A stretch of 64,000 nucleotides of DNA from positions 1,566,210 to 1,630,209 of the forward strand of contig NC_012440.1 of NCBI RefSeq assembly GCF_000021565.1, in the 5' to 3' direction. Positions 1 to 64,000 of the stretch are shown here, piece after piece (within the stretch, counting starts at the first letter, position 1; each line of letters opens with the position of its first letter). The notes under the pieces were generated by a model. That model had not been told where the DNA came from. It made no database searches and saw nothing but the letters and a program-made list of their open reading frames with translations. The position numbers and the translations under genes were made by a program. The DNA is from Persephonella marina EX-H1. Its GTDB lineage: Bacteria; Aquificota; Aquificia; Aquificales; Hydrogenothermaceae.

Positions 1-229
1 TGACCGACTTTTCAGCAAAAAGTGTAGGAGAAACAAGATCTTCAAAGATACCCTGAAGATCTTTTATAAGTGTTCTGTAGTTTGTTATGGCATCCTTTTT
101 TGACTGTATATGGGCTTCCCTTTCCTGAAGAAGGAGTATCTGTTGACTTTTTATATACTGAACCTGATCAAGTATCTGTTGGTAATCAAAATTTCCAGCA
201 AGATTGCTGAAATAGATCTCTCCAGCCAT
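1..229 (-). CDS. fliD: Flagellar hook-associated protein 2 (filament cap), N-terminal part, cut by window edge
   Basis: The reading frame starts at an ATG at 229, preceded by an AGAGGTG ribosome binding site, and runs off the left edge of the window, so only about 76 residues are visible. The N-terminus (SNLAGNFDYQQILDQ) matches the usual FliD opening, where a conserved Gly-rich segment is followed by a helix that packs in the D0 coiled coil. FliD caps the growing flagellar filament and guides flagellin insertion. The gene lies 4 bp downstream of flaG in the order flagellin-flaG-fliD that is common in polar flagellates. I cannot see the central or C-terminal domains, so intactness is unknown. 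Confidence 0.82.
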   Translation of the reverse strand, partial: MAGEIYFSNLAGNFDYQQILDQVQYIKSQQILLLQEREAHIQSKKDAITNYRTLIKDLQGIFEDLVSPTLFAEKSV

Positions 230-233
230 AACC

Positions 234-596
234 CTACACCTCTTTCCTGAAAAGCAGGCCAACTAACTCATCAATTCTTTTAGCAAGCTCCAGTAAGTAT
301 TCTGGTGGTATCTGCCTTACAACCTCATTCGTCTTTTTATCAATAATCTTTATAACAGGTTCCTGAAGATCCTTGTCTATCTCTATTTTCAGATACTTGT
401 TCATATAATCAAACTTTTCTTTTATACCTTTGAGAAGAGACTCTATCTGGTTTTTATCAAGCTTTTTCAGTTCTTCCTTTAGCTGCTGGTTTATATCGTT
501 CTGTCTGTTTATCTGACTGTTCTGTGCTTCAACTGATTTTGAACCGCCCTGAACAAGTGTTTTATCAAGCATGTTGTTGATACTTTTTATATCCAT
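234..596 (-). CDS. flaG: FlaG family flagellar protein
   Basis: The product is a small acidic/basic protein of 120 residues. Its C-terminal half carries the FlaG signature: a helix with LKIEIDKDL, then a beta segment PVIKIIDKKTNEVVRQIPPE and a terminal helix. FlaG proteins influence filament length and sit beside fliD in many species. I chose the ATG at 596 because GGAAGG lies 7 nt upstream; an in-frame ATG at 611 has no good ribosome binding site and lies close to the upstream hairpin. The N-terminal 50 residues are Gln/Asn/Lys-rich and probably disordered. The gene is probably read through from flagellin, with fliD following 4 bp later. Confidence 0.85.
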   Translation of the reverse strand: MDIKSINNMLDKTLVQGGSKSVEAQNSQINRQNDINQQLKEELKKLDKNQIESLLKGIKEKFDYMNKYLKIEIDKDLQEPVIKIIDKKTNEVVRQIPPEYLLELAKRIDELVGLLFRKEV

Positions 597-622
597 GGCT
601 TTACCTTCCATAATTAATTATA

Positions 623-641
623 AGGAGGGAAAGACCCTCCT
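623..641 (-). terminator. Hairpin between flagellin and flaG
   Basis: AGGAGGG and CCCTCCT form a perfect 7-bp stem with a 5-nt loop just after the flagellin stop codon. On the minus strand the stem is followed by an AT-rich stretch without a clean T run. It is probably an attenuating terminator or an mRNA 3'-end stabiliser that lets flagellin be made in excess over flaG and fliD. Confidence 0.55.
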
Positions 642-656
642 CTATAAATATAAGAA

Positions 657-1523
657 TTATCTGAGTAATTGTAAAACCATCTGTGGAACCTGATTTGCCT
701 GAGCAAGCATAGCTGTACCAGACTGCATAAGGATCTGGTATTTTGTGAATGCAGACATCTCTTTTGCCATATCCACGTTTCTTATTCTTGATTCCGCTTC
801 TGATGTGTTTATTCTCTGTGTCTCGTTGTTTGAGATGATCTTCTCAAGCTCAATCTGGTAAGAACCGAGTTTTGCGTTAAGATCATCAACAGCTTTTATA
901 AGGTTGTCAACAGTCTGAACTGATGTGTTAGCTGCTGTAGATGTTGTAACATCTATTGAGTATGATGAGGCTCCTATCTGGACTGTTGATGCTGCAGTTC
1001 CAGTTGAACCTGCTGTAGCAACAGCCACACCGATTGAGATCTGTAAGTTCTGGTTAGTTCTACCACCGTAATGGATGTTGAAACTTGTAGCAAGAGATGC
1101 CGTACTTGCGAAAAGCTGTATACCGTTGAACTCTGTGTCAGAGAAGATCTTGCTTATAGCATCAACGAGAGAGTTAATATCCTGCTGTATCTGTGCTCTT
1201 GCGTTGGAGTCTAATGTGTTTGATGCCTGGATGACTTTGGCTTTTACATCATTAAGTATGTTGTAAACCTCAGTTAATGATCCCTGTCCTATCTGTGCGA
1301 TACTTACACCATCCTGAGCGTTTCTTGTTCCCTGTTCAAGTGATACAGCATATGTTTTGAGCTGGTCTGCGATATAAAGTCCTGCAGCATCGTCAGCAGC
1401 CCTGTTGATTCTATAACCTGTGGCGAGTCTTTCCAGGGATTTGTTCAGGCTGAACTCTGTTTTCTTCAGGTTGTTTAGTGTGAAATCCGCCTGATAGTTG
1501 TAGTTAATTCTTAAAGCACCCAT
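657..1523 (-). CDS. fliC: Flagellin
   Basis: The filament subunit has 288 residues. The N-terminal D0/D1 helices (LNKSLERLATGYRINRAADDAAG, about residues 25-48) and the C-terminal D1/D0 helices (the NVDMAKEMSAFTKYQIL segment, ending in VLQLLR) match bacterial flagellins. Residues about 139-206 form a short variable region rich in Ser, Thr and Ala, the expected site of O-linked nonulosonic acid. The length is short for the family, so D2/D3 are minimal. The ATG at 1523 is preceded by TCGGAGG, and a sigma-28-type promoter lies 40 bp upstream. The Maf and legionaminic acid genes immediately upstream suggest that this flagellin is glycosylated. Confidence 0.95.
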   Translation of the reverse strand: MGALRINYNYQADFTLNNLKKTEFSLNKSLERLATGYRINRAADDAAGLYIADQLKTYAVSLEQGTRNAQDGVSIAQIGQGSLTEVYNILNDVKAKVIQASNTLDSNARAQIQQDINSLVDAISKIFSDTEFNGIQLFASTASLATSFNIHYGGRTNQNLQISIGVAVATAGSTGTAASTVQIGASSYSIDVTTSTAANTSVQTVDNLIKAVDDLNAKLGSYQIELEKIISNNETQRINTSEAESRIRNVDMAKEMSAFTKYQILMQSGTAMLAQANQVPQMVLQLLR

Positions 1524-1531
1524 AACTGGTT

Positions 1532-1572
1532 ACCTCCGATAAAGTGTTTTGTTGATTTCTATTATCGGAGGT
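1532..1572. repeat. Perfect 11-bp inverted repeat spanning flagellin ribosome binding site and -10 element
   Basis: ACCTCCGATAA at 1532-1542 and TTATCGGAGGT at 1562-1572 are exact reverse complements separated by 19 bp. The upstream arm contains the sigma-28 -10 element and the downstream arm contains the flagellin Shine-Dalgarno sequence. A transcript starting about 7 nt past the -10 would lack the upstream arm, so an RNA hairpin would form only on read-through transcripts from upstream genes. Confidence 0.7.
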
Positions 1573-1588
1573 GGTTTATAATTTTTTA
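1562..1588 (-). promoter_or_regulatory. Sigma-28 (FliA)-type promoter of flagellin
   Basis: On the minus strand TAAA (1585-1588) is followed by exactly 15 nt and then TCCGATAA (1562-1569). The FliA consensus is TAAA-N15-GCCGATAA, so 11 of the 12 defined positions match. The element lies 38 bp upstream of the flagellin start. Confidence 0.8.
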
Positions 1589-1604
1589 GGAAATTTAATA
1601 GTTT

Positions 1605-3521
1605 TTATTTACCGTTGTATATCTGCCTGATCAGACTGCCGTCAAGATAAGGTTTTAAGAGTTTCAGATCGTCTTTTATGGTTAATAAACCATTTAAAGC
1701 CTTTTCCTTCTTCTCCTCAAGCATTCTGTTTCCGGCATCCCCTGAATATATAATTCCAAGCTTGTAAATATACAGAAGTATAGTTTTCATACTTCCTGAA
1801 AGTAAGATGTACGGAACTTCGTACTTTTGATAACTGAGAATGAGATCATAGCCTTCTTTTACAAATTCAACAAGTTTCTCAAAGTTTTCTAAATCTGCCT
1901 CTTTTACATGTGATATAAAACTGTCCAACATATTGATGGAGGTATCAAAAAAGTCTGATCCGTCTGGGTTTATTATGACGCTGTAATCGTCTGAGAAAAG
2001 GGAGTAAATATTTTCCAGTATCTGATCCTTTTTGATCTCTGGGATATTTATACTGGAAGGATCTTTAACAGGAACAGCACTCTCAATCTTAGCCCCATCA
2101 GAACAGTTATAAAAGTTCCTGTCCTTAAATGAGGATATGAGTATATCAAGATGTTCCTTTGACCAGAGGAGTATATCATTTGTTAAAACTCTGCCTCCAA
2201 AGTTACCATCAACCTCAAGCTGAACCTCCATAAACTCCTCAATATACTTGAACTCCTTACTATCAAATATCGTCCCTGAGACATGTTTTTTCTCCCTTTC
2301 TTTAAATCCCATATCAGTTCCAAAGAAGATTATATTCTCAAATCCTGAGATAATGGCTATAGAGGTTGCTGTATTTGTTACTGTCGGTGTAATGGCAGGT
2401 GGTATAAAAGATGGGTTCAGTATTTTTGTGTGAATAGCCCCTTCCCTGAAAAAAAGGTAAGCATTTTTAAACATTCTTTTTATATCAGGGTGTACAACAT
2501 CAGCGGCGATAAGATCTATCTTTTTAAGATAATCTGCAGGTAATCTCTCAAGAATATCTTTTCTTATAGTCTCCCTCTCAAGTTCTATATGAAAATCAGG
2601 TGTTATCCCTTCTTTGTAAAGTTTGTGAAGTGCTGTTCCACAGGAAAAGATAACAGCTTTATCTGCATTATCTCTTATAAAACCAATATCTTTCTCAAGT
2701 GAAGGTCCTGAAGCTACTATGAATACCGTTGAGTTTTCTATCTTTTTTGAAGGTCTGAAAAGGTATGGTGGTTTTTCCTTTAGATTTTCAAGTCCATGTT
2801 TTAATGCTATCTTCTCATCATCATAAAATCCCCACCCTTTTATGGATAGAAGTAAAGCTTTTTTCAGGATTGTATCAAAATTTTCACTGTAAGTGTTGTT
2901 TATATAAAGATTTACCTTTGCTAAAAAAGGAATTAAGACAGGATTGTTTTTCGTTATTATATCCTTTACTGATCTTCTTATTATATTTTCATCGTTGCCT
3001 ATAATGAGGTATAGTTTATACCTATCAAACATCTCACTGTAGTCAACATTGTAAAGTGATATAACAAACTTGTAAGGATCAGGTTCATAAACGATTATAA
3101 GATCTGTCTTTATCTCATCTGTAAGTGTTTTTAGAATTCTTCCTGTTCCAAGACCGTTGATAAAAACAACTGGGAAGTATCTGTGATCTAAGATAACTTT
3201 GGAGAAGTTTTCCTTAACACTTTCAATCTCCCTGTCTGCCTCAAGACTTTCTACAAGTTTTGAGTGTATGTAATCTTTCAGGTTTTTATTCTCTTTGTAC
3301 TGCGGGAAAAGAAAAACAAACTCCAGATTGCTGAAAAGTAAGCTTTCTGTCTTAATATCCTCTACGTATATATTACTTCCAGTTTTTATGATAAAACCTT
3401 CTTCTGTCTGTGAGAATGTTATATCTGAGAGGGAACAGTCCTTTATAAAGCTGTATATATCAGTCTTTTCTTCCTTGAAGTATCTTAAATTTTTCTTGTA
3501 AAGCTTCATCTTATTTCTCAT
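1605..3521 (-). CDS. Maf-family motility-associated glycosyltransferase (DUF115)
   Basis: This 638-residue protein resembles Maf/MptE-like proteins, which transfer CMP-activated nonulosonic acids to Ser/Thr of flagellin in Campylobacter, Helicobacter, Aeromonas and relatives. Visible marks are NGLGTG (122-127) and YEPD (145-148) in the N-terminal Rossmann-like part, and the DUF115 hallmark SGPSLEKD (271-278), followed by a second Rossmann-like fold with FFGTDMG. The ATG at 3521 has AGGAGAGAG just upstream and overlaps the end of legF by 11 bp. Its position between flagellin and the CMP-sugar synthase genes fits a flagellin glycosyltransferase using CMP-legionaminic acid. The exact sugar and the glycosylated residues are inferred. 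Confidence 0.85.
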   Translation of the reverse strand: MRNKMKLYKKNLRYFKEEKTDIYSFIKDCSLSDITFSQTEEGFIIKTGSNIYVEDIKTESLLFSNLEFVFLFPQYKENKNLKDYIHSKLVESLEADREIESVKENFSKVILDHRYFPVVFINGLGTGRILKTLTDEIKTDLIIVYEPDPYKFVISLYNVDYSEMFDRYKLYLIIGNDENIIRRSVKDIITKNNPVLIPFLAKVNLYINNTYSENFDTILKKALLLSIKGWGFYDDEKIALKHGLENLKEKPPYLFRPSKKIENSTVFIVASGPSLEKDIGFIRDNADKAVIFSCGTALHKLYKEGITPDFHIELERETIRKDILERLPADYLKKIDLIAADVVHPDIKRMFKNAYLFFREGAIHTKILNPSFIPPAITPTVTNTATSIAIISGFENIIFFGTDMGFKEREKKHVSGTIFDSKEFKYIEEFMEVQLEVDGNFGGRVLTNDILLWSKEHLDILISSFKDRNFYNCSDGAKIESAVPVKDPSSINIPEIKKDQILENIYSLFSDDYSVIINPDGSDFFDTSINMLDSFISHVKEADLENFEKLVEFVKEGYDLILSYQKYEVPYILLSGSMKTILLYIYKLGIIYSGDAGNRMLEEKKEKALNGLLTIKDDLKLLKPYLDGSLIRQIYNGK

Positions 3522-4197
3522 ATCTCTCTCCTATGAATATCTCTGCTATTCTCAGGTCTGTATGATCGTCTATATCTATAGAGCTGATCCTGTCCATAAT
3601 GAAAGGGATAGTCCTTTCTGGAAAAAGATCTTTATTTTTCAGCAGTGTTTTTACATCGTATATGTATATCGCACCGTTAGGTATGTATACTGAAGGCATG
3701 TCCTGTCTTCTTGTGAATCTTTCTTTGAAGAGATGTTTAAGAAAACCATCTTTATCTATTTCCATCATCCAGAAAGGTTTTTCTGAAGCTTCCCTCACAC
3801 TTATAACAGCCTCAGGCTTTTTCTCCAGAAACAGCTCAACTGCCCTGTCTATATGATCTTTATCCCTCAGAGGTGATGTTGGCTGGAGAAGTACCAGAAC
3901 ATCAGGTCTGAAATACTGTAAGTGGTAAAATATAACATCCTTTGTTGGTGTTTCATCCTGTGAAAGATCCTCTGGTCTTATGTATGGTATCTCAGCTCCA
4001 TATTTTTTTGATATATCCGCTATCTCATTACTGTCCGTTGATACAAATGTTCTTTCTATATACCTGCTCTCAATAGACGCTTTTATAGTCCAGTATATTA
4101 GAGGTTTTCCACCAAGATTCACAATATTTTTTTTAGGAATACCTTTACTTCCAGATCGTGCAGGTATAAGAGCGTGTATTTTCATATCTTTACTCAT
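3511..4197 (-). CDS. legF: CMP-legionaminic acid synthase (acylneuraminate cytidylyltransferase family)
   Basis: The 228-residue protein activates a nonulosonic acid with CTP to give the CMP-sugar donor. The N-terminal nucleotide-binding loop ARSGSKGIP (13-21) is the signature of NeuA/PseF/LegF enzymes, and VLLQPTSPLR and the basic KERFTRRQDMP region are also typical. The start overlaps the ptmE stop as ATGA, suggesting translational coupling; a second ATG four codons in is possible. Because the neighbours build the sugar through NeuB- and NeuC-like enzymes rather than PseB/C, I favour legionaminic over pseudaminic acid. Motifs alone do not separate legionaminic from N-acetylneuraminic acid. 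Confidence 0.87.
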   Translation of the reverse strand: MSKDMKIHALIPARSGSKGIPKKNIVNLGGKPLIYWTIKASIESRYIERTFVSTDSNEIADISKKYGAEIPYIRPEDLSQDETPTKDVIFYHLQYFRPDVLVLLQPTSPLRDKDHIDRAVELFLEKKPEAVISVREASEKPFWMMEIDKDGFLKHLFKERFTRRQDMPSVYIPNGAIYIYDVKTLLKNKDLFPERTIPFIMDRISSIDIDDHTDLRIAEIFIGERYEK

Positions 4198-5261
4198 ACG
4201 ATAACCAGTTTCTCAAGAGCTTTTCTGTACTCATCCCACTGTCCAAGGTCTATATAATCACTCTCATTTACAGGGTATGCATAAACATCCTTCTTATCTT
4301 TTATAAGATCGTCTATAAGCTGTGGCATATCGTAAAAGCTTTTTTCAGGAATGTAATCTAAAGCTTTTTTATTCAGTACATAAACACCTGTATTTATAGG
4401 AAATGTGTACTCAGGCTTTTCTTCAATATGGTCAATCTTCCCACCATCTGTAAGATTTACAACACCGTAGGGTATTTTATAATGCTGTATTGATGTGATT
4501 GAGGTGAGATAGGCTCTGTTCTTCCTGTGGAAGTCAAGAACCTTTTTCATATTTGCCCTTACTATGATGTCGCAGTTTGATACTATAAAGTCTGAGTTTA
4601 TCCTGTCCTGAATCAGTTTTAGACTGCCGGCTGTTCCATAAAAATCATCCTCCCACACAAAATCTATAGAGTAATCCTTTTCAATACCGTTAAAGTAAGC
4701 TTCTATAAGCTCACCTTTGTAGTTCAGTGTGAGTATGAACCTTCTTATTCCGAACTTTTTAAACTGATCAATTATATACTCAACAGCTGTTTTATTTCCC
4801 ACAGGGATCAGAGGTTTAGGGAGAACTTCCGTAAATGGACGCATCCTTGTTCCTTTACCGCCTGCCATTATAACAACAGGTATATCCTCATCTATCTTTT
4901 CGTAGGGGATCTCTTTCTTACCGAAAAATGATGTCCATGTTATGAATGTTTTTACATGCTTTTTTCTGTCTAAAACAGGGATAAGCTCTATTTTTTTTCC
5001 AACCATTATCTCTTTTATTCTTGTCTCATCTATCTCATCTTCGTATATGAAAATAGGATTGGGATTGTAAACATCCTTCACAAAACCTTCTATCTTACCT
5101 GTCCTGAGAATGTATCTCCTTATATCCCCATCTGTTAAAGCACCTATAAGCTCATCTTTCTCATTGGTTACAAGCAGAACCTTCTCAGATGTTCTGTCTA
5201 ACTTTTTTAAGGCTTCTGTGATTGTGTTTTCAGGTTTTATAAATATGTCCTTATACATCAT
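4194..5261 (-). CDS. ptmE: CBS-domain sugar-1-phosphate nucleotidyltransferase (PtmE-like)
   Basis: The 355-residue protein joins two CBS domains (about residues 1-115) to a nucleotidyltransferase domain with GGKGTRM at 134-140 and the LPKP motif at 147-150. In Campylobacter jejuni, PtmE has this architecture and makes GDP-glucosamine from glucosamine-1-phosphate and GTP, the first committed step of the GDP-linked legionaminic acid route. The gene overlaps legG upstream and legF downstream. The CBS pair suggests adenine-nucleotide control of flux. The start could be ATG 5261 or 5258. Specificity for GTP and glucosamine is inferred from the locus. Confidence 0.8.
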   Translation of the reverse strand: MMYKDIFIKPENTITEALKKLDRTSEKVLLVTNEKDELIGALTDGDIRRYILRTGKIEGFVKDVYNPNPIFIYEDEIDETRIKEIMVGKKIELIPVLDRKKHVKTFITWTSFFGKKEIPYEKIDEDIPVVIMAGGKGTRMRPFTEVLPKPLIPVGNKTAVEYIIDQFKKFGIRRFILTLNYKGELIEAYFNGIEKDYSIDFVWEDDFYGTAGSLKLIQDRINSDFIVSNCDIIVRANMKKVLDFHRKNRAYLTSITSIQHYKIPYGVVNLTDGGKIDHIEEKPEYTFPINTGVYVLNKKALDYIPEKSFYDMPQLIDDLIKDKKDVYAYPVNESDYIDLGQWDEYRKALEKLVIV

Positions 5262-6423
5262 CTACCTCTAAATCATAAAAGCTTTTCCTGATATCTTTAA
5301 TATCGTAAGTTTTCAGTATATTTTTTATTTTTACAGATGCGATACCGTCTCCGTATGGATTTTTTGTCTTTTTCAAGATTTTCTTAAATTCAGGAGAGTA
5401 TAGTTTTTCAAAGGCTTTTTTTATACTCTCATAATCTGGGTCACAGTCTATAACACTCTCAGCTTTTACCCTTCCTTTCTGTCTGTTTCCTATATTTATA
5501 GTTCCTATCCTGAAAGATGGTGCCTCTATTATCCCGCTTGATGAGTTTCCTACAACAGCATCAACGTATCTCATCGTTGAAAGGTATAAAAGCTGTCCCA
5601 TTGATGTGAAGGCTACAGCCTTTTCAGGATTTCTTGTTACATACTCATCTATTAATGCATTTATCTTTCTTCCTTCAGGATCTGCGTTTGATTTTGTGAA
5701 TATAAGTTTTGTGTTCTTAAGCTGGTCAAGAACTTCCAGGAGTATTTTAAAAATTTCTGCAGATGATATTTTTGATAATGTCTCAGGATGGAATGTTATA
5801 AGAAGATTCCTCTCCCATAGTTTAAAACCAAGCTTTTTCTCAAGCTGATCCTTAGATAGCAGTTTTAATCTTTTTATATTATCTATACCTAAAGCTCCAA
5901 CATTAAAAACCCTTTCAGGTTCTTCTCCAAGCTGGATAACCCTTTTTCTGTATTCTTCTGTGGATGTGAAATGGAGAAAAGAAAGTTTAGTTATAGCGTG
6001 TCTGTATCCTTCATCTAAAGCTCCTTCCGTTATCTCTCCCCCGTGAATGTGAGCTACCGGAATTCTGAGTGTGAAGGATGATACCGCAAAGGCTAAAGCC
6101 TCAAATCTGTCTCCAAGAACTACGGTGATATCAGGTTTTAGTCTGTTTAGTGCGTCTGTATAACCAATGATTCCAAGACCTATAGATTTTGATATACCGG
6201 CAGGTGTATCTGAGGATAGAAGCATCTCAACTTTCTCATCTATATTAAAACCGTCTTTTTGTATATCCCTGTATGTCAGCCCAAACTCCGGGGATAGATG
6301 CATTCCTGAAACAACTATCTGTAACTCCAGATCTTTATCCTTACTGATCTCTTCCATAAGAGGCTTCAAAAGTCCGTATTCAGCTCTAGTCCCTGTAAAC
6401 ACACATATTTTTCTTTTATTCAT
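5251..6423 (-). CDS. legG: Hydrolysing NDP-sugar 2-epimerase (LegG/NeuC family)
   Basis: This 390-residue enzyme removes the nucleotide and inverts C2 of the NDP-diacetamido sugar, giving the 6-deoxymannose derivative that the synthase condenses with phosphoenolpyruvate. The opening GTRAEYGLLKPL (from residue 11) and the VAHIHGGE segment with GALDE are typical of WecB/NeuC-family epimerases. I chose the ATG at 6423, behind AGAGAGTG, over a start six codons earlier that would run into the toxin gene. The toxin stop ends 1 bp upstream, so legG may be transcribed both from the operon and from the toxin-antitoxin promoter. Confidence 0.86.
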   Translation of the reverse strand: MNKRKICVFTGTRAEYGLLKPLMEEISKDKDLELQIVVSGMHLSPEFGLTYRDIQKDGFNIDEKVEMLLSSDTPAGISKSIGLGIIGYTDALNRLKPDITVVLGDRFEALAFAVSSFTLRIPVAHIHGGEITEGALDEGYRHAITKLSFLHFTSTEEYRKRVIQLGEEPERVFNVGALGIDNIKRLKLLSKDQLEKKLGFKLWERNLLITFHPETLSKISSAEIFKILLEVLDQLKNTKLIFTKSNADPEGRKINALIDEYVTRNPEKAVAFTSMGQLLYLSTMRYVDAVVGNSSSGIIEAPSFRIGTINIGNRQKGRVKAESVIDCDPDYESIKKAFEKLYSPEFKKILKKTKNPYGDGIASVKIKNILKTYDIKDIRKSFYDLEVDDV

Positions 6424-6424
6424 A

Positions 6425-6844
6425 TCACTCTCTTTTAGCAAAAGGATTTATGATTTTCAGGCTGTTCTCAATTTTTTGATTGTGATGTAAATCCTCAGTG
6501 TATAAAACTGAAGAGCCGCTTTCTAAAGCTGATGCTATTATCAAACTGTCCCAGTAGGAAAATCCGTATCTTTGCTTAATACTTATAGCTAATCTTATTT
6601 CCTTTTTACTGATAATATAAAAATCAAAAATATCCATAAATTCATTAGCATACATAAATGTAAGTTCTTCAGATAAAATTTTTTTCTTAATACAAACATT
6701 TATAAACTCATTTATAACTTGAGAACTTAAAGTTATTAAGTCTGCATTGTCTATTAAGATCTGTCTTGCTATCTCACACTTTTGGCAGTTCTTAGAGATA
6801 GAGTAGATCAAGATATTTGTGTCAATAAATATCCTATCTCTCAT
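6425..6844 (-). CDS. PIN-domain toxin (VapC-like)
   Basis: The 139-residue protein is a single PIN domain, a metal-dependent RNase fold. All four acidic positions are visible: Asp8 in FIDTN, Glu46 in VINEF, Asp99 in SYWDS and Asp118 in YTEDL, so the nuclease is probably active. The start overlaps the antitoxin gene by 11 bp, the usual antitoxin-first order. The gene is visibly more AT-rich than the leg genes on either side and lies inside their operon, which suggests later insertion. VapC toxins cut tRNA or rRNA; the target here is unknown. Confidence 0.85.
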   Translation of the reverse strand: MRDRIFIDTNILIYSISKNCQKCEIARQILIDNADLITLSSQVINEFINVCIKKKILSEELTFMYANEFMDIFDFYIISKKEIRLAISIKQRYGFSYWDSLIIASALESGSSVLYTEDLHHNQKIENSLKIINPFAKRE

Positions 6845-7034
6845 GAGCTTCTTCTCTATTAAATTTGTAATTTTCAGGTAGTTTGCCTTTTGGATCTGAA
6901 AGCAGGGTTTTTAAAAGTTCCTTTTTGTTTTTATTATATTTTTTTAACAGATACTCATAGTAGTTCAACAGCTCGTTTCTGGCTTCTTCAGGTAGTATTC
7001 CAATGTTTATATATATATCTTCTTTCTTTTCCAT
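6834..7034 (-). CDS. Small antitoxin-like protein (DUF2281-type) paired with the PIN toxin
   Basis: The 66-residue, highly charged protein has an N-terminal segment ILPEEARNELLNYYEYLLKKY that resembles DUF2281 antitoxins, in which a helix of the form LPEE-x-L-x-FIEFLL precedes a disordered, toxin-binding tail. GGAGG lies 5 nt before the ATG. It overlaps the PIN gene by 11 bp and has a candidate promoter immediately upstream. I see no obvious DNA-binding domain in the short N-terminus, so autoregulation is uncertain. Assignment rests mainly on size, position and the short motif. Confidence 0.68.
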   Translation of the reverse strand: MEKKEDIYINIGILPEEARNELLNYYEYLLKKYNKNKKELLKTLLSDPKGKLPENYKFNREEAHER

Positions 7035-7070
7035 CTTAAGCCTCCATTAGCAAGCCTTCAATCAAATCTT

Positions 7071-7098
7071 AATATAAGGTTACCTGACTTTTTATCAA
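7071..7098 (-). promoter_or_regulatory. Candidate sigma-70 promoter of the toxin-antitoxin pair
   Basis: On the minus strand TTGATA (7093-7098), a 16-nt spacer and TATATT (7071-7076) form a good sigma-70-like element. The -35 overlaps the legI stop codon. A small palindrome, CTTA-ATA-TAAG, covers the -10 and could be an operator. Confidence 0.5.
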
Positions 7099-8102
7099 AT
7101 ACATATATTTATAACCTCGTCTTTTTTGAAATCTCTTGGCGCTTTTTTTCCTATAATCTCATTCCATCTCATAGGAGATATACCCGTTCCAGGTCTTTTT
7201 ACTGTCAGATTCTCTTCTGTGAATATCTCTCCCTTTTTTATATCCCTTTTAGCAACTATACTCTTTCTTGCAACAGGAATATTTTTTATCTCTGATCTTG
7301 AAGGTTTTTTGATCCCATCTCCTAAAGCTTTTTCTACATTTCTGATAGCTCTCACCATAGCTTTTAGTTCATCAGGCTCTAAACTTGCCTTATGGTCAGG
7401 TCCCGGCAGATCCCTGTCAACTGTAAAATGTTTCTCTATAACTGACGCTCCAAGTGCAGCTGCGGCAACTGGTATCTCTATTCCTGTTGTGTGGTCAGAG
7501 TAACCAACTTTTACCTTAAATGCCTCCTTTATAGTTAGCATAGCTCTAAGATTTACATCTTCATAGGGTGTTGGGTATTCTGTGTTACAGTGGAGAACAG
7601 TTATATCTTTCTTTTCCGTTCCATTTTCTATCAGAACATCCAGAGCATCCTCTATCTCCCCAAGATCTGCCATACCTGTTGATAGTATAACCTTTTTCCT
7701 GTAGCTTCCTATCTCTTTCAAAAGAGGGTAGTTTGTTATCTCCCCTGATCCTATCTTGAATATATCCAGACCTAACTCTTTTAAAAATCTTGCACTTTCA
7801 ATATCAAATGGTGTTGAGAGAAATGTTATCCCTCTCTTATCACAGTAGCTTTTTAGCTCCTCAAAATCATTGAAAGACAGCTCAAGTTCCTTCAGCATAT
7901 CTAACTGTGATTTTGTTTTTCCTAAATTTTTCTTCTGGTATTCAGCCATCTCTGCATAAAGATTGACAAGGTTTTCAGCTTTAAATGTCTGGAATTTAAC
8001 AGCATCAGCTCCTGAATCTACAGCGATATCAATCAGTTTTTTTGCAAGATCAATACTTCCGTTATGATTAACACCAGCTTCTGCTATGATAAAAACTCTC
8101 AT
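7095..8102 (-). CDS. legI: Legionaminic acid synthase (NeuB family)
   Basis: The 335-residue enzyme condenses phosphoenolpyruvate with the 2-epimerised diacetamido sugar to form the nine-carbon acid. The start IIAEAGVNHNGS, the segments AVKFQTFKAE, KIGSGEITNYPLL and LHCNTEYPTP, and the C-terminal antifreeze-like SAF domain (about residues 275-335, beginning near VARKSIVAKRDI) define NeuB-family synthases. The length matches the family. The ATG at 8102 overlaps the legH stop by 4 bp. Downstream the operon is interrupted by the toxin-antitoxin pair. Family members make Neu5Ac, legionaminic or pseudaminic acid; the legB/C/H context favours legionaminic. Confidence 0.9.
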   Translation of the reverse strand: MRVFIIAEAGVNHNGSIDLAKKLIDIAVDSGADAVKFQTFKAENLVNLYAEMAEYQKKNLGKTKSQLDMLKELELSFNDFEELKSYCDKRGITFLSTPFDIESARFLKELGLDIFKIGSGEITNYPLLKEIGSYRKKVILSTGMADLGEIEDALDVLIENGTEKKDITVLHCNTEYPTPYEDVNLRAMLTIKEAFKVKVGYSDHTTGIEIPVAAAALGASVIEKHFTVDRDLPGPDHKASLEPDELKAMVRAIRNVEKALGDGIKKPSRSEIKNIPVARKSIVAKRDIKKGEIFTEENLTVKRPGTGISPMRWNEIIGKKAPRDFKKDEVINICI

Positions 8103-8731
8103 CCTATCTTCCTCAGAGGGTTTCCGGCATATACACCTGAATCTTTTATATCTTTGATAACAACAGAACCAGCTCCTATAACAACATTATCGGTGATTGT
8201 AACTCCGTTTGATACAGTTGAGTTACTTCCTACAAAGGTTCCATCTCCTATCCTTACTCCGCCGTTGATAACGGCTCCTGTTGATATATGACAGTGATCC
8301 CCTATCTCACAGTCATGTTCTATTATGGATCCTGTGTTTATTATGCAGTTTTTCCCTATTTTAGCATCTGGATTTATGATCACGTTATCCATCACTACAG
8401 TTCCCTCCCCTATATCACAGTAAGGGGATACTTTTGAGAGAGGTGATATAACAACAGGAAACTCACCTCCAAGAGATTTTATCCTCTCAAAAAGAGATCT
8501 TCTTTTATCTGCGGACTTTATCTGACCAACTGTTATGAGAAAGTAACTGTAATCTTTTAAAAGATCATTTATATCATCATCTGAGGCTATGATGGGATAG
8601 TTTAAAACCTTTTCCCCTATTCTCTCCTTCTTATCCACTATACCTGCTATCTTAAAATTCCCAGATCTCTCAATTATCTCAATACATACCTTGCAGTGAC
8701 CACCACCGCCAACAAGTATTATCTCTTTCAT
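8099..8731 (-). CDS. legH: Sugar N-acetyltransferase (LegH/PglD/NeuD family)
   Basis: The 210-residue protein has an N-terminal Rossmann-like domain starting IILVGGGGHCKVC. From about residue 90 onward it has a left-handed beta-helix of hexapeptide repeats, ending in the conserved AGNPLRKIG. This is the PglD/NeuD architecture, which acetylates the 4-amino group of an NDP-4-amino sugar with acetyl-CoA. Sitting directly after the LegC aminotransferase, with a 4-bp overlap, it fits the step that makes the NDP-2,4-diacetamido sugar. NeuD enzymes that O-acetylate sialic acids look similar, so the substrate is an inference from gene order. Confidence 0.83.
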   Translation of the reverse strand: MKEIILVGGGGHCKVCIEIIERSGNFKIAGIVDKKERIGEKVLNYPIIASDDDINDLLKDYSYFLITVGQIKSADKRRSLFERIKSLGGEFPVVISPLSKVSPYCDIGEGTVVMDNVIINPDAKIGKNCIINTGSIIEHDCEIGDHCHISTGAVINGGVRIGDGTFVGSNSTVSNGVTITDNVVIGAGSVVIKDIKDSGVYAGNPLRKIG

Positions 8732-9819
8732 CTTAAGATCTCTTTAAGAGTTTTTGTTACGTAAAATATATCATCCTCGCTGTTTAGTGGTGAGGAAGGC
8801 AGACATAACCCATTACTGTATATATCGTAAGAAACAGGATATTTATCTCTGCTTTCTCTATACATGGGAAACTCAACGAGGGGTGTAAATATCCTTCTTG
8901 TCTGTATCCCCCTTTTTGACAGCTCCTTCTGGAGCTCTGGTATATCTATATCTCTGTCTATATAGACAGCTGTTAGCCACCAGGAGCTTTCAGCGTTTTT
9001 GTACTCTTTTTGAAATCTGACAGGACCTTTAAGCTCTTCTCTGTATATCTGGTTGAATATTTTTTTCTTTTCTAAAAGATTATCAATCCTTTCCATCTGT
9101 GCAATACCGAGGGCTGCCTCAATATTTGTCATCCTGTAGTTAAATCCTATCTCAGAGTGGTAGTATTCTGGTCTGTTATCCCTCGCCTGATTTACCAGAT
9201 ATTTTATATGGTCAAGTCTGTCCTCAGATCTTCCAACAACCATACCTCCGCCGCCTGTTGTTATCAGCTTATTGCCGTTAAATGAGAAACATCCAAGTTC
9301 ACCGATCGTTCCTGTATATCTTCCCCTGTACTTTGCTCCCAGGCTTTCAGTTGCATCTTCCACTACATACAGACCGTATTTTTTTGCTATATCATTTATC
9401 CTTTCCATATCTGCAGGATTTCCGTAAAGATGAACAGGGATTATAGCCTTTGTTCTCTCTGTTATCCTCTCCTCAATCCTGTCCACATCTATATTCCATG
9501 TATCAGGATCAATATCAACAAAAACAGGTTTAGCTCCAAGATAAACAACAGGATTTGCTGTTGCTACAAATGTTAGAGCCGGTACGATAACCTCATCCCC
9601 TTCTTTTATACCAAGTTCGTAAAGTGATATATGTATAGCCGCTGTTCCGCTCTGGACAGAGACAGATTTTTTTACGCCTAAATAGTCTGAAAATCTTTTT
9701 TCAAAATCTTCCACAAACCTTCCCACAGAGGATACATAACCGGTATCAACAGCCTCACACAGATACTTTTTCTCAAGCTCACCAAGAACAGGTGCATCTA
9801 AATAAATCAGTTTAGACAT
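8728..9819 (-). CDS. legC: PLP-dependent NDP-4-keto sugar aminotransferase (DegT/DnrJ family)
   Basis: The 363-residue aminotransferase converts the 4-keto-6-deoxy sugar made by LegB to a 4-amino sugar, with glutamate as likely donor. SVQSGTAAIH (near residue 54) binds the cofactor phosphate, VVEDATESLGAKY contains the ring-contacting Asp155, and Lys184 in SFNGNKLITTGGGG is the Schiff-base lysine. Length and motif order match LegC and related enzymes. The ATG at 9819 overlaps legB by 8 bp, and legH overlaps its end. No residues appear to be missing. Confidence 0.9.
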   Translation of the reverse strand: MSKLIYLDAPVLGELEKKYLCEAVDTGYVSSVGRFVEDFEKRFSDYLGVKKSVSVQSGTAAIHISLYELGIKEGDEVIVPALTFVATANPVVYLGAKPVFVDIDPDTWNIDVDRIEERITERTKAIIPVHLYGNPADMERINDIAKKYGLYVVEDATESLGAKYRGRYTGTIGELGCFSFNGNKLITTGGGGMVVGRSEDRLDHIKYLVNQARDNRPEYYHSEIGFNYRMTNIEAALGIAQMERIDNLLEKKKIFNQIYREELKGPVRFQKEYKNAESSWWLTAVYIDRDIDIPELQKELSKRGIQTRRIFTPLVEFPMYRESRDKYPVSYDIYSNGLCLPSSPLNSEDDIFYVTKTLKEILR

Positions 9820-10810
9820 TGTATATATCTGGTTTGTAAAGTCTTAAGTTTTCTTTGTTTTTGAACCACTCAATAGTTATCTTTAAGCCCTCTTCAAGCG
9901 AGTACTCAGGTTCCCATCCGGTAAGCATCTTTATCTTTGTGTTGTCCCCTAAAAGTCTTTCAACCTCACTTTTTTCAGGTCTTAATCTTTCCTGATCTGT
10001 AACTATCCTTGCCTCTGGATTTATCATATCAATAATCTTTTTTGCAAGATCTCCAATGGATATCTCCTTACCTGTAGCTATATTTATCTCCTCTCCTACT
10101 GTCCTCTCAGACTCTGCTATCTTTATAAAGCCTTCCACAGTGTCTTTAACAAATACAAGATCCCTTGTTGGGTGTAAAGCACCAAGTTTTATCTCTTTTT
10201 TCCCTGATAGAAGCTGGGTTATTATTGTGGGAATTACAGCTCTTGCGGACTGTCTTGGTCCATATGTATTAAATGGTCTGACGATAACAACAGGTAGATT
10301 AAAACTTCTGTAAAAGCTCTCTGCTATATAATCTGCCCCTATCTTTGTGGCTGAGTATGGTGACTGTCCCTGACGTGGATGTTTCTCATCTATTGGTACA
10401 TACTGGGCCGTTCCGTAAACTTCAGATGTTGATGTTACAAGCACCTTTTCAATATCATAATCCCTGCATGCCTGAAGTATATTAAGAGTTCCCTTTATAT
10501 TTGTATCAACATAACTGTCCGGTGAGTGATAGCTGAAAGGTATCCCTATCAGAGCAGCGAGATGAAAAACAAGATCCATGCCTTTTACAGCGGTTCTTAC
10601 ACCGTTAGGGTCTCTGATATCGCCTGTGAAAACCTCTATCCGGTCAAGTTTTTCCCTGGGAAATGTATCAAGCCATCCCCAGCTGTTAAAAGAGTTGTAG
10701 TAGACAAATGCTCTTACTTTACAGCCTTTCTCTATTAATCTCTCAACTAAATGGCTTCCTATGAAACCGCATGAACCTGTAACAAGAACTTTTTTGTTAG
10801 ATAGATCCAT
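9812..10810 (-). CDS. legB: NDP-N-acetylglucosamine 4,6-dehydratase (LegB, extended SDR family)
   Basis: The 332-residue NAD-dependent dehydratase starts the committed legionaminic branch by forming the 4-keto-6-deoxy sugar. It has the Rossmann motif TGSCGFIGSH (11-20), Asp64 in TGDIRD, the TSTSEVYG segment with catalytic Thr/Ser and acidic residues, and the catalytic pair Tyr152 and Lys156 in SPYSATK. GGTGG precedes the ATG, with a somewhat long spacing. It is the first gene of the leftward legB-legC-legH-legI run, so the operon promoter should lie in 10811-10875; I could not pick a convincing -35/-10 there. Confidence 0.9.
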   Translation of the reverse strand: MDLSNKKVLVTGSCGFIGSHLVERLIEKGCKVRAFVYYNSFNSWGWLDTFPREKLDRIEVFTGDIRDPNGVRTAVKGMDLVFHLAALIGIPFSYHSPDSYVDTNIKGTLNILQACRDYDIEKVLVTSTSEVYGTAQYVPIDEKHPRQGQSPYSATKIGADYIAESFYRSFNLPVVIVRPFNTYGPRQSARAVIPTIITQLLSGKKEIKLGALHPTRDLVFVKDTVEGFIKIAESERTVGEEINIATGKEISIGDLAKKIIDMINPEARIVTDQERLRPEKSEVERLLGDNTKIKMLTGWEPEYSLEEGLKITIEWFKNKENLRLYKPDIYNV

Positions 10811-11231
10811 TTTATGATCACCACCTATGTACTGATTTTTTTTCGGTTTTTAAGGGACACAACTTTAAAACTAATGTGTGCTGTTTTCTGGATCGTTTCC
10901 AGATTTTACAAGAAATGTCAGAAAATGAAAATCCGGTTATGTATACAAGATTTATTGCTGGTTCAGACTATAACTCTTTACAGAAATATATCTGTTTAAA
11001 ATATTCTTCAAATGGCGAAGAGTTTACAATCACTGTATGTCAGAAAGATGTTTTCCATAATAAACAGATTATACAGTATTTGTTTAATGCGATAAACAAA
11101 TCTTTTATATTATTTATAAAATTTGCTCCAATCTTTATTATTTAAGATCCTGTGCAAAATCGTTAAAAGTTTATAGTACTTTAATATACTCAGGTAAGCA
11201 TTTGTATTCTTATAAAGCTTCTTTAACTGTT
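10811..11231. other. Gene-poor stretch between legB and the TauE/SafE permease
   Basis: These 421 bp are AT-rich and hold no tRNA, strong hairpin or known protein that I can see. The left end must contain the promoter of the leg operon. The middle carries one doubtful rightward reading frame, listed separately. Confidence 0.6.
10876..11145 (+). CDS. Doubtful small reading frame, gene or relic
   Basis: The frame codes for 89 residues. The middle (about residues 14-70) has protein-like composition, with acidic patches and alternating polar/hydrophobic residues (SSNGEEFTITVCQKD), and the last 15 residues are hydrophobic (FILFIKFAPIFII). No good ribosome binding site precedes the ATG; GGGA lies 14 nt upstream. 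An alternative start is the ATG at about codon 14. It is divergent from legB and convergent with the permease gene. It may be a remnant of a longer gene lost from this spot, or chance coding. I do not recognise a family. Confidence 0.3.
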   Translation: MCCFLDRFQILQEMSENENPVMYTRFIAGSDYNSLQKYICLKYSSNGEEFTITVCQKDVFHNKQIIQYLFNAINKSFILFIKFAPIFII

Positions 11232-12287
11232 TCACTCAGATTTCCAGTTAGACCTTCTTTTTTCAAGATATATCTGCAGTAAAAGCTTTAATCTGTTTGC
11301 AAGGGAGCTCACGATGAAACCAACAATAAGGCTTATTATGATTACACAGATTGAGTAGTAAACAGGATAATTGAATGCAAAGTCCGCTATAGGATTGTGA
11401 GCTATGTGGAAGATCTCAGTTTTCTTTTTAGCAGGTGTAAAAAGCTGGTAAAAGCTCATTATAGATACAGATGTTACGAGAAATGCCATTATAAGCTTTG
11501 TTATATTTTTACTTATCCTCTGTCCGGCTGCAGCGCCAAAAACAGCTCCAAAGGATGATCCAAGCATAAGTATAAGGGCAAGAACAATATCCACACCGTG
11601 GTTAACAACACCATGAAAGAATGTTAAGAATGCTGTTACAAATATCATCTGGAAAAGACTCATACCTACAGCTTTCTGAACAGGGAATCCAGCAAGGTAC
11701 ATAAGTGCAGGTATAACAACAAAACCACCACCAACACCCATAACAGCTGCTAAGAAACCTGCCACGACCCCTATTCCCACAGGAACTAGTAATGAAACTG
11801 TTGTAAACTGAAACTCAACCTTCAGAGGTAGGGAGTCTATAAAATCTTTAATTTTTGAGGATCTTTTTTCATCTCTGTTTTTTCTGAAAACATCTAAAAA
11901 TAATGTTATTCCTGTAAAACCAAGATAAAAAGCGTAAAATGAAAGAACGAATGTTCTGAAATGTCCCGCATCCTCAAGAACTTTTGCAAGAAAAACCCCT
12001 ACACTTCCTCCTAGAAAACCTGATCCTACAAGTATATAACCCATCTTCATATCTATATTTTTCAGTCTCAGATGGGCTATGAATCCTGAGACTGTAGCTC
12101 CAACCATCTGGGAAACGGAAGTTCCAACGGTTACTATTGGAGGTATCCCTATCTTTATTAGTGCAGGATTAAGTATTATCCCTCCTCCTATTCCAAGTAG
12201 ACCTGAGAGAAATCCAACAACAATGCCAAGTGCTATAAGAAAAAATATATTAACGGATACATCAGCAACAGGAAGATATATCTCCAA
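11232..12287 (-). CDS. TauE/SafE family membrane permease (sulfite/organosulfonate exporter family)
   Basis: The 351-residue membrane protein has two homologous halves, each opening with a Gly-rich helix: GFLSGLLGIGGGIILNPALI near residue 24 and GFLAAVMGVGGGFVVIPALM near residue 178. This internal repeat is typical of TauE/SafE permeases, which move sulfite, sulfoacetate or related anions. About eight hydrophobic segments are visible, the last near residues 300-330 before a basic tail. The start is TTG at 12287 with AGGAG 4 bp upstream; an in-frame TGA lies just before, so no longer start exists. The substrate cannot be told from sequence. A sulfur-oxidising lifestyle would make sulfite export plausible. 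Confidence 0.85.
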   Translation of the reverse strand: MEIYLPVADVSVNIFFLIALGIVVGFLSGLLGIGGGIILNPALIKIGIPPIVTVGTSVSQMVGATVSGFIAHLRLKNIDMKMGYILVGSGFLGGSVGVFLAKVLEDAGHFRTFVLSFYAFYLGFTGITLFLDVFRKNRDEKRSSKIKDFIDSLPLKVEFQFTTVSLLVPVGIGVVAGFLAAVMGVGGGFVVIPALMYLAGFPVQKAVGMSLFQMIFVTAFLTFFHGVVNHGVDIVLALILMLGSSFGAVFGAAAGQRISKNITKLIMAFLVTSVSIMSFYQLFTPAKKKTEIFHIAHNPIADFAFNYPVYYSICVIIISLIVGFIVSSLANRLKLLLQIYLEKRRSNWKSE

Positions 12288-12379
12288 AAAGCTCCTCCAT
12301 CAGAGATTTACAGTTTCAAATATATTAGAATATTCTATCATCCGCTTTTATGATTGAGATTACTAAAAGGGAGAAATAG

Positions 12380-13984
12380 ATGACTATTATACAAAATAGA
12401 TACGCTGTCTCACTGTTCTTTTTTCTTACAGTTTTTGTTTTTTTCTGGAATATATGGCTTAACGATGTGTGGATACCAAATGAGGCTTTCTATGCTGAAG
12501 CTGCAAGGGAGATGATTGAGAATAAAAATCCACTTGATATTTATTACAACTATGAGCCCCGTTTTAATAAGCCACCTATGACATACTGGCTTGTTGCTCT
12601 TTCTTTTCTTGTTTTTGGAGTATCAGAGTTCGCTGTAAGACTTCCTATAGTTCTTCTGGCTCTGGGCTCGATTTATTTTACTTACAGGATAGGAAGAGAG
12701 CTTTACTCACACAATGTTGGTATAGCATCAGCCGCGGTTATGGCTTTCAGTTTCCAGTTTGTTATAAACTCAAGGTATGCTTCCCCTGAGATCCCTCTAA
12801 CATTTTTCTTTACAGCTACACTTTACTTTTTTATAGCAGGCTATAGGAGGAGAAAATGGAAATATATACTGCTTTCTTACATATTTTTGGGCCTTACAGT
12901 CTTAACAAAAGGTTATCCTTACATAATTGTTATAGGTGGGATAGTATTCCTTTATATTCTTATAGATAGATCATTTAATCTTAGAGAATTTCTGAGAGAG
13001 CTTAATTTTTTAAAGGTTTACATAGGGATTCCTTTAGTTCTGATTATAGGATTTGGCTGGTATCTCTATATGTATCTGAAATTCGGTGAAGCTTTTCTTG
13101 ATGTTACGTTGAATGAGACATTAAGGAGAGCTTTACATAAACAGTCAAAGCCTCTTGATATATTTTTCTATATACCTGTGATACTTTGGGGCTTTCTCCC
13201 TTACTCACTGGTATTTTTTTACTCACTGGTAAACATAAAGGGAAAGATAAAGGAGCTTGCATTTCCACTCTCATGGTTTGCTGTTATGTTTTTAATTTTT
13301 ACTATTGCGAAAGGTAAGATCCCTGTTTACATGATACAGGCTCATGTTGGGATGTCCATTATTGTTGGATATTTTTTGATCAATCATCATCCTGATAAAA
13401 GAATTCTCAGATATATTTACAGGGGGATTTTTGTATTCACAGGACTTTTAATCCTTGTTGTAAACATATTTATCATCTATAAATTCAGGCTTGATATTCT
13501 CCTTTACTTATTAGCAGCTGCTCCTGCTATAATAGCCTTGAGATACAGGGATCTGATCTTTTTCCCATTTATATCTTTTTTAGTAACATTTATGATATTT
13601 ACGATCTCAATTCTTCCAAAGGTTGAAAAATACAGACCTTACGACAGAATAGGGATGATTATAAATGATAATGTTCCTCAGAGGGATATCCCACTTATTG
13701 TTGAAAAAAAGTTCTGGCATAACCTTCCATTTTATGCAAAGAGAAAGGTTCTCAGAGATTACAGTATTGATCAGATACTTAAATACCAGCAAGAAAGGCC
13801 TCTATTAGCCCTTGTTTCTGAAAAAGGTCTGAAGAAAATAAAAGATGCAGAAATACTCTGGAGTGGTTATCTTTATAGAAAGGGAAGTGAGTCAAGGTTT
13901 GCCATCTTACTGAAGTATGTTTTAAAGGCAGAAAAAGGTGATCTATCAGGTTTTGAAAAAAGATATCTAATATATAAGAGGTGA
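12380..13984 (+). CDS. GT39/GT83-type membrane glycosyltransferase (ArnT/PMT superfamily)
   Basis: The 534-residue protein has about eleven membrane helices and a C-terminal soluble tail. The first periplasmic loop reads DVWIPNEAFYAEAAREM, matching the ArnT/PMT loop in which an Asp-Glu pair starts the motif; here the Asp is Asn. RFNKPPMTYWL, just after, is the usual lipid-phosphate-sugar binding segment. Such enzymes move a sugar from a polyprenyl-phosphate donor to lipid A or protein on the periplasmic face. AAAGGGAG precedes the ATG. The substrate is unknown. The gene is divergent from the permease gene, and pabC overlaps its end. Confidence 0.82.
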   Translation: MTIIQNRYAVSLFFFLTVFVFFWNIWLNDVWIPNEAFYAEAAREMIENKNPLDIYYNYEPRFNKPPMTYWLVALSFLVFGVSEFAVRLPIVLLALGSIYFTYRIGRELYSHNVGIASAAVMAFSFQFVINSRYASPEIPLTFFFTATLYFFIAGYRRRKWKYILLSYIFLGLTVLTKGYPYIIVIGGIVFLYILIDRSFNLREFLRELNFLKVYIGIPLVLIIGFGWYLYMYLKFGEAFLDVTLNETLRRALHKQSKPLDIFFYIPVILWGFLPYSLVFFYSLVNIKGKIKELAFPLSWFAVMFLIFTIAKGKIPVYMIQAHVGMSIIVGYFLINHHPDKRILRYIYRGIFVFTGLLILVVNIFIIYKFRLDILLYLLAAAPAIIALRYRDLIFFPFISFLVTFMIFTISILPKVEKYRPYDRIGMIINDNVPQRDIPLIVEKKFWHNLPFYAKRKVLRDYSIDQILKYQQERPLLALVSEKGLKKIKDAEILWSGYLYRKGSESRFAILLKYVLKAEKGDLSGFEKRYLIYKR

Positions 13985-13989
13985 GGAAG

Positions 13990-14739
13990 ATGGATTATAT
14001 AGTTACGGTAAATGGAAAGAAACTTATTGACACAAGATTTTTAAGATCTGTTATGTACGGAGAAGGTGTTTTTGAGACATTCCGTTACAGGGGAAGACTC
14101 CCAAAACATATTGATCAGCATTACAGAAGGCTTATAAAAGGAGCTGAACTTCTCAAGATTCCGAAGATAACGAAGGAGGATTACATATTTTACATTGAGG
14201 AAACGGTAAAAAAGTGTAAAGAAAGTGATGATCTTTATGTCAAAACAGTACTGCTCTCTGAAGGAAATATATACTTTCCAGTTGTTCCTTACAAAAGCCA
14301 TCTCCTTGTGATCGTTAAACCGTATAAAGAGCCTGAGAAAAAGGAGATATCATTAGCTGTTGCACCTTTCAGGGTTCACAGTTCTGATCCTATGCTGAAG
14401 ATAAAATCAACGAACTACAGCAGAAATATTATTGCAAAGAGATATGCGTTAGAAAAAGGTTACGATGATGCCCTCTTCCTTAACGAGAATGGCGAGGTTA
14501 CAGAAACATCTTCAGCAAATATATTCTGGATAAAGGGGAGATTTCTGTACACACCTTCTGTAGACTGTGGTCTTCTTCCAGGGGTTACAAGAAGTGTTAT
14601 ACTGAAAAAAGCTAAAGATGAAGGTTTTGCTGTTGTTGAAGGAAGATTTTACCTTGAGGATGTTAGAAAGGCTGATTATATTTTCGTGGCCAATGCCTTA
14701 AATGGTATAATTAGAGTATCTAAAATTGAGATTTTATAA
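13990..14739 (+). CDS. pabC: Class IV aminotransferase, probable aminodeoxychorismate lyase
   Basis: The product is a 249-residue PLP enzyme of fold type IV. The start VTVNGKKL with YGEGVFETFR, the cofactor lysine in MLKIKSTNYSRN, and EVTETSSANIFW are class hallmarks. The end FVANALNGIIRVSKIE resembles PabC enzymes, which split 4-amino-4-deoxychorismate to p-aminobenzoate and pyruvate for folate. IlvE and D-amino-acid transaminase are the alternatives. I chose the ATG at 13990 behind GTGAGG; a GTG at 13981 overlapping the previous stop is possible. folP is also in this window but 45 kb away. Confidence 0.78.
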   Translation: MDYIVTVNGKKLIDTRFLRSVMYGEGVFETFRYRGRLPKHIDQHYRRLIKGAELLKIPKITKEDYIFYIEETVKKCKESDDLYVKTVLLSEGNIYFPVVPYKSHLLVIVKPYKEPEKKEISLAVAPFRVHSSDPMLKIKSTNYSRNIIAKRYALEKGYDDALFLNENGEVTETSSANIFWIKGRFLYTPSVDCGLLPGVTRSVILKKAKDEGFAVVEGRFYLEDVRKADYIFVANALNGIIRVSKIEIL

Positions 14740-14757
14740 ATATCAGGAGGTATTTGA

Positions 14758-15990
14758 TTGCCTTTAATAGTTCAGAAGTTTGGTGGAACATCTGTAGGCA
14801 GTATAGAGAGAATTAAGAATGTTGCAAATAAGATAAAGAGAGCTGTTGAGGAAGGTAATAAGGTTGTTGTTGTTTCATCTGCTATGGCAGGTGAGACAGA
14901 CAGGCTTTTAACACTTACAAGGGAGCTTTCTTCCAAACCTGATCCCCGTGAGCAGGACATGGTTGTATCTACAGGTGAGCAGGTAGCCATAGGTCTTATA
15001 TCAATAGCACTGAAAGAGATGGGGATAGATGCTGTCAGTCTTACAGGCTGGCAGGTTCCTATTTATACAGATGATGCTCACACAAAGGCAAGAATAAAAA
15101 AGATTGATACAGGAAGGATACTTTCAGAACTTGATAAAGGAAGGGTAGTGATAGTTGCAGGATTTCAGGGTATATCAGATTACGGTGATATAACAACACT
15201 TGGAAGGGGTGGATCTGATACGACAGCTGTTGCTCTAGCAGCAGCTTTAAATGCTGATGTGTGTGAGATATACACAGATGTTACAGGTGTTTTTACAGCA
15301 GATCCAAGGATCGTTGAAAATGCGAAAAAGATACCCGTTATATCCTATGAAGAAATGATGGAGATGGCATCTCTCGGATCTAAAGTTATGCAGATAAGAT
15401 CAGTGGAGTTTGCCGCAAAGTATGGTGTTAAGATACATGTTAAATCATCATTTATTGAAGAAGACGGAACATGGATAGTGGAGGAGAATGAAGAGATGGA
15501 AAAGGTTGTTGTAAGAGGAATAAGTCATGATCTTAAAGAATCAAGGATAACCGTTGTTCAGGTTCCTGATAAACCTGGTATAGCTGCAAAACTGTTTAAA
15601 GCTCTTGGAGACAGAAATATCGTTGTAGATATGATAGTTCAGAACGTATCACATGAAGGATACACTGATATATCTTTTACAGTTAACAAGATAGATGCTG
15701 AGTATGCTGAGGAGATAGCAAAAGAGGTTGCTAAGGAGATAGGAGCAAAAGGTGTTGAAAGAAATGACAGAATAGCAAAGATATCTGTTGTTGGTCTTGG
15801 GATGAAAACACATGCAGGGACTGCCGGGAAGATGTTTGAGGTTCTATACAGGGAAGGTATAAATATATATGCTATATCAACATCTGAGATAAAGATATCC
15901 TGTCTTATAGATGAAAAATATGCGGAGCTTGCTGTGAGAGCTCTGCACGAGGCTTTTATAGAAAATACTGAAAATATAGTTACAGGATAA
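14758..15990 (+). CDS. lysC: Aspartate kinase
   Basis: The 410-residue enzyme phosphorylates aspartate, the first step to lysine, threonine and methionine. KFGGTSVG (6-13) is the kinase motif. The regulatory C-terminal part, from about residue 260, has two ACT modules, the second including [13 protein letters not shown]. The start is TTG at 14758, with AGGAGG 7 bp upstream and no ATG nearby. The length matches single-domain aspartokinases that are inhibited by lysine or threonine. It lies 18 bp after pabC and 12 bp before the biotin carboxylase gene, so all three are probably co-transcribed. Confidence 0.94.
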
Positions 15991-16002
15991 GAGAGGTTTA
16001 GT

Positions 16003-17439
16003 ATGGCAAGAACTAAGAAGATCAAAAAAGTTCTTGTTGCAAACAGGGGAGAAGTTGCAACAAGGATTATAAGGGCATGTAAGGAACTTGGAATAAAAAC
16101 GGTTGCTATCTACTCAGAGGCTGACTCTAACGGTATATGGGTAAAAAAGGCAGATGAAGCTTACATGATACCTGGAGATCCGATAAGAGCCTATCTGAAC
16201 TTTTACAAGATAGTGGATCTTGCAAAACAGACAAGATGTGATGGAATACATCCAGGGTACGGTTTTCTCTCTGAAAATGCCGATTTTGCCAGTTATTGTG
16301 AGAAAAGAGGTCTTATATTCATAGGCCCAAAACCTGAGCATATAGCCCTTTTCGGAGATAAGATAGCCTCAAAAAAGGCTATGAAAGAGGTTGGTGTTCC
16401 TGTTCTGCCTGGAACTGATGAGCCTATTACGGATATAGATTATGCCAAAAAGATTGCAAGAGAGATAGGTTTTCCTGTGATTATAAAGGCTGCCTATGGT
16501 GGTGGCGGTCGTGGTATGAGAATTGTTGAAAAGGAGTCAGATTTTGAGGAGCTTTTCAGATCTGCCACAGCTGAAGCTGAAAAGTTTTTCGGAAAGGGTG
16601 ATGTATTTATAGAGAAGTATGTGAAAAACCCAAGGCATATAGAGATACAGATAATGGCTGATAAATACGGAAATGTTATACATCTTGGGGAAAGGGACTG
16701 TTCAATCCAGAGAAGACACCAGAAGATAGTTGAGATAGCTCCATCACCAAGGCTTAACGATGAGGTCAGAAGGGAGCTTTACAGGGTTGCTGTAAAATCA
16801 ATGTTCAAGCTCGGTTATGAAAGTGTAGGAACGCTTGAGTTTCTTGTTGATGAGGATGATAACTTTTACTTTATAGAGATGAACACGAGACTTCAGGTTG
16901 AGCATACTGTAACGGAGACTGTAACAGGTGTTGATCTTGTTCAGAGGATGATACAGATAGCAGAGGGTACGAGACTTCCGTTCCTTCAGGAGGATATAAA
17001 GTTCAGAGGTTATGCTATTGAGTTCAGGATAAATGCTGAGGATCCTGATAAGAACTTTGCACCTTCTCCTGGAAAGATAACATCTTACTACTCACCAGGG
17101 GGACCTGGTGTAAGGATAGATGCCGCAGTTTATAAGGATTACATAATACCTCCTTATTACGACTCAATGATTGCTAAACTTACAGTATGGGCGTTAAGCT
17201 GGGAACAGACTGTAAACAGAGCTAAAAGAGCTTTAGATGAATTCCAGGTAAGAGGCGTTCCAACAAACCTTCCACTTTTAAGACAGATAGTAAGGGATAA
17301 AGACTTCCTGGCAGGAAAGTTTGATACAAGCTATCTTGATAGAAAGCTTCCTAAATTCAGACTCAAGCCTGAAGAAGGTAATCCTGAGGATCTCGCTGTT
17401 GTTATTGCAGCTGCTATAGCAGCTTACCATAAATTATAA
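16003..17439 (+). CDS. Biotin carboxylase subunit (AccC / pyruvate or 2-oxoglutarate carboxylase small subunit)
   Basis: The 478-residue ATP-grasp enzyme carboxylates biotin with bicarbonate. GGGGRGMRI near residue 167 is the glycine loop, and ERDCSIQRRHQK and EMNTRLQVEHTVTE hold catalytic and metal-binding residues. The C-terminus ends DLAVVIAAAIAAYHKL. This short tail recalls, from memory, the small subunits of pyruvate and 2-oxoglutarate carboxylases (PycA, CfiB) of Aquificales rather than plain AccC. CfiB serves the reductive TCA cycle. No biotin carrier or carboxyltransferase subunit is nearby. Separating the three options needs a phylogeny with CfiB, PycA and AccC. Confidence 0.9.
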   Translation: MARTKKIKKVLVANRGEVATRIIRACKELGIKTVAIYSEADSNGIWVKKADEAYMIPGDPIRAYLNFYKIVDLAKQTRCDGIHPGYGFLSENADFASYCEKRGLIFIGPKPEHIALFGDKIASKKAMKEVGVPVLPGTDEPITDIDYAKKIAREIGFPVIIKAAYGGGGRGMRIVEKESDFEELFRSATAEAEKFFGKGDVFIEKYVKNPRHIEIQIMADKYGNVIHLGERDCSIQRRHQKIVEIAPSPRLNDEVRRELYRVAVKSMFKLGYESVGTLEFLVDEDDNFYFIEMNTRLQVEHTVTETVTGVDLVQRMIQIAEGTRLPFLQEDIKFRGYAIEFRINAEDPDKNFAPSPGKITSYYSPGGPGVRIDAAVYKDYIIPPYYDSMIAKLTVWALSWEQTVNRAKRALDEFQVRGVPTNLPLLRQIVRDKDFLAGKFDTSYLDRKLPKFRLKPEEGNPEDLAVVIAAAIAAYHKL

Positions 17440-19108
<1,669 letters not shown>

Positions 19109-19763
19109 ATCTTATCAGAGATAAAGATATCTTTCTTTTTGATCTTGATGGAACTGTTATTGACTCATCAAAGGATATAGCTGTAGCCGTCAACTACACA
19201 CTTGAAAAACTCGGTAAAGATCCTCTGGAAGAGAGCGAGATAATAAAGCATGTCGGATACGGTGGAAGAAGATTGATGGAAGGTGTTCTTAAAAAGGATG
19301 ATCATCTACTGATAGACAGGGCTGTAAGTATATTCAGAGAGTATTACTTTAAAAATCCTGCTGAATATACAGTTCTTTACCCTTATGTTGAAGATCTTTT
19401 TATTGAGCTTAAGAGGAAGGATAAAAAGATAGGCATCGTTACAAATAAGTATGAGGATATATCAAGGAGGATTATTGAGAAGCTTGGCGTAGATAGATAT
19501 CTCGATATCCTTTTAGGTGGAGACAGTGTTGAAAGGAAAAAGCCAGATCCATATCCCGTTTTGTATGCTGTTGAAAAGCTCGGTTCAAAGCCTGAAAAAT
19601 CAGTTATGATTGGTGACAGTGAGGCTGATATACAGGCGGGAAGATCAGCAGGTCTGACAACAGTCTTTGTTACGTACGGATTTGGGAAAGAGGAGAAGGT
19701 GATAGTTCATAATCCAGATTTTGTAATAGGTGATATCTCTCAGCTCCTTGATCTATTTAGCGG

Positions 19764-20927
19764 TTAGGTTGTGTACTCTGCATTTATCTCAACATACCTG
19801 TATGTAAGATCACAGGTGTAATAGGTCCATTCAGATTCTCCCCTTTCAAGATAAAGATCAATTGTGATCTCAGAATTCTCCTTCAGATATCTGACAGCAC
19901 CTTCCCTGTCATAATCAACAGGTTCACCGCTGTATATAAGGTAATCACCTATATACAGCTTTACATTGGAAAAATCTATATCCCTGTGGAGCTGTCCCAC
20001 AGCTGATAAAATTCTTCCCCAGTTAGGATCGTTACCAAACATTGCTGTTTTGAAAAGGTTTGATCTTGCTATAGCCTGACCTACCTCTTTTGCTTCCTCT
20101 TTACTTTCAGCGTTATGTACATTTATCTGTATAAGTTTTGTAGCTCCTTCACCATCTTTAACTATCATTTTTGCAAGCTGTAGGGCAACCTCGTAAAGTT
20201 TTTTAGCAAACTCTATTTTGTTTTTATCATTTATCTCAAGATCAGACTCTCCTGTAGCAACTACAAGAAAGCTGTCATTTGTACTTTCGCATCCGTCAAC
20301 ATCTATAGAGTTAAAGGTTCTCTCAACAACAAGTTTTGATGCTTTCTCAAGAAGTGATTTATCTATCTTTACATCTGTAAATATGTAGGCAAGCATAGTT
20401 GCCATGTTAGGATGGATCATCCCTGCCCCTTTCGCTATACCTTTAATATGGAATGTCTTTCCATCTATCATTCCTGAGGTCTGATAGAACTTTGGGAAAG
20501 AATCTGTGGTCATTATTGCCCTTGCTGATCTTTCAAGATCCCACCTTTCAAGGTTTTTCACAGCCTCCTTTATCCCTTTCTCAACCTTATCCATAGGAAG
20601 CTGAACTCCGATAACACCTGTTGAGAAAACAAGAACCTCTTCCTTATCTATATCAAGAAGGTCAGCAACAATCTCAGCCATCCTTTCTGCATTTCTTAAA
20701 CCTTCCTCTCCTGTCGCAGCATTTGCGTTTCCGCTGTTTACAACAATAGCACTGATCTCATCCTGTATTTCCCTTACCATACGGTCATACTGGACAGGTG
20801 CTGCTGAAAGAGAGTTCTGTGTTAAAAAGACAGAGTAAACGGAAGATGGAAAACTCATAACAAGTATGTCATAGTCTCCAGAAGGTTTTATTCCTGCTTT
20901 TGATATTCCCGCTTTTATATCCATCAT
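19764..20927 (-). CDS. argJ: Glutamate N-acetyltransferase / amino-acid acetyltransferase ArgJ
   Basis: ArgJ moves acetyl from N-acetylornithine to glutamate in arginine synthesis. It cuts itself at a conserved Thr, seen here as the last Thr of GMIHPNMAT (about residue 177), giving alpha and beta chains. VVNSGNANAATG and STNDSFLVVATG are further family marks. I chose the ATG at 20927, which overlaps the upstream stop as ATGA; a GTG at 20936 would add three residues. Whether it also uses acetyl-CoA (bifunctional) cannot be told. It ends 4 bp into gph on the other strand. Confidence 0.93.
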   Translation of the reverse strand: MMDIKAGISKAGIKPSGDYDILVMSFPSSVYSVFLTQNSLSAAPVQYDRMVREIQDEISAIVVNSGNANAATGEEGLRNAERMAEIVADLLDIDKEEVLVFSTGVIGVQLPMDKVEKGIKEAVKNLERWDLERSARAIMTTDSFPKFYQTSGMIDGKTFHIKGIAKGAGMIHPNMATMLAYIFTDVKIDKSLLEKASKLVVERTFNSIDVDGCESTNDSFLVVATGESDLEINDKNKIEFAKKLYEVALQLAKMIVKDGEGATKLIQINVHNAESKEEAKEVGQAIARSNLFKTAMFGNDPNWGRILSAVGQLHRDIDFSNVKLYIGDYLIYSGEPVDYDREGAVRYLKENSEITIDLYLERGESEWTYYTCDLTYRYVEINAEYTT

Positions 20928-21397
20928 GCTATCCACTCATCATCATCAAGTCCAAAGTCGGTCTCAAAGTATTCCATGTCTGGTTCAACCTCAGGTAGAT
21001 CATCTTCCATAGCGATCTCTTCATTCTCTATCTTTTCCTCAATGTTTTCTACTTTTTCGGAGATCTCTTCAAGTTTTTCTTCTATGTGTGAGATCTCCGC
21101 TTCAGAAATACCTGTTTCCCTTGCAACATCCTCAGGTATTATTTTATCGTCTAAAAGAATATTAAACAGACTCATACCTGCAAATGTTCCAAGTAACGAT
21201 CCTAAGAAGCCGGATTTGAAAGACTGTCCTGAAGACTGTTCTGTAAGATTTTTGTTCTGTATCTGTTCCGTTTCAGCTTTCTGTGAAAGCGATCTCATCT
21301 CAAGCTTTTTTACTCTCTCATCAAGTTCGTCTATCTTCTCTGAGATCTTCTCGATAAGAATGGCCATCTTTTTTAAAGTTTTTTCTGTATTTTCCAT
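20924..21397 (-). CDS. Hypothetical coiled-coil protein with one hydrophobic segment
   Basis: I do not recognise a family in this 157-residue protein. Residues about 1-45 are a coiled coil with heptad-like Leu/Ile/Glu/Lys spacing. About 60-82 form a Gly-rich hydrophobic segment (SGFLGSLLGTFAGMSLFNILL) that could be a membrane helix, and the C-terminal 70 residues are very acidic and helical. It is translationally coupled to argJ and lies 10 bp after nuoG, but no functional tie is evident. Part of the Gly-rich segment resembles small membrane-associated motifs of other extracytoplasmic proteins, too weakly to name. Confidence 0.7.
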   Translation of the reverse strand: MENTEKTLKKMAILIEKISEKIDELDERVKKLEMRSLSQKAETEQIQNKNLTEQSSGQSFKSGFLGSLLGTFAGMSLFNILLDDKIIPEDVARETGISEAEISHIEEKLEEISEKVENIEEKIENEEIAMEDDLPEVEPDMEYFETDFGLDDDEWIA

Positions 21398-21407
21398 AGC
21401 ATCCCTC

Positions 21408-23369
21408 CTACTCTTTTATCATCCTTTCTTTCAGAGCATTTTTAAGTTTTAAGTTCATAAGGTTATCAGACCTCTTTGAAAAATATCCAAAGTCCCAGAT
21501 CTCAATTTCCGGATTGATGAAGTACTCACAGTCATAGTATACAGTATCTTCCTCTTTATCTCTCACTGCAACGGGGGTGTAGGAGAGTTTTTCGTATATC
21601 ATATTGAGAACATCTTTTTCCTGTATAGAGGTTATTGAAGACTTTGTTTTTACATCCCCTTTTATGCCACAGACCTCTTCCTCCTCTTCCATCCAGAGAG
21701 AGGAACCTAATGCTATATGGGAGGATAATGCAAGGCCATCCTCAAAAGGTGTTACGGTTATTATATTTTCAAGCCTTGAAAGTATAGTATTCATATACTC
21801 ATCATCTATATGTTCTAAAAGATCCTCACCTATAACAACAAGATTTTTTATCTTTCCATCCTCAATACCTTTAAATATCTCTGGAAGGTATATGAGTCTT
21901 TTTATTTTATGGTAAACACCGTAAGCGTTTCTTTCAGGTGGGATAATAAATACAGAGACATCATCTTTTTTTGATATTCTCCCAAGTATTTTACCTGCTT
22001 CAAAGGCTTTCTTCCCTTTTAATGAGGATGTTGAGTATATAACAGCCGTTTTTTTATTGAAACTGATATCTTCAAGTTTTTTTAAGGCCTTCTCATTTTC
22101 TGACTGTATAATCTGAGGGAAGTACTTATTTATTCTTTCCGCTTTCTCACCTATGTATATGATCTGTTTGTCTCTGCCTATCTCTTTACCTTCAAAGTTA
22201 AGTTTGTGGAAGTAGTAGGATAAAACCGGATTTGTACCGGTTATATCATTTCCAACTATTACTACAAGTTCCGCATCAATAAGCTCCTTCTCATCAGGTA
22301 TCTCATATTTCTTTCCTGCTGTTTCTCCAAATCCATCAAGAACAGGAATTAATGTTAATGTTACTGAAGATGAGACTTTTACACCTGCTCTTTCTGCTAT
22401 TTTATTTACTACCTCAAGGGAGTGATTTCCGCTGTAAGGTGAGACTATTATGGCTGTTTCAAGGGGTGAGCTGTTTATTATCCCGGCTGTTTTCTCTACA
22501 GCCTCTTCTAACGGTATATGGCTTCCTTTTAAAAGGCCTCCCTTAAGTCTGTTTTTATCTGATATATCATAGCCGAGATACGCACCTGAGCATATATCAA
22601 GGTCTGCTGTTGATCTTATCCTGTATATCTTTCTTCCATCATGATCGATGGAAACAGGACAGTTCAGGCTGCACATACCGCAGTATGATACTGTCTCTTT
22701 TAATAGCCATGCCCTTGTTTTAAATTTGAAAGGTTTGAATATAATTGCCCCGACAGGACATATATCAACACAGAGACCGCAGAACTCACATCTACTCTCT
22801 GTGTCCATAGGCTTTTTATCAGGTGATATAACCGTCTCAAAACCTCTCTCTTCCTGGAATAGAGCGTCTGCCCCAACAACATTCTTACATACGGATACAC
22901 ATCTCAGACACAGAACACATCTGTTTGATATAAACTCAAAGTAATCACTTTCCCAGTCTTCCTCAGGTCTTATCTTATCAAAAGGTGTGAAAGGTGTGTT
23001 GTTTATCTGTGGACCGTAGTAAGTTCCCCAGTTCTGGAGATCGCACTCACCTGCTTTATCACATACTGGACAGTCAAGAGGATGCCTTGTAAAGAGCATC
23101 TCAAGTATAAACTTTCTGTCCTTTTTTACCTCTTCATTCTCGGTCTCTATCTCCATACCATCGTATACTTTTGTTCCACAGGCTATTATAGTTGTTTTCC
23201 ATTTCTTATCGTAGACAAGACACATTCTGCATCCACCATATACAGGAAGTTTAGGATGATAGCAGAATGTTGGAATGATTTTGTTTATCTTTTTTGCAGC
23301 TTCAAGAACGGTTGTGTTTTCAGGAACCTCTAACTGAACTCCATCAATAACAACCTTTACATTCTTCAT
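21408..23369 (-). CDS. nuoG: NADH-quinone oxidoreductase subunit G-like iron-sulfur protein
   Basis: This 653-residue protein has the full electron-wire set of complex I subunit G. There is a 2Fe-2S site (Cys36, Cys47, Cys50, Cys64), a His-ligated cluster (His96, Cys100, Cys103, Cys109), and two 4Fe-4S motifs (Cys151/154/157/161 and Cys194/197/200/204). A further Cys cluster (230/233/237) opens a molybdopterin-oxidoreductase-like part. It is shorter than proteobacterial NuoG (about 900), so the C-terminal region is reduced. I chose the ATG at 23369 (GAGGAG upstream) over a TTG ten codons earlier. No other nuo genes are in the window; hydrogenase or dehydrogenase gamma-type subunits share this N-terminus. 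Confidence 0.82.
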   Translation of the reverse strand: MKNVKVVIDGVQLEVPENTTVLEAAKKINKIIPTFCYHPKLPVYGGCRMCLVYDKKWKTTIIACGTKVYDGMEIETENEEVKKDRKFILEMLFTRHPLDCPVCDKAGECDLQNWGTYYGPQINNTPFTPFDKIRPEEDWESDYFEFISNRCVLCLRCVSVCKNVVGADALFQEERGFETVISPDKKPMDTESRCEFCGLCVDICPVGAIIFKPFKFKTRAWLLKETVSYCGMCSLNCPVSIDHDGRKIYRIRSTADLDICSGAYLGYDISDKNRLKGGLLKGSHIPLEEAVEKTAGIINSSPLETAIIVSPYSGNHSLEVVNKIAERAGVKVSSSVTLTLIPVLDGFGETAGKKYEIPDEKELIDAELVVIVGNDITGTNPVLSYYFHKLNFEGKEIGRDKQIIYIGEKAERINKYFPQIIQSENEKALKKLEDISFNKKTAVIYSTSSLKGKKAFEAGKILGRISKKDDVSVFIIPPERNAYGVYHKIKRLIYLPEIFKGIEDGKIKNLVVIGEDLLEHIDDEYMNTILSRLENIITVTPFEDGLALSSHIALGSSLWMEEEEEVCGIKGDVKTKSSITSIQEKDVLNMIYEKLSYTPVAVRDKEEDTVYYDCEYFINPEIEIWDFGYFSKRSDNLMNLKLKNALKERMIKE

Positions 23370-23446
23370 ACACTCCTCACAGTCACAGATGGTAAACAAT
23401 AAGAAATGATAATACAGTATTACTATTTATGGCAAATGGAGTTCAG

Positions 23447-23980
23447 TTATTTTTTCTCAAGAAGTGTTTTAAGTTTTGCGAATGGAGATTCTTCCCTCAC
23501 CATCTCCTGTTCACAGTTGCATGGATTCTCGTTTCTGTTTGATCCGCATACAGGACATATACCTTTACAGTCTTCATCACAGAGAGGCTTCATAGGTGTT
23601 TTTACAAGAATCTCCTCCCTTAAAAGCTCGCTCACATTAAAATGTTCCTCATCCTCAAGGTACTCAACAATAAGATCCTCTTCGTGAAGCTCAGAGTCGC
23701 CGTCAAGCTTCTTTTTTGAGAGGAATATTGAGCTTGTACCTTTTAGATCCATAACAAAAGATTCAAGACATCTTCCACACTCAAGCTTGATATCGCTGTT
23801 TATTGTAAGTGATACAAGGTAACCATCCTTCTCTTTTATTATATACATATGAACATCAACGCTGTCCTTTTCAGAGCTATACTCCTCCGGTAAAGAGAGG
23901 CTTTTGAAGGACACTGAAAAATCCTTCTCTATAAACTGGTCATTCTGAAGCTCTTTTTTAAGGTTTAAGAATACAGGCAT
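23447..23980 (-). CDS. yceD: YceD family protein (DUF177)
   Basis: The 177-residue protein has a central LECGRCLESF and a C-terminal CDEDCKGICPVCGSNRNENPC cysteine cluster. Both are typical of DUF177/YceD, a family linked to 23S rRNA accumulation and usually encoded just before rpmF (ribosomal protein L32). The Cys pairs probably bind zinc. I chose the ATG at 23980, behind AGAGGTGG; a start 11 codons upstream is possible. rpmF does not follow here: only 77 bp separate this gene from nuoG. The gene is divergent from dcd. Confidence 0.82.
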   Translation of the reverse strand: MPVFLNLKKELQNDQFIEKDFSVSFKSLSLPEEYSSEKDSVDVHMYIIKEKDGYLVSLTINSDIKLECGRCLESFVMDLKGTSSIFLSKKKLDGDSELHEEDLIVEYLEDEEHFNVSELLREEILVKTPMKPLCDEDCKGICPVCGSNRNENPCNCEQEMVREESPFAKLKTLLEKK

Positions 23981-24081
23981 TTTAACCACCTCTTTTAACA
24001 AAACTTTCGGCATAAATTTATGCAGTAATAATTTTAATTCAAGTTTAAGAAAAAGCTGTGAAAAAATGGTATCATAGATAT

Positions 24082-24624
24082 ATGATTCTGAACGACAGAA
24101 AAATCAGAGAGCTTATAGAGAGTAAAGAGCTTCTTATAGATCCTCTAGATGCTGTTCAGATACAGCCTTCCTCAGTAGATCTTAGACTTGGTAATGATTT
24201 TCTTATATACCCTGAGGATATAGAGATTTTGGATGTTAGAAATCCAGATCTTCACAACCAGCTTAAAAAGGTTGTTGCAGATGATGAGGGTTTTATTATT
24301 CAGCCAAAACAGTTCATACTTGCAACAACAAGGGAGTACATAAAGCTTCCGGACTATCTTACAGCTTTTGTTGAGGGAAGATCATCACTTGGCAGACTTG
24401 GACTTTTTATTGAGAATGCAGGATGGGTTGATGCAGGTTTTGAGGGAAATATAACCCTTGAGTTTTACAATGCAAACTCAAGACCTTTAAAGATCTATCC
24501 AGGTATGAGGATATGCCAGCTTGTCTTTGCTAAGATGGAAGAACCTGCAGAAAATCCTTACAGAGGAAAATATCAGGGACAGAGAGGCACGACGGCCTCC
24601 CGTATATTCTTAGATAAAGATTAA
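24082..24624 (+). CDS. dcd: dCTP deaminase, possibly bifunctional with dUTPase activity
   Basis: The 180-residue trimeric enzyme family deaminates dCTP to dUTP. The start MILNDRKIRELI, QPSSVDLRLG, and EGRSSLGRLGLFIE are diagnostic. The segment after it reads NAGWVDAGFEG, lacking the His seen in the TAHRIDPG motif of E. coli Dcd, and the end reads KYQGQRGTTASR; both resemble the DCD-DUT enzymes that also hydrolyse dUTP. The ATG at 24082 gives the usual N-terminus, but no ribosome binding site is obvious; a GTG eight codons earlier exists. A bifunctional enzyme would feed dUMP to the ThyX in this window. The stop overlaps the next gene convergently. Confidence 0.9.
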   Translation: MILNDRKIRELIESKELLIDPLDAVQIQPSSVDLRLGNDFLIYPEDIEILDVRNPDLHNQLKKVVADDEGFIIQPKQFILATTREYIKLPDYLTAFVEGRSSLGRLGLFIENAGWVDAGFEGNITLEFYNANSRPLKIYPGMRICQLVFAKMEEPAENPYRGKYQGQRGTTASRIFLDKD

Positions 24625-25949
24625 TTGCATCTGTCAGCTCCATACTCCTGAACACACAGCCAGCCTATAAGTATCTGGTATGCGTAAGGTGCACACTCTG
24701 CGTGATCCCAGCCGTCTGGACCTACAAGTGATGAGTAAACAACTTCAGGGTCTATAAACTCGACATCAGGTGCTCCAGCCTGTACAAACTTCTGGTAGGT
24801 CTCATATGCTAAAGCCTGTGGAAGTATATTGTCTCCACCACAGTGGATGAAAACCATCTTCATCTTTGGAACCCAGTCATCAACGTTGTTATCCCTGAGA
24901 GCTACTTTGAATGGATTATTGTCATTTGTTAGATAATCGTTAACAGCTTCAGGTTTAAAAAAGTCAGTAACCTCAAATATGTCACTGCCTGGTGTTTTCC
25001 CTACAGCAGCAAACATCATACCGTAGATCGTGTTACCATCCTTTGTTTTATCAAAATATGATGGAAGCTGATTTATAAAAGTGTCCTGTATGAGATCGGC
25101 GAGATTTATATAATCGTAAGTCTGGGAGTATGCGTAAACAACATATGCAGGGAAAGGTGGAAATGTTAGAGCAGGTGCCGTTACAATGGCTGCTCCCATT
25201 TTTTCAAGATCGTAAACGCCGGCCATAGGAGCAACACCTTTCAGGTCAAAATATCTGTAAAATGTCTGGATTTTCTTTGCAGCAGCCATAGTTGCATACC
25301 CACCTTCAGAGTAACCTGCCAGATATACCTCTCTTTTAATGTGATAACCGTTTTTCTCACAGAACTCTAAAACAGCTCTTATAAGGTCTATAACTGAGTT
25401 TGCAAGGGACTGTTCAAGCATATACGTGTGGTAGTGATCCTTAGACTCTCCATAACCTATATAGTCAGGCATTACAGTTGCAAAACCTAAAAGTCCAGTA
25501 TATGGAAGAACTGTTGAGAATGTTGTACTTGATGGTTTTCCTCCATTTCTTAATGCCTCCAGATCTGAGGAAAAAGCGTTTGTTGGAGCTTCGCTGTCTA
25601 AGAATATTGTTCCGTGCTGGTCTGATATTATTGGGAAAGAGTAAAGACCTCTTAATGCTGGATCCAGTGAGTCAATGTCGGGAATAACAAGAAGCCCGGA
25701 GGCTTTTATCTTCTGATTATTGTCGTCTAAAGTCCAGTAGGTTATCCTGTACGCCTTTAGACCAAATATAGTTTTACCGGTTGTGTCTATACCTGATGCC
25801 TGTAGGAAGCTGTTTACAGTATCTTTATCAAGACTTCCTATCTCCTCAGCCTGGATGAAAGGTTTTGGAACAACATATGTATCATTTTTACACCCAGCTA
25901 AGAACAGACCTGAAATTAAAAAGAAAAACAAGAAAAGATATCTTCTCAT
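24621..25949 (-). CDS. Lipoprotein alpha/beta hydrolase (secretory lipase-like)
   Basis: The 442-residue protein has a lipoprotein signal ending LAGC, with Cys20 as lipidation site. The nucleophile elbow is AGYSEGG (Ser214), YLDY-like PDYIGYGESKDH precedes it, and candidate Asp and His lie in CGGDNILP and WDHAECAP. This layout resembles secreted lipase/esterase proteins with a bacterial LIP-like fold. It is expected on the outside of the inner membrane or on the outer membrane. GGAGGGAAGG precedes the ATG. It stands alone between dcd (convergent) and ridA, and the natural substrate is unknown. Confidence 0.8.
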   Translation of the reverse strand: MRRYLFLFFFLISGLFLAGCKNDTYVVPKPFIQAEEIGSLDKDTVNSFLQASGIDTTGKTIFGLKAYRITYWTLDDNNQKIKASGLLVIPDIDSLDPALRGLYSFPIISDQHGTIFLDSEAPTNAFSSDLEALRNGGKPSSTTFSTVLPYTGLLGFATVMPDYIGYGESKDHYHTYMLEQSLANSVIDLIRAVLEFCEKNGYHIKREVYLAGYSEGGYATMAAAKKIQTFYRYFDLKGVAPMAGVYDLEKMGAAIVTAPALTFPPFPAYVVYAYSQTYDYINLADLIQDTFINQLPSYFDKTKDGNTIYGMMFAAVGKTPGSDIFEVTDFFKPEAVNDYLTNDNNPFKVALRDNNVDDWVPKMKMVFIHCGGDNILPQALAYETYQKFVQAGAPDVEFIDPEVVYSSLVGPDGWDHAECAPYAYQILIGWLCVQEYGADRCN

Positions 25950-25969
25950 GACCTTCCCTCCATTTATCT

Positions 25970-26344
25970 TTATATTCCTGCTATAGCTTCAATCTCAATA
26001 AGGGCCCCCTTTGGTAGGTTACTCACCTCTACTGTAGCCCTTGCTGGTTTATGATTTTTAAAGTACCTTCCATAAACCTCGTTAACCTTCTGGAAGTCAT
26101 CAATGTTTTTGAGATATATGGTTGTCTTTATTACATGTTCAAATGAAAGACCAGCCTCTTCAAGAATACCTTTTATATTTTCCATAACCCGTTCAGTCTG
26201 TTTTACAATGTCTCCACCAATAAACTCCTCTGTCTGGGGATCTATAGCTATCTGACCTGAAATGAATATAAGACTTTCATACTTTACAGCCTGTGAGTAG
26301 GGGCCTATCGCTTTTGGTGCCTTTTCTGTCTCAATTATCTGCAT
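25970..26344 (-). CDS. ridA: RidA family enamine/imine deaminase
   Basis: At 124 residues this is a standard-length RidA (YjgF/UK114). GPYSQAVKY, the IASGQI-like ISGQIAIDP, the conserved Arg in [24 protein letters not shown] and the terminal Glu are all present, so the active site is intact. RidA hydrolyses reactive 2-aminoacrylate and other enamines released by PLP enzymes. It lies 2 bp after hisA and 20 bp before the lipoprotein gene, so hisA-ridA are probably co-transcribed. Confidence 0.93.
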
Positions 26345-26346
26345 TT

Positions 26347-27072
26347 TCAGTCCTCCAGCTGTTCAAGTTTTATTTTACCTTCGTAAAGGGCTTTCCCTAC
26401 AACAACACCGTAAACACCGTATTTTTTTAGATCATAAAGTTTTTTTAGATCCTCAACAGATCCGACACCACCTGAGGCTATAACGGGATGCTTGAGGTTC
26501 TGTGCAAGATATTTTGTTCCCTCTATATTCGGGCCTACCATAGCTCCGTCCCTGTTAACATCAGTGTATAAAAAGCCCCATATATCCAAATCATCAAACA
26601 TCCTCGCAAAATCAAGTGGGGTATACTCTGTTTTTTCAAGCCATCCTTTTATTGCAACTTTTCCATCTTTAGCATCTATCCCAACAATAACTTTTCCGGG
26701 ATATGCCGATACTATCCTTTCAAACTCCTGTCTGTTCTGGTATGCAAGGCTACCTATAACAACCCTTTCCACACCTGTTTCTACAATACTTTTTACAGCT
26801 TCAAAGCTTCTCAACCCTCCACCAAACTCAACAGGGATGGAAACAGTTTTTACTATATCTTTTACTATGTCAATATTCTTTGGTTTTCCTTCAAATGCTC
26901 CATCTAAATCCACAATATGGAGATGTTTTGCTCCTTTCTCCTCCCACTGTTTTGCAACAGATACAGGATCATCACCATAAACCGTTACAGCCTCAGGGTC
27001 TCCTTTGTAAAGTCTGACAGCTTTTCCATCTTTGATATCAACAGCAGGAATAACAAAAGATCTTAATCCCAT
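26347..27072 (-). CDS. hisA: ProFAR isomerase HisA
   Basis: The 241-residue TIM barrel isomerises phosphoribosylformimino-AICAR-phosphate in histidine synthesis. [15 protein letters not shown] at the start (Asp12 is a likely catalytic acid), [34 protein letters not shown] and ASGGVGS mark both phosphate sites of the barrel. These distinguish it from HisF, which starts with a different motif. AGGAGG precedes the ATG. Other his genes are not in the window, so the pathway is scattered, as is common in Aquificales. It lies 9 bp downstream of the ubiB-like gene. Confidence 0.94.
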
Positions 27073-27081
27073 AAATACCTC

Positions 27082-28668
27082 CTAAAATCTGAATATTTTA
27101 TAAAGTGAGAATAGGCCAAATAGAATGGCAAATACCAGTATTATATCTCCTAATGCGGTTTTCCCTGCAAGAAAGAATATCCCAGATGAGATCAAAAGAC
27201 CTATAAACACTATGGCAACAGCTATCTTCTGTGTCTGGAATCTGTAAAACTCCTGAAGTTCCTCAAGATCTTTAAATATTATGCTGAATGTTAGCCTTTC
27301 CCTTATCAGAAGTCTGTATATATTCTCAAGTTTAAATATTCCGTAGTAATAAAGCTCTGTTGCTGTTTTCAGCTCTAAAAGCTTTTCCTTTATATAATCC
27401 TTTGTTGATAGTGTTATAAACTTTCTAAGCCTTTTTGTTGGGTTGAACTCAGGGTAGAGTGATCTTACAGTTCCTTCAAGGTTTATTGCTGTTTTCCCAA
27501 GGTAAGATATCTCCATAGGAAGTCTTAGATGGTTATTTCTAACAATATCTATAACCTCAAGAACCATCTCTTTAAGATCTATCTCATCAAGCTGTTTGTT
27601 GTAATACTTCTCAAGGAATGTTTCCACATCCTGCTCTAACTCCATAATGTCTGTTTTGGGTGTTATCATGTTGAGACCTTCATAAAAATGCATTGCAAGG
27701 TTAACATCAAGTGTTGTTACAGCGATTATATAGTCATAAAAAAGTCTTTTTTTCTCCTTTGGAAGTCTTGAGATCATACCGTAATCTACAGCACATATCC
27801 TTCCGTCATCCATTACAAAGATATTTCCAGGATGGGGATCGGCATGGTATATACCATCAACAAATACCATCTTAAAGTAAGCATCTGTAAGCTCTTCAGA
27901 GAGCTTTTTCAGTGAGAAACCTCTTTTAACAAGCTCCTCAGTCTCTGATATCTTTATGCCCTCTATAAACTCTGTAACAAGTATCTCCTCGTGTGTTAAG
28001 GATGTGTAACATTTAGGTACATAGAACTGGGGGTAGTTTTCAAAGTTCTTTCTGAAAATCTGGATGTTCTGTGCCTCTATCAGGAGGTTTGCTTCCCTTA
28101 ATGTTGTTCTTTTAAACTGGTGTATGAGAGCCGGGAGATTCAGTTCTTTTACAGTTTTTGAGTGTCTCTCAAGGAATCTGACAAGTATGAGCATAAGCTC
28201 CGAATCAAGATTTATAAGCTCTTTTAAACCTGGCCTCCTTATCTTTATCGCTACTTTTTCACCTGTCTGGAGATAACCTGTGTGAACCTGTGAGATTGAT
28301 GCAGAGGCTAAAGGTTCAGGATCAATATATGAGAAAATTCTGTCCAGGTCTTCACCGTAGTTTCTTATAAGAATCTTTTCTATAGTCTCAAATTCTATGG
28401 GGGCTACTTTGTCCTGGAGTTTTATAAGCTCCTTTATAACCTCCTGTGGAACAAGATCCGGCCTTGTGCTGAGAACCTGTCCTAACTTTATAAATGAAGG
28501 TCCAAGTTTTTCAAGGGCTTCTCTCAGCCTTTTTGGTCTTTTTGTTTCATCTATCTCAAGGCCGAAAAGAAGCTGGAAGTACTCATAAACATTGTAAAAT
28601 CCAAGTTTTGATAGTGTTGTGCTGATCTCTTTAAATCTTTTTAAAAGCCTTATATTCTTTCTAAACAT
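27082..28668 (-). CDS. ubiB: UbiB/AarF family atypical kinase (ABC1 domain)
   Basis: The 528-residue protein is a UbiB family protein-kinase-like ATPase. Visible marks are the KxGQ-like LGPSFIKLGQVLSTRPD, the Ala-rich loop PLASASISQVH, VAIKIRRPG with the lysine, DPHPGNIF and CAVDYGMISRL (the DFG equivalent). The C-terminus has two hydrophobic segments (about 475-495 and 500-520), placing it at the membrane. UbiB proteins support quinone synthesis. In Aquificales the quinone is a menathioquinone or menaquinone type, so its role in that pathway is inferred. It sits 4 bp after thyX and upstream of hisA. Confidence 0.9.
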   Translation of the reverse strand: MFRKNIRLLKRFKEISTTLSKLGFYNVYEYFQLLFGLEIDETKRPKRLREALEKLGPSFIKLGQVLSTRPDLVPQEVIKELIKLQDKVAPIEFETIEKILIRNYGEDLDRIFSYIDPEPLASASISQVHTGYLQTGEKVAIKIRRPGLKELINLDSELMLILVRFLERHSKTVKELNLPALIHQFKRTTLREANLLIEAQNIQIFRKNFENYPQFYVPKCYTSLTHEEILVTEFIEGIKISETEELVKRGFSLKKLSEELTDAYFKMVFVDGIYHADPHPGNIFVMDDGRICAVDYGMISRLPKEKKRLFYDYIIAVTTLDVNLAMHFYEGLNMITPKTDIMELEQDVETFLEKYYNKQLDEIDLKEMVLEVIDIVRNNHLRLPMEISYLGKTAINLEGTVRSLYPEFNPTKRLRKFITLSTKDYIKEKLLELKTATELYYYGIFKLENIYRLLIRERLTFSIIFKDLEELQEFYRFQTQKIAVAIVFIGLLISSGIFFLAGKTALGDIILVFAILFGLFSLYKIFRF

Positions 28669-28671
28669 CTT

Positions 28672-29757
28672 TCAAAATACTATTCCCTGATTTTCAAGTA
28701 GTTTTTTCATCTTGATCGCTGTATCCCTTATCTCCCACTGGGCGTGAGGGTCTGTTCTCTTTGTTATAAAATCCTTTATCCAGTAAAGGGTTCCGGAAAC
28801 TACTATTGTTGTTTTTCTACCATGGGGAAGTATGAATCTTGCATCCTCCCTTTTTACCTTTCCCCTATAAACAGCAAAATCGTAGACGATCTGTGAAAGC
28901 TGATCATTGAGAGTAAACAGCTCTTTCAGGCTTATACTCTCCTTATCGGAGAATGATCTTAAAAGTCTGTCTGTTCTTGTTCTTATCTCATCTTTTATCT
29001 CCTGTTTTGTGTCCGCACCTAAAACCTCATTCAGGATTTTGTCTATGATCTTAAGGAATTCCTCTGTTACTGATTTTATCTTTATCTCTGAACTTTCAAC
29101 GGAGGGAGGAATAACAAGACTGTTCTCATCTTCCTTTACATACCTCTGGCTTCTCTGGGAGTAGTTAAGAGCTGTATGCCTGACGAGCTGGTGTGTCATC
29201 GTTCTTGATACATTGTCTATGAAAAAAACAGCGTACCCGTCATAATCTTTTATCATTCCTATAAGTGTGACATTGTCCTCCTTTCCTAAAGGCTGAATGG
29301 GAATATCATACTCAGCCATTTTGTTGAATGTCTCAAAGTAGATCTTTTCATCTATATCAAGCAGTCTCTCAAGGTAATGTCTGAGTGATATACCGATAAC
29401 AGTTGGATACTTTGGGTTGTAGTGTGATTTAAAGTTTGTTGCTGATATTTTTAATGCAAGTATCCTCGCCTTTTCATACTTTGGAAGATCTTTCAGACTA
29501 TCTTCAAGAAGTCTGTCCAGCTTATCCTCAGGAAGTTCCGATAGATCTTTATATGCAAAAGAGTGGGCAAAAACGGAGAAATGTTTGTAGTTTCCAAGTT
29601 TTGAAAGAAATTTAGCTCTCTCTTCCTTTGATACGATCCTTGGATCGTTCAGAAGATAATCAAGATCTCCAGATGAGTAGCATGTTCTTGCTCCTAAAGC
29701 TGTAAATGGGATGGAATCCTTAAAATCCTCTAAGCTGAAAACCTCCTCAAGTCCCAT
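28672..29757 (-). CDS. thyX: Flavin-dependent thymidylate synthase-like protein with altered RHR motif
   Basis: ThyX methylates dUMP with FAD and methylenetetrahydrofolate. Segment MTHQLVRHTALNYSQRSQRY (188-206) aligns with the ThyX signature RHR-x7-S, with Ser203 in place, but the third residue is Thr195 instead of Arg. The protein has 361 residues, well above the usual 220-260, with an N-terminal extension and a C-terminal helical region before DARFILPHGRKTTIVVSG, a normal ThyX segment. It may be a divergent active enzyme or have another role. The Dcd and UbiB genes are near, but no other thymidylate synthase is in the window. Confidence 0.78.
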   Translation of the reverse strand: MGLEEVFSLEDFKDSIPFTALGARTCYSSGDLDYLLNDPRIVSKEERAKFLSKLGNYKHFSVFAHSFAYKDLSELPEDKLDRLLEDSLKDLPKYEKARILALKISATNFKSHYNPKYPTVIGISLRHYLERLLDIDEKIYFETFNKMAEYDIPIQPLGKEDNVTLIGMIKDYDGYAVFFIDNVSRTMTHQLVRHTALNYSQRSQRYVKEDENSLVIPPSVESSEIKIKSVTEEFLKIIDKILNEVLGADTKQEIKDEIRTRTDRLLRSFSDKESISLKELFTLNDQLSQIVYDFAVYRGKVKREDARFILPHGRKTTIVVSGTLYWIKDFITKRTDPHAQWEIRDTAIKMKKLLENQGIVF

Positions 29758-29797
29758 GAAAAACTCCTTACTTTTCTTTGTCTTAAGTATAATACCA

Positions 29798-31060
29798 TTA
29801 ACAGCTCATATTTCTCATCATTAGCTGTTTTATATTCTCTGCATACTTGATTCCTTCACTCTCTGCGTGGAGAACATCCTTTAAGGATACACCTAACTTT
29901 CTGCAGAGATATTTAAGCTGTTCATATGAGCTTGTCTCTATAGCTTCTGCTGTTTTAAGTAATAGACCAAGCTCGTTTTTCTCCTCAATCAGGGCTTCTT
30001 TTATCTTTTTGCTCAGTTTTATATCTTTAAGTATCTCCTCCTTGTTAAGTCCTAAAAGTGCATCTATAAGGGATAACATACCTGTAAGATAAGCCATCTC
30101 AGGAAAATCCTTTTCTATGCTTATCTTCTTAGCTGTTATCTCCATCATCCTCGCCCTTACAAGGGCCAGATCAAGCAGAGGATTATCCGCTATAGGACAT
30201 TTCGCTTCTGCATATAGCATCAGAAGGATCCACATCTTAAGCTGATCTGTTCCAATCATTGATATTGCATGTGTTATCGTTTTTATCTCTTTTCTGAATG
30301 AGAAAAATGCTGAGTTTACAAACTTTAAAAGGTTAAAACAGATCTTAACATCCTTTTTCATTATCTGTTCAACCTTTTTAAGGTCAACATTTTCTTTGTT
30401 CAGTTCTTTAAGTATCTCCAGCAGTGTTGTCTCAAAAGGATCAAACCTTTTGTGTGTGATAATAACGGGTTTTGCAAAGAAAAAACCCTGAAAAAGATCA
30501 AAATCAAGTTTAAGAGCCTTCTGGAAAGCTCTGTAGTCCTCAACCTTTTCAGCAAGGATATATATGTTTGGGAATTTTTTTCTGATATCTCTTATTATTT
30601 TTTCGGTAAGGTCGTCAGGTGTGTTCATCAGGTCTATCTTTACGTAATCAGCAACATGTAGGAGTCTAACATTGTCCTGAGAAGGTAGAAAGTCGTCAAG
30701 TGCTAATCTGTAACCTTTTTTCTTCAATAAGGTCAGTTTTTCTATTATGCTGTTGTCTACCGCTGTCTCTTCAAGTATTTCAAGAACTATATTTTCAGGT
30801 TTTATAAGTTCCAGAATGTTTGATTGTATAACCTCGTTGCTTATGTTTATAAAAACCTTTTTATTCCCTGCGATATTCTGAATGCCTATATTGTTAAATA
30901 TATTTACTATTACCCTTGATGTGGCTGATCTGCTGTTTTCTATCCGTGCAAAATCTTCATAACTTGTTCTGTAGAGTAACTCATAGGCGATTACTTTTTT
31001 GTTTTTGTCTAATATAGGCTGTCTTCCCAAGTATACATAACTTTCTCTGTCTTCAATCAT
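29798..31060 (-). CDS. EAL-HDOD (YuxH-type) signalling protein
   Basis: The 420-residue cytoplasmic protein joins an EAL-like domain (about 1-205) to an HDOD domain (about 206-400). The EAL motif is ELL (IAYELLYRT). Acidic and other residues used for catalysis in EAL enzymes seem kept: Asn in INIS, Glu in VLEILEE, DDF in LALDDF, Lys in YVKIDL, Glu in LAEKVED, and QGFFFAKP. So c-di-GMP binding or hydrolysis cannot be excluded, although many YuxH proteins are inactive. HDOD domains are protein-protein regulators linked to chemotaxis, motility and pili. It is divergent from the macrodomain gene. Confidence 0.85.
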   Translation of the reverse strand: MIEDRESYVYLGRQPILDKNKKVIAYELLYRTSYEDFARIENSRSATSRVIVNIFNNIGIQNIAGNKKVFINISNEVIQSNILELIKPENIVLEILEETAVDNSIIEKLTLLKKKGYRLALDDFLPSQDNVRLLHVADYVKIDLMNTPDDLTEKIIRDIRKKFPNIYILAEKVEDYRAFQKALKLDFDLFQGFFFAKPVIITHKRFDPFETTLLEILKELNKENVDLKKVEQIMKKDVKICFNLLKFVNSAFFSFRKEIKTITHAISMIGTDQLKMWILLMLYAEAKCPIADNPLLDLALVRARMMEITAKKISIEKDFPEMAYLTGMLSLIDALLGLNKEEILKDIKLSKKIKEALIEEKNELGLLLKTAEAIETSSYEQLKYLCRKLGVSLKDVLHAESEGIKYAENIKQLMMRNMSC

Positions 31061-31118
31061 TTTATTATTCTCGTCTTATTTGTTTATAATTATAAATCAA
31101 AAATTTTTAAGGTAAATA

Positions 31119-31682
31119 ATGATGAAAAAGATAAAAATTTCTGGAAAAAAACTGGTTATAAAAAAAGGTGATATTACAGAGGAAGATACGGAGGCTATAG
31201 TTAACGCTGCAAACTCATCGCTTATGGGTGGTGGAGGGGTTGATGGTGCTATTCATTCTAAGGGAGGACCTGTTATACTGGAGGAGTGTAAAAAGATAAG
31301 GGAGACAGAATATCCTGAAGGTCTTCCGACAGGAAAGGCTGTTATAACATCAGGAGGTAACCTGAAAGCCAGATACGTTATACATACTGTAGGTCCTGTA
31401 TGTTCTTCAGGAAAACTTACAGAGGATAAAGCAAGGCTGTTAAAAGATGCCTATTACAACAGTTTGAGGCTTGCATCGGAAAGAGGAATAAAAACGATAG
31501 CATTCCCTTCTATAAGCACGGGAGCCTACAGATGCCCTGTAGAGGAATCATCAAAGATAGCCTTGAAAACAGCAATAGATTTCCTTAAGGAAGACAGAAC
31601 AGTTCAGGAAGTGAGATTTGTTTTATTTACGGACTATATTTATGAGATATACAAAAAATCTCTTGAAGAGCTTGTAAAGTAA
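31119..31682 (+). CDS. Macrodomain ADP-ribose hydrolase-like protein
   Basis: The 187-residue protein is a single macrodomain of the MacroD/YmdB type. The ADP-ribose loops are clear: GDITEEDTEAIVNAANSSL and GGGGVDGAIH early, and AFPSISTGAYRCPVE later. Such enzymes remove ADP-ribose from proteins or nucleic acid, or deacetylate O-acetyl-ADP-ribose. AAGG precedes the start, with ATG codons at 31119 and 31122. The stop overlaps the start of the next gene as TAATG, so the two products are translationally coupled. No ADP-ribosyltransferase is visible nearby. Confidence 0.9.
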   Translation: MMKKIKISGKKLVIKKGDITEEDTEAIVNAANSSLMGGGGVDGAIHSKGGPVILEECKKIRETEYPEGLPTGKAVITSGGNLKARYVIHTVGPVCSSGKLTEDKARLLKDAYYNSLRLASERGIKTIAFPSISTGAYRCPVEESSKIALKTAIDFLKEDRTVQEVRFVLFTDYIYEIYKKSLEELVK

Positions 31683-32473
31683 TGGGACTTGATCTTCACT
31701 TTATGGATTTTGTTATTCTGGGGATAATTCTGTCTATAGTAAGTGTTTACGCCTACTTTAGATACAGGGAAGAAAAGCACAAGGAAGAGAAGATGCTTAT
31801 TCCTAATCTTCTCTCATACAGGGAAAAGTATATTAAAGAGAGGGAGCTTTACACTAAAAGGGCTGAGAAATTTAAAGAGAAGATGATGAAAGTTGAGGAG
31901 GAGTTTGAAAAGATAAGGAAAAATATACCGAACTACAGATGGACGGAAGAGGAAAAGGAGGTTCTCAGAAATCTGAAAGGAACTGAGTTTGAGAGGATAT
32001 TTACGGTAATCTTTCAGCTCCTTGGTTTTAAGGTTTACGAACCTCCTGTTTATAAAGATCATAATATTGATATCATTGTAGAGCTGTCAGATAATAGAAG
32101 AATATGTGTTGATTTTCTTGATTACACGCAGAGGAAAAAACTGGGTGAGGATTATATAAAAGAGCTTATAAAAGGTAAAGAAAAGTACCGTTGTGACGGA
32201 GTATGGCTCTTAACAAACAGGTTTCTCGACGACGAGATAGAGGAGATAATTTTTAATTATGATATAAATCTATTTGAGTTTAACCAGCTTGTCAGATTTT
32301 TCCCATCTTACAGGCTTGTTGATGATTATGATGAGAACAGAACTAAATTTCATAACTATGAGCTACTTTATAAAGAGACGCATGATGAGGTTATAAGAAG
32401 AGATCTGTGGATAAAAGAAGTTGAGGAGAAGATAAAAGAAATAAAGAAAAAAAGAGGAGAAAATGAGGATTAA
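31682..32473 (+). CDS. Membrane-anchored protein with restriction-endonuclease-like (Mrr_cat-type) domain
   Basis: In this 263-residue protein an N-terminal helix at about residues 9-27 is followed by a basic/acidic coiled coil (about 35-80). A domain from about 95 aligns by eye with Mrr-type nucleases: LKGTEFERIFTVIFQLLGFKVYE, DHNIDIIVE with the metal-binding Asp, IKELIKG, VWLLTNRF and INLFEFNQL. Where active nucleases have the Gln/Glu-x-Lys strand, this protein has CVDFLDY, so the catalytic lysine is not seen. It may be inactive or use a different site. It is coupled to the macrodomain gene and overlaps the protease gene by 11 bp. Confidence 0.6.
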   Translation: MGLDLHFMDFVILGIILSIVSVYAYFRYREEKHKEEKMLIPNLLSYREKYIKERELYTKRAEKFKEKMMKVEEEFEKIRKNIPNYRWTEEEKEVLRNLKGTEFERIFTVIFQLLGFKVYEPPVYKDHNIDIIVELSDNRRICVDFLDYTQRKKLGEDYIKELIKGKEKYRCDGVWLLTNRFLDDEIEEIIFNYDINLFEFNQLVRFFPSYRLVDDYDENRTKFHNYELLYKETHDEVIRRDLWIKEVEEKIKEIKKKRGENED

Positions 32474-33770
32474 ATATATCTTTTTAGTGGGGTGTATCAT
32501 GGTTTATACAGCTTTAGCAGGAACGTTTACTGAAAAGGATGGTGTTTATATAGAGAAGCTTGATAACGGTGCTACTGTTATTGTTAAGGAAAGGGAGGAT
32601 ACGAAGGCTGTTGCTGTTCAGGTATGGTTTGGTGTTGGTTCTGTTTTTGAAAATGATAAAGAAAGGGGTCTTTCGCATTTCCTTGAACATATGCTTTTCA
32701 ATGGAACTAAATATACAGAGCCAGGTGAGATTGAGGCGGAGATAGAGAAGAAAGGTGGAAATATAAATGCGGCTACAAGTTATGACTTTACCTATTATCA
32801 TATTGAGATAGCATCTCCTTTCTGGGAGGAGGGATTACAGTATCTTTACTATATGACGACAGCTCCTCTTCTCGCTGAGGATATGATAAAAAAAGAGAAG
32901 CCTATTGTTCTGGAGGAGTTAAACAGGCATCTTGATAACCCTAAAAACCTTCTATGGGATACTTTCAACAAACTTGCCTATAAGGTGAGTAACTATAAGC
33001 ATCCTGTTATAGGATACAGAGAGACAATAGAGAAATTTGATAGGAAACTTGTTACAGATTACTTTTACTCACATTACGTTCCATCAAACAGTTATATAGT
33101 TATAGTTGGAAATATTGACAGGAATAAAGTTATAAACAAAGTCAGACAGACTTTTGGTTCTGTTAAAGGTAAGCATTACACACCACCTTCTGTTCCTTTA
33201 GAAAAACCTCAGAGAAAGATAAGAAAAAAGGTACTGAAGAAGGATCAGATAACGAGAGCCTATGTGGCGATAGGCTGGCATGCTCCTCCTGTAGGAAGTG
33301 ATGAGAGCTTTACAGCTACAGTTCTGGAGGAGATACTTGTTGGTGGGAGAACATCCGTTCTTTATCAGGAGTTAAAGGAGAAGGGTCTTGTTCAGGCTAT
33401 TTACGGTGGTTATTTAGCCCATAGAGGAACGAGTCAGTTTCTTTTTTACTTTGTTACCTCTCCAGAAAAAGTTGATAAGGTTAAAGGGGAGATATTCAGG
33501 ATACTGGAAGAGTACAGAAAAAATGGTGTTGATCTGTCTGTAGTGGAAGATGCAAAGAAAAAAATAGTAAACAGGGAGATATTTGCGAGGGAAGAGGTTA
33601 CACATGATGCAGAGTCTCTGGGTTATGCAGCTTCCGTTGTTGGAGATATATACTACGATATTGACTACACAGAGAGGATAAGGAAGGTTAAGAAGGAGGA
33701 TGTTGATAGATTTTTAAGGAATTATCTGAAGGATAACAACTATACAGAGGTTCAGCTTTTACCTGAGTGA
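32463..33770 (+). CDS. Periplasmic M16 zinc peptidase
   Basis: The 435-residue protein has a signal peptide (about 1-19, ending TALAG). Its inverted zinc site is His72-Phe-Leu-Glu75-His76 in GLSHFLEH, with the distal Glu at about 151-152 in VLEELNRH. A second, inactive M16 domain follows (about 230-420), the normal two-domain plan of bacterial processing-peptidase-like enzymes such as PqqL or YmxG. It probably degrades or trims exported peptides. It overlaps the nuclease-fold gene, and its stop directly abuts the stop of the convergent GGDEF-EAL gene without a terminator between them. Confidence 0.9.
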   Translation: MRIKYIFLVGCIMVYTALAGTFTEKDGVYIEKLDNGATVIVKEREDTKAVAVQVWFGVGSVFENDKERGLSHFLEHMLFNGTKYTEPGEIEAEIEKKGGNINAATSYDFTYYHIEIASPFWEEGLQYLYYMTTAPLLAEDMIKKEKPIVLEELNRHLDNPKNLLWDTFNKLAYKVSNYKHPVIGYRETIEKFDRKLVTDYFYSHYVPSNSYIVIVGNIDRNKVINKVRQTFGSVKGKHYTPPSVPLEKPQRKIRKKVLKKDQITRAYVAIGWHAPPVGSDESFTATVLEEILVGGRTSVLYQELKEKGLVQAIYGGYLAHRGTSQFLFYFVTSPEKVDKVKGEIFRILEEYRKNGVDLSVVEDAKKKIVNREIFAREEVTHDAESLGYAASVVGDIYYDIDYTERIRKVKKEDVDRFLRNYLKDNNYTEVQLLPE

Positions 33771-35669
33771 TTACAGGAATTTCTTTAACTCTTCAGGTGG
33801 TATGGGAGGCTGAAGGTAGTAACCCTGCCCGTAGCATATACCTGTGTTCAGTATCTTTTCAAGAATCTCTCTGTTGTTTATATACTCGGCAACAACCTTT
33901 ATGTTAAGGTCATCTGCAAAATGTTTGATAGCCTTTACTATGGAATAAGCTTTGTTATCAACATCTATCTTCTGTATCAGACTTCCATCTATTTTAAGAT
34001 AGTCCGGGTTTAACTCTATTATATGGCTGAAGTTTGAGTAACCTGCTCCAAAATCATCTATTGCTATTTTGCATCCGATAAACTGGAGTTTGCTTAGCTG
34101 TTTTTTGAAAACATCGTAATTTTCTATCTCCTCAGACTCAAGTATCTCTATTGTTAGTCTACTTGCCTCGTCCTTCTCAAACATATCAGCAAAGAGTTTT
34201 ATTATATCCTCGTTGTATATATCCATAGCGGAAAGATTTATACTTATCTCAACATCCTTATACTTCTGGAGGATCTTTTTGTTAAACTCTATTATCTTTT
34301 TCGTGATATCCACATAGATGTAAGTTCTTTTAATTGGTGGTATAAACTCATTTGGATACAGAACTTCCCCATCCTTTGTGATGATCCTTACCAGAGATTC
34401 AAACTTTACAGCTGTTATTGTACTCAGGTCTATAATAGGCTGATAATGGCAGACAATCCTGTTCTCCTCAACAGCCTCTTTTATCACGTTTATATTCTTT
34501 TCACTTACCTTTAAGGCAACGTTGTACACCTCTATCCTGTTTCTCCCCTTCTGCTTTGCACTGTAAAGTGCGATATCAGCATGTTTTATAGCTTCCTCTA
34601 TTGATTTTTCATGCTCGTAGAAATTTATCCCTATGGATACGGTAACCTTAAGTTTTATATTTTCTATATCAAAGGGATAAAACTCTATCTCATTTTTTAT
34701 TCTTTTTGCCAGGTTCAGGATGTTCTTTTTGTATTCTGGTGATACAGGGTTTGCCCGAATTAGAAGTAAGAACTCCTCACCTCCGTATCTGATAAGTATG
34801 TCGTTATCTCTGATACATCTGTTTATCCTTTTTGTCAGCTCTTTAAGAACAAAATCACCTATCTCGTGGCCGTAGGTATCGTTTATCTTTTTAAAATGAT
34901 CTATATCTATAACGAACACTGTAAAGGGGTAGAACTTGAAAAGATCAGAGTTCTCATAAAGGAAAAGTCTGTTATAAGCCCCTGTTAGGGGATCGTAGTA
35001 CATCTTTTTCAGTTTTTTCTCATACCTGAAAAACTGGTAGATCGATACTATAAAAGATACTAGAACGAAGGAGATTCCTATAAGAAGAGCGTTCTGTATC
35101 TTCCTTACAATCTTTTTTATCTCGTGGAGCTTTTCTATAGAAAAATCAAGAACAATGAGACCTTTAACCTCATTATTCTGAACAATAGGTTTTATGTAGG
35201 TGATCCAGAGAAAGTCTATAAGTTCCTGTTTTATGATAAGATCCCTTTTTGTCTCAAAAACTTTGTACCATTCAGGATTAAAAATATCAAACTTCTGCCA
35301 GTATCTTCCCCTATCCTCAAGTGATATATCTAAAAGGTATCGTAACTTCCCATCTTTATCTCTGTATAGAATGTATGCATACTTAACATCAGGTGTAAGA
35401 AAAAGGGAGAACATCTTCTCTATCTCCCTTCTTGAGGAAGGATTCTGGAAGATGTACTTTATGTCCTGTCCGGAAGATTTAAAGAGGATGGCTTTTCTCA
35501 GATTGTTTAAAGGCTGTGAAATCCCCGGTATAACAGCATCGTTTATTATGCTGTCCTCTATAATCTTTCCAAATTTCGGAATGAGTATATATGAACCACC
35601 TAAGATCAGGAAGATAAAGATAAACATGTAAGAAAGATTGAGAAGATGCTTCCTGCTTCTCTCTACCAT
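33771..35669 (-). CDS. Membrane GGDEF-EAL protein with periplasmic sensor domain
   Basis: The 632-residue protein has TM1 about 12-31, a periplasmic sensor about 35-190, TM2 about 192-213, then GGDEF and EAL domains. GGEEF at 296-300 and the inhibitory-site RDND at 287-290 are intact, so diguanylate cyclase activity with feedback control is likely. In the EAL domain the motif is ESL (424-426), but the catalytic Glu, Asn, Glu, DDFGAGYSN, Lys in YLKID and Glu in VVAEYI remain, so phosphodiesterase activity is also possible. It is the last gene of a seven-gene operon and overlaps the periplasmic gene by 7 bp. Confidence 0.93.
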   Translation of the reverse strand: MVERSRKHLLNLSYMFIFIFLILGGSYILIPKFGKIIEDSIINDAVIPGISQPLNNLRKAILFKSSGQDIKYIFQNPSSRREIEKMFSLFLTPDVKYAYILYRDKDGKLRYLLDISLEDRGRYWQKFDIFNPEWYKVFETKRDLIIKQELIDFLWITYIKPIVQNNEVKGLIVLDFSIEKLHEIKKIVRKIQNALLIGISFVLVSFIVSIYQFFRYEKKLKKMYYDPLTGAYNRLFLYENSDLFKFYPFTVFVIDIDHFKKINDTYGHEIGDFVLKELTKRINRCIRDNDILIRYGGEEFLLLIRANPVSPEYKKNILNLAKRIKNEIEFYPFDIENIKLKVTVSIGINFYEHEKSIEEAIKHADIALYSAKQKGRNRIEVYNVALKVSEKNINVIKEAVEENRIVCHYQPIIDLSTITAVKFESLVRIITKDGEVLYPNEFIPPIKRTYIYVDITKKIIEFNKKILQKYKDVEISINLSAMDIYNEDIIKLFADMFEKDEASRLTIEILESEEIENYDVFKKQLSKLQFIGCKIAIDDFGAGYSNFSHIIELNPDYLKIDGSLIQKIDVDNKAYSIVKAIKHFADDLNIKVVAEYINNREILEKILNTGICYGQGYYLQPPIPPEELKKFL

Positions 35670-36106
35670 AAGTTTTTTTCACTCTCTATAAACTGGATAA
35701 GTTCCTGCGGTGGCGTAATATTGAATCTTTCCAATCTTTCCCTGATAAGAATAATATTTGGTCTTCCTTTATGCCAGTAAAGGGCCCCTATAACATTGTG
35801 GTTGTATTTAAGAAGATAGTATTTTGTGGTAAATATTGGCTTATTTCCACATTTTTCTACAGGGAACTTCTTTGTCAGTATTACAATATCAGCCTTTTCA
35901 CAGCTGTCTATAACTCTGAGATTATGGGAATGTCTGAACATATCCTTTATACCGTCTGTTATGAACACATTTATATCTTTTTTATCCATAACAAATGTAC
36001 ATATTTTCTCTATTATCCTCGCCTCTACTCTCTTATCCCCTGTGTATTTAGAGGCTATCGCTACTTCCGTAATAATAAGCAGTAACAGCAGTATAATCTT
36101 CTTCAT
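35663..36106 (-). CDS. Periplasmic protein with YfiR/DUF4154-like pattern
   Basis: This protein of about 147 residues has a signal peptide (MKKIILLLLLIITEVAIA). The order of segments matches YfiR/DUF4154 proteins by eye: an N-terminal helix EARIIEKICTFV, strand INVFITDG, CEKADIVILTK (the Cys-His-x-LF-like strand), a Gly strand with VIGALYWHKG, and a final ERFNITPPQELIQF helix resembling the GL-x-ISS-x-LL end. YfiR controls an inner-membrane diguanylate cyclase in the YfiBNR system. The start may be ATG 36106 (TAATG coupling to the TonB receptor) or 36118. The match is weak and needs a profile search; two cysteines remain. Confidence 0.45.
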   Translation of the reverse strand: MKKIILLLLLIITEVAIASKYTGDKRVEARIIEKICTFVMDKKDINVFITDGIKDMFRHSHNLRVIDSCEKADIVILTKKFPVEKCGNKPIFTTKYYLLKYNHNVIGALYWHKGRPNIILIRERLERFNITPPQELIQFIESEKNLW

Positions 36107-37983
36107 TAAAAGAACCATTTAAATATAATCGTAAACCGTCTATCCACCGTTGAGTACTTGAAGTTATCAATAAGGGTTGGTGTTTTTAACGCTTTATTTA
36201 AAAGGTTATCACCCTTTATAGATATCTCTTTACTATCATCAATATGGAAAGTTAAAGCTGTGGTCAGATCATAGCCATCTTTGATCCTGTAGGTTGATAC
36301 ACTGTAACCTTTTCTGTAAACAAGTCCTGTGTAAAGATCAAACCTGTTTCTTGTATAGAATAGTTTAATATGACCTCCCTGGTCTGGGCCAAGTTCAACG
36401 TCATCAAAATTTGTATCTGCCAGAAAGTAATTGAGAATTATTTTTGTGTTTTTGCCTGCTTTAATGCTGTAATCAAACGATATGAACTTGTACCTGAGTG
36501 TTGTATTTTCATTGTAGTATGCAAGTGTTACCGGATTTAAGACTATCTGGTTTTTTGTTATTGCATAACCTCCTACAATCCCAAACTTCTGGTTTTTTCC
36601 TTTAAATGTTATCTCAGAAGTCCATATCTTGTTTCTCTGTTTTCTGAGGGAAGGTTGGGTAACGATCTCTAAGAATACAGGTGGTGTGTAATAGACGGAA
36701 GCAAAACTTTTAAAAGATATAAAATGGTTTGAAAAGAGTATTATGCCTACCCTTGCTGTAAGGCCGTTTATATCTCTAAACTGTTTTTTCCTCTCATATC
36801 TGTCATATTTGATGCCGGCAATCAGCATATTTTCAGGAGAGAAGTAATAGCTGTTTTCAACGAATATTGAGTATAGATTTTCAGAGTTCTGGGTAAATAA
36901 TGAGATTCCACCGTATCTGATCTCGTCTATCTTATACCAGCTTCTCTGGTACTTTAATCCTAAGAAAAGCTCATTGTTTGGTCTGCTGAAATTTTTGTAC
37001 ACCTCAATACCGTATCTCTTTTCATAGGTGCTGTTCTCATATCCTTTCACATACTCTGTTGGATTGGAAACTATTATGAAATTAAGGGGAGTAAAGCTCT
37101 CCTGGTAGGTATAGGATTTTATATCATCGTAAAAAAGTATCAGCTTGAGTGATCTATCATCGAGATGTTTTGATGTTAGAGATATGTAGTTATGTCTTCC
37201 TGTAAAATCATCCTTATCCGGAGCTCCTCTGTAAGAAAAACCTCTGAATAGATCAGCATCCTTATACATACCTGAGTACTCAAATACTAAATCTTTATAT
37301 CTGAAGTATGTGTAAGTGAAGAAGTTACTGATTTCCTGTCTTATATCTTTATACTCGTTTCTGTACTTCTTCCATCTTATTGAGTTTTTACCTGTGTAGA
37401 CGAAGAAGGATGTGTGATCGTCCAGCTCCTTGCCGTAATAGGAATTAATACCGTATCCCTTTCTTGAAGATAGGAATGTTCCTAAGTATCCACCGTTCTC
37501 CCTTTCCGGTGGTTTTGTGTACAGCTTTATTATCAGACCTGCCGTTTCATTGTTGAACCTTATAGCACTTTCGCCCTGGTATATCTCTATATGATCTACA
37601 AAATCTAAAGGGATCTCACCCCATATCGGGAATGGTGTCCTTCTGTATACAGAACTTACCTCGTGGTCGTTTATATAAAGTCTTATTGTTGTATTGTTTA
37701 TAGGGTACATTGTTGCGTAAGCGATCACATTTTCACCGAGCATATTTTTCTGGAGGATAAAAAATCTGATTATCTTCAGAACATCTTCAAGTGTGTAAGC
37801 CTGCATCTTTTCAAGATCTTCTCTGGTGAAAATTATGAGATGCCCTTCAGATTCAAGCTTTGTTTTTTTTGATAGCTCTGACTTCTCCCTGTACTCCTCA
37901 AGGATATCGGTGATAGAATTACTGTAGGACTGTCCTGTCAAAAACAGCACCAGCAAACATAATACAACAGTAACTCTTAACAT
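36106..37983 (-). CDS. TonB-dependent receptor-like outer membrane protein
   Basis: The 625-residue protein has a signal peptide (about 1-20), a plug domain with LEDVLKIIRFF, FVDHIEIYQGESAIRFNNETAGLIIKLYT, and a beta-barrel ending in aromatic Phe (KWFF), the outer-membrane targeting end. The plug fits the receptor family (BtuB/FepA/CirA) that imports or senses vitamin B12, siderophores or metals. A TonB box near the N-terminus is not clear, and TonB is not in the window. The ATG at 37983 overlaps mobA by 7 bp. With the YfiR-like and GGDEF-EAL genes it may act as a sensor rather than only a transporter. Confidence 0.85.
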   Translation of the reverse strand: MLRVTVVLCLLVLFLTGQSYSNSITDILEEYREKSELSKKTKLESEGHLIIFTREDLEKMQAYTLEDVLKIIRFFILQKNMLGENVIAYATMYPINNTTIRLYINDHEVSSVYRRTPFPIWGEIPLDFVDHIEIYQGESAIRFNNETAGLIIKLYTKPPERENGGYLGTFLSSRKGYGINSYYGKELDDHTSFFVYTGKNSIRWKKYRNEYKDIRQEISNFFTYTYFRYKDLVFEYSGMYKDADLFRGFSYRGAPDKDDFTGRHNYISLTSKHLDDRSLKLILFYDDIKSYTYQESFTPLNFIIVSNPTEYVKGYENSTYEKRYGIEVYKNFSRPNNELFLGLKYQRSWYKIDEIRYGGISLFTQNSENLYSIFVENSYYFSPENMLIAGIKYDRYERKKQFRDINGLTARVGIILFSNHFISFKSFASVYYTPPVFLEIVTQPSLRKQRNKIWTSEITFKGKNQKFGIVGGYAITKNQIVLNPVTLAYYNENTTLRYKFISFDYSIKAGKNTKIILNYFLADTNFDDVELGPDQGGHIKLFYTRNRFDLYTGLVYRKGYSVSTYRIKDGYDLTTALTFHIDDSKEISIKGDNLLNKALKTPTLIDNFKYSTVDRRFTIIFKWFF

Positions 37984-38588
37984 TCTTTAACTTTCCTTTT
38001 TACAGCCTCATAAAGCTGTGGGGTGTTTATACTAAGGTAAGATGATAGATCTCTATCTATGTTTAATATTTTATCTTCAAAAATCTTTTTATGCCTGATT
38101 AATTTTATCCATCTATAAAGCGATCTAATACCTTTTTCGTGATAAGCTTCTCTTCCCTTGAGTAATGCGGACTTTCTGTAAACGGTGTTTAAAGGCTGAA
38201 ACTTCCCTTTTATTACGGGGATAACCGCTTCGTAATCATCTATCTCATCTATTAGAAATGGTATTATATCTGGTTTCAGTAAAGGTGTATCACAGGTTGA
38301 TATAAACACAAGATCATGATTTATGTGATCTATACAGCTTATTATCCCGTTCAGCGGACCAGAGTAAGGTTCTATATCCTTTACAAAGACAAAATCAGCC
38401 TTAAGATCGTACGTTTCCTTCATATAAAGGTCTTTTTCCCTGTTTCCAGAGATTATTATCTGGTCACAGTATATATCTAACTTCTCAAGTATATGCCTGA
38501 GGAATGTTTTACCACACAGCTCCAGGAAAGCTTTATCCCTTCCCATTCTTTTACTCTCTCCCCCTGCCAGAACAACTCCTGTAATCAT
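37977..38588 (-). CDS. mobA: Molybdenum cofactor guanylyltransferase MobA
   Basis: The protein of about 203 residues has the GTP-binding start VVLAGGESKRMGRDKAF, IISGNR, and the metal-binding STCDTPLLKP. These identify MobA, which adds GMP to molybdopterin to make the guanine dinucleotide form used by DMSO-reductase-family enzymes. The ATG at 38588 overlaps the preceding stop as TGATG; a GTG three bases earlier is possible. Its place between an outer-membrane factor and a TonB receptor is unusual, since mobA normally groups with moa or molybdoenzyme genes. A link to molybdate or metal status is possible but unproven. Confidence 0.87.
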   Translation of the reverse strand: MITGVVLAGGESKRMGRDKAFLELCGKTFLRHILEKLDIYCDQIIISGNREKDLYMKETYDLKADFVFVKDIEPYSGPLNGIISCIDHINHDLVFISTCDTPLLKPDIIPFLIDEIDDYEAVIPVIKGKFQPLNTVYRKSALLKGREAYHEKGIRSLYRWIKLIRHKKIFEDKILNIDRDLSSYLSINTPQLYEAVKRKVKEC

Positions 38589-39772
38589 CACAGCTCTCCA
38601 AGAAGGGCTTTTATATTTATATACTCTACATTTGTGTTGTATATTGACTCCACAGCTTCAATCTCTGAGTTCAATGAGTCTCTGATTGCTATTATAAGAT
38701 CAGATATATCTCTTTTACCTTCTAAAAACTCCATTTTTGAGATCTGAATATTCATACCATGTTTGCTCTTTAAAGAGTTGTTAATCAGATTGTAAATATA
38801 CCTGTTTTTCTTTATTCTGTAATAGCTTGATAGAAGCTGGTACCTCAGTAAATTCTCAATGTATCTTATCTCTTCTTCTATGGAGACCTTTTTCAGCTGG
38901 GCTTCTAAAACGATCTGTTCCTGTCTTATAGTTCTCCATATCGGTATATTGACCCCAATTCCTACAGAAAAGCTGTCCTGAAGTCTGTCTTCAGGTGTTG
39001 TTCTGAGTGAGAGTGAAAGATCAGGATAGTAGATCATCTTTGAGAGTTTAAGTGATTTACTTAATCTTTCCAGTCTTTTTCTGTAGCTCTGTAGCAGTGG
39101 ACTTTTGTCTTTCATCTCCTCAAGAAGCGTTTCAGGTGTAACATCTATATTTACGATCTTCAGGTTTATGTTTATATCGTTAAGTGTGTCATTTATAAGT
39201 GACTCAATATTTGAGAACTCTATCTTCTCATCTATGAGAAGACTCTGTTTTTCCTTATATAGATTTTCCACTATTATTAAAAATTTTAATCTGTCACCGT
39301 AGCTAAAATTTTCTTCTATCTCTGACTTTATCTTTTCTGTCAGTTCAATATACTTCTTGTATATCTTTATCTTTTCCCTTATAAGCCATAGTCTGTAAAC
39401 AGATTCATATATCTTCTGTATGATCTCATTTTTCTTTGAAAGGAGAAAAAAGTATTTCTCCTCATAATTTTTTGTCTCTATCTGGTAGATGGTATCTAAT
39501 TTTTTTGGGTAAGGGATTTTCTGTGAGATTTTGAATGTAACAGCTCTATATGGTTTTTCAAAGGCATCCCTCCCACCAAATGTGAGAGAGATAGACGGGT
39601 TAAAAAGTTTTCTGGCTACTTTTGCTTTTTTCTCCTGTATCTTCAGCTCTTTTTCAATCTTCCTTATTTCAGGGTTGTTTTTTCTCGCCTTATCAATAAG
39701 CTCCTGTACACTATCCCCATAACTGAAGGAAGCCACGCAAAAAAAAAGCAGTAAGGCTACTTTTGCCTGCAT
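38588..39772 (-). CDS. TolC-family outer membrane factor
   Basis: The 394-residue protein has a signal peptide (about 1-19, CVASFSYG). It has two helical repeats with the family pattern: ARKNNPEIRKIEKEL early, and MKDKSPLLQSYRKRLERL followed by LSLSLRTTPEDRLQDSFSVGIGVNIPIW in the second half. TolC-like proteins form the outer channel of RND or other efflux pumps. The pump and periplasmic adaptor genes are not here. The start overlaps the Fur-family gene by 16 bp. As the next genes are mobA and a TonB receptor, metal efflux is a possible role. Confidence 0.83.
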   Translation of the reverse strand: MQAKVALLLFFCVASFSYGDSVQELIDKARKNNPEIRKIEKELKIQEKKAKVARKLFNPSISLTFGGRDAFEKPYRAVTFKISQKIPYPKKLDTIYQIETKNYEEKYFFLLSKKNEIIQKIYESVYRLWLIREKIKIYKKYIELTEKIKSEIEENFSYGDRLKFLIIVENLYKEKQSLLIDEKIEFSNIESLINDTLNDININLKIVNIDVTPETLLEEMKDKSPLLQSYRKRLERLSKSLKLSKMIYYPDLSLSLRTTPEDRLQDSFSVGIGVNIPIWRTIRQEQIVLEAQLKKVSIEEEIRYIENLLRYQLLSSYYRIKKNRYIYNLINNSLKSKHGMNIQISKMEFLEGKRDISDLIIAIRDSLNSEIEAVESIYNTNVEYINIKALLGEL

Positions 39773-40191
39773 TCCTTACATATTCCAAATATCTCTAAAC
39801 GGTGGAACTCAGGTTTAAAATCATACTTGTTACATATCTTATCCTGTAGTTTCTCAATCTCATCTGAATGAAACTCTATAATCTTTCCACATTTTTTACA
39901 TATGAGATGGTCGTGGTGTTCCTTGAGAGCCACTTCATATATGGTTTTGTTTCCGTACTTGATAACCTCGTTAACGAGACCCATCTCTTTAAGAATGTTG
40001 AGTGTTCTGTAAACTGTTGCCCTGGATACGCTCATATTCTTTGTTTTGATCTTGTGGATAAGATCCTCAATCTCAAAGTGACCTTTTGTGGAAATTATCT
40101 TTCTGAAGATAGCTTCCCTCTGGGGAGTGTACTTTAAACCAGACTTTTTGATGTAATGTTTAAATTCCTTCAAAAGTTCTGATTTTTTCAT
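39757..40191 (-). CDS. Fur-family metalloregulator
   Basis: The protein has about 144 residues. The winged helix (KYTPQREAIFRKI, RATVYRTLNILKEMGLV) is followed by the metal-binding dimerisation domain EHHDHLICKKCGKIIEF, and by the second CxxC (ICKEC) near the C-terminus, which with the first forms the structural zinc site. It could be Fur (iron), PerR (peroxide) or Zur; the Asp/His pattern does not decide. I chose the ATG at 40191, behind AGAGGTGAGG; a GTG at 40197 would overlap the preceding stop by 4 bp. It is second in the operon and likely regulates it. Confidence 0.9.
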   Translation of the reverse strand: MKKSELLKEFKHYIKKSGLKYTPQREAIFRKIISTKGHFEIEDLIHKIKTKNMSVSRATVYRTLNILKEMGLVNEVIKYGNKTIYEVALKEHHDHLICKKCGKIIEFHSDEIEKLQDKICNKYDFKPEFHRLEIFGICKECRQK

Positions 40192-40193
40192 CC

Positions 40194-40802
40194 TCACCTC
40201 TTATCTGGTCTTTTTAGTTCAAAGGTATTTTCTTTAGTTATGAGGCAGTAATTTGCCCCTCCTAACCTTCCTATTATCTCAAGTTCTGTGGTATCAACAT
40301 ACCCTTTTTCATTTAGGATATCATCTCTTATGTGAAAATTCAAAACCTGACCAAGTATTATCCCCATCTTTCCTATCTGTATTATTTCATACTTTCTGCA
40401 CTCAATATTTACAGGAGACTCTTTCACCCTTGGAGCTTTTACATATGTTGAAGGAGCTGGTGTTAAACCTGTTTTTTCAAACTCGTCAATCTCACTCTCA
40501 AACGGTATTGATGATATATTCATCTCCTCAAGAAGATCTCTTGTAACAAGATTTATAACAAACTCTCCGGTTTCCTCTATATTTCTCCATGTATCTTTTT
40601 TTACACCTGGCTCTTTACTTCCTATGGAAACAACAACGAGAGGTGGATCACTTGAGATACCTGCATAATAGCTGAAGGGTGCAAGGTTGTTAATACCCTC
40701 CGGACTTACAGTTGAAATCCAGGCAATAGGCCTGGGAACGATCACAGAAGTCATAAGCTTATATATATTTTTTGGCTCTAAATTCTCTGTTTTTATCTCC
40801 AT
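40194..40802 (-). CDS. Flavin reductase family protein (flavoredoxin-like)
   Basis: The 202-residue split-barrel FMN protein has the segments SVIVPRPIAWISTVSPEG, NLAPFSYYAGISSDPPLVVVSIG, DTWRNIEETGEFVINL and PVNIECRKYEI, which define flavin reductase/flavoredoxin proteins. It probably moves electrons between NAD(P)H or ferredoxin and FMN. As first gene of the operon, before a Fur regulator, it could help reduce ferric iron or protect from oxygen, but this is inference. AGAGGACGGG precedes the ATG, and a promoter with an AT-rich palindrome lies just upstream. Confidence 0.83.
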   Translation of the reverse strand: MEIKTENLEPKNIYKLMTSVIVPRPIAWISTVSPEGINNLAPFSYYAGISSDPPLVVVSIGSKEPGVKKDTWRNIEETGEFVINLVTRDLLEEMNISSIPFESEIDEFEKTGLTPAPSTYVKAPRVKESPVNIECRKYEIIQIGKMGIILGQVLNFHIRDDILNEKGYVDTTELEIIGRLGGANYCLITKENTFELKRPDKR

Positions 40803-40819
40803 CCCGTCCTCTAATCTTA

Positions 40820-40848
40820 AATCTAACTTTATTTTTTAATAAAATCAA
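40820..40848 (-). promoter_or_regulatory. Candidate promoter and operator of the Fur/TonB/GGDEF-EAL operon
   Basis: On the minus strand TTGATT (40843-40848), a 17-nt spacer and TAGATT (40820-40825) resemble a sigma-70 promoter. The spacer is almost filled by a perfect palindrome TTTATT-N4-AATAAA (40828-40843). An AT-rich dyad at this site could be a binding site for the Fur-family protein of the operon, although it does not match the classic Fur or PerR box well. Confidence 0.4.
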
Positions 40849-40850
40849 CA

Positions 40851-41615
40851 CTATGTCTGTTCCTTTGCCCTCTCACTGCGAGGGTAGAGTATCTTTGCCA
40901 TAAATATTGAAAGCTCATAAAAAACAATAAGTGGTGAGGCCAGAAAAACCTGACTTATAACATCAGGTGGGGTTAATACAGCAGCAAGAACGAAAGCTGC
41001 TACAGCAAAGTAAGGTCTGAACTTTGAAAGGGTTTCAGGAGTAACAAGGCCTAACCTTGCAAGGAGTGAAAGAATAACTGGGAGCTCAAAGGTTATCCCA
41101 AAGGCGAATATAAGCCTTGTTACAAATGAGATATATGAGCTTACAGATATCATTGCTTCAACATCAAGCTGTGTATAACCAAATGTGAGAAGAAACTTTA
41201 TGGCAAGAGGAAGAACGCCGTAAAAGGCAAAAAGAACCCCTGAAACAAAGAAGATCGTTGTAAAGAATACAAAAGGAACTACAAGCTTCTTCTCATTTTC
41301 ATAAAGGGCAGGTTCTATAAATTTCCATATCTGGTAAAAAACAAAGGGGGACGATATAACAAAACCAACAAGTAGTGATATCTTTAAAGCTGTAAAGAAT
41401 GATTCTGTTGGTGTTAATGCTACAAGCTTTAAGTCTGGAAAGGCTTTATTTAAAGGTTCCTTGAATATATCAAAGAATATCTCAACCTGAGTAAAGACAA
41501 TTATCATTCCGATGAATACTGCTATCAAGCTTCGGAAAAGCCTTACCCTTAACTCTGCTAAATGTTCCGTAATCGGTGCTTCGTACTCTTCAGGACTCTT
41601 TGTTTCCTGCGTCAT
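40851..41615 (-). CDS. tatC: Sec-independent protein translocase TatC
   Basis: The 254-residue polytopic protein recognises twin-arginine signal peptides. The N-terminal cytoplasmic ITEHLAELRVRLFRSL, the conserved Pro in FKEPLNKAF, and the six hydrophobic segments are typical, as is FYQIWKFIEPALYENEKKLVVPF in the middle. The ATG lies inside tatA, a 26-bp overlap. Tat exports folded proteins such as molybdoenzymes; mobA is in the next operon downstream. Confidence 0.95.
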   Translation of the reverse strand: MTQETKSPEEYEAPITEHLAELRVRLFRSLIAVFIGMIIVFTQVEIFFDIFKEPLNKAFPDLKLVALTPTESFFTALKISLLVGFVISSPFVFYQIWKFIEPALYENEKKLVVPFVFFTTIFFVSGVLFAFYGVLPLAIKFLLTFGYTQLDVEAMISVSSYISFVTRLIFAFGITFELPVILSLLARLGLVTPETLSKFRPYFAVAAFVLAAVLTPPDVISQVFLASPLIVFYELSIFMAKILYPRSERAKEQT

Positions 41616-41940
41616 TTAGCTTTTCCTCTTTGCTTTTATTCTTAAATGATATCTTTTCCCTTTTTGGTCTGTACTCTTCCTTTTTTATCTCCTTCTCAAA
41701 CTCTTTTTCCCACTCATCCTTCTTTTCTTCCGTAAGATCCTTAGGTATTATATCCTCCTCTTTTGGGAGTGCCTTTGTTGTATCCTCAACAACAGCGGAT
41801 TTCACCTCATCTACAGTTGATTTTATCTCCCTGTAAAACTTACCTAAAGTTTTTGCGACCTCAGGTAGTCTTTTAGGTCCCAGGACAAGTAAGGCAACTA
41901 CAAAGATAACTACAAGCTCTGTAAATCCAATTCCAAACAT
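41590..41940 (-). CDS. tatA: TatA/TatB-type translocase subunit
   Basis: The 116-residue protein has the usual short N-terminal membrane helix (FGIGFTELVVIFVVALLVLGP), the FGPKRLP-like hinge, and the amphipathic helix EVAKTLGKFYREIKSTVDEV. A long acidic/basic tail follows. The start GFTEL with Glu8 is TatB-like, whereas the role of the only TatA/B in the operon may be combined. It overlaps tatC by 26 bp and lies 41 bp downstream of bamA. Confidence 0.88.
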   Translation of the reverse strand: MFGIGFTELVVIFVVALLVLGPKRLPEVAKTLGKFYREIKSTVDEVKSAVVEDTTKALPKEEDIIPKDLTEEKKDEWEKEFEKEIKKEEYRPKREKISFKNKSKEEKLNDAGNKES

Positions 41941-41981
41941 TTATCAAACCTCTTAAAATTTAGAGATAAACACATTATATA

Positions 41982-44513
41982 TCAAAATTGTATCCCTATA
42001 CTAAACTCTATCCTGTATGGGTACTCTCCAGCTTTTTTATCAAGTTTATATGCTATATCGAATATAAAAGACCCTACAGGTGTTGGGATATAAATACCTG
42101 CTCCGGTAGTTTTCCTTAGATAAAGCTTCCTGAGTTTTTTATCATCCTCGTAAACATTCCCGGCATCAAAGAATATAAAACCGTACAGATTGAAAGGTTG
42201 AAAGACAGGGAATCTTATATCGTTATTTATTAGAAACATACTTTTACCACCTTTCTTTAACTCACCTCCAACCTCTTCATAACCAAATCCTCTGAAATTA
42301 CCGAGACCACCTAAAAAGAACCTTTCAGATAGAGGTAGTTTATCCAGATTTCTTAACGTGTATCCAAAACTGAACTTCTGCGTAAAAACGAGAAAATAAA
42401 ATGGTCTGTAGTATCTGAAAGATGTTAAAAACCGAAGGTACTCAACATCTAAAAGTTCTTTTGTTATACCCAGGCTGAATATGTATCCTGAGGACGGATT
42501 CTGTTTTGGCTTTCTATGATCGTCTAATAGCCTGTATCCTATCTTACCTGTGCTGAAATTTTTTTTGGCGTAGTTATTCTGGTCTGTAAGCCTGTTGTAC
42601 ACTCTCTCAATATAGAAACTGTTTTTTACCCATCTGTTGTTTCTTCTACTTACCTGGATCTGAATACCTTCAATGTTAAGATCGTAAAGTTTGTGGTACT
42701 GGTAGCTTTTTAAAAATGTTATAAATCCTGAAGTTCTTTTTGGGAGTATTCTACTTCCAAATGATACACTGTAGTTTGTTCTTATATCTGATTTCTCAAT
42801 GTAAGCTGATGTCTCAAAACCGTAATTGAAAAGGTTTTTAAGTATAATGGATGTTGCAACCTTCAGTTTCTGGTCTGTGTTGTAACCTAAGATACCCTGA
42901 AATAAACCTCTTTTTTCTTCCCTCAGTATGAACGCTTTAGTGACATACTTCTCTTTTCTGTTCACATTGTAGTAGGGGGTTATTGAGCTGAAAAGATAAG
43001 TCCTGTAGAGAAAATCAAGCTCGTTATCAAACTCTTCAACGGTAAAAACCTTTTTCTGTGAGAGATTTCTTTTGACAGCTTTCAGATTCAGATGTTTCGT
43101 TCCGTAAAGGAATGCTGTTTTATTTATGTACGGTTCTCCTTTCTTTACAGAAATTTTTACAGATACATCTATCTTTTTTTCTGTCTCTTTAAACTGTGCA
43201 TCCAGTTCGGTCTGGGCATCTATATACCCTCTGTCTTTCAGGTACTCTCTTATTTCGTCCATTATACTTATAACTTTTTCCGGATTGTAAGGTGATGGAA
43301 TCTCAGGTTTTCTACCTTTCCAGCTGTAACCTTCTACTTTAAAATCTGTAAGTATGAACTGTTTTCCTTTAAAGGCTGATATCTGAAGGTAGACGGTTTT
43401 TTCTTCCTTGTTAAGTATCTCGTCTATACTGAGGCTGTAGTTCAGGTATCCCATCTGGTAGTATTTTTCTATATAACCTGCCAGGAAATTTCTTATCTCA
43501 TCTTTTCTATACGGAAGGCCTATATATTTTCCAAGTTTTTTTTCAAGATCATCTATATCCGTTTCCAGGTCTATATCTTCAATCAGGTATCTCTCACCTT
43601 CATTTATCACAAATTTTATGATACTCTCCTTTCTTAAAACATCTTCCTTAAACTGCGGGATGATCTCAACATCTAAAAAACCTGCGTTTCTGTAAAGTTT
43701 TTCCAGATTTTCAACAGATACTCCTATCTGGTAGAAATTGACTCCTTCCTCATAAAATGTTAACGCTTTTTTCAGTTTGTATTCTGGAATGTATCTGTTC
43801 CCTTCAAATATGATTCTGTATCTGTAACCTGTGTCAACGAGAATATTTAATGTGATATCTCCGTTATCTGGAGTAATACTCAGAATATTAACAAGAGCAT
43901 CATAGTAGTCCATCCCTGTCAGAAAATCCTCAATGCTGTCTATTTTCTCCTGAATCTTATTAAGGCTGAAGTCCTCCCCTTCAAGATCAAGTAAATCTGA
44001 AATTTTCTCCTTAAGGCTTTCAGATACGCTTTCCCTGTAAAAGATATTTACCTTCTTTATCTTGTAAAACTTTCCCTCATCAATATTTAGATAGAGTATC
44101 CCGTTCCCTTCTTCATCTATATGAAAGTGGATATCTATCTTTGCATACGGGTATCCCCTGTCCATATAAAACTGCTTCAATCTTACAGGTATGTTGTGTA
44201 TTGACTGTATATCTATAGGAAAACCCTCAACAAGACCTGCCACAGCTTTGATCTCTTTTTTCCAGAATGAGAACTTCCCTGTTATTATTACTTTTTTAAG
44301 ATAGGGTTTTCTCGTCAGGTACAGGGTCTCATCTGTGAAATGGATCTCTTCAAAATCGCCTGTTCTTTTCAGAAGATCGATGATAAGTTTTTTATCCTCT
44401 GTTAACTCATATACCTCTTTTATGTTGTTCCTTGGTAGAGGATAGTTTGTTATTATCTCAAATGAATGGGCTGACATATATAAAAAAAATAGTATCAGTA
44501 TAATAGCAGGCAT
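41982..44513 (-). CDS. bamA: BamA/TamA-family outer membrane assembly protein
   Basis: The 843-residue protein has a signal peptide (about 1-17), several POTRA domains (about 20-480) with repeats such as YLKKVIITGKF and IDEGKFYKIKKVNIFY, and a C-terminal 16-strand barrel. The barrel holds the conserved loop LGGLGNFRGFGYEEVG with the Arg-Gly-Phe motif, and ends in FSIGIQF, the Phe outer-membrane signal. Five or so POTRAs fit BamA; TamA has three. BamA folds all outer-membrane barrel proteins, so if this is the only copy it is essential. It lies 41 bp from tatA and 3 bp from the GT39 gene upstream. Confidence 0.87.
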   Translation of the reverse strand: MPAIILILFFLYMSAHSFEIITNYPLPRNNIKEVYELTEDKKLIIDLLKRTGDFEEIHFTDETLYLTRKPYLKKVIITGKFSFWKKEIKAVAGLVEGFPIDIQSIHNIPVRLKQFYMDRGYPYAKIDIHFHIDEEGNGILYLNIDEGKFYKIKKVNIFYRESVSESLKEKISDLLDLEGEDFSLNKIQEKIDSIEDFLTGMDYYDALVNILSITPDNGDITLNILVDTGYRYRIIFEGNRYIPEYKLKKALTFYEEGVNFYQIGVSVENLEKLYRNAGFLDVEIIPQFKEDVLRKESIIKFVINEGERYLIEDIDLETDIDDLEKKLGKYIGLPYRKDEIRNFLAGYIEKYYQMGYLNYSLSIDEILNKEEKTVYLQISAFKGKQFILTDFKVEGYSWKGRKPEIPSPYNPEKVISIMDEIREYLKDRGYIDAQTELDAQFKETEKKIDVSVKISVKKGEPYINKTAFLYGTKHLNLKAVKRNLSQKKVFTVEEFDNELDFLYRTYLFSSITPYYNVNRKEKYVTKAFILREEKRGLFQGILGYNTDQKLKVATSIILKNLFNYGFETSAYIEKSDIRTNYSVSFGSRILPKRTSGFITFLKSYQYHKLYDLNIEGIQIQVSRRNNRWVKNSFYIERVYNRLTDQNNYAKKNFSTGKIGYRLLDDHRKPKQNPSSGYIFSLGITKELLDVEYLRFLTSFRYYRPFYFLVFTQKFSFGYTLRNLDKLPLSERFFLGGLGNFRGFGYEEVGGELKKGGKSMFLINNDIRFPVFQPFNLYGFIFFDAGNVYEDDKKLRKLYLRKTTGAGIYIPTPVGSFIFDIAYKLDKKAGEYPYRIEFSIGIQF

Positions 44514-44516
44514 ACT

Positions 44517-46022
44517 TCAGTACCTTTCAGTCCTTATCTCTTTTATTCTCTTAAAACCTTCAAAAACAAAAATATTATACCTTCTAACAACTTTTCCTCT
44601 GAATCTGACCTCAAATCTCTCATGTTTTATAAGTTTTTTAAAGGAGTTTTTAACCTCTTTCTTTAAGGCCCATTCTGTCACATAAACACCGTAGTAGTTC
44701 TTATCTGCAAATCTGTTAACACCTTCCCACAGATCAAACTGGTTCATTCTTCTCCCAAGGTTTATACAGTAGGTCTGGGGATTGCCCTTAACATAAAAGG
44801 CAAGCTCAGATGCTATATGGTAGCTCTCACTGAATATGAAGTATCTTCCTTCAGGAAGGTCTGATACTATCTCAGACACCCTTTCTCCAAGCTCTTTCCA
44901 GCCTACAAGCCTTTTTGTTGGATCCTTTTCCGGTGGAAGCAGATTTCCAAGACCTATCCTGTCAAGTACAGGTGTATAGAACATTATACCTATTGATATT
45001 AAAGATAAAGTAAACAGTGTTAGAGCTGTTTTGTAAAACTTTTTTAGAAAGATGTAATAAAAGGTAAGTATGTATAGGGTTGCATAACCAAAGGCAGGCC
45101 AGTTAGCCTCAACCCTTTTTTTGAATGCTACATAGAGGAAGAAGAGGAAAACTGTAACAGGAAAGAGCCAGAGGTAGATAACCTCATTTTTATTCCTCTC
45201 TCTAAATCCCTTTATAATCGCGTACAGGAACAGAGGAAAGAGAAAGATAGAGTTTATCGCTATCTGTCCAAGTATATAATCTCCCATATACTGGAATGAT
45301 TTTTTTATTGAGATCTCTTTGATATTTGCCCCTTCAAGTGTTCCAACATGCTTGAATGTTACAAAATCATGCTGGAAGTTCCACACAATAACAGGAATAG
45401 TAAAAAGGGATGCTATAAGGATTGATATATAAAACCATCTCTCCCTGAGTATCTCCCTTTTTTTCAGGAAGACGTATATCAGGGCTGGTGGGAGGAAGAA
45501 AACCATTGAGAACTTGGAAAGAAAACCAAGACCAGCTGACACACCTGTTCCTATCCATAATAAAGGCTTTTTCTCATTTAAAGCCCTGTAGAAAAGCAGA
45601 ACTGTAAGTATCCAGAAGAAAACAAGAGGTGTATCTGTAAGGAATATTATAGATGCTATATTATATCCCACTATACCGTATATGAAGATAGAGCTGAGGA
45701 AGGCGAATATCTCAAGATCTTTTTTATCTTTAAAATGATCCTTGAACACTGTAAAAGTCGTTATATATGTCAGAACAGCTGTTAAAAATCCAAGTATAAC
45801 GGCGTTTATCCTTACACCTATCTCTGTATCCCCTAAAACAGCTGTAGAAAATGCGTTCATGTATGCTATTAAGGGAGGTTTTGAGTAGTAAGACCAGTCA
45901 AGATGCTTTGACCACAGCCAGTACTGTGCTTCTTCTGTTGAAAGATCAATATAACCTGAAAGGATATAAGATATCCTTAAAAATGCTATAAAAAGATGGA
46001 AAGCTATAAGATATTTAAACAT
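44517..46022 (-). CDS. GT39-family membrane glycosyltransferase (second copy)
   Basis: The protein of about 501 residues has about ten membrane helices. The first loop reads LSTEEAQYWLWSKHLDWSYYSKPPLIAY, the GT39/PMT family form, with Glu-Glu in place of Asp-Glu and a conserved PPL. It should transfer a sugar from a polyprenyl-phosphate carrier to an external acceptor. The ATG at 46022, behind AAGGGTG, is preferred over a GTG at 46028. It is only about 20% similar by eye to the GT39 protein at 12380-13984, so they are different branches. Substrate and acceptor are unknown. Confidence 0.82.
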   Translation of the reverse strand: MFKYLIAFHLFIAFLRISYILSGYIDLSTEEAQYWLWSKHLDWSYYSKPPLIAYMNAFSTAVLGDTEIGVRINAVILGFLTAVLTYITTFTVFKDHFKDKKDLEIFAFLSSIFIYGIVGYNIASIIFLTDTPLVFFWILTVLLFYRALNEKKPLLWIGTGVSAGLGFLSKFSMVFFLPPALIYVFLKKREILRERWFYISILIASLFTIPVIVWNFQHDFVTFKHVGTLEGANIKEISIKKSFQYMGDYILGQIAINSIFLFPLFLYAIIKGFRERNKNEVIYLWLFPVTVFLFFLYVAFKKRVEANWPAFGYATLYILTFYYIFLKKFYKTALTLFTLSLISIGIMFYTPVLDRIGLGNLLPPEKDPTKRLVGWKELGERVSEIVSDLPEGRYFIFSESYHIASELAFYVKGNPQTYCINLGRRMNQFDLWEGVNRFADKNYYGVYVTEWALKKEVKNSFKKLIKHERFEVRFRGKVVRRYNIFVFEGFKRIKEIRTERY

Positions 46023-46083
46023 AAGCACCCTTGATATAAGTTATTTTAAGGTCATAAAATTATAGCATCAGCATTGAGAGGTA

Positions 46084-46878
46084 ATGATCTTGATTTATAA
46101 AGCTCTAAGCATAGCAGGTTCTGACAACAGTGGCGGAGCCGGTATCCAGGCTGATCTGAAGGTTTTCTCAGCTTTTGGTGTTTATGGAATGTCTGCTGTT
46201 ACATCAGTTACAGTCCAGAATACACTTGGTGTGAAAGGATCACACCCTGTTCCCTCAGATATTCTTTTTGAACAGATAAAGGCTGTTGTGGAAGATATAG
46301 GTGTTGATGCTTTTAAGACAGGTATGCTTCAGACAGAGGAAAATGTTCTTGCTGTTTATCAGGCTGTTAAGGATCTCAGAATGAAAAATTTTGTGGCAGA
46401 CACAGTTATAAGATCAAAAAACGGTAAGTATCTTCTTGATAAATCAGCTATAGAAACCTTCATTAAAAGGATCGTTCCATTGGCGGATATCATAACACCA
46501 AATATAGATGAGGCTGAGGTTCTGACAGGAATCGAGATAAGATCGGTGGATGATATGATCAGAGCAGCAAAAGAGCTTTACAGGATGGGATCTTCAGCTG
46601 TTGTGGTGAAAGGAGGTCATCTGCCTCAGGGTGACAGGATTGTTGATATTTTTTACAACGGAGATCTTTACACTCTTGAGTATCCTTATGTTAGAACAAA
46701 GAACACACACGGAACAGGCTGTACTTTCTCTGCTGCTATAACAGCATGTCTTGCTAAAGGGTATGATCATCTGAAGGCTGTTAGAGTTGCAAGATCTTAC
46801 ATCCAGGGAGCTATTGAGAACTCGTTAAGTATAGGAAAAGGAACAGGAAGTTTAAACCATTTCTGGACTGTGATATGA
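46084..46878 (+). CDS. thiD: Hydroxymethylpyrimidine/phosphomethylpyrimidine kinase ThiD
   Basis: The 264-residue ribokinase-fold kinase makes HMP-pyrophosphate for thiamine. ALSIAGSDNSGGAGIQADLKVF (near residue 7), VTSVTVQNT, TPNIDEAEVLTG and the anion-hole motif NTHGTGCTFSAAI are complete. The ATG at 46084 follows GAGAGG closely; a TTG two codons on could also serve. The stop overlaps the comF start as ATGA. No other thi genes are in the window. Confidence 0.94.
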   Translation: MILIYKALSIAGSDNSGGAGIQADLKVFSAFGVYGMSAVTSVTVQNTLGVKGSHPVPSDILFEQIKAVVEDIGVDAFKTGMLQTEENVLAVYQAVKDLRMKNFVADTVIRSKNGKYLLDKSAIETFIKRIVPLADIITPNIDEAEVLTGIEIRSVDDMIRAAKELYRMGSSAVVVKGGHLPQGDRIVDIFYNGDLYTLEYPYVRTKNTHGTGCTFSAAITACLAKGYDHLKAVRVARSYIQGAIENSLSIGKGTGSLNHFWTVI

Positions 46879-47546
46879 GATTTTTTCTTAACACCTTATT
46901 CCCTGCAAGATGTATTGTATGCGGTGAGGTTTTTTACTACAGTGATCAGAATGTTGTGTGTGAGTACTGTATCCACTCTATAAATCAGGAGGATCTGGAA
47001 TACCGTCACAGCTGCGGAAAGAAAAACAGAAACTGTCAGGGATGTTTAACAAAGAGAATTTTTAAGGATATAAGGGTTTTTAAAAGGGCGGATAAAAGTA
47101 TACTGAAGATGATATCAGCTTATAAGTTCAGAAGTATAAAGGCTCTTTCAAAGGTTCTGGCAGAAATTATAAAGGATGATATCAGGTATTACTGTGAGAC
47201 TGAAGGTATAGATCTTGTGACTTATGTTCCGGTTCATAAAAAGGTTCTTAAAGAAAGGGGATACAACCATCTTTATCTTATTCTTAAGGAGATATTCCCT
47301 GAACTGTATATATCTGAGATAGTTAAGAAGATTAGAAACACATCTTTTCAGGCAGAGCTTTCTGCGTTGGAAAGGGAGGAAAATCTTAAAGATGCATTCA
47401 GAATTGAAGATCTGGATACTGTAAGAGATAAAAGAGTTCTTGTATTTGATGACATACTGACAACAGGGAGTACATTGAGGCAGATCTACAGGGAGATAAG
47501 AAAAGGAAAACCCAGGGAGATATACGGTTACGTTATAGCAAGGTAG
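46875..47546 (+). CDS. comF: ComF-family phosphoribosyltransferase-like protein
   Basis: The 223-residue protein has an N-terminal zinc-finger region with four or more Cys pairs (CIVCGEVF, CEYCIH, CGKKNRNCQGC). It has a C-terminal phosphoribosyltransferase fold with YVPVHKKVLKERGYNHL and the PRPP loop VLVFDDILTTGST. ComF is needed for DNA uptake in naturally competent bacteria, including import of single strands and possibly recombination; its enzymatic role is unknown. It is translationally coupled to thiD. Confidence 0.9.
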   Translation: MRFFLNTLFPARCIVCGEVFYYSDQNVVCEYCIHSINQEDLEYRHSCGKKNRNCQGCLTKRIFKDIRVFKRADKSILKMISAYKFRSIKALSKVLAEIIKDDIRYYCETEGIDLVTYVPVHKKVLKERGYNHLYLILKEIFPELYISEIVKKIRNTSFQAELSALEREENLKDAFRIEDLDTVRDKRVLVFDDILTTGSTLRQIYREIRKGKPREIYGYVIAR

Positions 47547-47590
47547 CTGTGATAAAATATTGGAAATCTGAAAGGCAGGAGGATCTTACA

Positions 47591-48901
47591 TTGAAAATCA
47601 CAGTTATAGGTGCAGGTTATGTTGGCCTTGTAACAGCTGCATGTTTTGCTGACCTTGGAAATGAGGTTTTATGTGTTGAGAAGGTCTCATCTAAACTTGA
47701 AAAGCTGTGTAGAGGAATATCACCTATCTATGAGCCCGGACTTTCTGAGATGCTACAGAGAAATATAAAAGAAGGGAGGATACAGTTTACAGATAGAATA
47801 GAGGAAGGTGTCAGATTTTCCGATGTTATATTTCTCTGTGTTGGTACGCCTCAGGGTGAGGATGGAAAGGCTGATCTTTCGCAGGTAGAGGAGGCATCAA
47901 GACAGATAGCCCAGAATATGACGGACTATAAACTTATAATAGAGAAATCAACAGTTCCTGTTAATACACACCAGTGGGTAAAGAAGACAGTCAAAAGGTA
48001 TATAAAGGATAAATCAATAGATTTTGATGTGGCATCAAACCCTGAGTTTCTCAGGGAAGGGTCAGCTATATACGATTTTATGAATCCTGACAGAATAGTT
48101 GTTGGTGTAGAATCTGAGAGAGCTAGAAAAATTATGGAGGAGCTTTACAGACCGTTTACAGAGAAAGGATTCCCTCTTCTGATAACAACACCTGCAGCTG
48201 CTGAGCTTATAAAACATGCATCAAACTCATTCCTTGCAATGAAGATATCTTACATAAATATGATTGCCGATCTATGTGAGAAAGTTGGGGCTGATATAAA
48301 TGAGGTTGCTGATGGGATGGGATATGACAAAAGGATAGGAAGGGACTTTCTCAATGCTGGAATAGGTTACGGTGGGAGCTGTTTCCCTAAGGATGTCCAG
48401 GCGTTTATAAAGATAGCTGAGGATCACGGACTTGATTTTGGACTGTTAAAAGAGACAGAAAAGATAAATAGATCAAGAAGGAGAAAGTTTTTAGACAGGA
48501 TAGAGGATGTTCTCTGGATAAGTAAGGATAAGAATATAGCTGTATGGGGACTTGCATTTAAGCCTAATACAGATGATATAAGAGAAGCTCCTTCAATAGA
48601 TATAGTTAGAGAGCTTGACAGACTCGGTGCAAATCTGAGGCTTTATGATCCTAAAGCTATGGAGAATTTCAGATATTTATTCCCTGAAAAAGAGAATATA
48701 TCTTATGTTGAAGATATGTATGATGCTTTAAAGGATGCTGATGCACTTCTTATAATAACAGAGTGGGATCAGTTTAAAAATGCTGATCTTGATAGGGTGA
48801 AACAGCTTATGAGACTTCCTATAGTTATTGATGGAAGAAATGTTTACGATCCAAAAATGATGAAAGAGAAAGGGTTTGAGTACTACTCAATAGGAAGGTA
48901 G
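47591..48901 (+). CDS. ugd: UDP-glucose 6-dehydrogenase
   Basis: The 436-residue NAD-dependent enzyme oxidises UDP-glucose to UDP-glucuronate for surface polysaccharide. ITVIGAGYVGLVTAACFADLG begins the NAD domain, and GIGYGGSCFPKDVQAF has the catalytic Cys and NPEFLREG the conserved loop. I chose the TTG at 47591 with AGGAGG 9 bp upstream, because a GTG 14 codons earlier adds residues that do not match the family. The end overlaps a stem-loop shared with the convergent permease gene. Confidence 0.93.
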   Translation: MKITVIGAGYVGLVTAACFADLGNEVLCVEKVSSKLEKLCRGISPIYEPGLSEMLQRNIKEGRIQFTDRIEEGVRFSDVIFLCVGTPQGEDGKADLSQVEEASRQIAQNMTDYKLIIEKSTVPVNTHQWVKKTVKRYIKDKSIDFDVASNPEFLREGSAIYDFMNPDRIVVGVESERARKIMEELYRPFTEKGFPLLITTPAAAELIKHASNSFLAMKISYINMIADLCEKVGADINEVADGMGYDKRIGRDFLNAGIGYGGSCFPKDVQAFIKIAEDHGLDFGLLKETEKINRSRRRKFLDRIEDVLWISKDKNIAVWGLAFKPNTDDIREAPSIDIVRELDRLGANLRLYDPKAMENFRYLFPEKENISYVEDMYDALKDADALLIITEWDQFKNADLDRVKQLMRLPIVIDGRNVYDPKMMKEKGFEYYSIGR

Positions 48902-48919
48902 GGGTTTATGCCCCTTCCT
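48892..48919. terminator. Bidirectional stem-loop between ugd and the AI-2E permease gene
   Basis: GGGG (48901-48904) pairs with CCCC (48911-48914), and AGGAA (48892-48896) with TTCCT (48915-48919), with a 4-nt bulge and a 6-nt loop. It overlaps both stop codons of the convergent genes. No T run follows on either strand, so its strength as a terminator is uncertain. Confidence 0.5.
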
Positions 48920-49937
48920 CTCTTCTCACCTCACTGTCCATAAGTATAGCTATCCATCTTGTTTCTTCTCTTAGCTCAAATGCCATCTTTGCTATAACTG
49001 TAAGTGGAATTGAAAGGAACATACCAACAGTTCCAAGAACCCAACCCCAGAAAACAAGTGAGAGTAAAACAACAAGTGGGGAGAGACCTACACCTTTCCC
49101 CATAAATCTCGGCTCAATAATATTCCCTATAATCATGTTTATGGTCAGATACCAGACAGCAACAATAAGTGATAAAGGAATTCCACCGTCTATAAGGGCG
49201 ATTATAACAGGAGGTATGGCAGCTATTATTGATCCAATTGTAGGTATAAAGTTAAGCAGAAATGTGAGAACGCCCCATAAAAGTGCAAAATCAATACCGA
49301 ATATAAAAAGAAATATCCATGCGAAGAAGCCTGTAAATATTGATACAACAGTTTTTATCTTCATATACTTTATGACACTTTCAAAAAACTGATCCACAAG
49401 TAAGGATGCCTTTCTTCCCTTTGATATCATCTTTATCTTCTGTGAGAACATATCACTTTCAAGGAGAATGAACACAGCGAGTATGATGATAAACACAGCA
49501 TTCGCAAGTATATTCCCAAAGCTGAGAAGTGAGTTTGACATAAACTGGAGGATCATATTCGGGTTTAGAAGATCAAGGTTTATATTCTCTGGAAGGTGAA
49601 AACCAAACTTCTGGAGGAATTTCTGTCCCTCATCCATGTACAGATTTAATTTCTGCTGGTAATCGCCAAGATTTTTTCTCAGCTCATCAACAGATGTGAC
49701 TATAGTTAAGGCTAAAAGATAAACAACAAGAAGATTTATAAAAAGAATTATAAGCAGGGATATCCATTTTGGTATCTTTAGTGCGTTCAGATGTTTAAAG
49801 ACAGGCAGAAACATTATGGCGAAGAATAGAGCAAGTAAAAACTGAACAACAAATTCCTGTGCAGCTTTAAGGCCTGCAATAATAACAACAACCGAGGCTA
49901 TAGATATTAAAGTTGTAGAGATAGGCGATCTGTTCAT
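48906..49937 (-). CDS. AI-2E family transporter (PerM/YdiK type)
   Basis: The 343-residue membrane protein of the PerM/AI-2E exporter superfamily has about seven to eight hydrophobic segments and a central helical stretch with a [20 protein letters not shown] pattern. The C-terminal half holds [19 protein letters not shown], then the [31 protein letters not shown] segment, the family hallmark. Members include TqsA (autoinducer-2 export) and Na+/H+ antiporter-like proteins. Substrate cannot be told. It is convergent with ugd and shares the stem-loop. Confidence 0.87.
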   Translation of the reverse strand: [343 protein letters not shown]

Positions 49938-49963
49938 ACTATAAAAATAGTATAAAAATAAAT

Positions 49964-49984
49964 AAAAGCGGAAGAACCGCTTTT
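49964..49984 (-). terminator. Terminator of speD
   Basis: AAAAGCGG (49964-49971) and CCGCTTTT (49977-49984) form an 8-bp stem with a 5-nt loop, followed on the minus strand by a T-rich stretch. It begins at the speD stop codon and is a good Rho-independent terminator. Confidence 0.8.
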
Positions 49985-50384
49985 AAACAGTTTCAAGCTC
50001 TATCTTTTCAATATGGGTAGCTTCTTTATGAACAGGTACTGTGCCCCTCTCAGCAACCTTTTCGTCAATTCTCTTAGGCTTGAGAACCTTAAGTATGTAC
50101 TCCATGGCTTTAAATGTTTTTTCCTTACCACCACAGGTATAAACATCAATTGCAGCGTAGCCATGTTCCGGCCATGTGTGGATTGAGATGTGTGATTCTT
50201 CAAGAAGGATTACGCCTGTAGCTCCGTGGGGATAAAATTGATGAAAGTGTGAAGATAATTTACTTAGACCTGCGTACTTTACAGCTCCTTCAAGGAGCTC
50301 TCTTACGTCCTCAACATGGTCAATTTTGTCAAATTCAACGCCGTAAAGGTCCGCTAGGATATGCAGTCCGAGGGTTTTTTCCAT
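49983..50384 (-). CDS. speD: S-adenosylmethionine decarboxylase proenzyme
   Basis: The 133-residue class 1B proenzyme (SpeD/SpeH type) makes decarboxylated SAM for spermidine. Self-cleavage at Ser64 in LEESHISIHTWPE makes the pyruvoyl group, and Cys84 in YTCGG is the proton donor. LHILADLYGVEFDKID is the usual N-terminus. The ATG at 50384 has TGGAGG 7 bp upstream. The start is overlapped, in another frame, by a short leader reading frame with its own strong ribosome binding site. The promoter overlaps that of metH, which is divergent. Confidence 0.95.
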   Translation of the reverse strand: MEKTLGLHILADLYGVEFDKIDHVEDVRELLEGAVKYAGLSKLSSHFHQFYPHGATGVILLEESHISIHTWPEHGYAAIDVYTCGGKEKTFKAMEYILKVLKPKRIDEKVAERGTVPVHKEATHIEKIELETV

Positions 50385-50446
50385 TTTCTATCCTCCAATC
50401 TTATTTTTTCGATGGTGAAATGTTGCGTCGGGCTACTACTGCCCAT
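50354..50446 (-). CDS. Candidate short leader peptide gene overlapping the speD start
   Basis: An ATG at 50446 with a strong AAAGGAGG site (50456-50463, spacing about 9) opens a 30-codon frame starting MGSSSPTQHFTI and ending at TAG 50356-50354. It lies in a different frame from speD and runs 31 bp past the speD start. Ribosomes finishing it would clear and perhaps occlude or deliver to the speD start. A small GGGC/GCCC stem (50430-50444) covers its first codons. I do not recognise the peptide. It could be a translated regulator of speD or a chance frame. Confidence 0.45.
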   Translation of the reverse strand: MGSSSPTQHFTIEKIRLEDRKWKKPSDCIS

Positions 50447-50475
50447 GATAAAAAACCTCCTTTGATGGGTTAATT

Positions 50476-50503
50476 TTGACAAAAATGGAATATATATTAT
50501 AAG
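50476..50503 (+). promoter_or_regulatory. Promoter of metH
   Basis: TTGACA (50476-50481), a 16-nt spacer and TATAAG (50498-50503) form a strong sigma-70 element, giving a leader of about 60 nt before metH. The -10 overlaps the -10 of the divergent speD promoter. Confidence 0.65.
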
Positions 50504-50525
50504 TTAATTTTTTTTAAAATATCAA
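50496..50525 (-). promoter_or_regulatory. Promoter of speD and its leader frame
   Basis: On the minus strand TTGATA (50520-50525), an 18-nt spacer and TATAAT (50496-50501) form a good sigma-70 element. The -10 overlaps the metH -10 on the other strand, so the two promoters should compete for RNA polymerase. Confidence 0.55.
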
Positions 50526-50568
50526 TATTAAAAGTAGCGAATATAAAAAATTTTGCAAGGAGATATTA

Positions 50569-53500
50569 ATGAAAAGTATAAGGGATCTGATAGGAAAGAA
50601 GGTTCTTGTTATAGATGGCGCTATGGGGACGATGATCCAGTCTATGATAATCCCGATGGAAGCATGGGAAGGTAAGACTGGATGTAATGAGATTCTCAAT
50701 GTTACAGCTCCAGATGTAATCAGATCGATCCATGAAAAGTATGCATTGGCCGGAGCTGATCTTATAAAAACGAATACATTTGGTGCTCTTCCGTGGGTTC
50801 TGGAAGAGTACGGGATATCTGATAGAGCTTACGAACTTTCAAAAGCGGGAGCCGAACTTGTAAGACAGGTATGTGATAAGTACTCAACACCGGAAAAACC
50901 AAGATTTGTTGCAGGATCACTCGGTCCCGGGACGAAACTTCCCTCACTTGGTCATATAGATTATGATGAGATGTACGAAGGTTACAGGATATCAGCTAAA
51001 GGGCTTATTGACGGTGGAGTTGATATCTTCTTACTTGAGACCTTTCAGGATCCCCTCCAGATAAAAGCTGCCTTACATGCTGTTCAGGATACAGCGGAGG
51101 AATACGGAAAGGATATACCTGTTATGGTCTCTGCCACTATAGAGCTGACAGGAACGATGCTTATAGGAACAGATGTTCAGACACTTGCGGTTATTATGGA
51201 GCCTTTTGATATTCTCACACTCGGGTTTAACTGTGGGACAGGACCTGACCAGATAGAGAGCCACCTTAAAAAGCTTTCTCAGGTATGGGATGGATATATA
51301 TCTATACACTCAAATGCGGGACTTCCAGAGAACAGGGGAGGACATACATACTATCCTATGGGTGCAGAGGAGTTTGCTGATAAGGAGAGCAGATTCCTTG
51401 ATTTTGATGGTGTTGCTGTAGTTGGAGGCTGCTGTGGAACAACACCTGCCCATATAAAAGCCCTTGCAGAAAAGGTTAAAGATAAAAAACCAAAGCCACC
51501 CAAAGGAAACCAGCCCAGAGCTTTAGCCTCATTATACGGTATACAGCCTTTAAAACAGGAGCCTCCTCCATTTTTAGTTGGTGAAAGAACAAACGCAACA
51601 GGGTCTAAAAAGTTCAGGGAACTTCTTTTAAGTGAGGATTACGACGGGATACTATCAGTTGCGCAGGATCAGGTTAAGGCTGGAGCACATGCCCTTGATG
51701 TGTCTGTCAATTTTGCAGGCAGAGATGAGATAAAGGATATGAAGGCTGTTATAAGCCGTTTCAATGAGAAGATCCCAATACCACTTATGCCTGACTCAAC
51801 ACAGCCTTCCGCACTGGAAACAGCACTTAAATGTATAGGTGGAAGACCTATATTGAACTCGGCAAACCTTGAGGATGGGGAGGAGAGGTTTAACAGGATA
51901 TGTCAGCTTGCAAAAAGGTACGGTGCTGCCCTTGTTCTTCTGACGATAGATGAGAAAGGGATGGCAAAGACAAAGGAGAGAAAGGTTGAGATAGCTGAGA
52001 GGATGTACAGGATAGCAACAGAAAAACATGGTATAAATCCGGGAGATCTTGTGTTTGATGTTCTCACATTTACTGTAGGCTCAGGTGATGAGGAGTACAG
52101 AGATGCTGCTGTTCATACGATAGAGGCTATAAAAGAGATAAAGGAAAAACATCCGGAAGTCGGTTTTGTTCTTGGAATATCAAATGTTTCATTCGGTCTT
52201 GATAAGACAGCAAGGAAGTATCTTAACTCTGTTTTCCTCCACCACTGTGTAGAAGCTGGACTGACAATGGCTATCATAAATCCGAAACATCTTATACCTT
52301 ACTACAGAATTTCTGAGGAAGACAGGAAGATATGTGAGAACCTTCTGTTTAATATATGGGAGGATGGGGAAGATCCTCTGTTCAGGTTCATACAGCATTT
52401 CTCAAAAACTGAAAGGAAGGATACTGGGGAAGATCAGGACGATTTTTCCGATCTTCCTGTTGAGGAAAGGATAAAGAAACTTCTTATTGATGGTGAGAAG
52501 GAAAAGTTAATAAAAACGGTTGAGGAGGCGAGACACAGTATACCTCCTGAAAAGATAATAAACGAGGTACTTATTGATGCGATGAAGGTTGTTGGTGATC
52601 TTTTCGGTGAAGGTAAAATGCAGCTTCCTTTTGTTCTCCAGTCTGCTGAGGCTATGAAAGCTGCTGTTGATTATCTGAACCAGTACCTTCCAAAGAAAAA
52701 GAAGGAAAAGGAGACAACACTTATACTCGGAACTGTGAAAGGGGATGTTCACGATGTTGGTAAAAACCTTGTTGATATCATTCTTACAAATAATGGGTTT
52801 AAGGTTGTAAATATAGGGATAAAGGCTGAGCTTGAAGATTTTATAAAAGCCTACAAAGAACACAATGCTGATGCTATAGGTATGAGCGGACTTCTTGTTA
52901 AATCAACGCTTGAGATGAAGAACAACCTTGAGGAGATGAGAAAGAGAGGAATTAACGTTCCTGTCTTACTTGGTGGAGCTGCACTTAATAAGAGTTTTGT
53001 TGATCAGTACTGCAGACCTGTTTATGACGGCCCTGTATTTTACTGCAGGGATGCCTTTGATGGTATAGAGGCTATGTCAAGGATAGAAAGATGGGATGGG
53101 ATTTCTCCACTTGATACAGACCTTGGGCATAAAGGGGAGGAAGAGGTAAAACCTGAGATTAAAGAGGAAGTGGAAATCCCACCTTTATCACAGATAAAAA
53201 TGCCTGACAGATCTGTCCCTGTTCCTGTCCCTCCTTTCTGGGGAAGAAAGGTGTGGGTTTATCCTGATATGGAGGATAAGAATTTTTACAGGTATATACA
53301 GGAGCTTGCATTTAGATGGATAAATAAGGGTAGTCTATTTAAAAGAGCCTGGGGTTACACAAGGGGAGGAAAGAGTAAAGAGGAGTACGAGAGAATAAAA
53401 AAGGAAGAGGTAATACCTGCTTTTGAAAGATTAAAAGAGCTTTTAATAAATGAGGATATATTCCAGCCTAAAATAATATACGGATACTGGCCGTGTAGAT

Positions 53501-54117
53501 CAGATCTGCCTCTTGAAGAAGGAGAGAACAGAGAGTGTTCCCTTCTAATATTCCCCGAAACTGAAGGGTGGTTTAAGGATAATGATGCAAACAGAGATCC
53601 TCTAAAAGATGTTATAGGAACCGCACAGATCGTTATGAACTTTCCAAGATCAAAAAAGCCTCCATACAGATGTGTAGCCGATTACTTCCACAGCAACAGG
53701 CATGATCTTGTTGCTTTTACAGTTGTGTCCGCAGGAAACAGGCTTTCTGAGTATGAGAATGAACTTTTTAGATCAGGTAAATACAAGGAGTATCATCTCG
53801 TACACGGACTTGGTGTTGAGCTTGCAGAAGCTCTTGCAGAGATAGTTCATAAAAAGATAAGAATCGAGCTGAATATAGCTGAGAATGAGGGGAAAACACT
53901 TGATGATGTTAACTACCAGATGAGGAGATATCAGGGGGCGAGATACTCTCCAGGTTATCCAGCCTGTCCTGATCTCTCTTTAAATGAAAAGATATTCCAG
54001 CTTTTAAAACCTGAGGAGCTTGGTATAACACTTACAGAGAACTATCTTATAGTTCCGGAACAGTCAACAGATGCTATCGTTGTTTATCATCCAGAGGCAA
54101 CCTATTTTTCTGTATAG
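50569..54117 (+). CDS. metH: Cobalamin-dependent methionine synthase
   Basis: The 1182-residue four-module enzyme moves the methyl group of methyltetrahydrofolate to homocysteine. The homocysteine domain (about 1-310) ends with VVGGCCGTTPAH; its zinc ligands are there and in GFNCGTG. A pterin domain follows (about 340-600, beginning near VGERTNATGSKKF), then the cap and the B12 domain with GDVHDVGKN (His ligand) and GMSGLLVKST. The C-terminal reactivation domain has RYQGARYSPGYPACPD. All modules seem complete. A good promoter and AAGGAG are upstream. It is divergent from speD and overlaps the DUF523 gene convergently by 16 bp. Confidence 0.96.
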   Translation: MKSIRDLIGKKVLVIDGAMGTMIQSMIIPMEAWEGKTGCNEILNVTAPDVIRSIHEKYALAGADLIKTNTFGALPWVLEEYGISDRAYELSKAGAELVRQVCDKYSTPEKPRFVAGSLGPGTKLPSLGHIDYDEMYEGYRISAKGLIDGGVDIFLLETFQDPLQIKAALHAVQDTAEEYGKDIPVMVSATIELTGTMLIGTDVQTLAVIMEPFDILTLGFNCGTGPDQIESHLKKLSQVWDGYISIHSNAGLPENRGGHTYYPMGAEEFADKESRFLDFDGVAVVGGCCGTTPAHIKALAEKVKDKKPKPPKGNQPRALASLYGIQPLKQEPPPFLVGERTNATGSKKFRELLLSEDYDGILSVAQDQVKAGAHALDVSVNFAGRDEIKDMKAVISRFNEKIPIPLMPDSTQPSALETALKCIGGRPILNSANLEDGEERFNRICQLAKRYGAALVLLTIDEKGMAKTKERKVEIAERMYRIATEKHGINPGDLVFDVLTFTVGSGDEEYRDAAVHTIEAIKEIKEKHPEVGFVLGISNVSFGLDKTARKYLNSVFLHHCVEAGLTMAIINPKHLIPYYRISEEDRKICENLLFNIWEDGEDPLFRFIQHFSKTERKDTGEDQDDFSDLPVEERIKKLLIDGEKEKLIKTVEEARHSIPPEKIINEVLIDAMKVVGDLFGEGKMQLPFVLQSAEAMKAAVDYLNQYLPKKKKEKETTLILGTVKGDVHDVGKNLVDIILTNNGFKVVNIGIKAELEDFIKAYKEHNADAIGMSGLLVKSTLEMKNNLEEMRKRGINVPVLLGGAALNKSFVDQYCRPVYDGPVFYCRDAFDGIEAMSRIERWDGISPLDTDLGHKGEEEVKPEIKEEVEIPPLSQIKMPDRSVPVPVPPFWGRKVWVYPDMEDKNFYRYIQELAFRWINKGSLFKRAWGYTRGGKSKEEYERIKKEEVIPAFERLKELLINEDIFQPKIIYGYWPCRSDLPLEEGENRECSLLIFPETEGWFKDNDANRDPLKDVIGTAQIVMNFPRSKKPPYRCVADYFHSNRHDLVAFTVVSAGNRLSEYENELFRSGKYKEYHLVHGLGVELAEALAEIVHKKIRIELNIAENEGKTLDDVNYQMRRYQGARYSPGYPACPDLSLNEKIFQLLKPEELGITLTENYLIVPEQSTDAIVVYHPEATYFSV

Positions 54118-54827
54118 ATAAGTTCCTGAGGAAAAATAAAGAGCTCCGGACAGTTTTTGAAGTCCGGACATACCTTTTTTATCTTACTTTCTGGAAGGTT
54201 TCTCATTAAGATTCTTCTCAGGCTGTGTATGTCAGGTTTTCTCTCAAAATCTCTGAGGCCTTTTTTATTAAAAAGTTCCAGTATCTCTCTGTACTGTAAT
54301 AAAAAATCATTTTTGTTTTTAATCTCTCTGTAGTATGCATAAAGAAAAATCCTTGATAGAAATGAGAACCTTATGTATATATTCTCAAGTCTCAGCTCAT
54401 CCTCAGCAGGAAGATAGGGAAATCTCTCTTTCACATTTTTTGCGAACAGTCCCTGTCTTCTTCCTATAAATCCTGTACCGTCAGGATTTCTGTAAGTTTT
54501 TGCACCTGTTATCCCACAGCTTGGAGATTTTGATTTCAGAAGAAATCCGTCTATATCTTTGATATTACTTAAGAAACTTTCTGAAAATCTCTTTAATGAT
54601 TCTGTTATATCCTTTCCTCTGTAGTAGAGTCTGTAATCTCTATTTTTTACGAGAAATATCCTCTCCCTTGGAACTGGAAGGCCTGTATCAACCTCAGGAC
54701 ATACAGTTATGATCTGGGTGTATTTCTTTAGTTTTTCAACGAAAGGATTGTAAATCCTTTCCCCGTCATACCTGACAGCCTCACAGAAGCATCTACTTAA
54801 AACTATACGGGGTTTTATACTATGCAT
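54102..54827 (-). CDS. DUF523-DUF1722 family protein
   Basis: In this 241-residue protein residues about 1-130 match DUF523 (LSRCFCEAVRYDGE, VCPEVDTGLPVPRE, LLKSKSPSCG), with several conserved Cys. The C-terminal part (about 140-241) matches DUF1722 (YbgA-like), with helices and FLLQYREILELF. DUF523 proteins bind an Fe-S cluster and are linked to tRNA or nucleotide sulfur chemistry in some reports; I give no function. It is coupled to hemH upstream (8-bp overlap) and convergent with metH. Confidence 0.8.
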   Translation of the reverse strand: MHSIKPRIVLSRCFCEAVRYDGERIYNPFVEKLKKYTQIITVCPEVDTGLPVPRERIFLVKNRDYRLYYRGKDITESLKRFSESFLSNIKDIDGFLLKSKSPSCGITGAKTYRNPDGTGFIGRRQGLFAKNVKERFPYLPAEDELRLENIYIRFSFLSRIFLYAYYREIKNKNDFLLQYREILELFNKKGLRDFERKPDIHSLRRILMRNLPESKIKKVCPDFKNCPELFIFPQELIYTEK

Positions 54828-55755
54828 GTTTCTCTACAATATCCTTAAGGGCCTCAATAAATAATGGGTGTGATCTTAAAGTAGGAACCCTCCTGTAGCT
54901 CTCAATCCCTTTCTCTTCAGCTAACTTCCCGTACTCTATATCAAGCTCGTAAAGCGTTTCTGAGTGTTCAGAGACAAAGGCAACAGGGATGACGGCAAGT
55001 TTTTTAATCCCTTCTTCAGCAAGTTTCACAATCATATCCTCCGTCATAGGCTCAAGCCATTTTACAGGGCCTACCTTACTCTGGTATGAGATTGAGTGAG
55101 GCTGATCTGGGAAGTATTCCATGATGAGCTTGACAGTTTCCTCAACCTGATCCTTATATGGATCTCCCTGTTTTATTATCTTTTCTGGAAGGCTGTGGGC
55201 TGAAAATAGAAAGTAGTGATCTTTATAATCCGGGATATGCTCCTTTATACTCTCAACCCAGGCTTTTATAAATAGAGGATGGTCGTGGTATGATCTGATC
55301 TCAACAACAGGTATGTCTTTACCTCTTTTTTTAAATCTTCTGTAAAACTCATTAAATGAAGATCCTGTTGTTGTTCTACTGTACTGGGGGTATAAAGGGA
55401 GGAGTAAGATCTTATCTATCTCTTCCTCAAAAAGCTTATCTAATGCTTCCTCTGTAAATGGATGCCAGTATCTTAATGCAACAACAACCTTAAATCTATC
55501 TCCAAGAGCTCTCTGGAGTTTATCGGCCTGATCAAGTGTCTGCTCCTTCTGTGGAGATTTCCCTCCCATAACTCTGTAGTAATCCATTGTCTTCTTTGCT
55601 CTTACTTTTGATATCAGATAGGCAACAGGCTTCTGTATAAGCCTTGGTATCTGGATTATATCGTGGTCTGAAAAAAGGTTGTATAAGAAAGGCTGAACAG
55701 CTTCAAGGCTGTCAGGACCTCCCATATTCATAAGAATAACGCCGGTTTTTCCCAT
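54820..55755 (-). CDS. hemH: Ferrochelatase
   Basis: The 311-residue enzyme inserts iron into protoporphyrin at the membrane. NMGGPDSLEAVQPFLYNLFSD, RYWHPFTEEAL, LLPLYPQYSRTTTGSS, FSAHSLPEKIIKQGDPY and FVSEHSETLYELD are typical; the His in FSAHS and the Glu of HSETLYELD are catalytic residues. Length and motifs are normal. Its neighbour is DUF523/DUF1722; other hem genes are absent from the window. In an Aquificales host with cytochromes, protoheme is needed, so the role is as expected. Confidence 0.95.
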   Translation of the reverse strand: MGKTGVILMNMGGPDSLEAVQPFLYNLFSDHDIIQIPRLIQKPVAYLISKVRAKKTMDYYRVMGGKSPQKEQTLDQADKLQRALGDRFKVVVALRYWHPFTEEALDKLFEEEIDKILLLPLYPQYSRTTTGSSFNEFYRRFKKRGKDIPVVEIRSYHDHPLFIKAWVESIKEHIPDYKDHYFLFSAHSLPEKIIKQGDPYKDQVEETVKLIMEYFPDQPHSISYQSKVGPVKWLEPMTEDMIVKLAEEGIKKLAVIPVAFVSEHSETLYELDIEYGKLAEEKGIESYRRVPTLRSHPLFIEALKDIVEKHA

Positions 55756-55857
55756 TTCTCACCTGCCAGAATTTTGTTGAATATTATAATTCAAAAAATA
55801 GCTTAATCAATAAGTATAGTTTTATAATTATCTTAAAAATCACAAGAGTGGTGGATT

Positions 55858-56196
55858 ATGTTAACAGAGAATGAGAAGAAGTTTATTAACCAGAGATCAA
55901 AATTAGGAAAGATAGGCTCAAGATTTATAGTTATGGTTATATTTGTATGGATCCTGCTTTATGCTTTTATTATATTCAGGCTTCCCTTTATGGTATATCC
56001 TGACTATTTTGATGAGGTTCTGGTGAACTTTAATGATTTCAGGCTGATTATGCTTGTTAAGCTTGCTCCAGTTTTCTTTAATCTATTTATGATGACACTG
56101 CTTTTACTTTTTATTCTTATGCTTGTTTTCCTTAATGTTGAGAGAGACTATCTCAGGATACTGAAAAAAGTTTTAAAAGAGGAAAAAGCCTCGTGA
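55858..56196 (+). CDS. Small membrane protein of unknown function
   Basis: The 112-residue protein has two hydrophobic helices at about residues 22-42 (RFIVMVIFVWILLYAFIIF) and 67-92 (LVKLAPVFFNLFMMTLLLLFIL), separated by a polar segment with DYFDEVLVNFNDFR and flanked by charged tails. GGTGG precedes the ATG. It lies between hemH and rpoD, divergent from hemH and convergent with rpoD. I recognise no family. Confidence 0.65.
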   Translation: MLTENEKKFINQRSKLGKIGSRFIVMVIFVWILLYAFIIFRLPFMVYPDYFDEVLVNFNDFRLIMLVKLAPVFFNLFMMTLLLLFILMLVFLNVERDYLRILKKVLKEEKAS

Positions 56197-56206
56197 AGGG
56201 AGGCTT
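56186..56206 (-). terminator. Terminator at the rpoD 3' end
   Basis: AAGCCTC (56186-56192) and GAGGCTT (56200-56206) form a 7-bp stem with a 7-nt loop; on the minus strand a T run follows. It overlaps the rpoD stop codon and the end of the convergent small membrane protein gene. Confidence 0.7.
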
Positions 56207-57938
56207 AATCCTCACAGAAAGGTCTTAAATATTTAGCTCTGTGTGGATGTCTCAGTTTTCTTAATGCCTTTGCCTCTATCTGTCTTATTCTTTCCCTTGT
56301 TACGCCGAACTTTTTACCAACCTGTTCAAGTGTGTACTCTGTATCATCCTCAAGACCGAATCTGTATCTTAAAACCTGTTCTTCCCTTTCTGAAAGTGTT
56401 GATAAAACTTCCTCTAGCTGCTGTCTTAATGCCTGTCTTAAAACGTGCTGTTCAGGGGACATAACAGTTTTGTCCTCTATGAAATCACCAAGATGTGATT
56501 CATCGTCGTCACCTATAGGAGTCTCAAGTGATATAGGCTCCTGTGATGTTCTGAGTATCTTTCTTACCTTCTCAGGAGGCATACCAACCTTTTTAGCTAT
56601 CTCCTCAGGTGTAGGTTCCCTTCCAAGCTCCTGAACCATTGATCTTGCAACCCTGACAAGCTTGTTGATAGTTTCTATCATATGGACAGGTATTCTTATA
56701 GTTCTCGCCTGATCGGCTATAGCCCTTGTTATAGCCTGTCTTATCCACCATGTTGCGTATGTTGAAAATTTATAGCCTTTTTTGTAATCAAACTTATCAA
56801 CAGCTTTCATAAGTCCTATATTTCCTTCCTGTATAAGATCAAGGAACTGGAGTCCTCTGTTTGTGTATTTTTTAGCTATTGAGACAACAAGTCTGAGGTT
56901 TGACTGGACTATCTTCTGTTTTGTCTCATTTACCTCTTTTCTACCTTCCTGAATGATATTTATAACGTGATCAAACTCAGTTGGAACTGTTCCTATCATC
57001 TCTTTAAGCTCTTCTATCTCTTCCTGTAGTTTTAATGTTTCCGTTCTCAGTATCTCAAATCTTCCGAATGAGAAACCATTTTCCTCTATCTTTTTCAGTA
57101 TCTCAGGATCGTCGTAATCTCCTTTAAGGAGTTTTTCAACATCAGGGTCTATCTTCTGAAGTCTTTTTATTCTCTTGTTGAGATCTTTTTCCTTTCTTTT
57201 AAGTTTCATGTAAAGCTCTTTCAGCTCATCAGCTATCTTGTCAAGCTTTGTGAATTTTATGTTCAGACTTTTTATAAATCTGTTTACCTTTGCGTGTTTC
57301 TCGATAAACTCCTTTTTTAGCTCTACATCATCAGGATTTTCAATAATAGCCTGCTCAAGATCTCTCAGCTCCCTGTACATATGGGCGAGAGTGAGACCTT
57401 TCTGTATGAAATCCTTTGTTATGGCATCCATCACCTCAGCTTCATCGTAACTCTCATCCTCAGTATCGTACTCGTTACTGTCTATATTGATAATATCCTT
57501 GACCTTCATTCTCCCATCTGCAACTTTTGCCCACTCATCTAAGAGCCTTTCAGCTAAGAAAGATGTCCTTAAAAGACCTCTGAAAACCTTTTTTCTTCCC
57601 CTTTCTATATCTTTAGCGAGTTTTATCTCTTCATCCCTTGTGAGAAGAGGGATCTTACCCATCTCCTTAAGGTAAAGCTTAACAGGATCATCTGTTTTAG
57701 CCCAGGCATCGTCAGAAAAGTTGATACCTAAGTAGTCACTCTCCCCTGAAAACTCCTCTGGTTTTGCTTCTTCAATAACATCAATATTCAGTTCATTCAG
57801 GTACTCTATTAACTGTTCAAGTTCATCTGATAGGAGGAGATCCTCGTCTATTATCTCTGAAAGCTCTTTGTAGGTGACGTATCCTTTTTCCTTTGCGAGC
57901 ATGATGACCTTTCTAACATCGTCCCTTTCATGCATCAT
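56205..57938 (-). CDS. rpoD: Primary RNA polymerase sigma factor
   Basis: This 577-residue sigma-70 protein has region 1.2 ([17 protein letters not shown]), a large non-conserved insert (about 150-310), regions 2.1-2.4 ([19 protein letters not shown] through [24 protein letters not shown]) and 3.0-4.2 ([39 protein letters not shown]). It recognises promoters of the TTGACA/TATAAT type, which supports the elements noted here. The start overlaps dnaG by 4 bp. dnaG-rpoD is the core of the macromolecular synthesis operon, but rpsU is not present upstream. Confidence 0.97.
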
Positions 57939-59581
57939 TTTTTTACACTGCCTCCTAAAATAGTTTTTTTAACTTCTTCCTGAAGTTTGATTAAAAACTC
58001 TTCATCTGGATCACTGTTAATACTCAGATAAAGCTCATTTTCCTTTTTAAGCCAGGCTCTGTATTTTCTTTCCAGTGCGTACACAGCAGCATCAACATCA
58101 ACAATCTCTTCAGACTGTAATATCTCCTCCAGAACCTCCTCTTCTAACTCCTCATTATTCAGTATCGCTCTAACTAAAATCTCAAAGTTTCCAGAACCTT
58201 CTATTTTATCAAATCTATCAAACCTGCTCAACAGCTCATCTTTTTTTGTGATCAATGTCTTCAGTATCAGTTTTTCAGTTTTTGAGAGATAATCTGTAAA
58301 CTTAACTTCTTCTGTTTCAGTGGCTGTACTGCTTTTTTTAAGCTCCAGGTAGCTTTCCTGAAGTCCTGTCTCCTCTGATAGTTTTTTTATTAAAAGACCC
58401 TGTTTTGTTTTTTCAGGGATCACGGAAACCATATCAAGATATAAATCTATGATCTCTCCCTTTTTTTTCAATTCTTTTTCATCCTTTATTCTATTAAGCA
58501 GGAAATCAAGAAAGTTCTCAGCTTTTTTAAGTGTGTTTTCAACAGCTTTATATCCCTGTTTTGCAAGATCATCAGGATCTTTTCCGTCTTCTATAAGGGC
58601 ATAGTAAACATCTATATTTTTAGATAGAAGTATCTTTGAGGCTCTTATAACGGCCTTTTTTCCGGCTTTATCACTGTCAAACATCAAAACAGCTTTGTTT
58701 ACAAACTTTTTTAAAAGGTCACCGTGGTACTCTGTGAAAGCCGTTCCAAGTGTTGCAACAACATTTTTTACTCCAGTCTGGTAAAGGGAGATAAGATCAA
58801 GATAACCTTCAACAATAACAACCCATTTCTTTTCCCTCAGATAATCTTTAGATTCAAAAAAGCCGTACAGAACCTTTCCTTTAGAGTAAATCTCAGTTTC
58901 AGGGGAGTTTATATATTTTGGCTGGTGGCTTTCCCTTAATGCTCTTCCTCCGAAAGCAACAACCCTTCCTCTATGATCCCTGATTGGGAATATCAGTCTC
59001 CCTCTGAATCTGTCAACTATGGATTCATCGTCTCTTTCAGTTACTACACCAACCTCTTTTAGCTTCTCCAGATCTATCCCTTCACTTTTACAGAAATCAA
59101 TTATCAACTGTGGATTTTCAGGGGAGTAACCGAGATCAAAATGATCTGCAGTACTTGACAGAACCTCCCTTTTTTTCAGATACTCTCTAACATCTTTTGA
59201 GTTTTTAAGCTGATCTTTGTAAAATTTTGCTATTTTTTCTGTAACGGAAAAAAGTCCTTTGAGATGCTCATAATTTTTTTCTGTTCCTGTGTATTTTACA
59301 GGTATATTGTATTTCTGGGCCAGCTTTATAACAGCTTCTGAGAATGATATTCCTTCATAATCCATAAGAAATGAGAGGGCTGTTCCGCTTTTCCCACAAC
59401 CGAAGCATTTGAATATATTTTTCTGGGGGGAAACTATAAATGAAGGCGTTTTTTCAGAATGGAAAGGACATAGAGCTTTATAGTTTGATCCTGCCTTTTC
59501 AAGGTTTATATACTCAGATATAACATCATAAACATTTGCTGTTCTTCTGACTTCCTCTATTGTATCTGGACTTATTGCCAT
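57935..59581 (-). CDS. dnaG: DNA primase
   Basis: The 548-residue enzyme makes RNA primers for replication. Its zinc-binding domain has [11 protein letters not shown] and CFGCGKSG (Cys, His, Cys, Cys), followed by the TOPRIM domain with [12 protein letters not shown] and [10 protein letters not shown], carrying metal-binding acids, and a C-terminal helicase-binding domain that is short for the family. The basic [24 protein letters not shown] segment is typical of the RNAP-like core. The start is the ATG at 59581. The 132-bp gap to folP should carry divergent promoters; it is very AT-rich and I could not choose them. Confidence 0.97.
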
Positions 59582-59713
59582 TAAATCCTCATTTTTTGTT
59601 CTTTGTATAAAAAGAGATATATTAAAAATTTAATAAAAAATCATACAAAAGCAACTATTTTTTAAGCTTTAATAAAGGTAAAATATTTGTAAAAGTATAT
59701 TAAGGAGAGAGAG

Positions 59714-60784
59714 TTGAACTACCGCACTCACATAATCATTGAAGAGAAAAAAAAGTACAAACTTATATTTCCAGACCCCTTTTATGATCCTGTTTACGTT
59801 GAGGATGAAGACCAGTTCAAGGAGGTTATAAAACAGCTAAAATCTGAAGGAAAAGGCGAAATTGCTAAAGAGTTGACAGAAAAATGGGTAAATATACATA
59901 AAGAGCATTTCAAGATAAATTACAGAGGTAAGTTTCTTAATCTTGGAACAAAAACCGCCGTGATGGGGATACTGAATCTAACCCCCGACTCATTTTCAGA
60001 TGGTGGTATATACTACGGAGATATTGAGAAGGCTGTTGAAAGGGTTGCACAGATGCTTGAGGAAGGGGCTGACATTATAGATATAGGTGGTGAATCAACA
60101 AGACCGGGAGCTGTTCCTGTTTCTGTAGAAGAGGAGCTTGAGAGGGTTATTCCAGTTATAAAGGCTGTAAGGAAGGAGCTTGGAGATAACTTTCTTATAT
60201 CAGTAGATACATACAAATCAAAGGTTGCTGAAAGAGCTCTTGAAGAAGGAGCTGATATAGTGAACGATATAAGCGGGATGAGTTTTGATCCAGATATGGC
60301 TAAGGTTATAAGCAGATATGACTGTCCTGTTGTTATAAATCACACAAAGGGAAGACCTGACAGTATGCAGGAAAATGTTTACTACAATGATGTTGTTCTT
60401 GAGGTTATAGATTTTTTAGAGAATCAGATAGAGTATGGTATGAAGCACGGTATCAGGAAAGACAGGTTTATCATTGATCCAGGTATAGGTTTCGGTAAGT
60501 ATGTTGAGCATAATGTTGAGATAATAAAAAGGCTGAAAGAGTTCAAAGTTCTGGGACACCCTGTACTTATAGGTATATCGAGGAAGTCTTTTATAGGTAG
60601 TATAATAAAGAATCTTCTTGGCAGGGATGAAACACCTTCTCCTGAGGAAAGGTTAAGCGGAAGTCTCGGTGCAACGGCAATAGCTGTTTTAAATGGAGCA
60701 CACATAGTAAGAACACATGATGTTAAAGAGACAGTTGAGTTTTTAACATTAATAGACACTATCAGAGGTTACAGGGTTGTTTGA
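59714..60784 (+). CDS. folP: Dihydropteroate synthase with N-terminal extension
   Basis: The 356-residue TIM barrel joins p-aminobenzoate to dihydropterin pyrophosphate. MGILNLTPDSFSDGG (about 84-98), DIGGESTRPGA, DPGIGFGK and SRKSFIG are the substrate loops. The first 75 residues (KYKLIFPDPFYDPVYVEDEDQF and onward) are an extra part of unknown role. The start is TTG at 59714 behind AAGGAGAG. The gene overlaps cdaA by 8 bp; the folP-cdaA link is shared with other bacteria. p-Aminobenzoate would come from the pabC-like gene. Confidence 0.95.
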   Translation: MNYRTHIIIEEKKKYKLIFPDPFYDPVYVEDEDQFKEVIKQLKSEGKGEIAKELTEKWVNIHKEHFKINYRGKFLNLGTKTAVMGILNLTPDSFSDGGIYYGDIEKAVERVAQMLEEGADIIDIGGESTRPGAVPVSVEEELERVIPVIKAVRKELGDNFLISVDTYKSKVAERALEEGADIVNDISGMSFDPDMAKVISRYDCPVVINHTKGRPDSMQENVYYNDVVLEVIDFLENQIEYGMKHGIRKDRFIIDPGIGFGKYVEHNVEIIKRLKEFKVLGHPVLIGISRKSFIGSIIKNLLGRDETPSPEERLSGSLGATAIAVLNGAHIVRTHDVKETVEFLTLIDTIRGYRVV

Positions 60785-61619
60785 AAGTTTAGACTGGCTT
60801 GTTAATGTGATAACTTCAATAAAATGGTATGACGTAATAGATATACTGATCGTTGCTGTTATCATATACTACCTTCTTAAGTTCCTGATAGGAACAAGAG
60901 GCTGGCAGATACTTATCGGTATATTTTTCATACTTTCACTCTGGCTCCTTGCAAAGATACTACAGCTCAGAACTGTAGAATGGATATTTGATAATCTCTG
61001 GACGATAGGTATATTTCTCCTTATTGTTGTTTTCCAGCCTGAGATAAGGAGAGGTCTGGCAAAGATAGGTGAGACAGGGATTTTCAGAGGCCTTTTCCTC
61101 TCAAGGAAAAAGGTTATAGATGAGGTTATAAGGGCTGCAACATTTATGGCTGAAAGGAAGATAGGGGCTCTTATCGTTTTTGAGAGGACTATAGATCTTG
61201 ATAACTATACAGAAGGTTGTGTAAAGCTTAATGCTGACACAAGTCTTGAGCTTTTAATATCAATATTCATACCACAGACACCATTACATGATGGTGCTGT
61301 TATAATCAGGGATCAGAAGATAGCCCTGGCAAGATGTTTTCTCCCTTTAACAATAAACCCGAACATACCAAAAAATATAGGAACGAGGCATAGGGCGGCT
61401 ATAGGTATAACTGAGGAGACTGACGCTGTTGCTCTCGTTGTTTCAGAGGAAAGGGGAGAGATATCACTTGCTGTTGATGGAAAGCTTTATAAAGGTCTTG
61501 ACTCTTTGACTTTAAGAAATAAGCTTATAGACCTTCTTGGAATAGAGAAGAGGGACACAGTTGAGGTTATACTGGGAAGATTTAAAAAAGGTAAAAAGGG
61601 TAAAAAATGGAAAAAATAA
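60777..61619 (+). CDS. cdaA: Diadenylate cyclase (CdaA/DacA)
   Basis: The 280-residue membrane enzyme makes c-di-AMP from two ATP. Three N-terminal hydrophobic segments (about 22-37, 43-62 and 75-88) are followed by the DAC domain, with DGA at 172-174 and RHR at 204-206 in GTRHRAAIG, and EERGEIS after it. All hallmarks are intact, so activity is likely. The start is TTG at 60777, overlapping the folP stop. It precedes a YbbR/CdaR gene, as in Firmicutes, where CdaR modulates CdaA; glmM, the usual third gene, is replaced here by thrS. Confidence 0.94.
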   Translation: MFESLDWLVNVITSIKWYDVIDILIVAVIIYYLLKFLIGTRGWQILIGIFFILSLWLLAKILQLRTVEWIFDNLWTIGIFLLIVVFQPEIRRGLAKIGETGIFRGLFLSRKKVIDEVIRAATFMAERKIGALIVFERTIDLDNYTEGCVKLNADTSLELLISIFIPQTPLHDGAVIIRDQKIALARCFLPLTINPNIPKNIGTRHRAAIGITEETDAVALVVSEERGEISLAVDGKLYKGLDSLTLRNKLIDLLGIEKRDTVEVILGRFKKGKKGKKWKK

Positions 61620-61990
61620 AAGGTATATTTTTGAATAACCTTCCACTTAAGATCCTCTCCCTTCTGGTTGCATTCCTTCTGTGGCTGAATATAACAAGTA
61701 CGCAGAAGGCAAGGGTTGAGTTTTACAGTGATGTTGAGATAAAGCCTTACCCTAAGGACCTTGTTGTGGAACAGGTTCAGCCTGAGAAGGTTCTCATCAT
61801 TATAGAAGGTCCAAAAAGTGCTCTCAGCAATGTAAATATATCCCAGATCCAGACATACGTTGATGGCTTTAAGCTTAAAGAGGGTGAAAATCTACTCCCT
61901 GTTGAGATATCAAAGGATCTTATAAAGAATTTCAAGATTATCTCCATATACCCTGACAGGGTGCTTGTGTATGCTAAAAAGAGAAAATGA
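61607..61990 (+). CDS. cdaR: CdaR/YbbR-domain protein
   Basis: The 127-residue protein has one N-terminal membrane helix (NLPLKILSLLVAFLLWLNI) and a single YbbR-type domain on the outside (PKDLVVEQVQPEKVLIIIEGPKSAL). Firmicute CdaR proteins have three or four such domains, so this is a minimal version. It probably binds and tunes CdaA. The start overlaps cdaA by 13 bp, and thrS starts 35 bp downstream. Confidence 0.87.
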   Translation: MEKIKGIFLNNLPLKILSLLVAFLLWLNITSTQKARVEFYSDVEIKPYPKDLVVEQVQPEKVLIIIEGPKSALSNVNISQIQTYVDGFKLKEGENLLPVEISKDLIKNFKIISIYPDRVLVYAKKRK

Positions 61991-62025
61991 TAAAATATTC
62001 AGAAAAAAGGAGGTTCTGACGTTAG

Positions 62026-63966
62026 ATGGTAAAGCTTAATATAAAAAGGTTTGGTGAGTATGAGTTTGAAGACGGTGTTACCCTGAAAGATATCATCTCA
62101 GCCCTTGAAGGTGAGGGGAAGAAGATAAAAAATGTTGTTGGTGGAAAGCTTAACGATCAGATAATAGATCTCCACACACCTATTAGAACAGGAGGGGATC
62201 TCACATTTCTCACAAAAAAAGATCCTGAAAGCCTTGAGATTTTAAGACACTCATTTGCACATATAATGGCACAGGCTTTAAAGGAGCTTTACGGTGATAA
62301 AAATGTTCATCTCGGTATAGGTCCAACAACTGAGAACGGCTTTTACTACGATGTTGAGATAGAGGGAAAAAGACTTACAGAAGAGGATCTTCCAGTTATT
62401 GAAGAGAAGATGAGGGAGATAATAGAGAGAAACTGTGAGATAGAGAGAAAAGAACTTCCAAGGGATGAGGCGTTAAAGCTTTTTGAGGAAAAAAGGGAGA
62501 TATACAAGATAGATATAATAAAACACCAGATACCTGAAGGGGAGCCTATATCCGTTTATCAGCAGTGTGATTTTATAGATCTGTGTAGAGGTCCACACCT
62601 TCTTTCAACAGGAGAAGCGGGCGTTTTTAAACTTGTTTCACTTGCAGGAGCATACTGGAGGGGAAAAGAAGGAAATCCTATGCTCCAGAGAATTTACGGT
62701 GTTGCCTTCTGGAATGAGAAGGATCTGAAAAAGTATATGAATATGCTTGAGGAGGCTAAGAAGAGGGATCACAGAAAGCTCGGCAGGGAGCTTGAGCTTT
62801 TTATAATAGATGAGGATGTTGGTGGTGGTCTTGCACTGTGGCTTCCAAAGGGAGCTGTTATAAGAAATGAGATAGAGACAGCATGGAAGGAGGAGCATAT
62901 AAAGAGAGGTTACCAGCTTGTTTACACACCTCATGTAGGAAAGGAACAGCTCTGGCAGACAAGCGGACATGTTGATTTTTACAGGGAGAATATGTTTCCA
63001 GAGATGATGATAGAGGAGGAGGGATACTTTGTTAAACCTATGAACTGCCCTTTCCATGTTGAGATATACAAATCAAGACAGAGAAGTTATAAGGAACTTC
63101 CTATAAAACTTGCAGAGCTTGGAACGGTTTACAGGTATGAGAGAAGCGGAGTTTTACACGGTCTTATGAGGGTTAGGGGATTTACACAGGATGATGCACA
63201 TATAATATGCAGGGAGGATCAGGTTGAGAAGGAGATACAGGATGTTCTCCATCTTGTACTTGATACTTTAAGAACATACGGTTTTAATGAGTTTCAGATA
63301 TTCCTCTCAACAAGACCTGAAAAGTCTGTAGGTGATGACAGGATGTGGGAGGTGGCAACAGAGTCCCTCAGGAAGGCTATAGAAAGTGTTGGTCTTGATT
63401 ACCAGATTGATGAAGGGGGTGGGGCATTTTACGGACCTAAAATAGACGTCAAGATAAAAGATGCTATAGGCAGAATGTGGCAGTGTTCCACAATCCAGTT
63501 TGATTTTAATCTTCCAGAGAGATTTGATATGTACTACATAGGGGAAGACAATAAGAGACACAGACCTTATATGATACACAGGGCTATATTCGGTTCAATA
63601 GAGAGATTTATAGGTGTTCTTATTGAGCATTACGCAGGTCTTCTACCTCTCTGGCTTTCTCCTGTTCAGGCAAAGATAATTCCTGTTGCAGACACACATA
63701 TACCGTATGCAAAGGAGGTTGAAAAGAAGCTTAAAGAGGCAGGATTGAGGGTTGAGGTTGATGAGAGATCAGAGAGGATGAATAGAAAGATAAGGGATGC
63801 GGAACTACAGAAGATACCTTATATGCTGATTGTTGGGGATAAAGAACAGCAGACAGGAAGTGTATCTGTAAGAACCAAGAAAAAGGGAAATGTAGGTCTT
63901 TTCACTGTGGATCAGTTTATCCAGAATGCTAAAAAACTGATAGAGGAGAGATCAACAGAGCTGTGA
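62026..63966 (+). CDS. thrS: Threonyl-tRNA synthetase
   Basis: The 646-residue class II synthetase is complete. Its TGS domain (about 1-65) is followed by the editing domain with HSFAHIMAQAL and the second Cys-x3-GPH-type site (CDFIDLCRGPH). The catalytic core has MNCPFHVEIYK with the zinc-binding Cys, YRYERSGVLHGLMRVRGFTQDDAHI, and the anticodon domain ends with LIVGDKEQQTGSVSVR. AAGGAGG lies 12 bp upstream of the ATG, rather far, but an in-frame TAG directly before fixes the start. A stem-loop overlaps its stop codon. Confidence 0.97.
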   Translation: MVKLNIKRFGEYEFEDGVTLKDIISALEGEGKKIKNVVGGKLNDQIIDLHTPIRTGGDLTFLTKKDPESLEILRHSFAHIMAQALKELYGDKNVHLGIGPTTENGFYYDVEIEGKRLTEEDLPVIEEKMREIIERNCEIERKELPRDEALKLFEEKREIYKIDIIKHQIPEGEPISVYQQCDFIDLCRGPHLLSTGEAGVFKLVSLAGAYWRGKEGNPMLQRIYGVAFWNEKDLKKYMNMLEEAKKRDHRKLGRELELFIIDEDVGGGLALWLPKGAVIRNEIETAWKEEHIKRGYQLVYTPHVGKEQLWQTSGHVDFYRENMFPEMMIEEEGYFVKPMNCPFHVEIYKSRQRSYKELPIKLAELGTVYRYERSGVLHGLMRVRGFTQDDAHIICREDQVEKEIQDVLHLVLDTLRTYGFNEFQIFLSTRPEKSVGDDRMWEVATESLRKAIESVGLDYQIDEGGGAFYGPKIDVKIKDAIGRMWQCSTIQFDFNLPERFDMYYIGEDNKRHRPYMIHRAIFGSIERFIGVLIEHYAGLLPLWLSPVQAKIIPVADTHIPYAKEVEKKLKEAGLRVEVDERSERMNRKIRDAELQKIPYMLIVGDKEQQTGSVSVRTKKKGNVGLFTVDQFIQNAKKLIEERSTEL

Positions 63967-63985
63967 AGGGTTTAGTCCCCTTCAC
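63963..63985 (+). terminator. Stem-loop at the thrS 3' end
   Basis: GTGAAGGG (63963-63970) and CCCTTCAC (63978-63985) form a perfect 8-bp stem with a 7-nt loop, covering the thrS stop codon. No T run follows in the visible sequence, so it may be a weak terminator or a protective 3' hairpin. Confidence 0.5.
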
Positions 63986-64000
63986 ACTCCCATTTATAGC

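Follow-up and report, generated by a model that had tools for sequence, protein, structure and literature searches.

A conserved TonB-dependent receptor, small periplasmic protein, and GGDEF-EAL protein in Persephonella marina form a candidate Yfi-like relay across the cell envelope

The window analyzed in this study was a stretch of 64,000 nucleotides from the genome of Persephonella marina EX-H1 (1.98 Mb, two contigs). ORF calling recovered all seven genes that a previous sequence-only reading had described as an overlapping run; they were located on the minus strand at 33771-40802, with adjacent ORFs overlapping by approximately 1 to 16 nt. Read along that strand, the run comprised genes for a flavin reductase-like protein (40194-40802; Pfam Flavin_Reduct, 2e-26), a Fur-family regulator (39757-40197; FUR, 7e-40), a TolC/OEP outer-membrane factor (38588-39772; OEP, 6e-36), a MobA-like NTP transferase (37977-38591; NTP_transf_3, 6e-35), a TonB-dependent receptor (36106-37983), a small periplasmic protein with a signal peptide, here called SPP (35663-36106, the longest ORF extending to 36118), and a GGDEF-EAL protein (33771-35669; GGDEF, 4e-39; EAL, 3e-55). 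These Pfam matches, all far over their cut-offs, backed the families assigned previously. When the region was scanned for promoters and terminators, the promoter counts were no better than in shuffles.

The receptor was predicted to consist of a plug and a large beta-barrel and would be the outer-membrane component. Its earlier identification as TonB-dependent was upheld: Pfam returned only a sub-threshold Plug match, but the best Foldseek matches of an AF2 model built from 31 sequences (pLDDT 84.5) were FptA, FpvA, FoxA, BtuB, and OprC, all of them solved TonB-dependent transporters, with E values of about 1e-20, and the conservation described below agreed with this call. No STN signaling domain was detected at the N-terminus in the Pfam scan. 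Before the plug lay a conserved N-terminal element (I..LL..YEE...LSKKT..ES.GH) with T41 and G47 invariant, and N-terminal elements of such receptors represent a possible contact site for a periplasmic regulator or for TonB. The P. marina genome contained one TonB gene.

The GGDEF-EAL protein was the predicted inner-membrane output, in which hydrophobic segments at about residues 12-30 and 195-213 enclosed a predicted periplasmic domain of ~160 residues. This sensor domain was weakly PDC-like (Pfam PDC, 8e-5), and neither CHASE8 nor HAMP was found in the protein by Pfam. The RDND I-site and the GGEEF active site of the GGDEF domain (34770-34811, minus strand) were both present, as claimed earlier, and the EAL site, which that reading did not mention, was intact as well, with all catalytic positions (ESL, N, E, DD, K, E, Q) in place. 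Among aligned outputs from related loci, GG[DE]EF was retained in 67 of 71 and the EAL catalytic residues in nearly all, and judging by these motifs both synthesis and breakdown of c-di-GMP are probably possible. Because the two sites are intact, the sign of the response is not readable from sequence. Three Aquificaceae outputs (loci L071, L073, and L085) had a degenerate GGDEF motif, SGEEF or AGEEF.

SPP carried the motif W-x-K-G-R-P, in which G114 and R115 were invariant and the tryptophan nearly invariant across a 44-row alignment, the proline being invariant within a closer subset. In the window protein this region forms a KGRPN signature at residues 113-117 (35756-35770, minus strand), within the C-terminal strand pair. 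None of the 44 members had a convincing Pfam family, and weak matches to DUF5099, 2mcf, and ribosomal uL4 in Pfam and PDB sequence searches were taken as chance. When the AF2 model of SPP (pLDDT 87) was compared with known structures by Foldseek, the first rank was occupied by 3LKV, a binding-protein fold reported as a Dali neighbor of YfiR in the YfiR structure paper (PMC4655355). Ranks 2-5 were single-domain substrate-binding proteins of Rhodothermus marinus, and ranks 6-14 were nine YfiR chains with probabilities of 0.96-1.00 and moderate TM scores of 0.47-0.57. The modeled fold is therefore YfiR-like, with a moderate resemblance, and a single-domain substrate-binding protein scored about as high as YfiR against the same model.

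The previous placement of SPP in the YfiR/DUF4154 family was supported by the predicted fold but not by the family profile. The DUF4154/YfiR profile (PF13689) matched neither the window SPP nor anything else in the P. marina genome, and DUF4154 was absent among the Pfam families listed for the 44 SPP relatives at E<=10; the R. marinus substrate-binding proteins were not retrieved by this profile either. HHalign aligned SPP with DUF4154 colinearly over the full length. An initial probability of 93.5% was discarded, as trimming and shuffling indicated that it was inflated by signal peptides, and the probability was 6-19% once these were removed. The HHalign score was 21.7 against a shuffled maximum of 16.6 (100 shuffles), and with more sequences it was 24.9, at a probability of 15-19%, against a column-shuffled mean of 11.5 and maximum of 24.0 (n=200). 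As the profile gave no match and the profile-profile similarity was weak, SPP is called YfiR-like in this study and is not filed under DUF4154. Exactly two cysteines were present in 64 of 95 SPPs, usually as the pairs 48/69, 69/86, or 102/105, and the conserved cysteine pairs of YfiR are Cys71-Cys110 and Cys145-Cys152 (PMC4655355). In the profile alignment, in which similarity was weak, SPP residue 48 fell in the Cys71 column and Cys69 lay three residues off the Cys110 column.

A protein search across 101 genomes from the same order showed that most genera of the family have SPP relatives, as do several genera belonging to a second family; a profile search across the phylum (136 genomes) yielded 43 SPPs. 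SPP was also present in 55 of 298 Campylobacterota genomes; the search of that phylum and a profile scan of GTDB contigs extended it to Sulfurimonas, Sulfuricurvum, Nitratiruptor, and others. A scan of the GTDB contigs with the single protein found no relatives, while the profile scan found them, and a plasmid search found no SPP on plasmids. ORFs were called around each SPP gene and labeled with profiles. The 93 SPP genes compared were distinct sequences, not independent events; a GGDEF-EAL gene lay directly after SPP in 84 of them, 79 of which also had the receptor directly upstream (79/93 for the complete trio); the gaps to these two neighbors had medians of -1 and -4 nt. The remaining loci were cut by contig ends, or one partner was missing or exchanged. 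This arrangement is far beyond chance, and the conserved unit consists of three genes shared by Aquificota and Campylobacterota. Of the seven genes described previously, the last three were kept across both phyla; the complete seven-gene unit, with its TolC-like gene, was found here only.

Several loci departed from this arrangement. L244 was the one intact locus in which SPP had no receptor or output gene beside it; its flanking genes lay at 6855-7484 and 7928-8674. In L035 and L227, a tandem pair of receptor genes preceded one SPP gene. In one genus (L037, L058, L079, and L080), a GGDEF-only protein sharing the sensor domain of the trio outputs was encoded upstream of the receptor, and SPP was followed by a different gene, that for adenylosuccinate lyase in L037.

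The receptor and SPP were also matched in number. Three trios occurred in the P. marina genome, and its SPP genes and its receptors of this family, three of each, all lay within them. SPP and receptor identity among the three was only 27-34%, which indicated that the trios are old. In a sample of 101 Campylobacterota genomes, all 17 receptor-positive genomes were also SPP-positive in the larger search, and two genomes (G150 and G215) each carried three SPP genes matched by three receptors. Distance matrices computed for the receptor, SPP, and the sensor domain were correlated (r ~0.82, with permutation maxima <0.15 and species phylogeny not factored out), which shows that the three are inherited as a unit.

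The output position varied behind a constant receptor and SPP. In two Campylobacterota loci the receptor and SPP were followed by a histidine kinase, which in L124 had the same sensor domain as the SPP-trio outputs (E 6e-47) and in L238 a different sensor. Such an exchange of outputs argues for signaling rather than transport. A parallel arrangement was observed around true DUF4154 proteins. Campylobacterota DUF4154 genes adjoined receptor-sized outer-membrane genes in nearly all loci examined, all nine of the neighboring receptors tested were TonB-dependent by Pfam, and the outputs were GGDEF proteins, GGDEF-EAL proteins, or kinases, several of them with CHASE8. Plasmids of Sphingobium, Indioceanicola, and Pseudoalteromonas likewise encoded a receptor, a YfiR-type protein, and a CHASE8-kinase or CHASE8-GGDEF-EAL protein. 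In L207, comprising DUF4154, receptor, and kinase genes, the kinase sensor matched the SPP-trio sensor domain over its full length (E 2.7e-21), which indicated that DUF4154 and SPP occupy the same place. These operons resemble the trio in spanning three compartments, several share its gene order, and one shares its sensor domain; they differ in that the periplasmic component is a true DUF4154 protein and the receptors are only distantly related to those of the trios. By eye, the N-termini of SPP-linked receptors showed LSKKT..ES.GH, while those of DUF4154-linked receptors (loci L206-L225) showed a SLEELL..VxSxS-like element. In two further loci, L221 and L222, DUF4154 formed the N-terminus of a longer protein, which in L221 also contained GGDEF, and a receptor-sized gene lay alongside.

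The strict pairing of SPP with the receptor would also be expected if SPP served receptor assembly or stability, perhaps as a chaperone dedicated to it in the periplasm, and the GGDEF-EAL protein were a separate sensor. The mostly paired cysteines of SPP suit a small folded periplasmic helper. However, such a role leaves the equally strict pairing with the membrane sensor unexplained, as well as the parallel DUF4154 operons, and we regard it as highly improbable. The trio very probably acts as one signaling unit. The earlier proposal that receptor, YfiR-like protein, and sensor output form a single signaling system was in this respect sustained by conservation of the trio, by the YfiR-like fold of SPP, and by the like association of true DUF4154 proteins; its direction was not, as the intact phosphodiesterase site means that a binding signal may equally lower c-di-GMP.

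The sequence-only reading had further linked the system to metals through the Fur-family and flavin reductase genes. These genes, together with that for the MobA-like protein, do lie beside the trio in P. marina and, elsewhere, only in its close relatives (eight loci), and they could indicate that the trio serves uptake under Fur metal control, the c-di-GMP gene being merely co-transcribed. Most trios, however, had neither Fur nor flavin reductase and still kept a GGDEF-EAL or kinase gene, and it was the output genes that were swapped while receptor and SPP remained constant. Fur-controlled uptake is accordingly quite improbable as an explanation, and metal sensing as a general function of the trio was rejected because Fur is not conserved with it. 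The flavin reductase, Fur, and MobA-like genes are lineage-specific neighbors. In eight close relatives the MobA gene came straight after the Fur gene, and only in this genome did the TolC-like gene (38588-39772) intervene.

The main rival to a relay through SPP concerns the nature of SPP itself. SPP could be a small ligand-binding protein, the receptor merely importing the ligand, with loaded or empty SPP regulating the GGDEF-EAL protein. A precedent is polyamine sensing by NspS-MbaA, in which a binding-protein-like periplasmic regulator adjoins a GGDEF-EAL membrane protein, and the five top Foldseek ranks, 3LKV and the R. marinus proteins, point the same way. NspS is a two-domain PotD-like protein and is not known to have a receptor partner in its operon, whereas SPP is a single domain without the two-domain binding-protein cleft. 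Moreover, YfiR has the same fold resemblance yet works by protein contact (PMC4655355). A ligand-carrying SPP of the NspS type is therefore unlikely, and it is somewhat more probable than not that SPP is a YfiR-type regulator acting on the sensor via protein contact.

The closest known system is YfiBNR (YfiR/HmsC, YfiN/DgcN, and YfiB) of Pseudomonas aeruginosa and E. coli, which likewise combines in one operon an outer-membrane part, a small regulator in the periplasm whose fold is that predicted for SPP, and an inner-membrane GGDEF protein with a periplasmic sensor. There, however, the outer-membrane part is the lipoprotein YfiB and not a TonB-dependent receptor, and Pfam found no OmpA/Pal-like lipoprotein of the YfiB type among the seven proteins of the run. 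YfiR falls within PF13689 and SPP outside it, and the YfiN sensor is CHASE8-HAMP, whereas the trio sensor is PDC-like and the EAL domain of the trio output is intact. Malone and colleagues presented YfiR-YfiN as a modular core whose outputs vary and which often lacks YfiB, and did not mention TonB (PMC3375315); divergent YfiNR systems showed output swaps to GGDEF-EAL proteins and kinases, and the outer-membrane input of the common YfiB-less pairs was left open (PMC3375315). The FecA-FecR-FecI transducers are also comparable, in that signaling across the envelope starts from a TonB-dependent receptor, as it would in the trio. They differ from the trio, whose receptor had no STN match, which has no anti-sigma or sigma factor, and which has c-di-GMP turnover or a kinase as its output. 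The open-access papers searched contained no account of a receptor, SPP or DUF4154 protein, and output in this arrangement.

The fixed three-gene unit, the predicted compartments of its products, the fold likeness of SPP and YfiR, the exchangeable outputs, and the occurrence of DUF4154 in the same slot together make it fairly probable that the trio relays a signal across the envelope in a Yfi-like manner, with a TonB-dependent receptor as the input in place of YfiB. In such a relay, a ligand would bind the receptor, and might also be imported by it, and the periplasmic face of the ligand-bound receptor would change so that SPP is captured or released. SPP would bind the sensor domain that the GGDEF-EAL protein exposes to the periplasm, and would fix that protein in one state. 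By gaining or losing SPP, the output could then shift its balance between c-di-GMP synthesis and breakdown. Counting against this relay are the miss by the DUF4154 profile, the low HHalign probability without the signal peptide, the moderate TM scores, and a sensor that is not of the YfiN type.

Taken more broadly, the chances lie slightly on the side of TonB-dependent receptors being the general outer-membrane input of Yfi-type signaling. Several receptor families, two YfiR-fold regulators (DUF4154 and SPP), and exchangeable GGDEF, GGDEF-EAL, or histidine kinase outputs would then belong to one modular system extending from Aquificota to Proteobacteria. A TonB-dependent receptor encoded alongside is a specific and widespread candidate for the outer-membrane input of YfiB-less YfiR-YfiN pairs. 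If the relay operates as proposed, it would provide a second way, besides the FecA-FecR route, for TonB-dependent receptors to control behavior, and the unnamed SPP family would gain a testable function. In vent and sulfur bacteria, the scavenging of scarce substrates would thereby be tied to attached or motile life.
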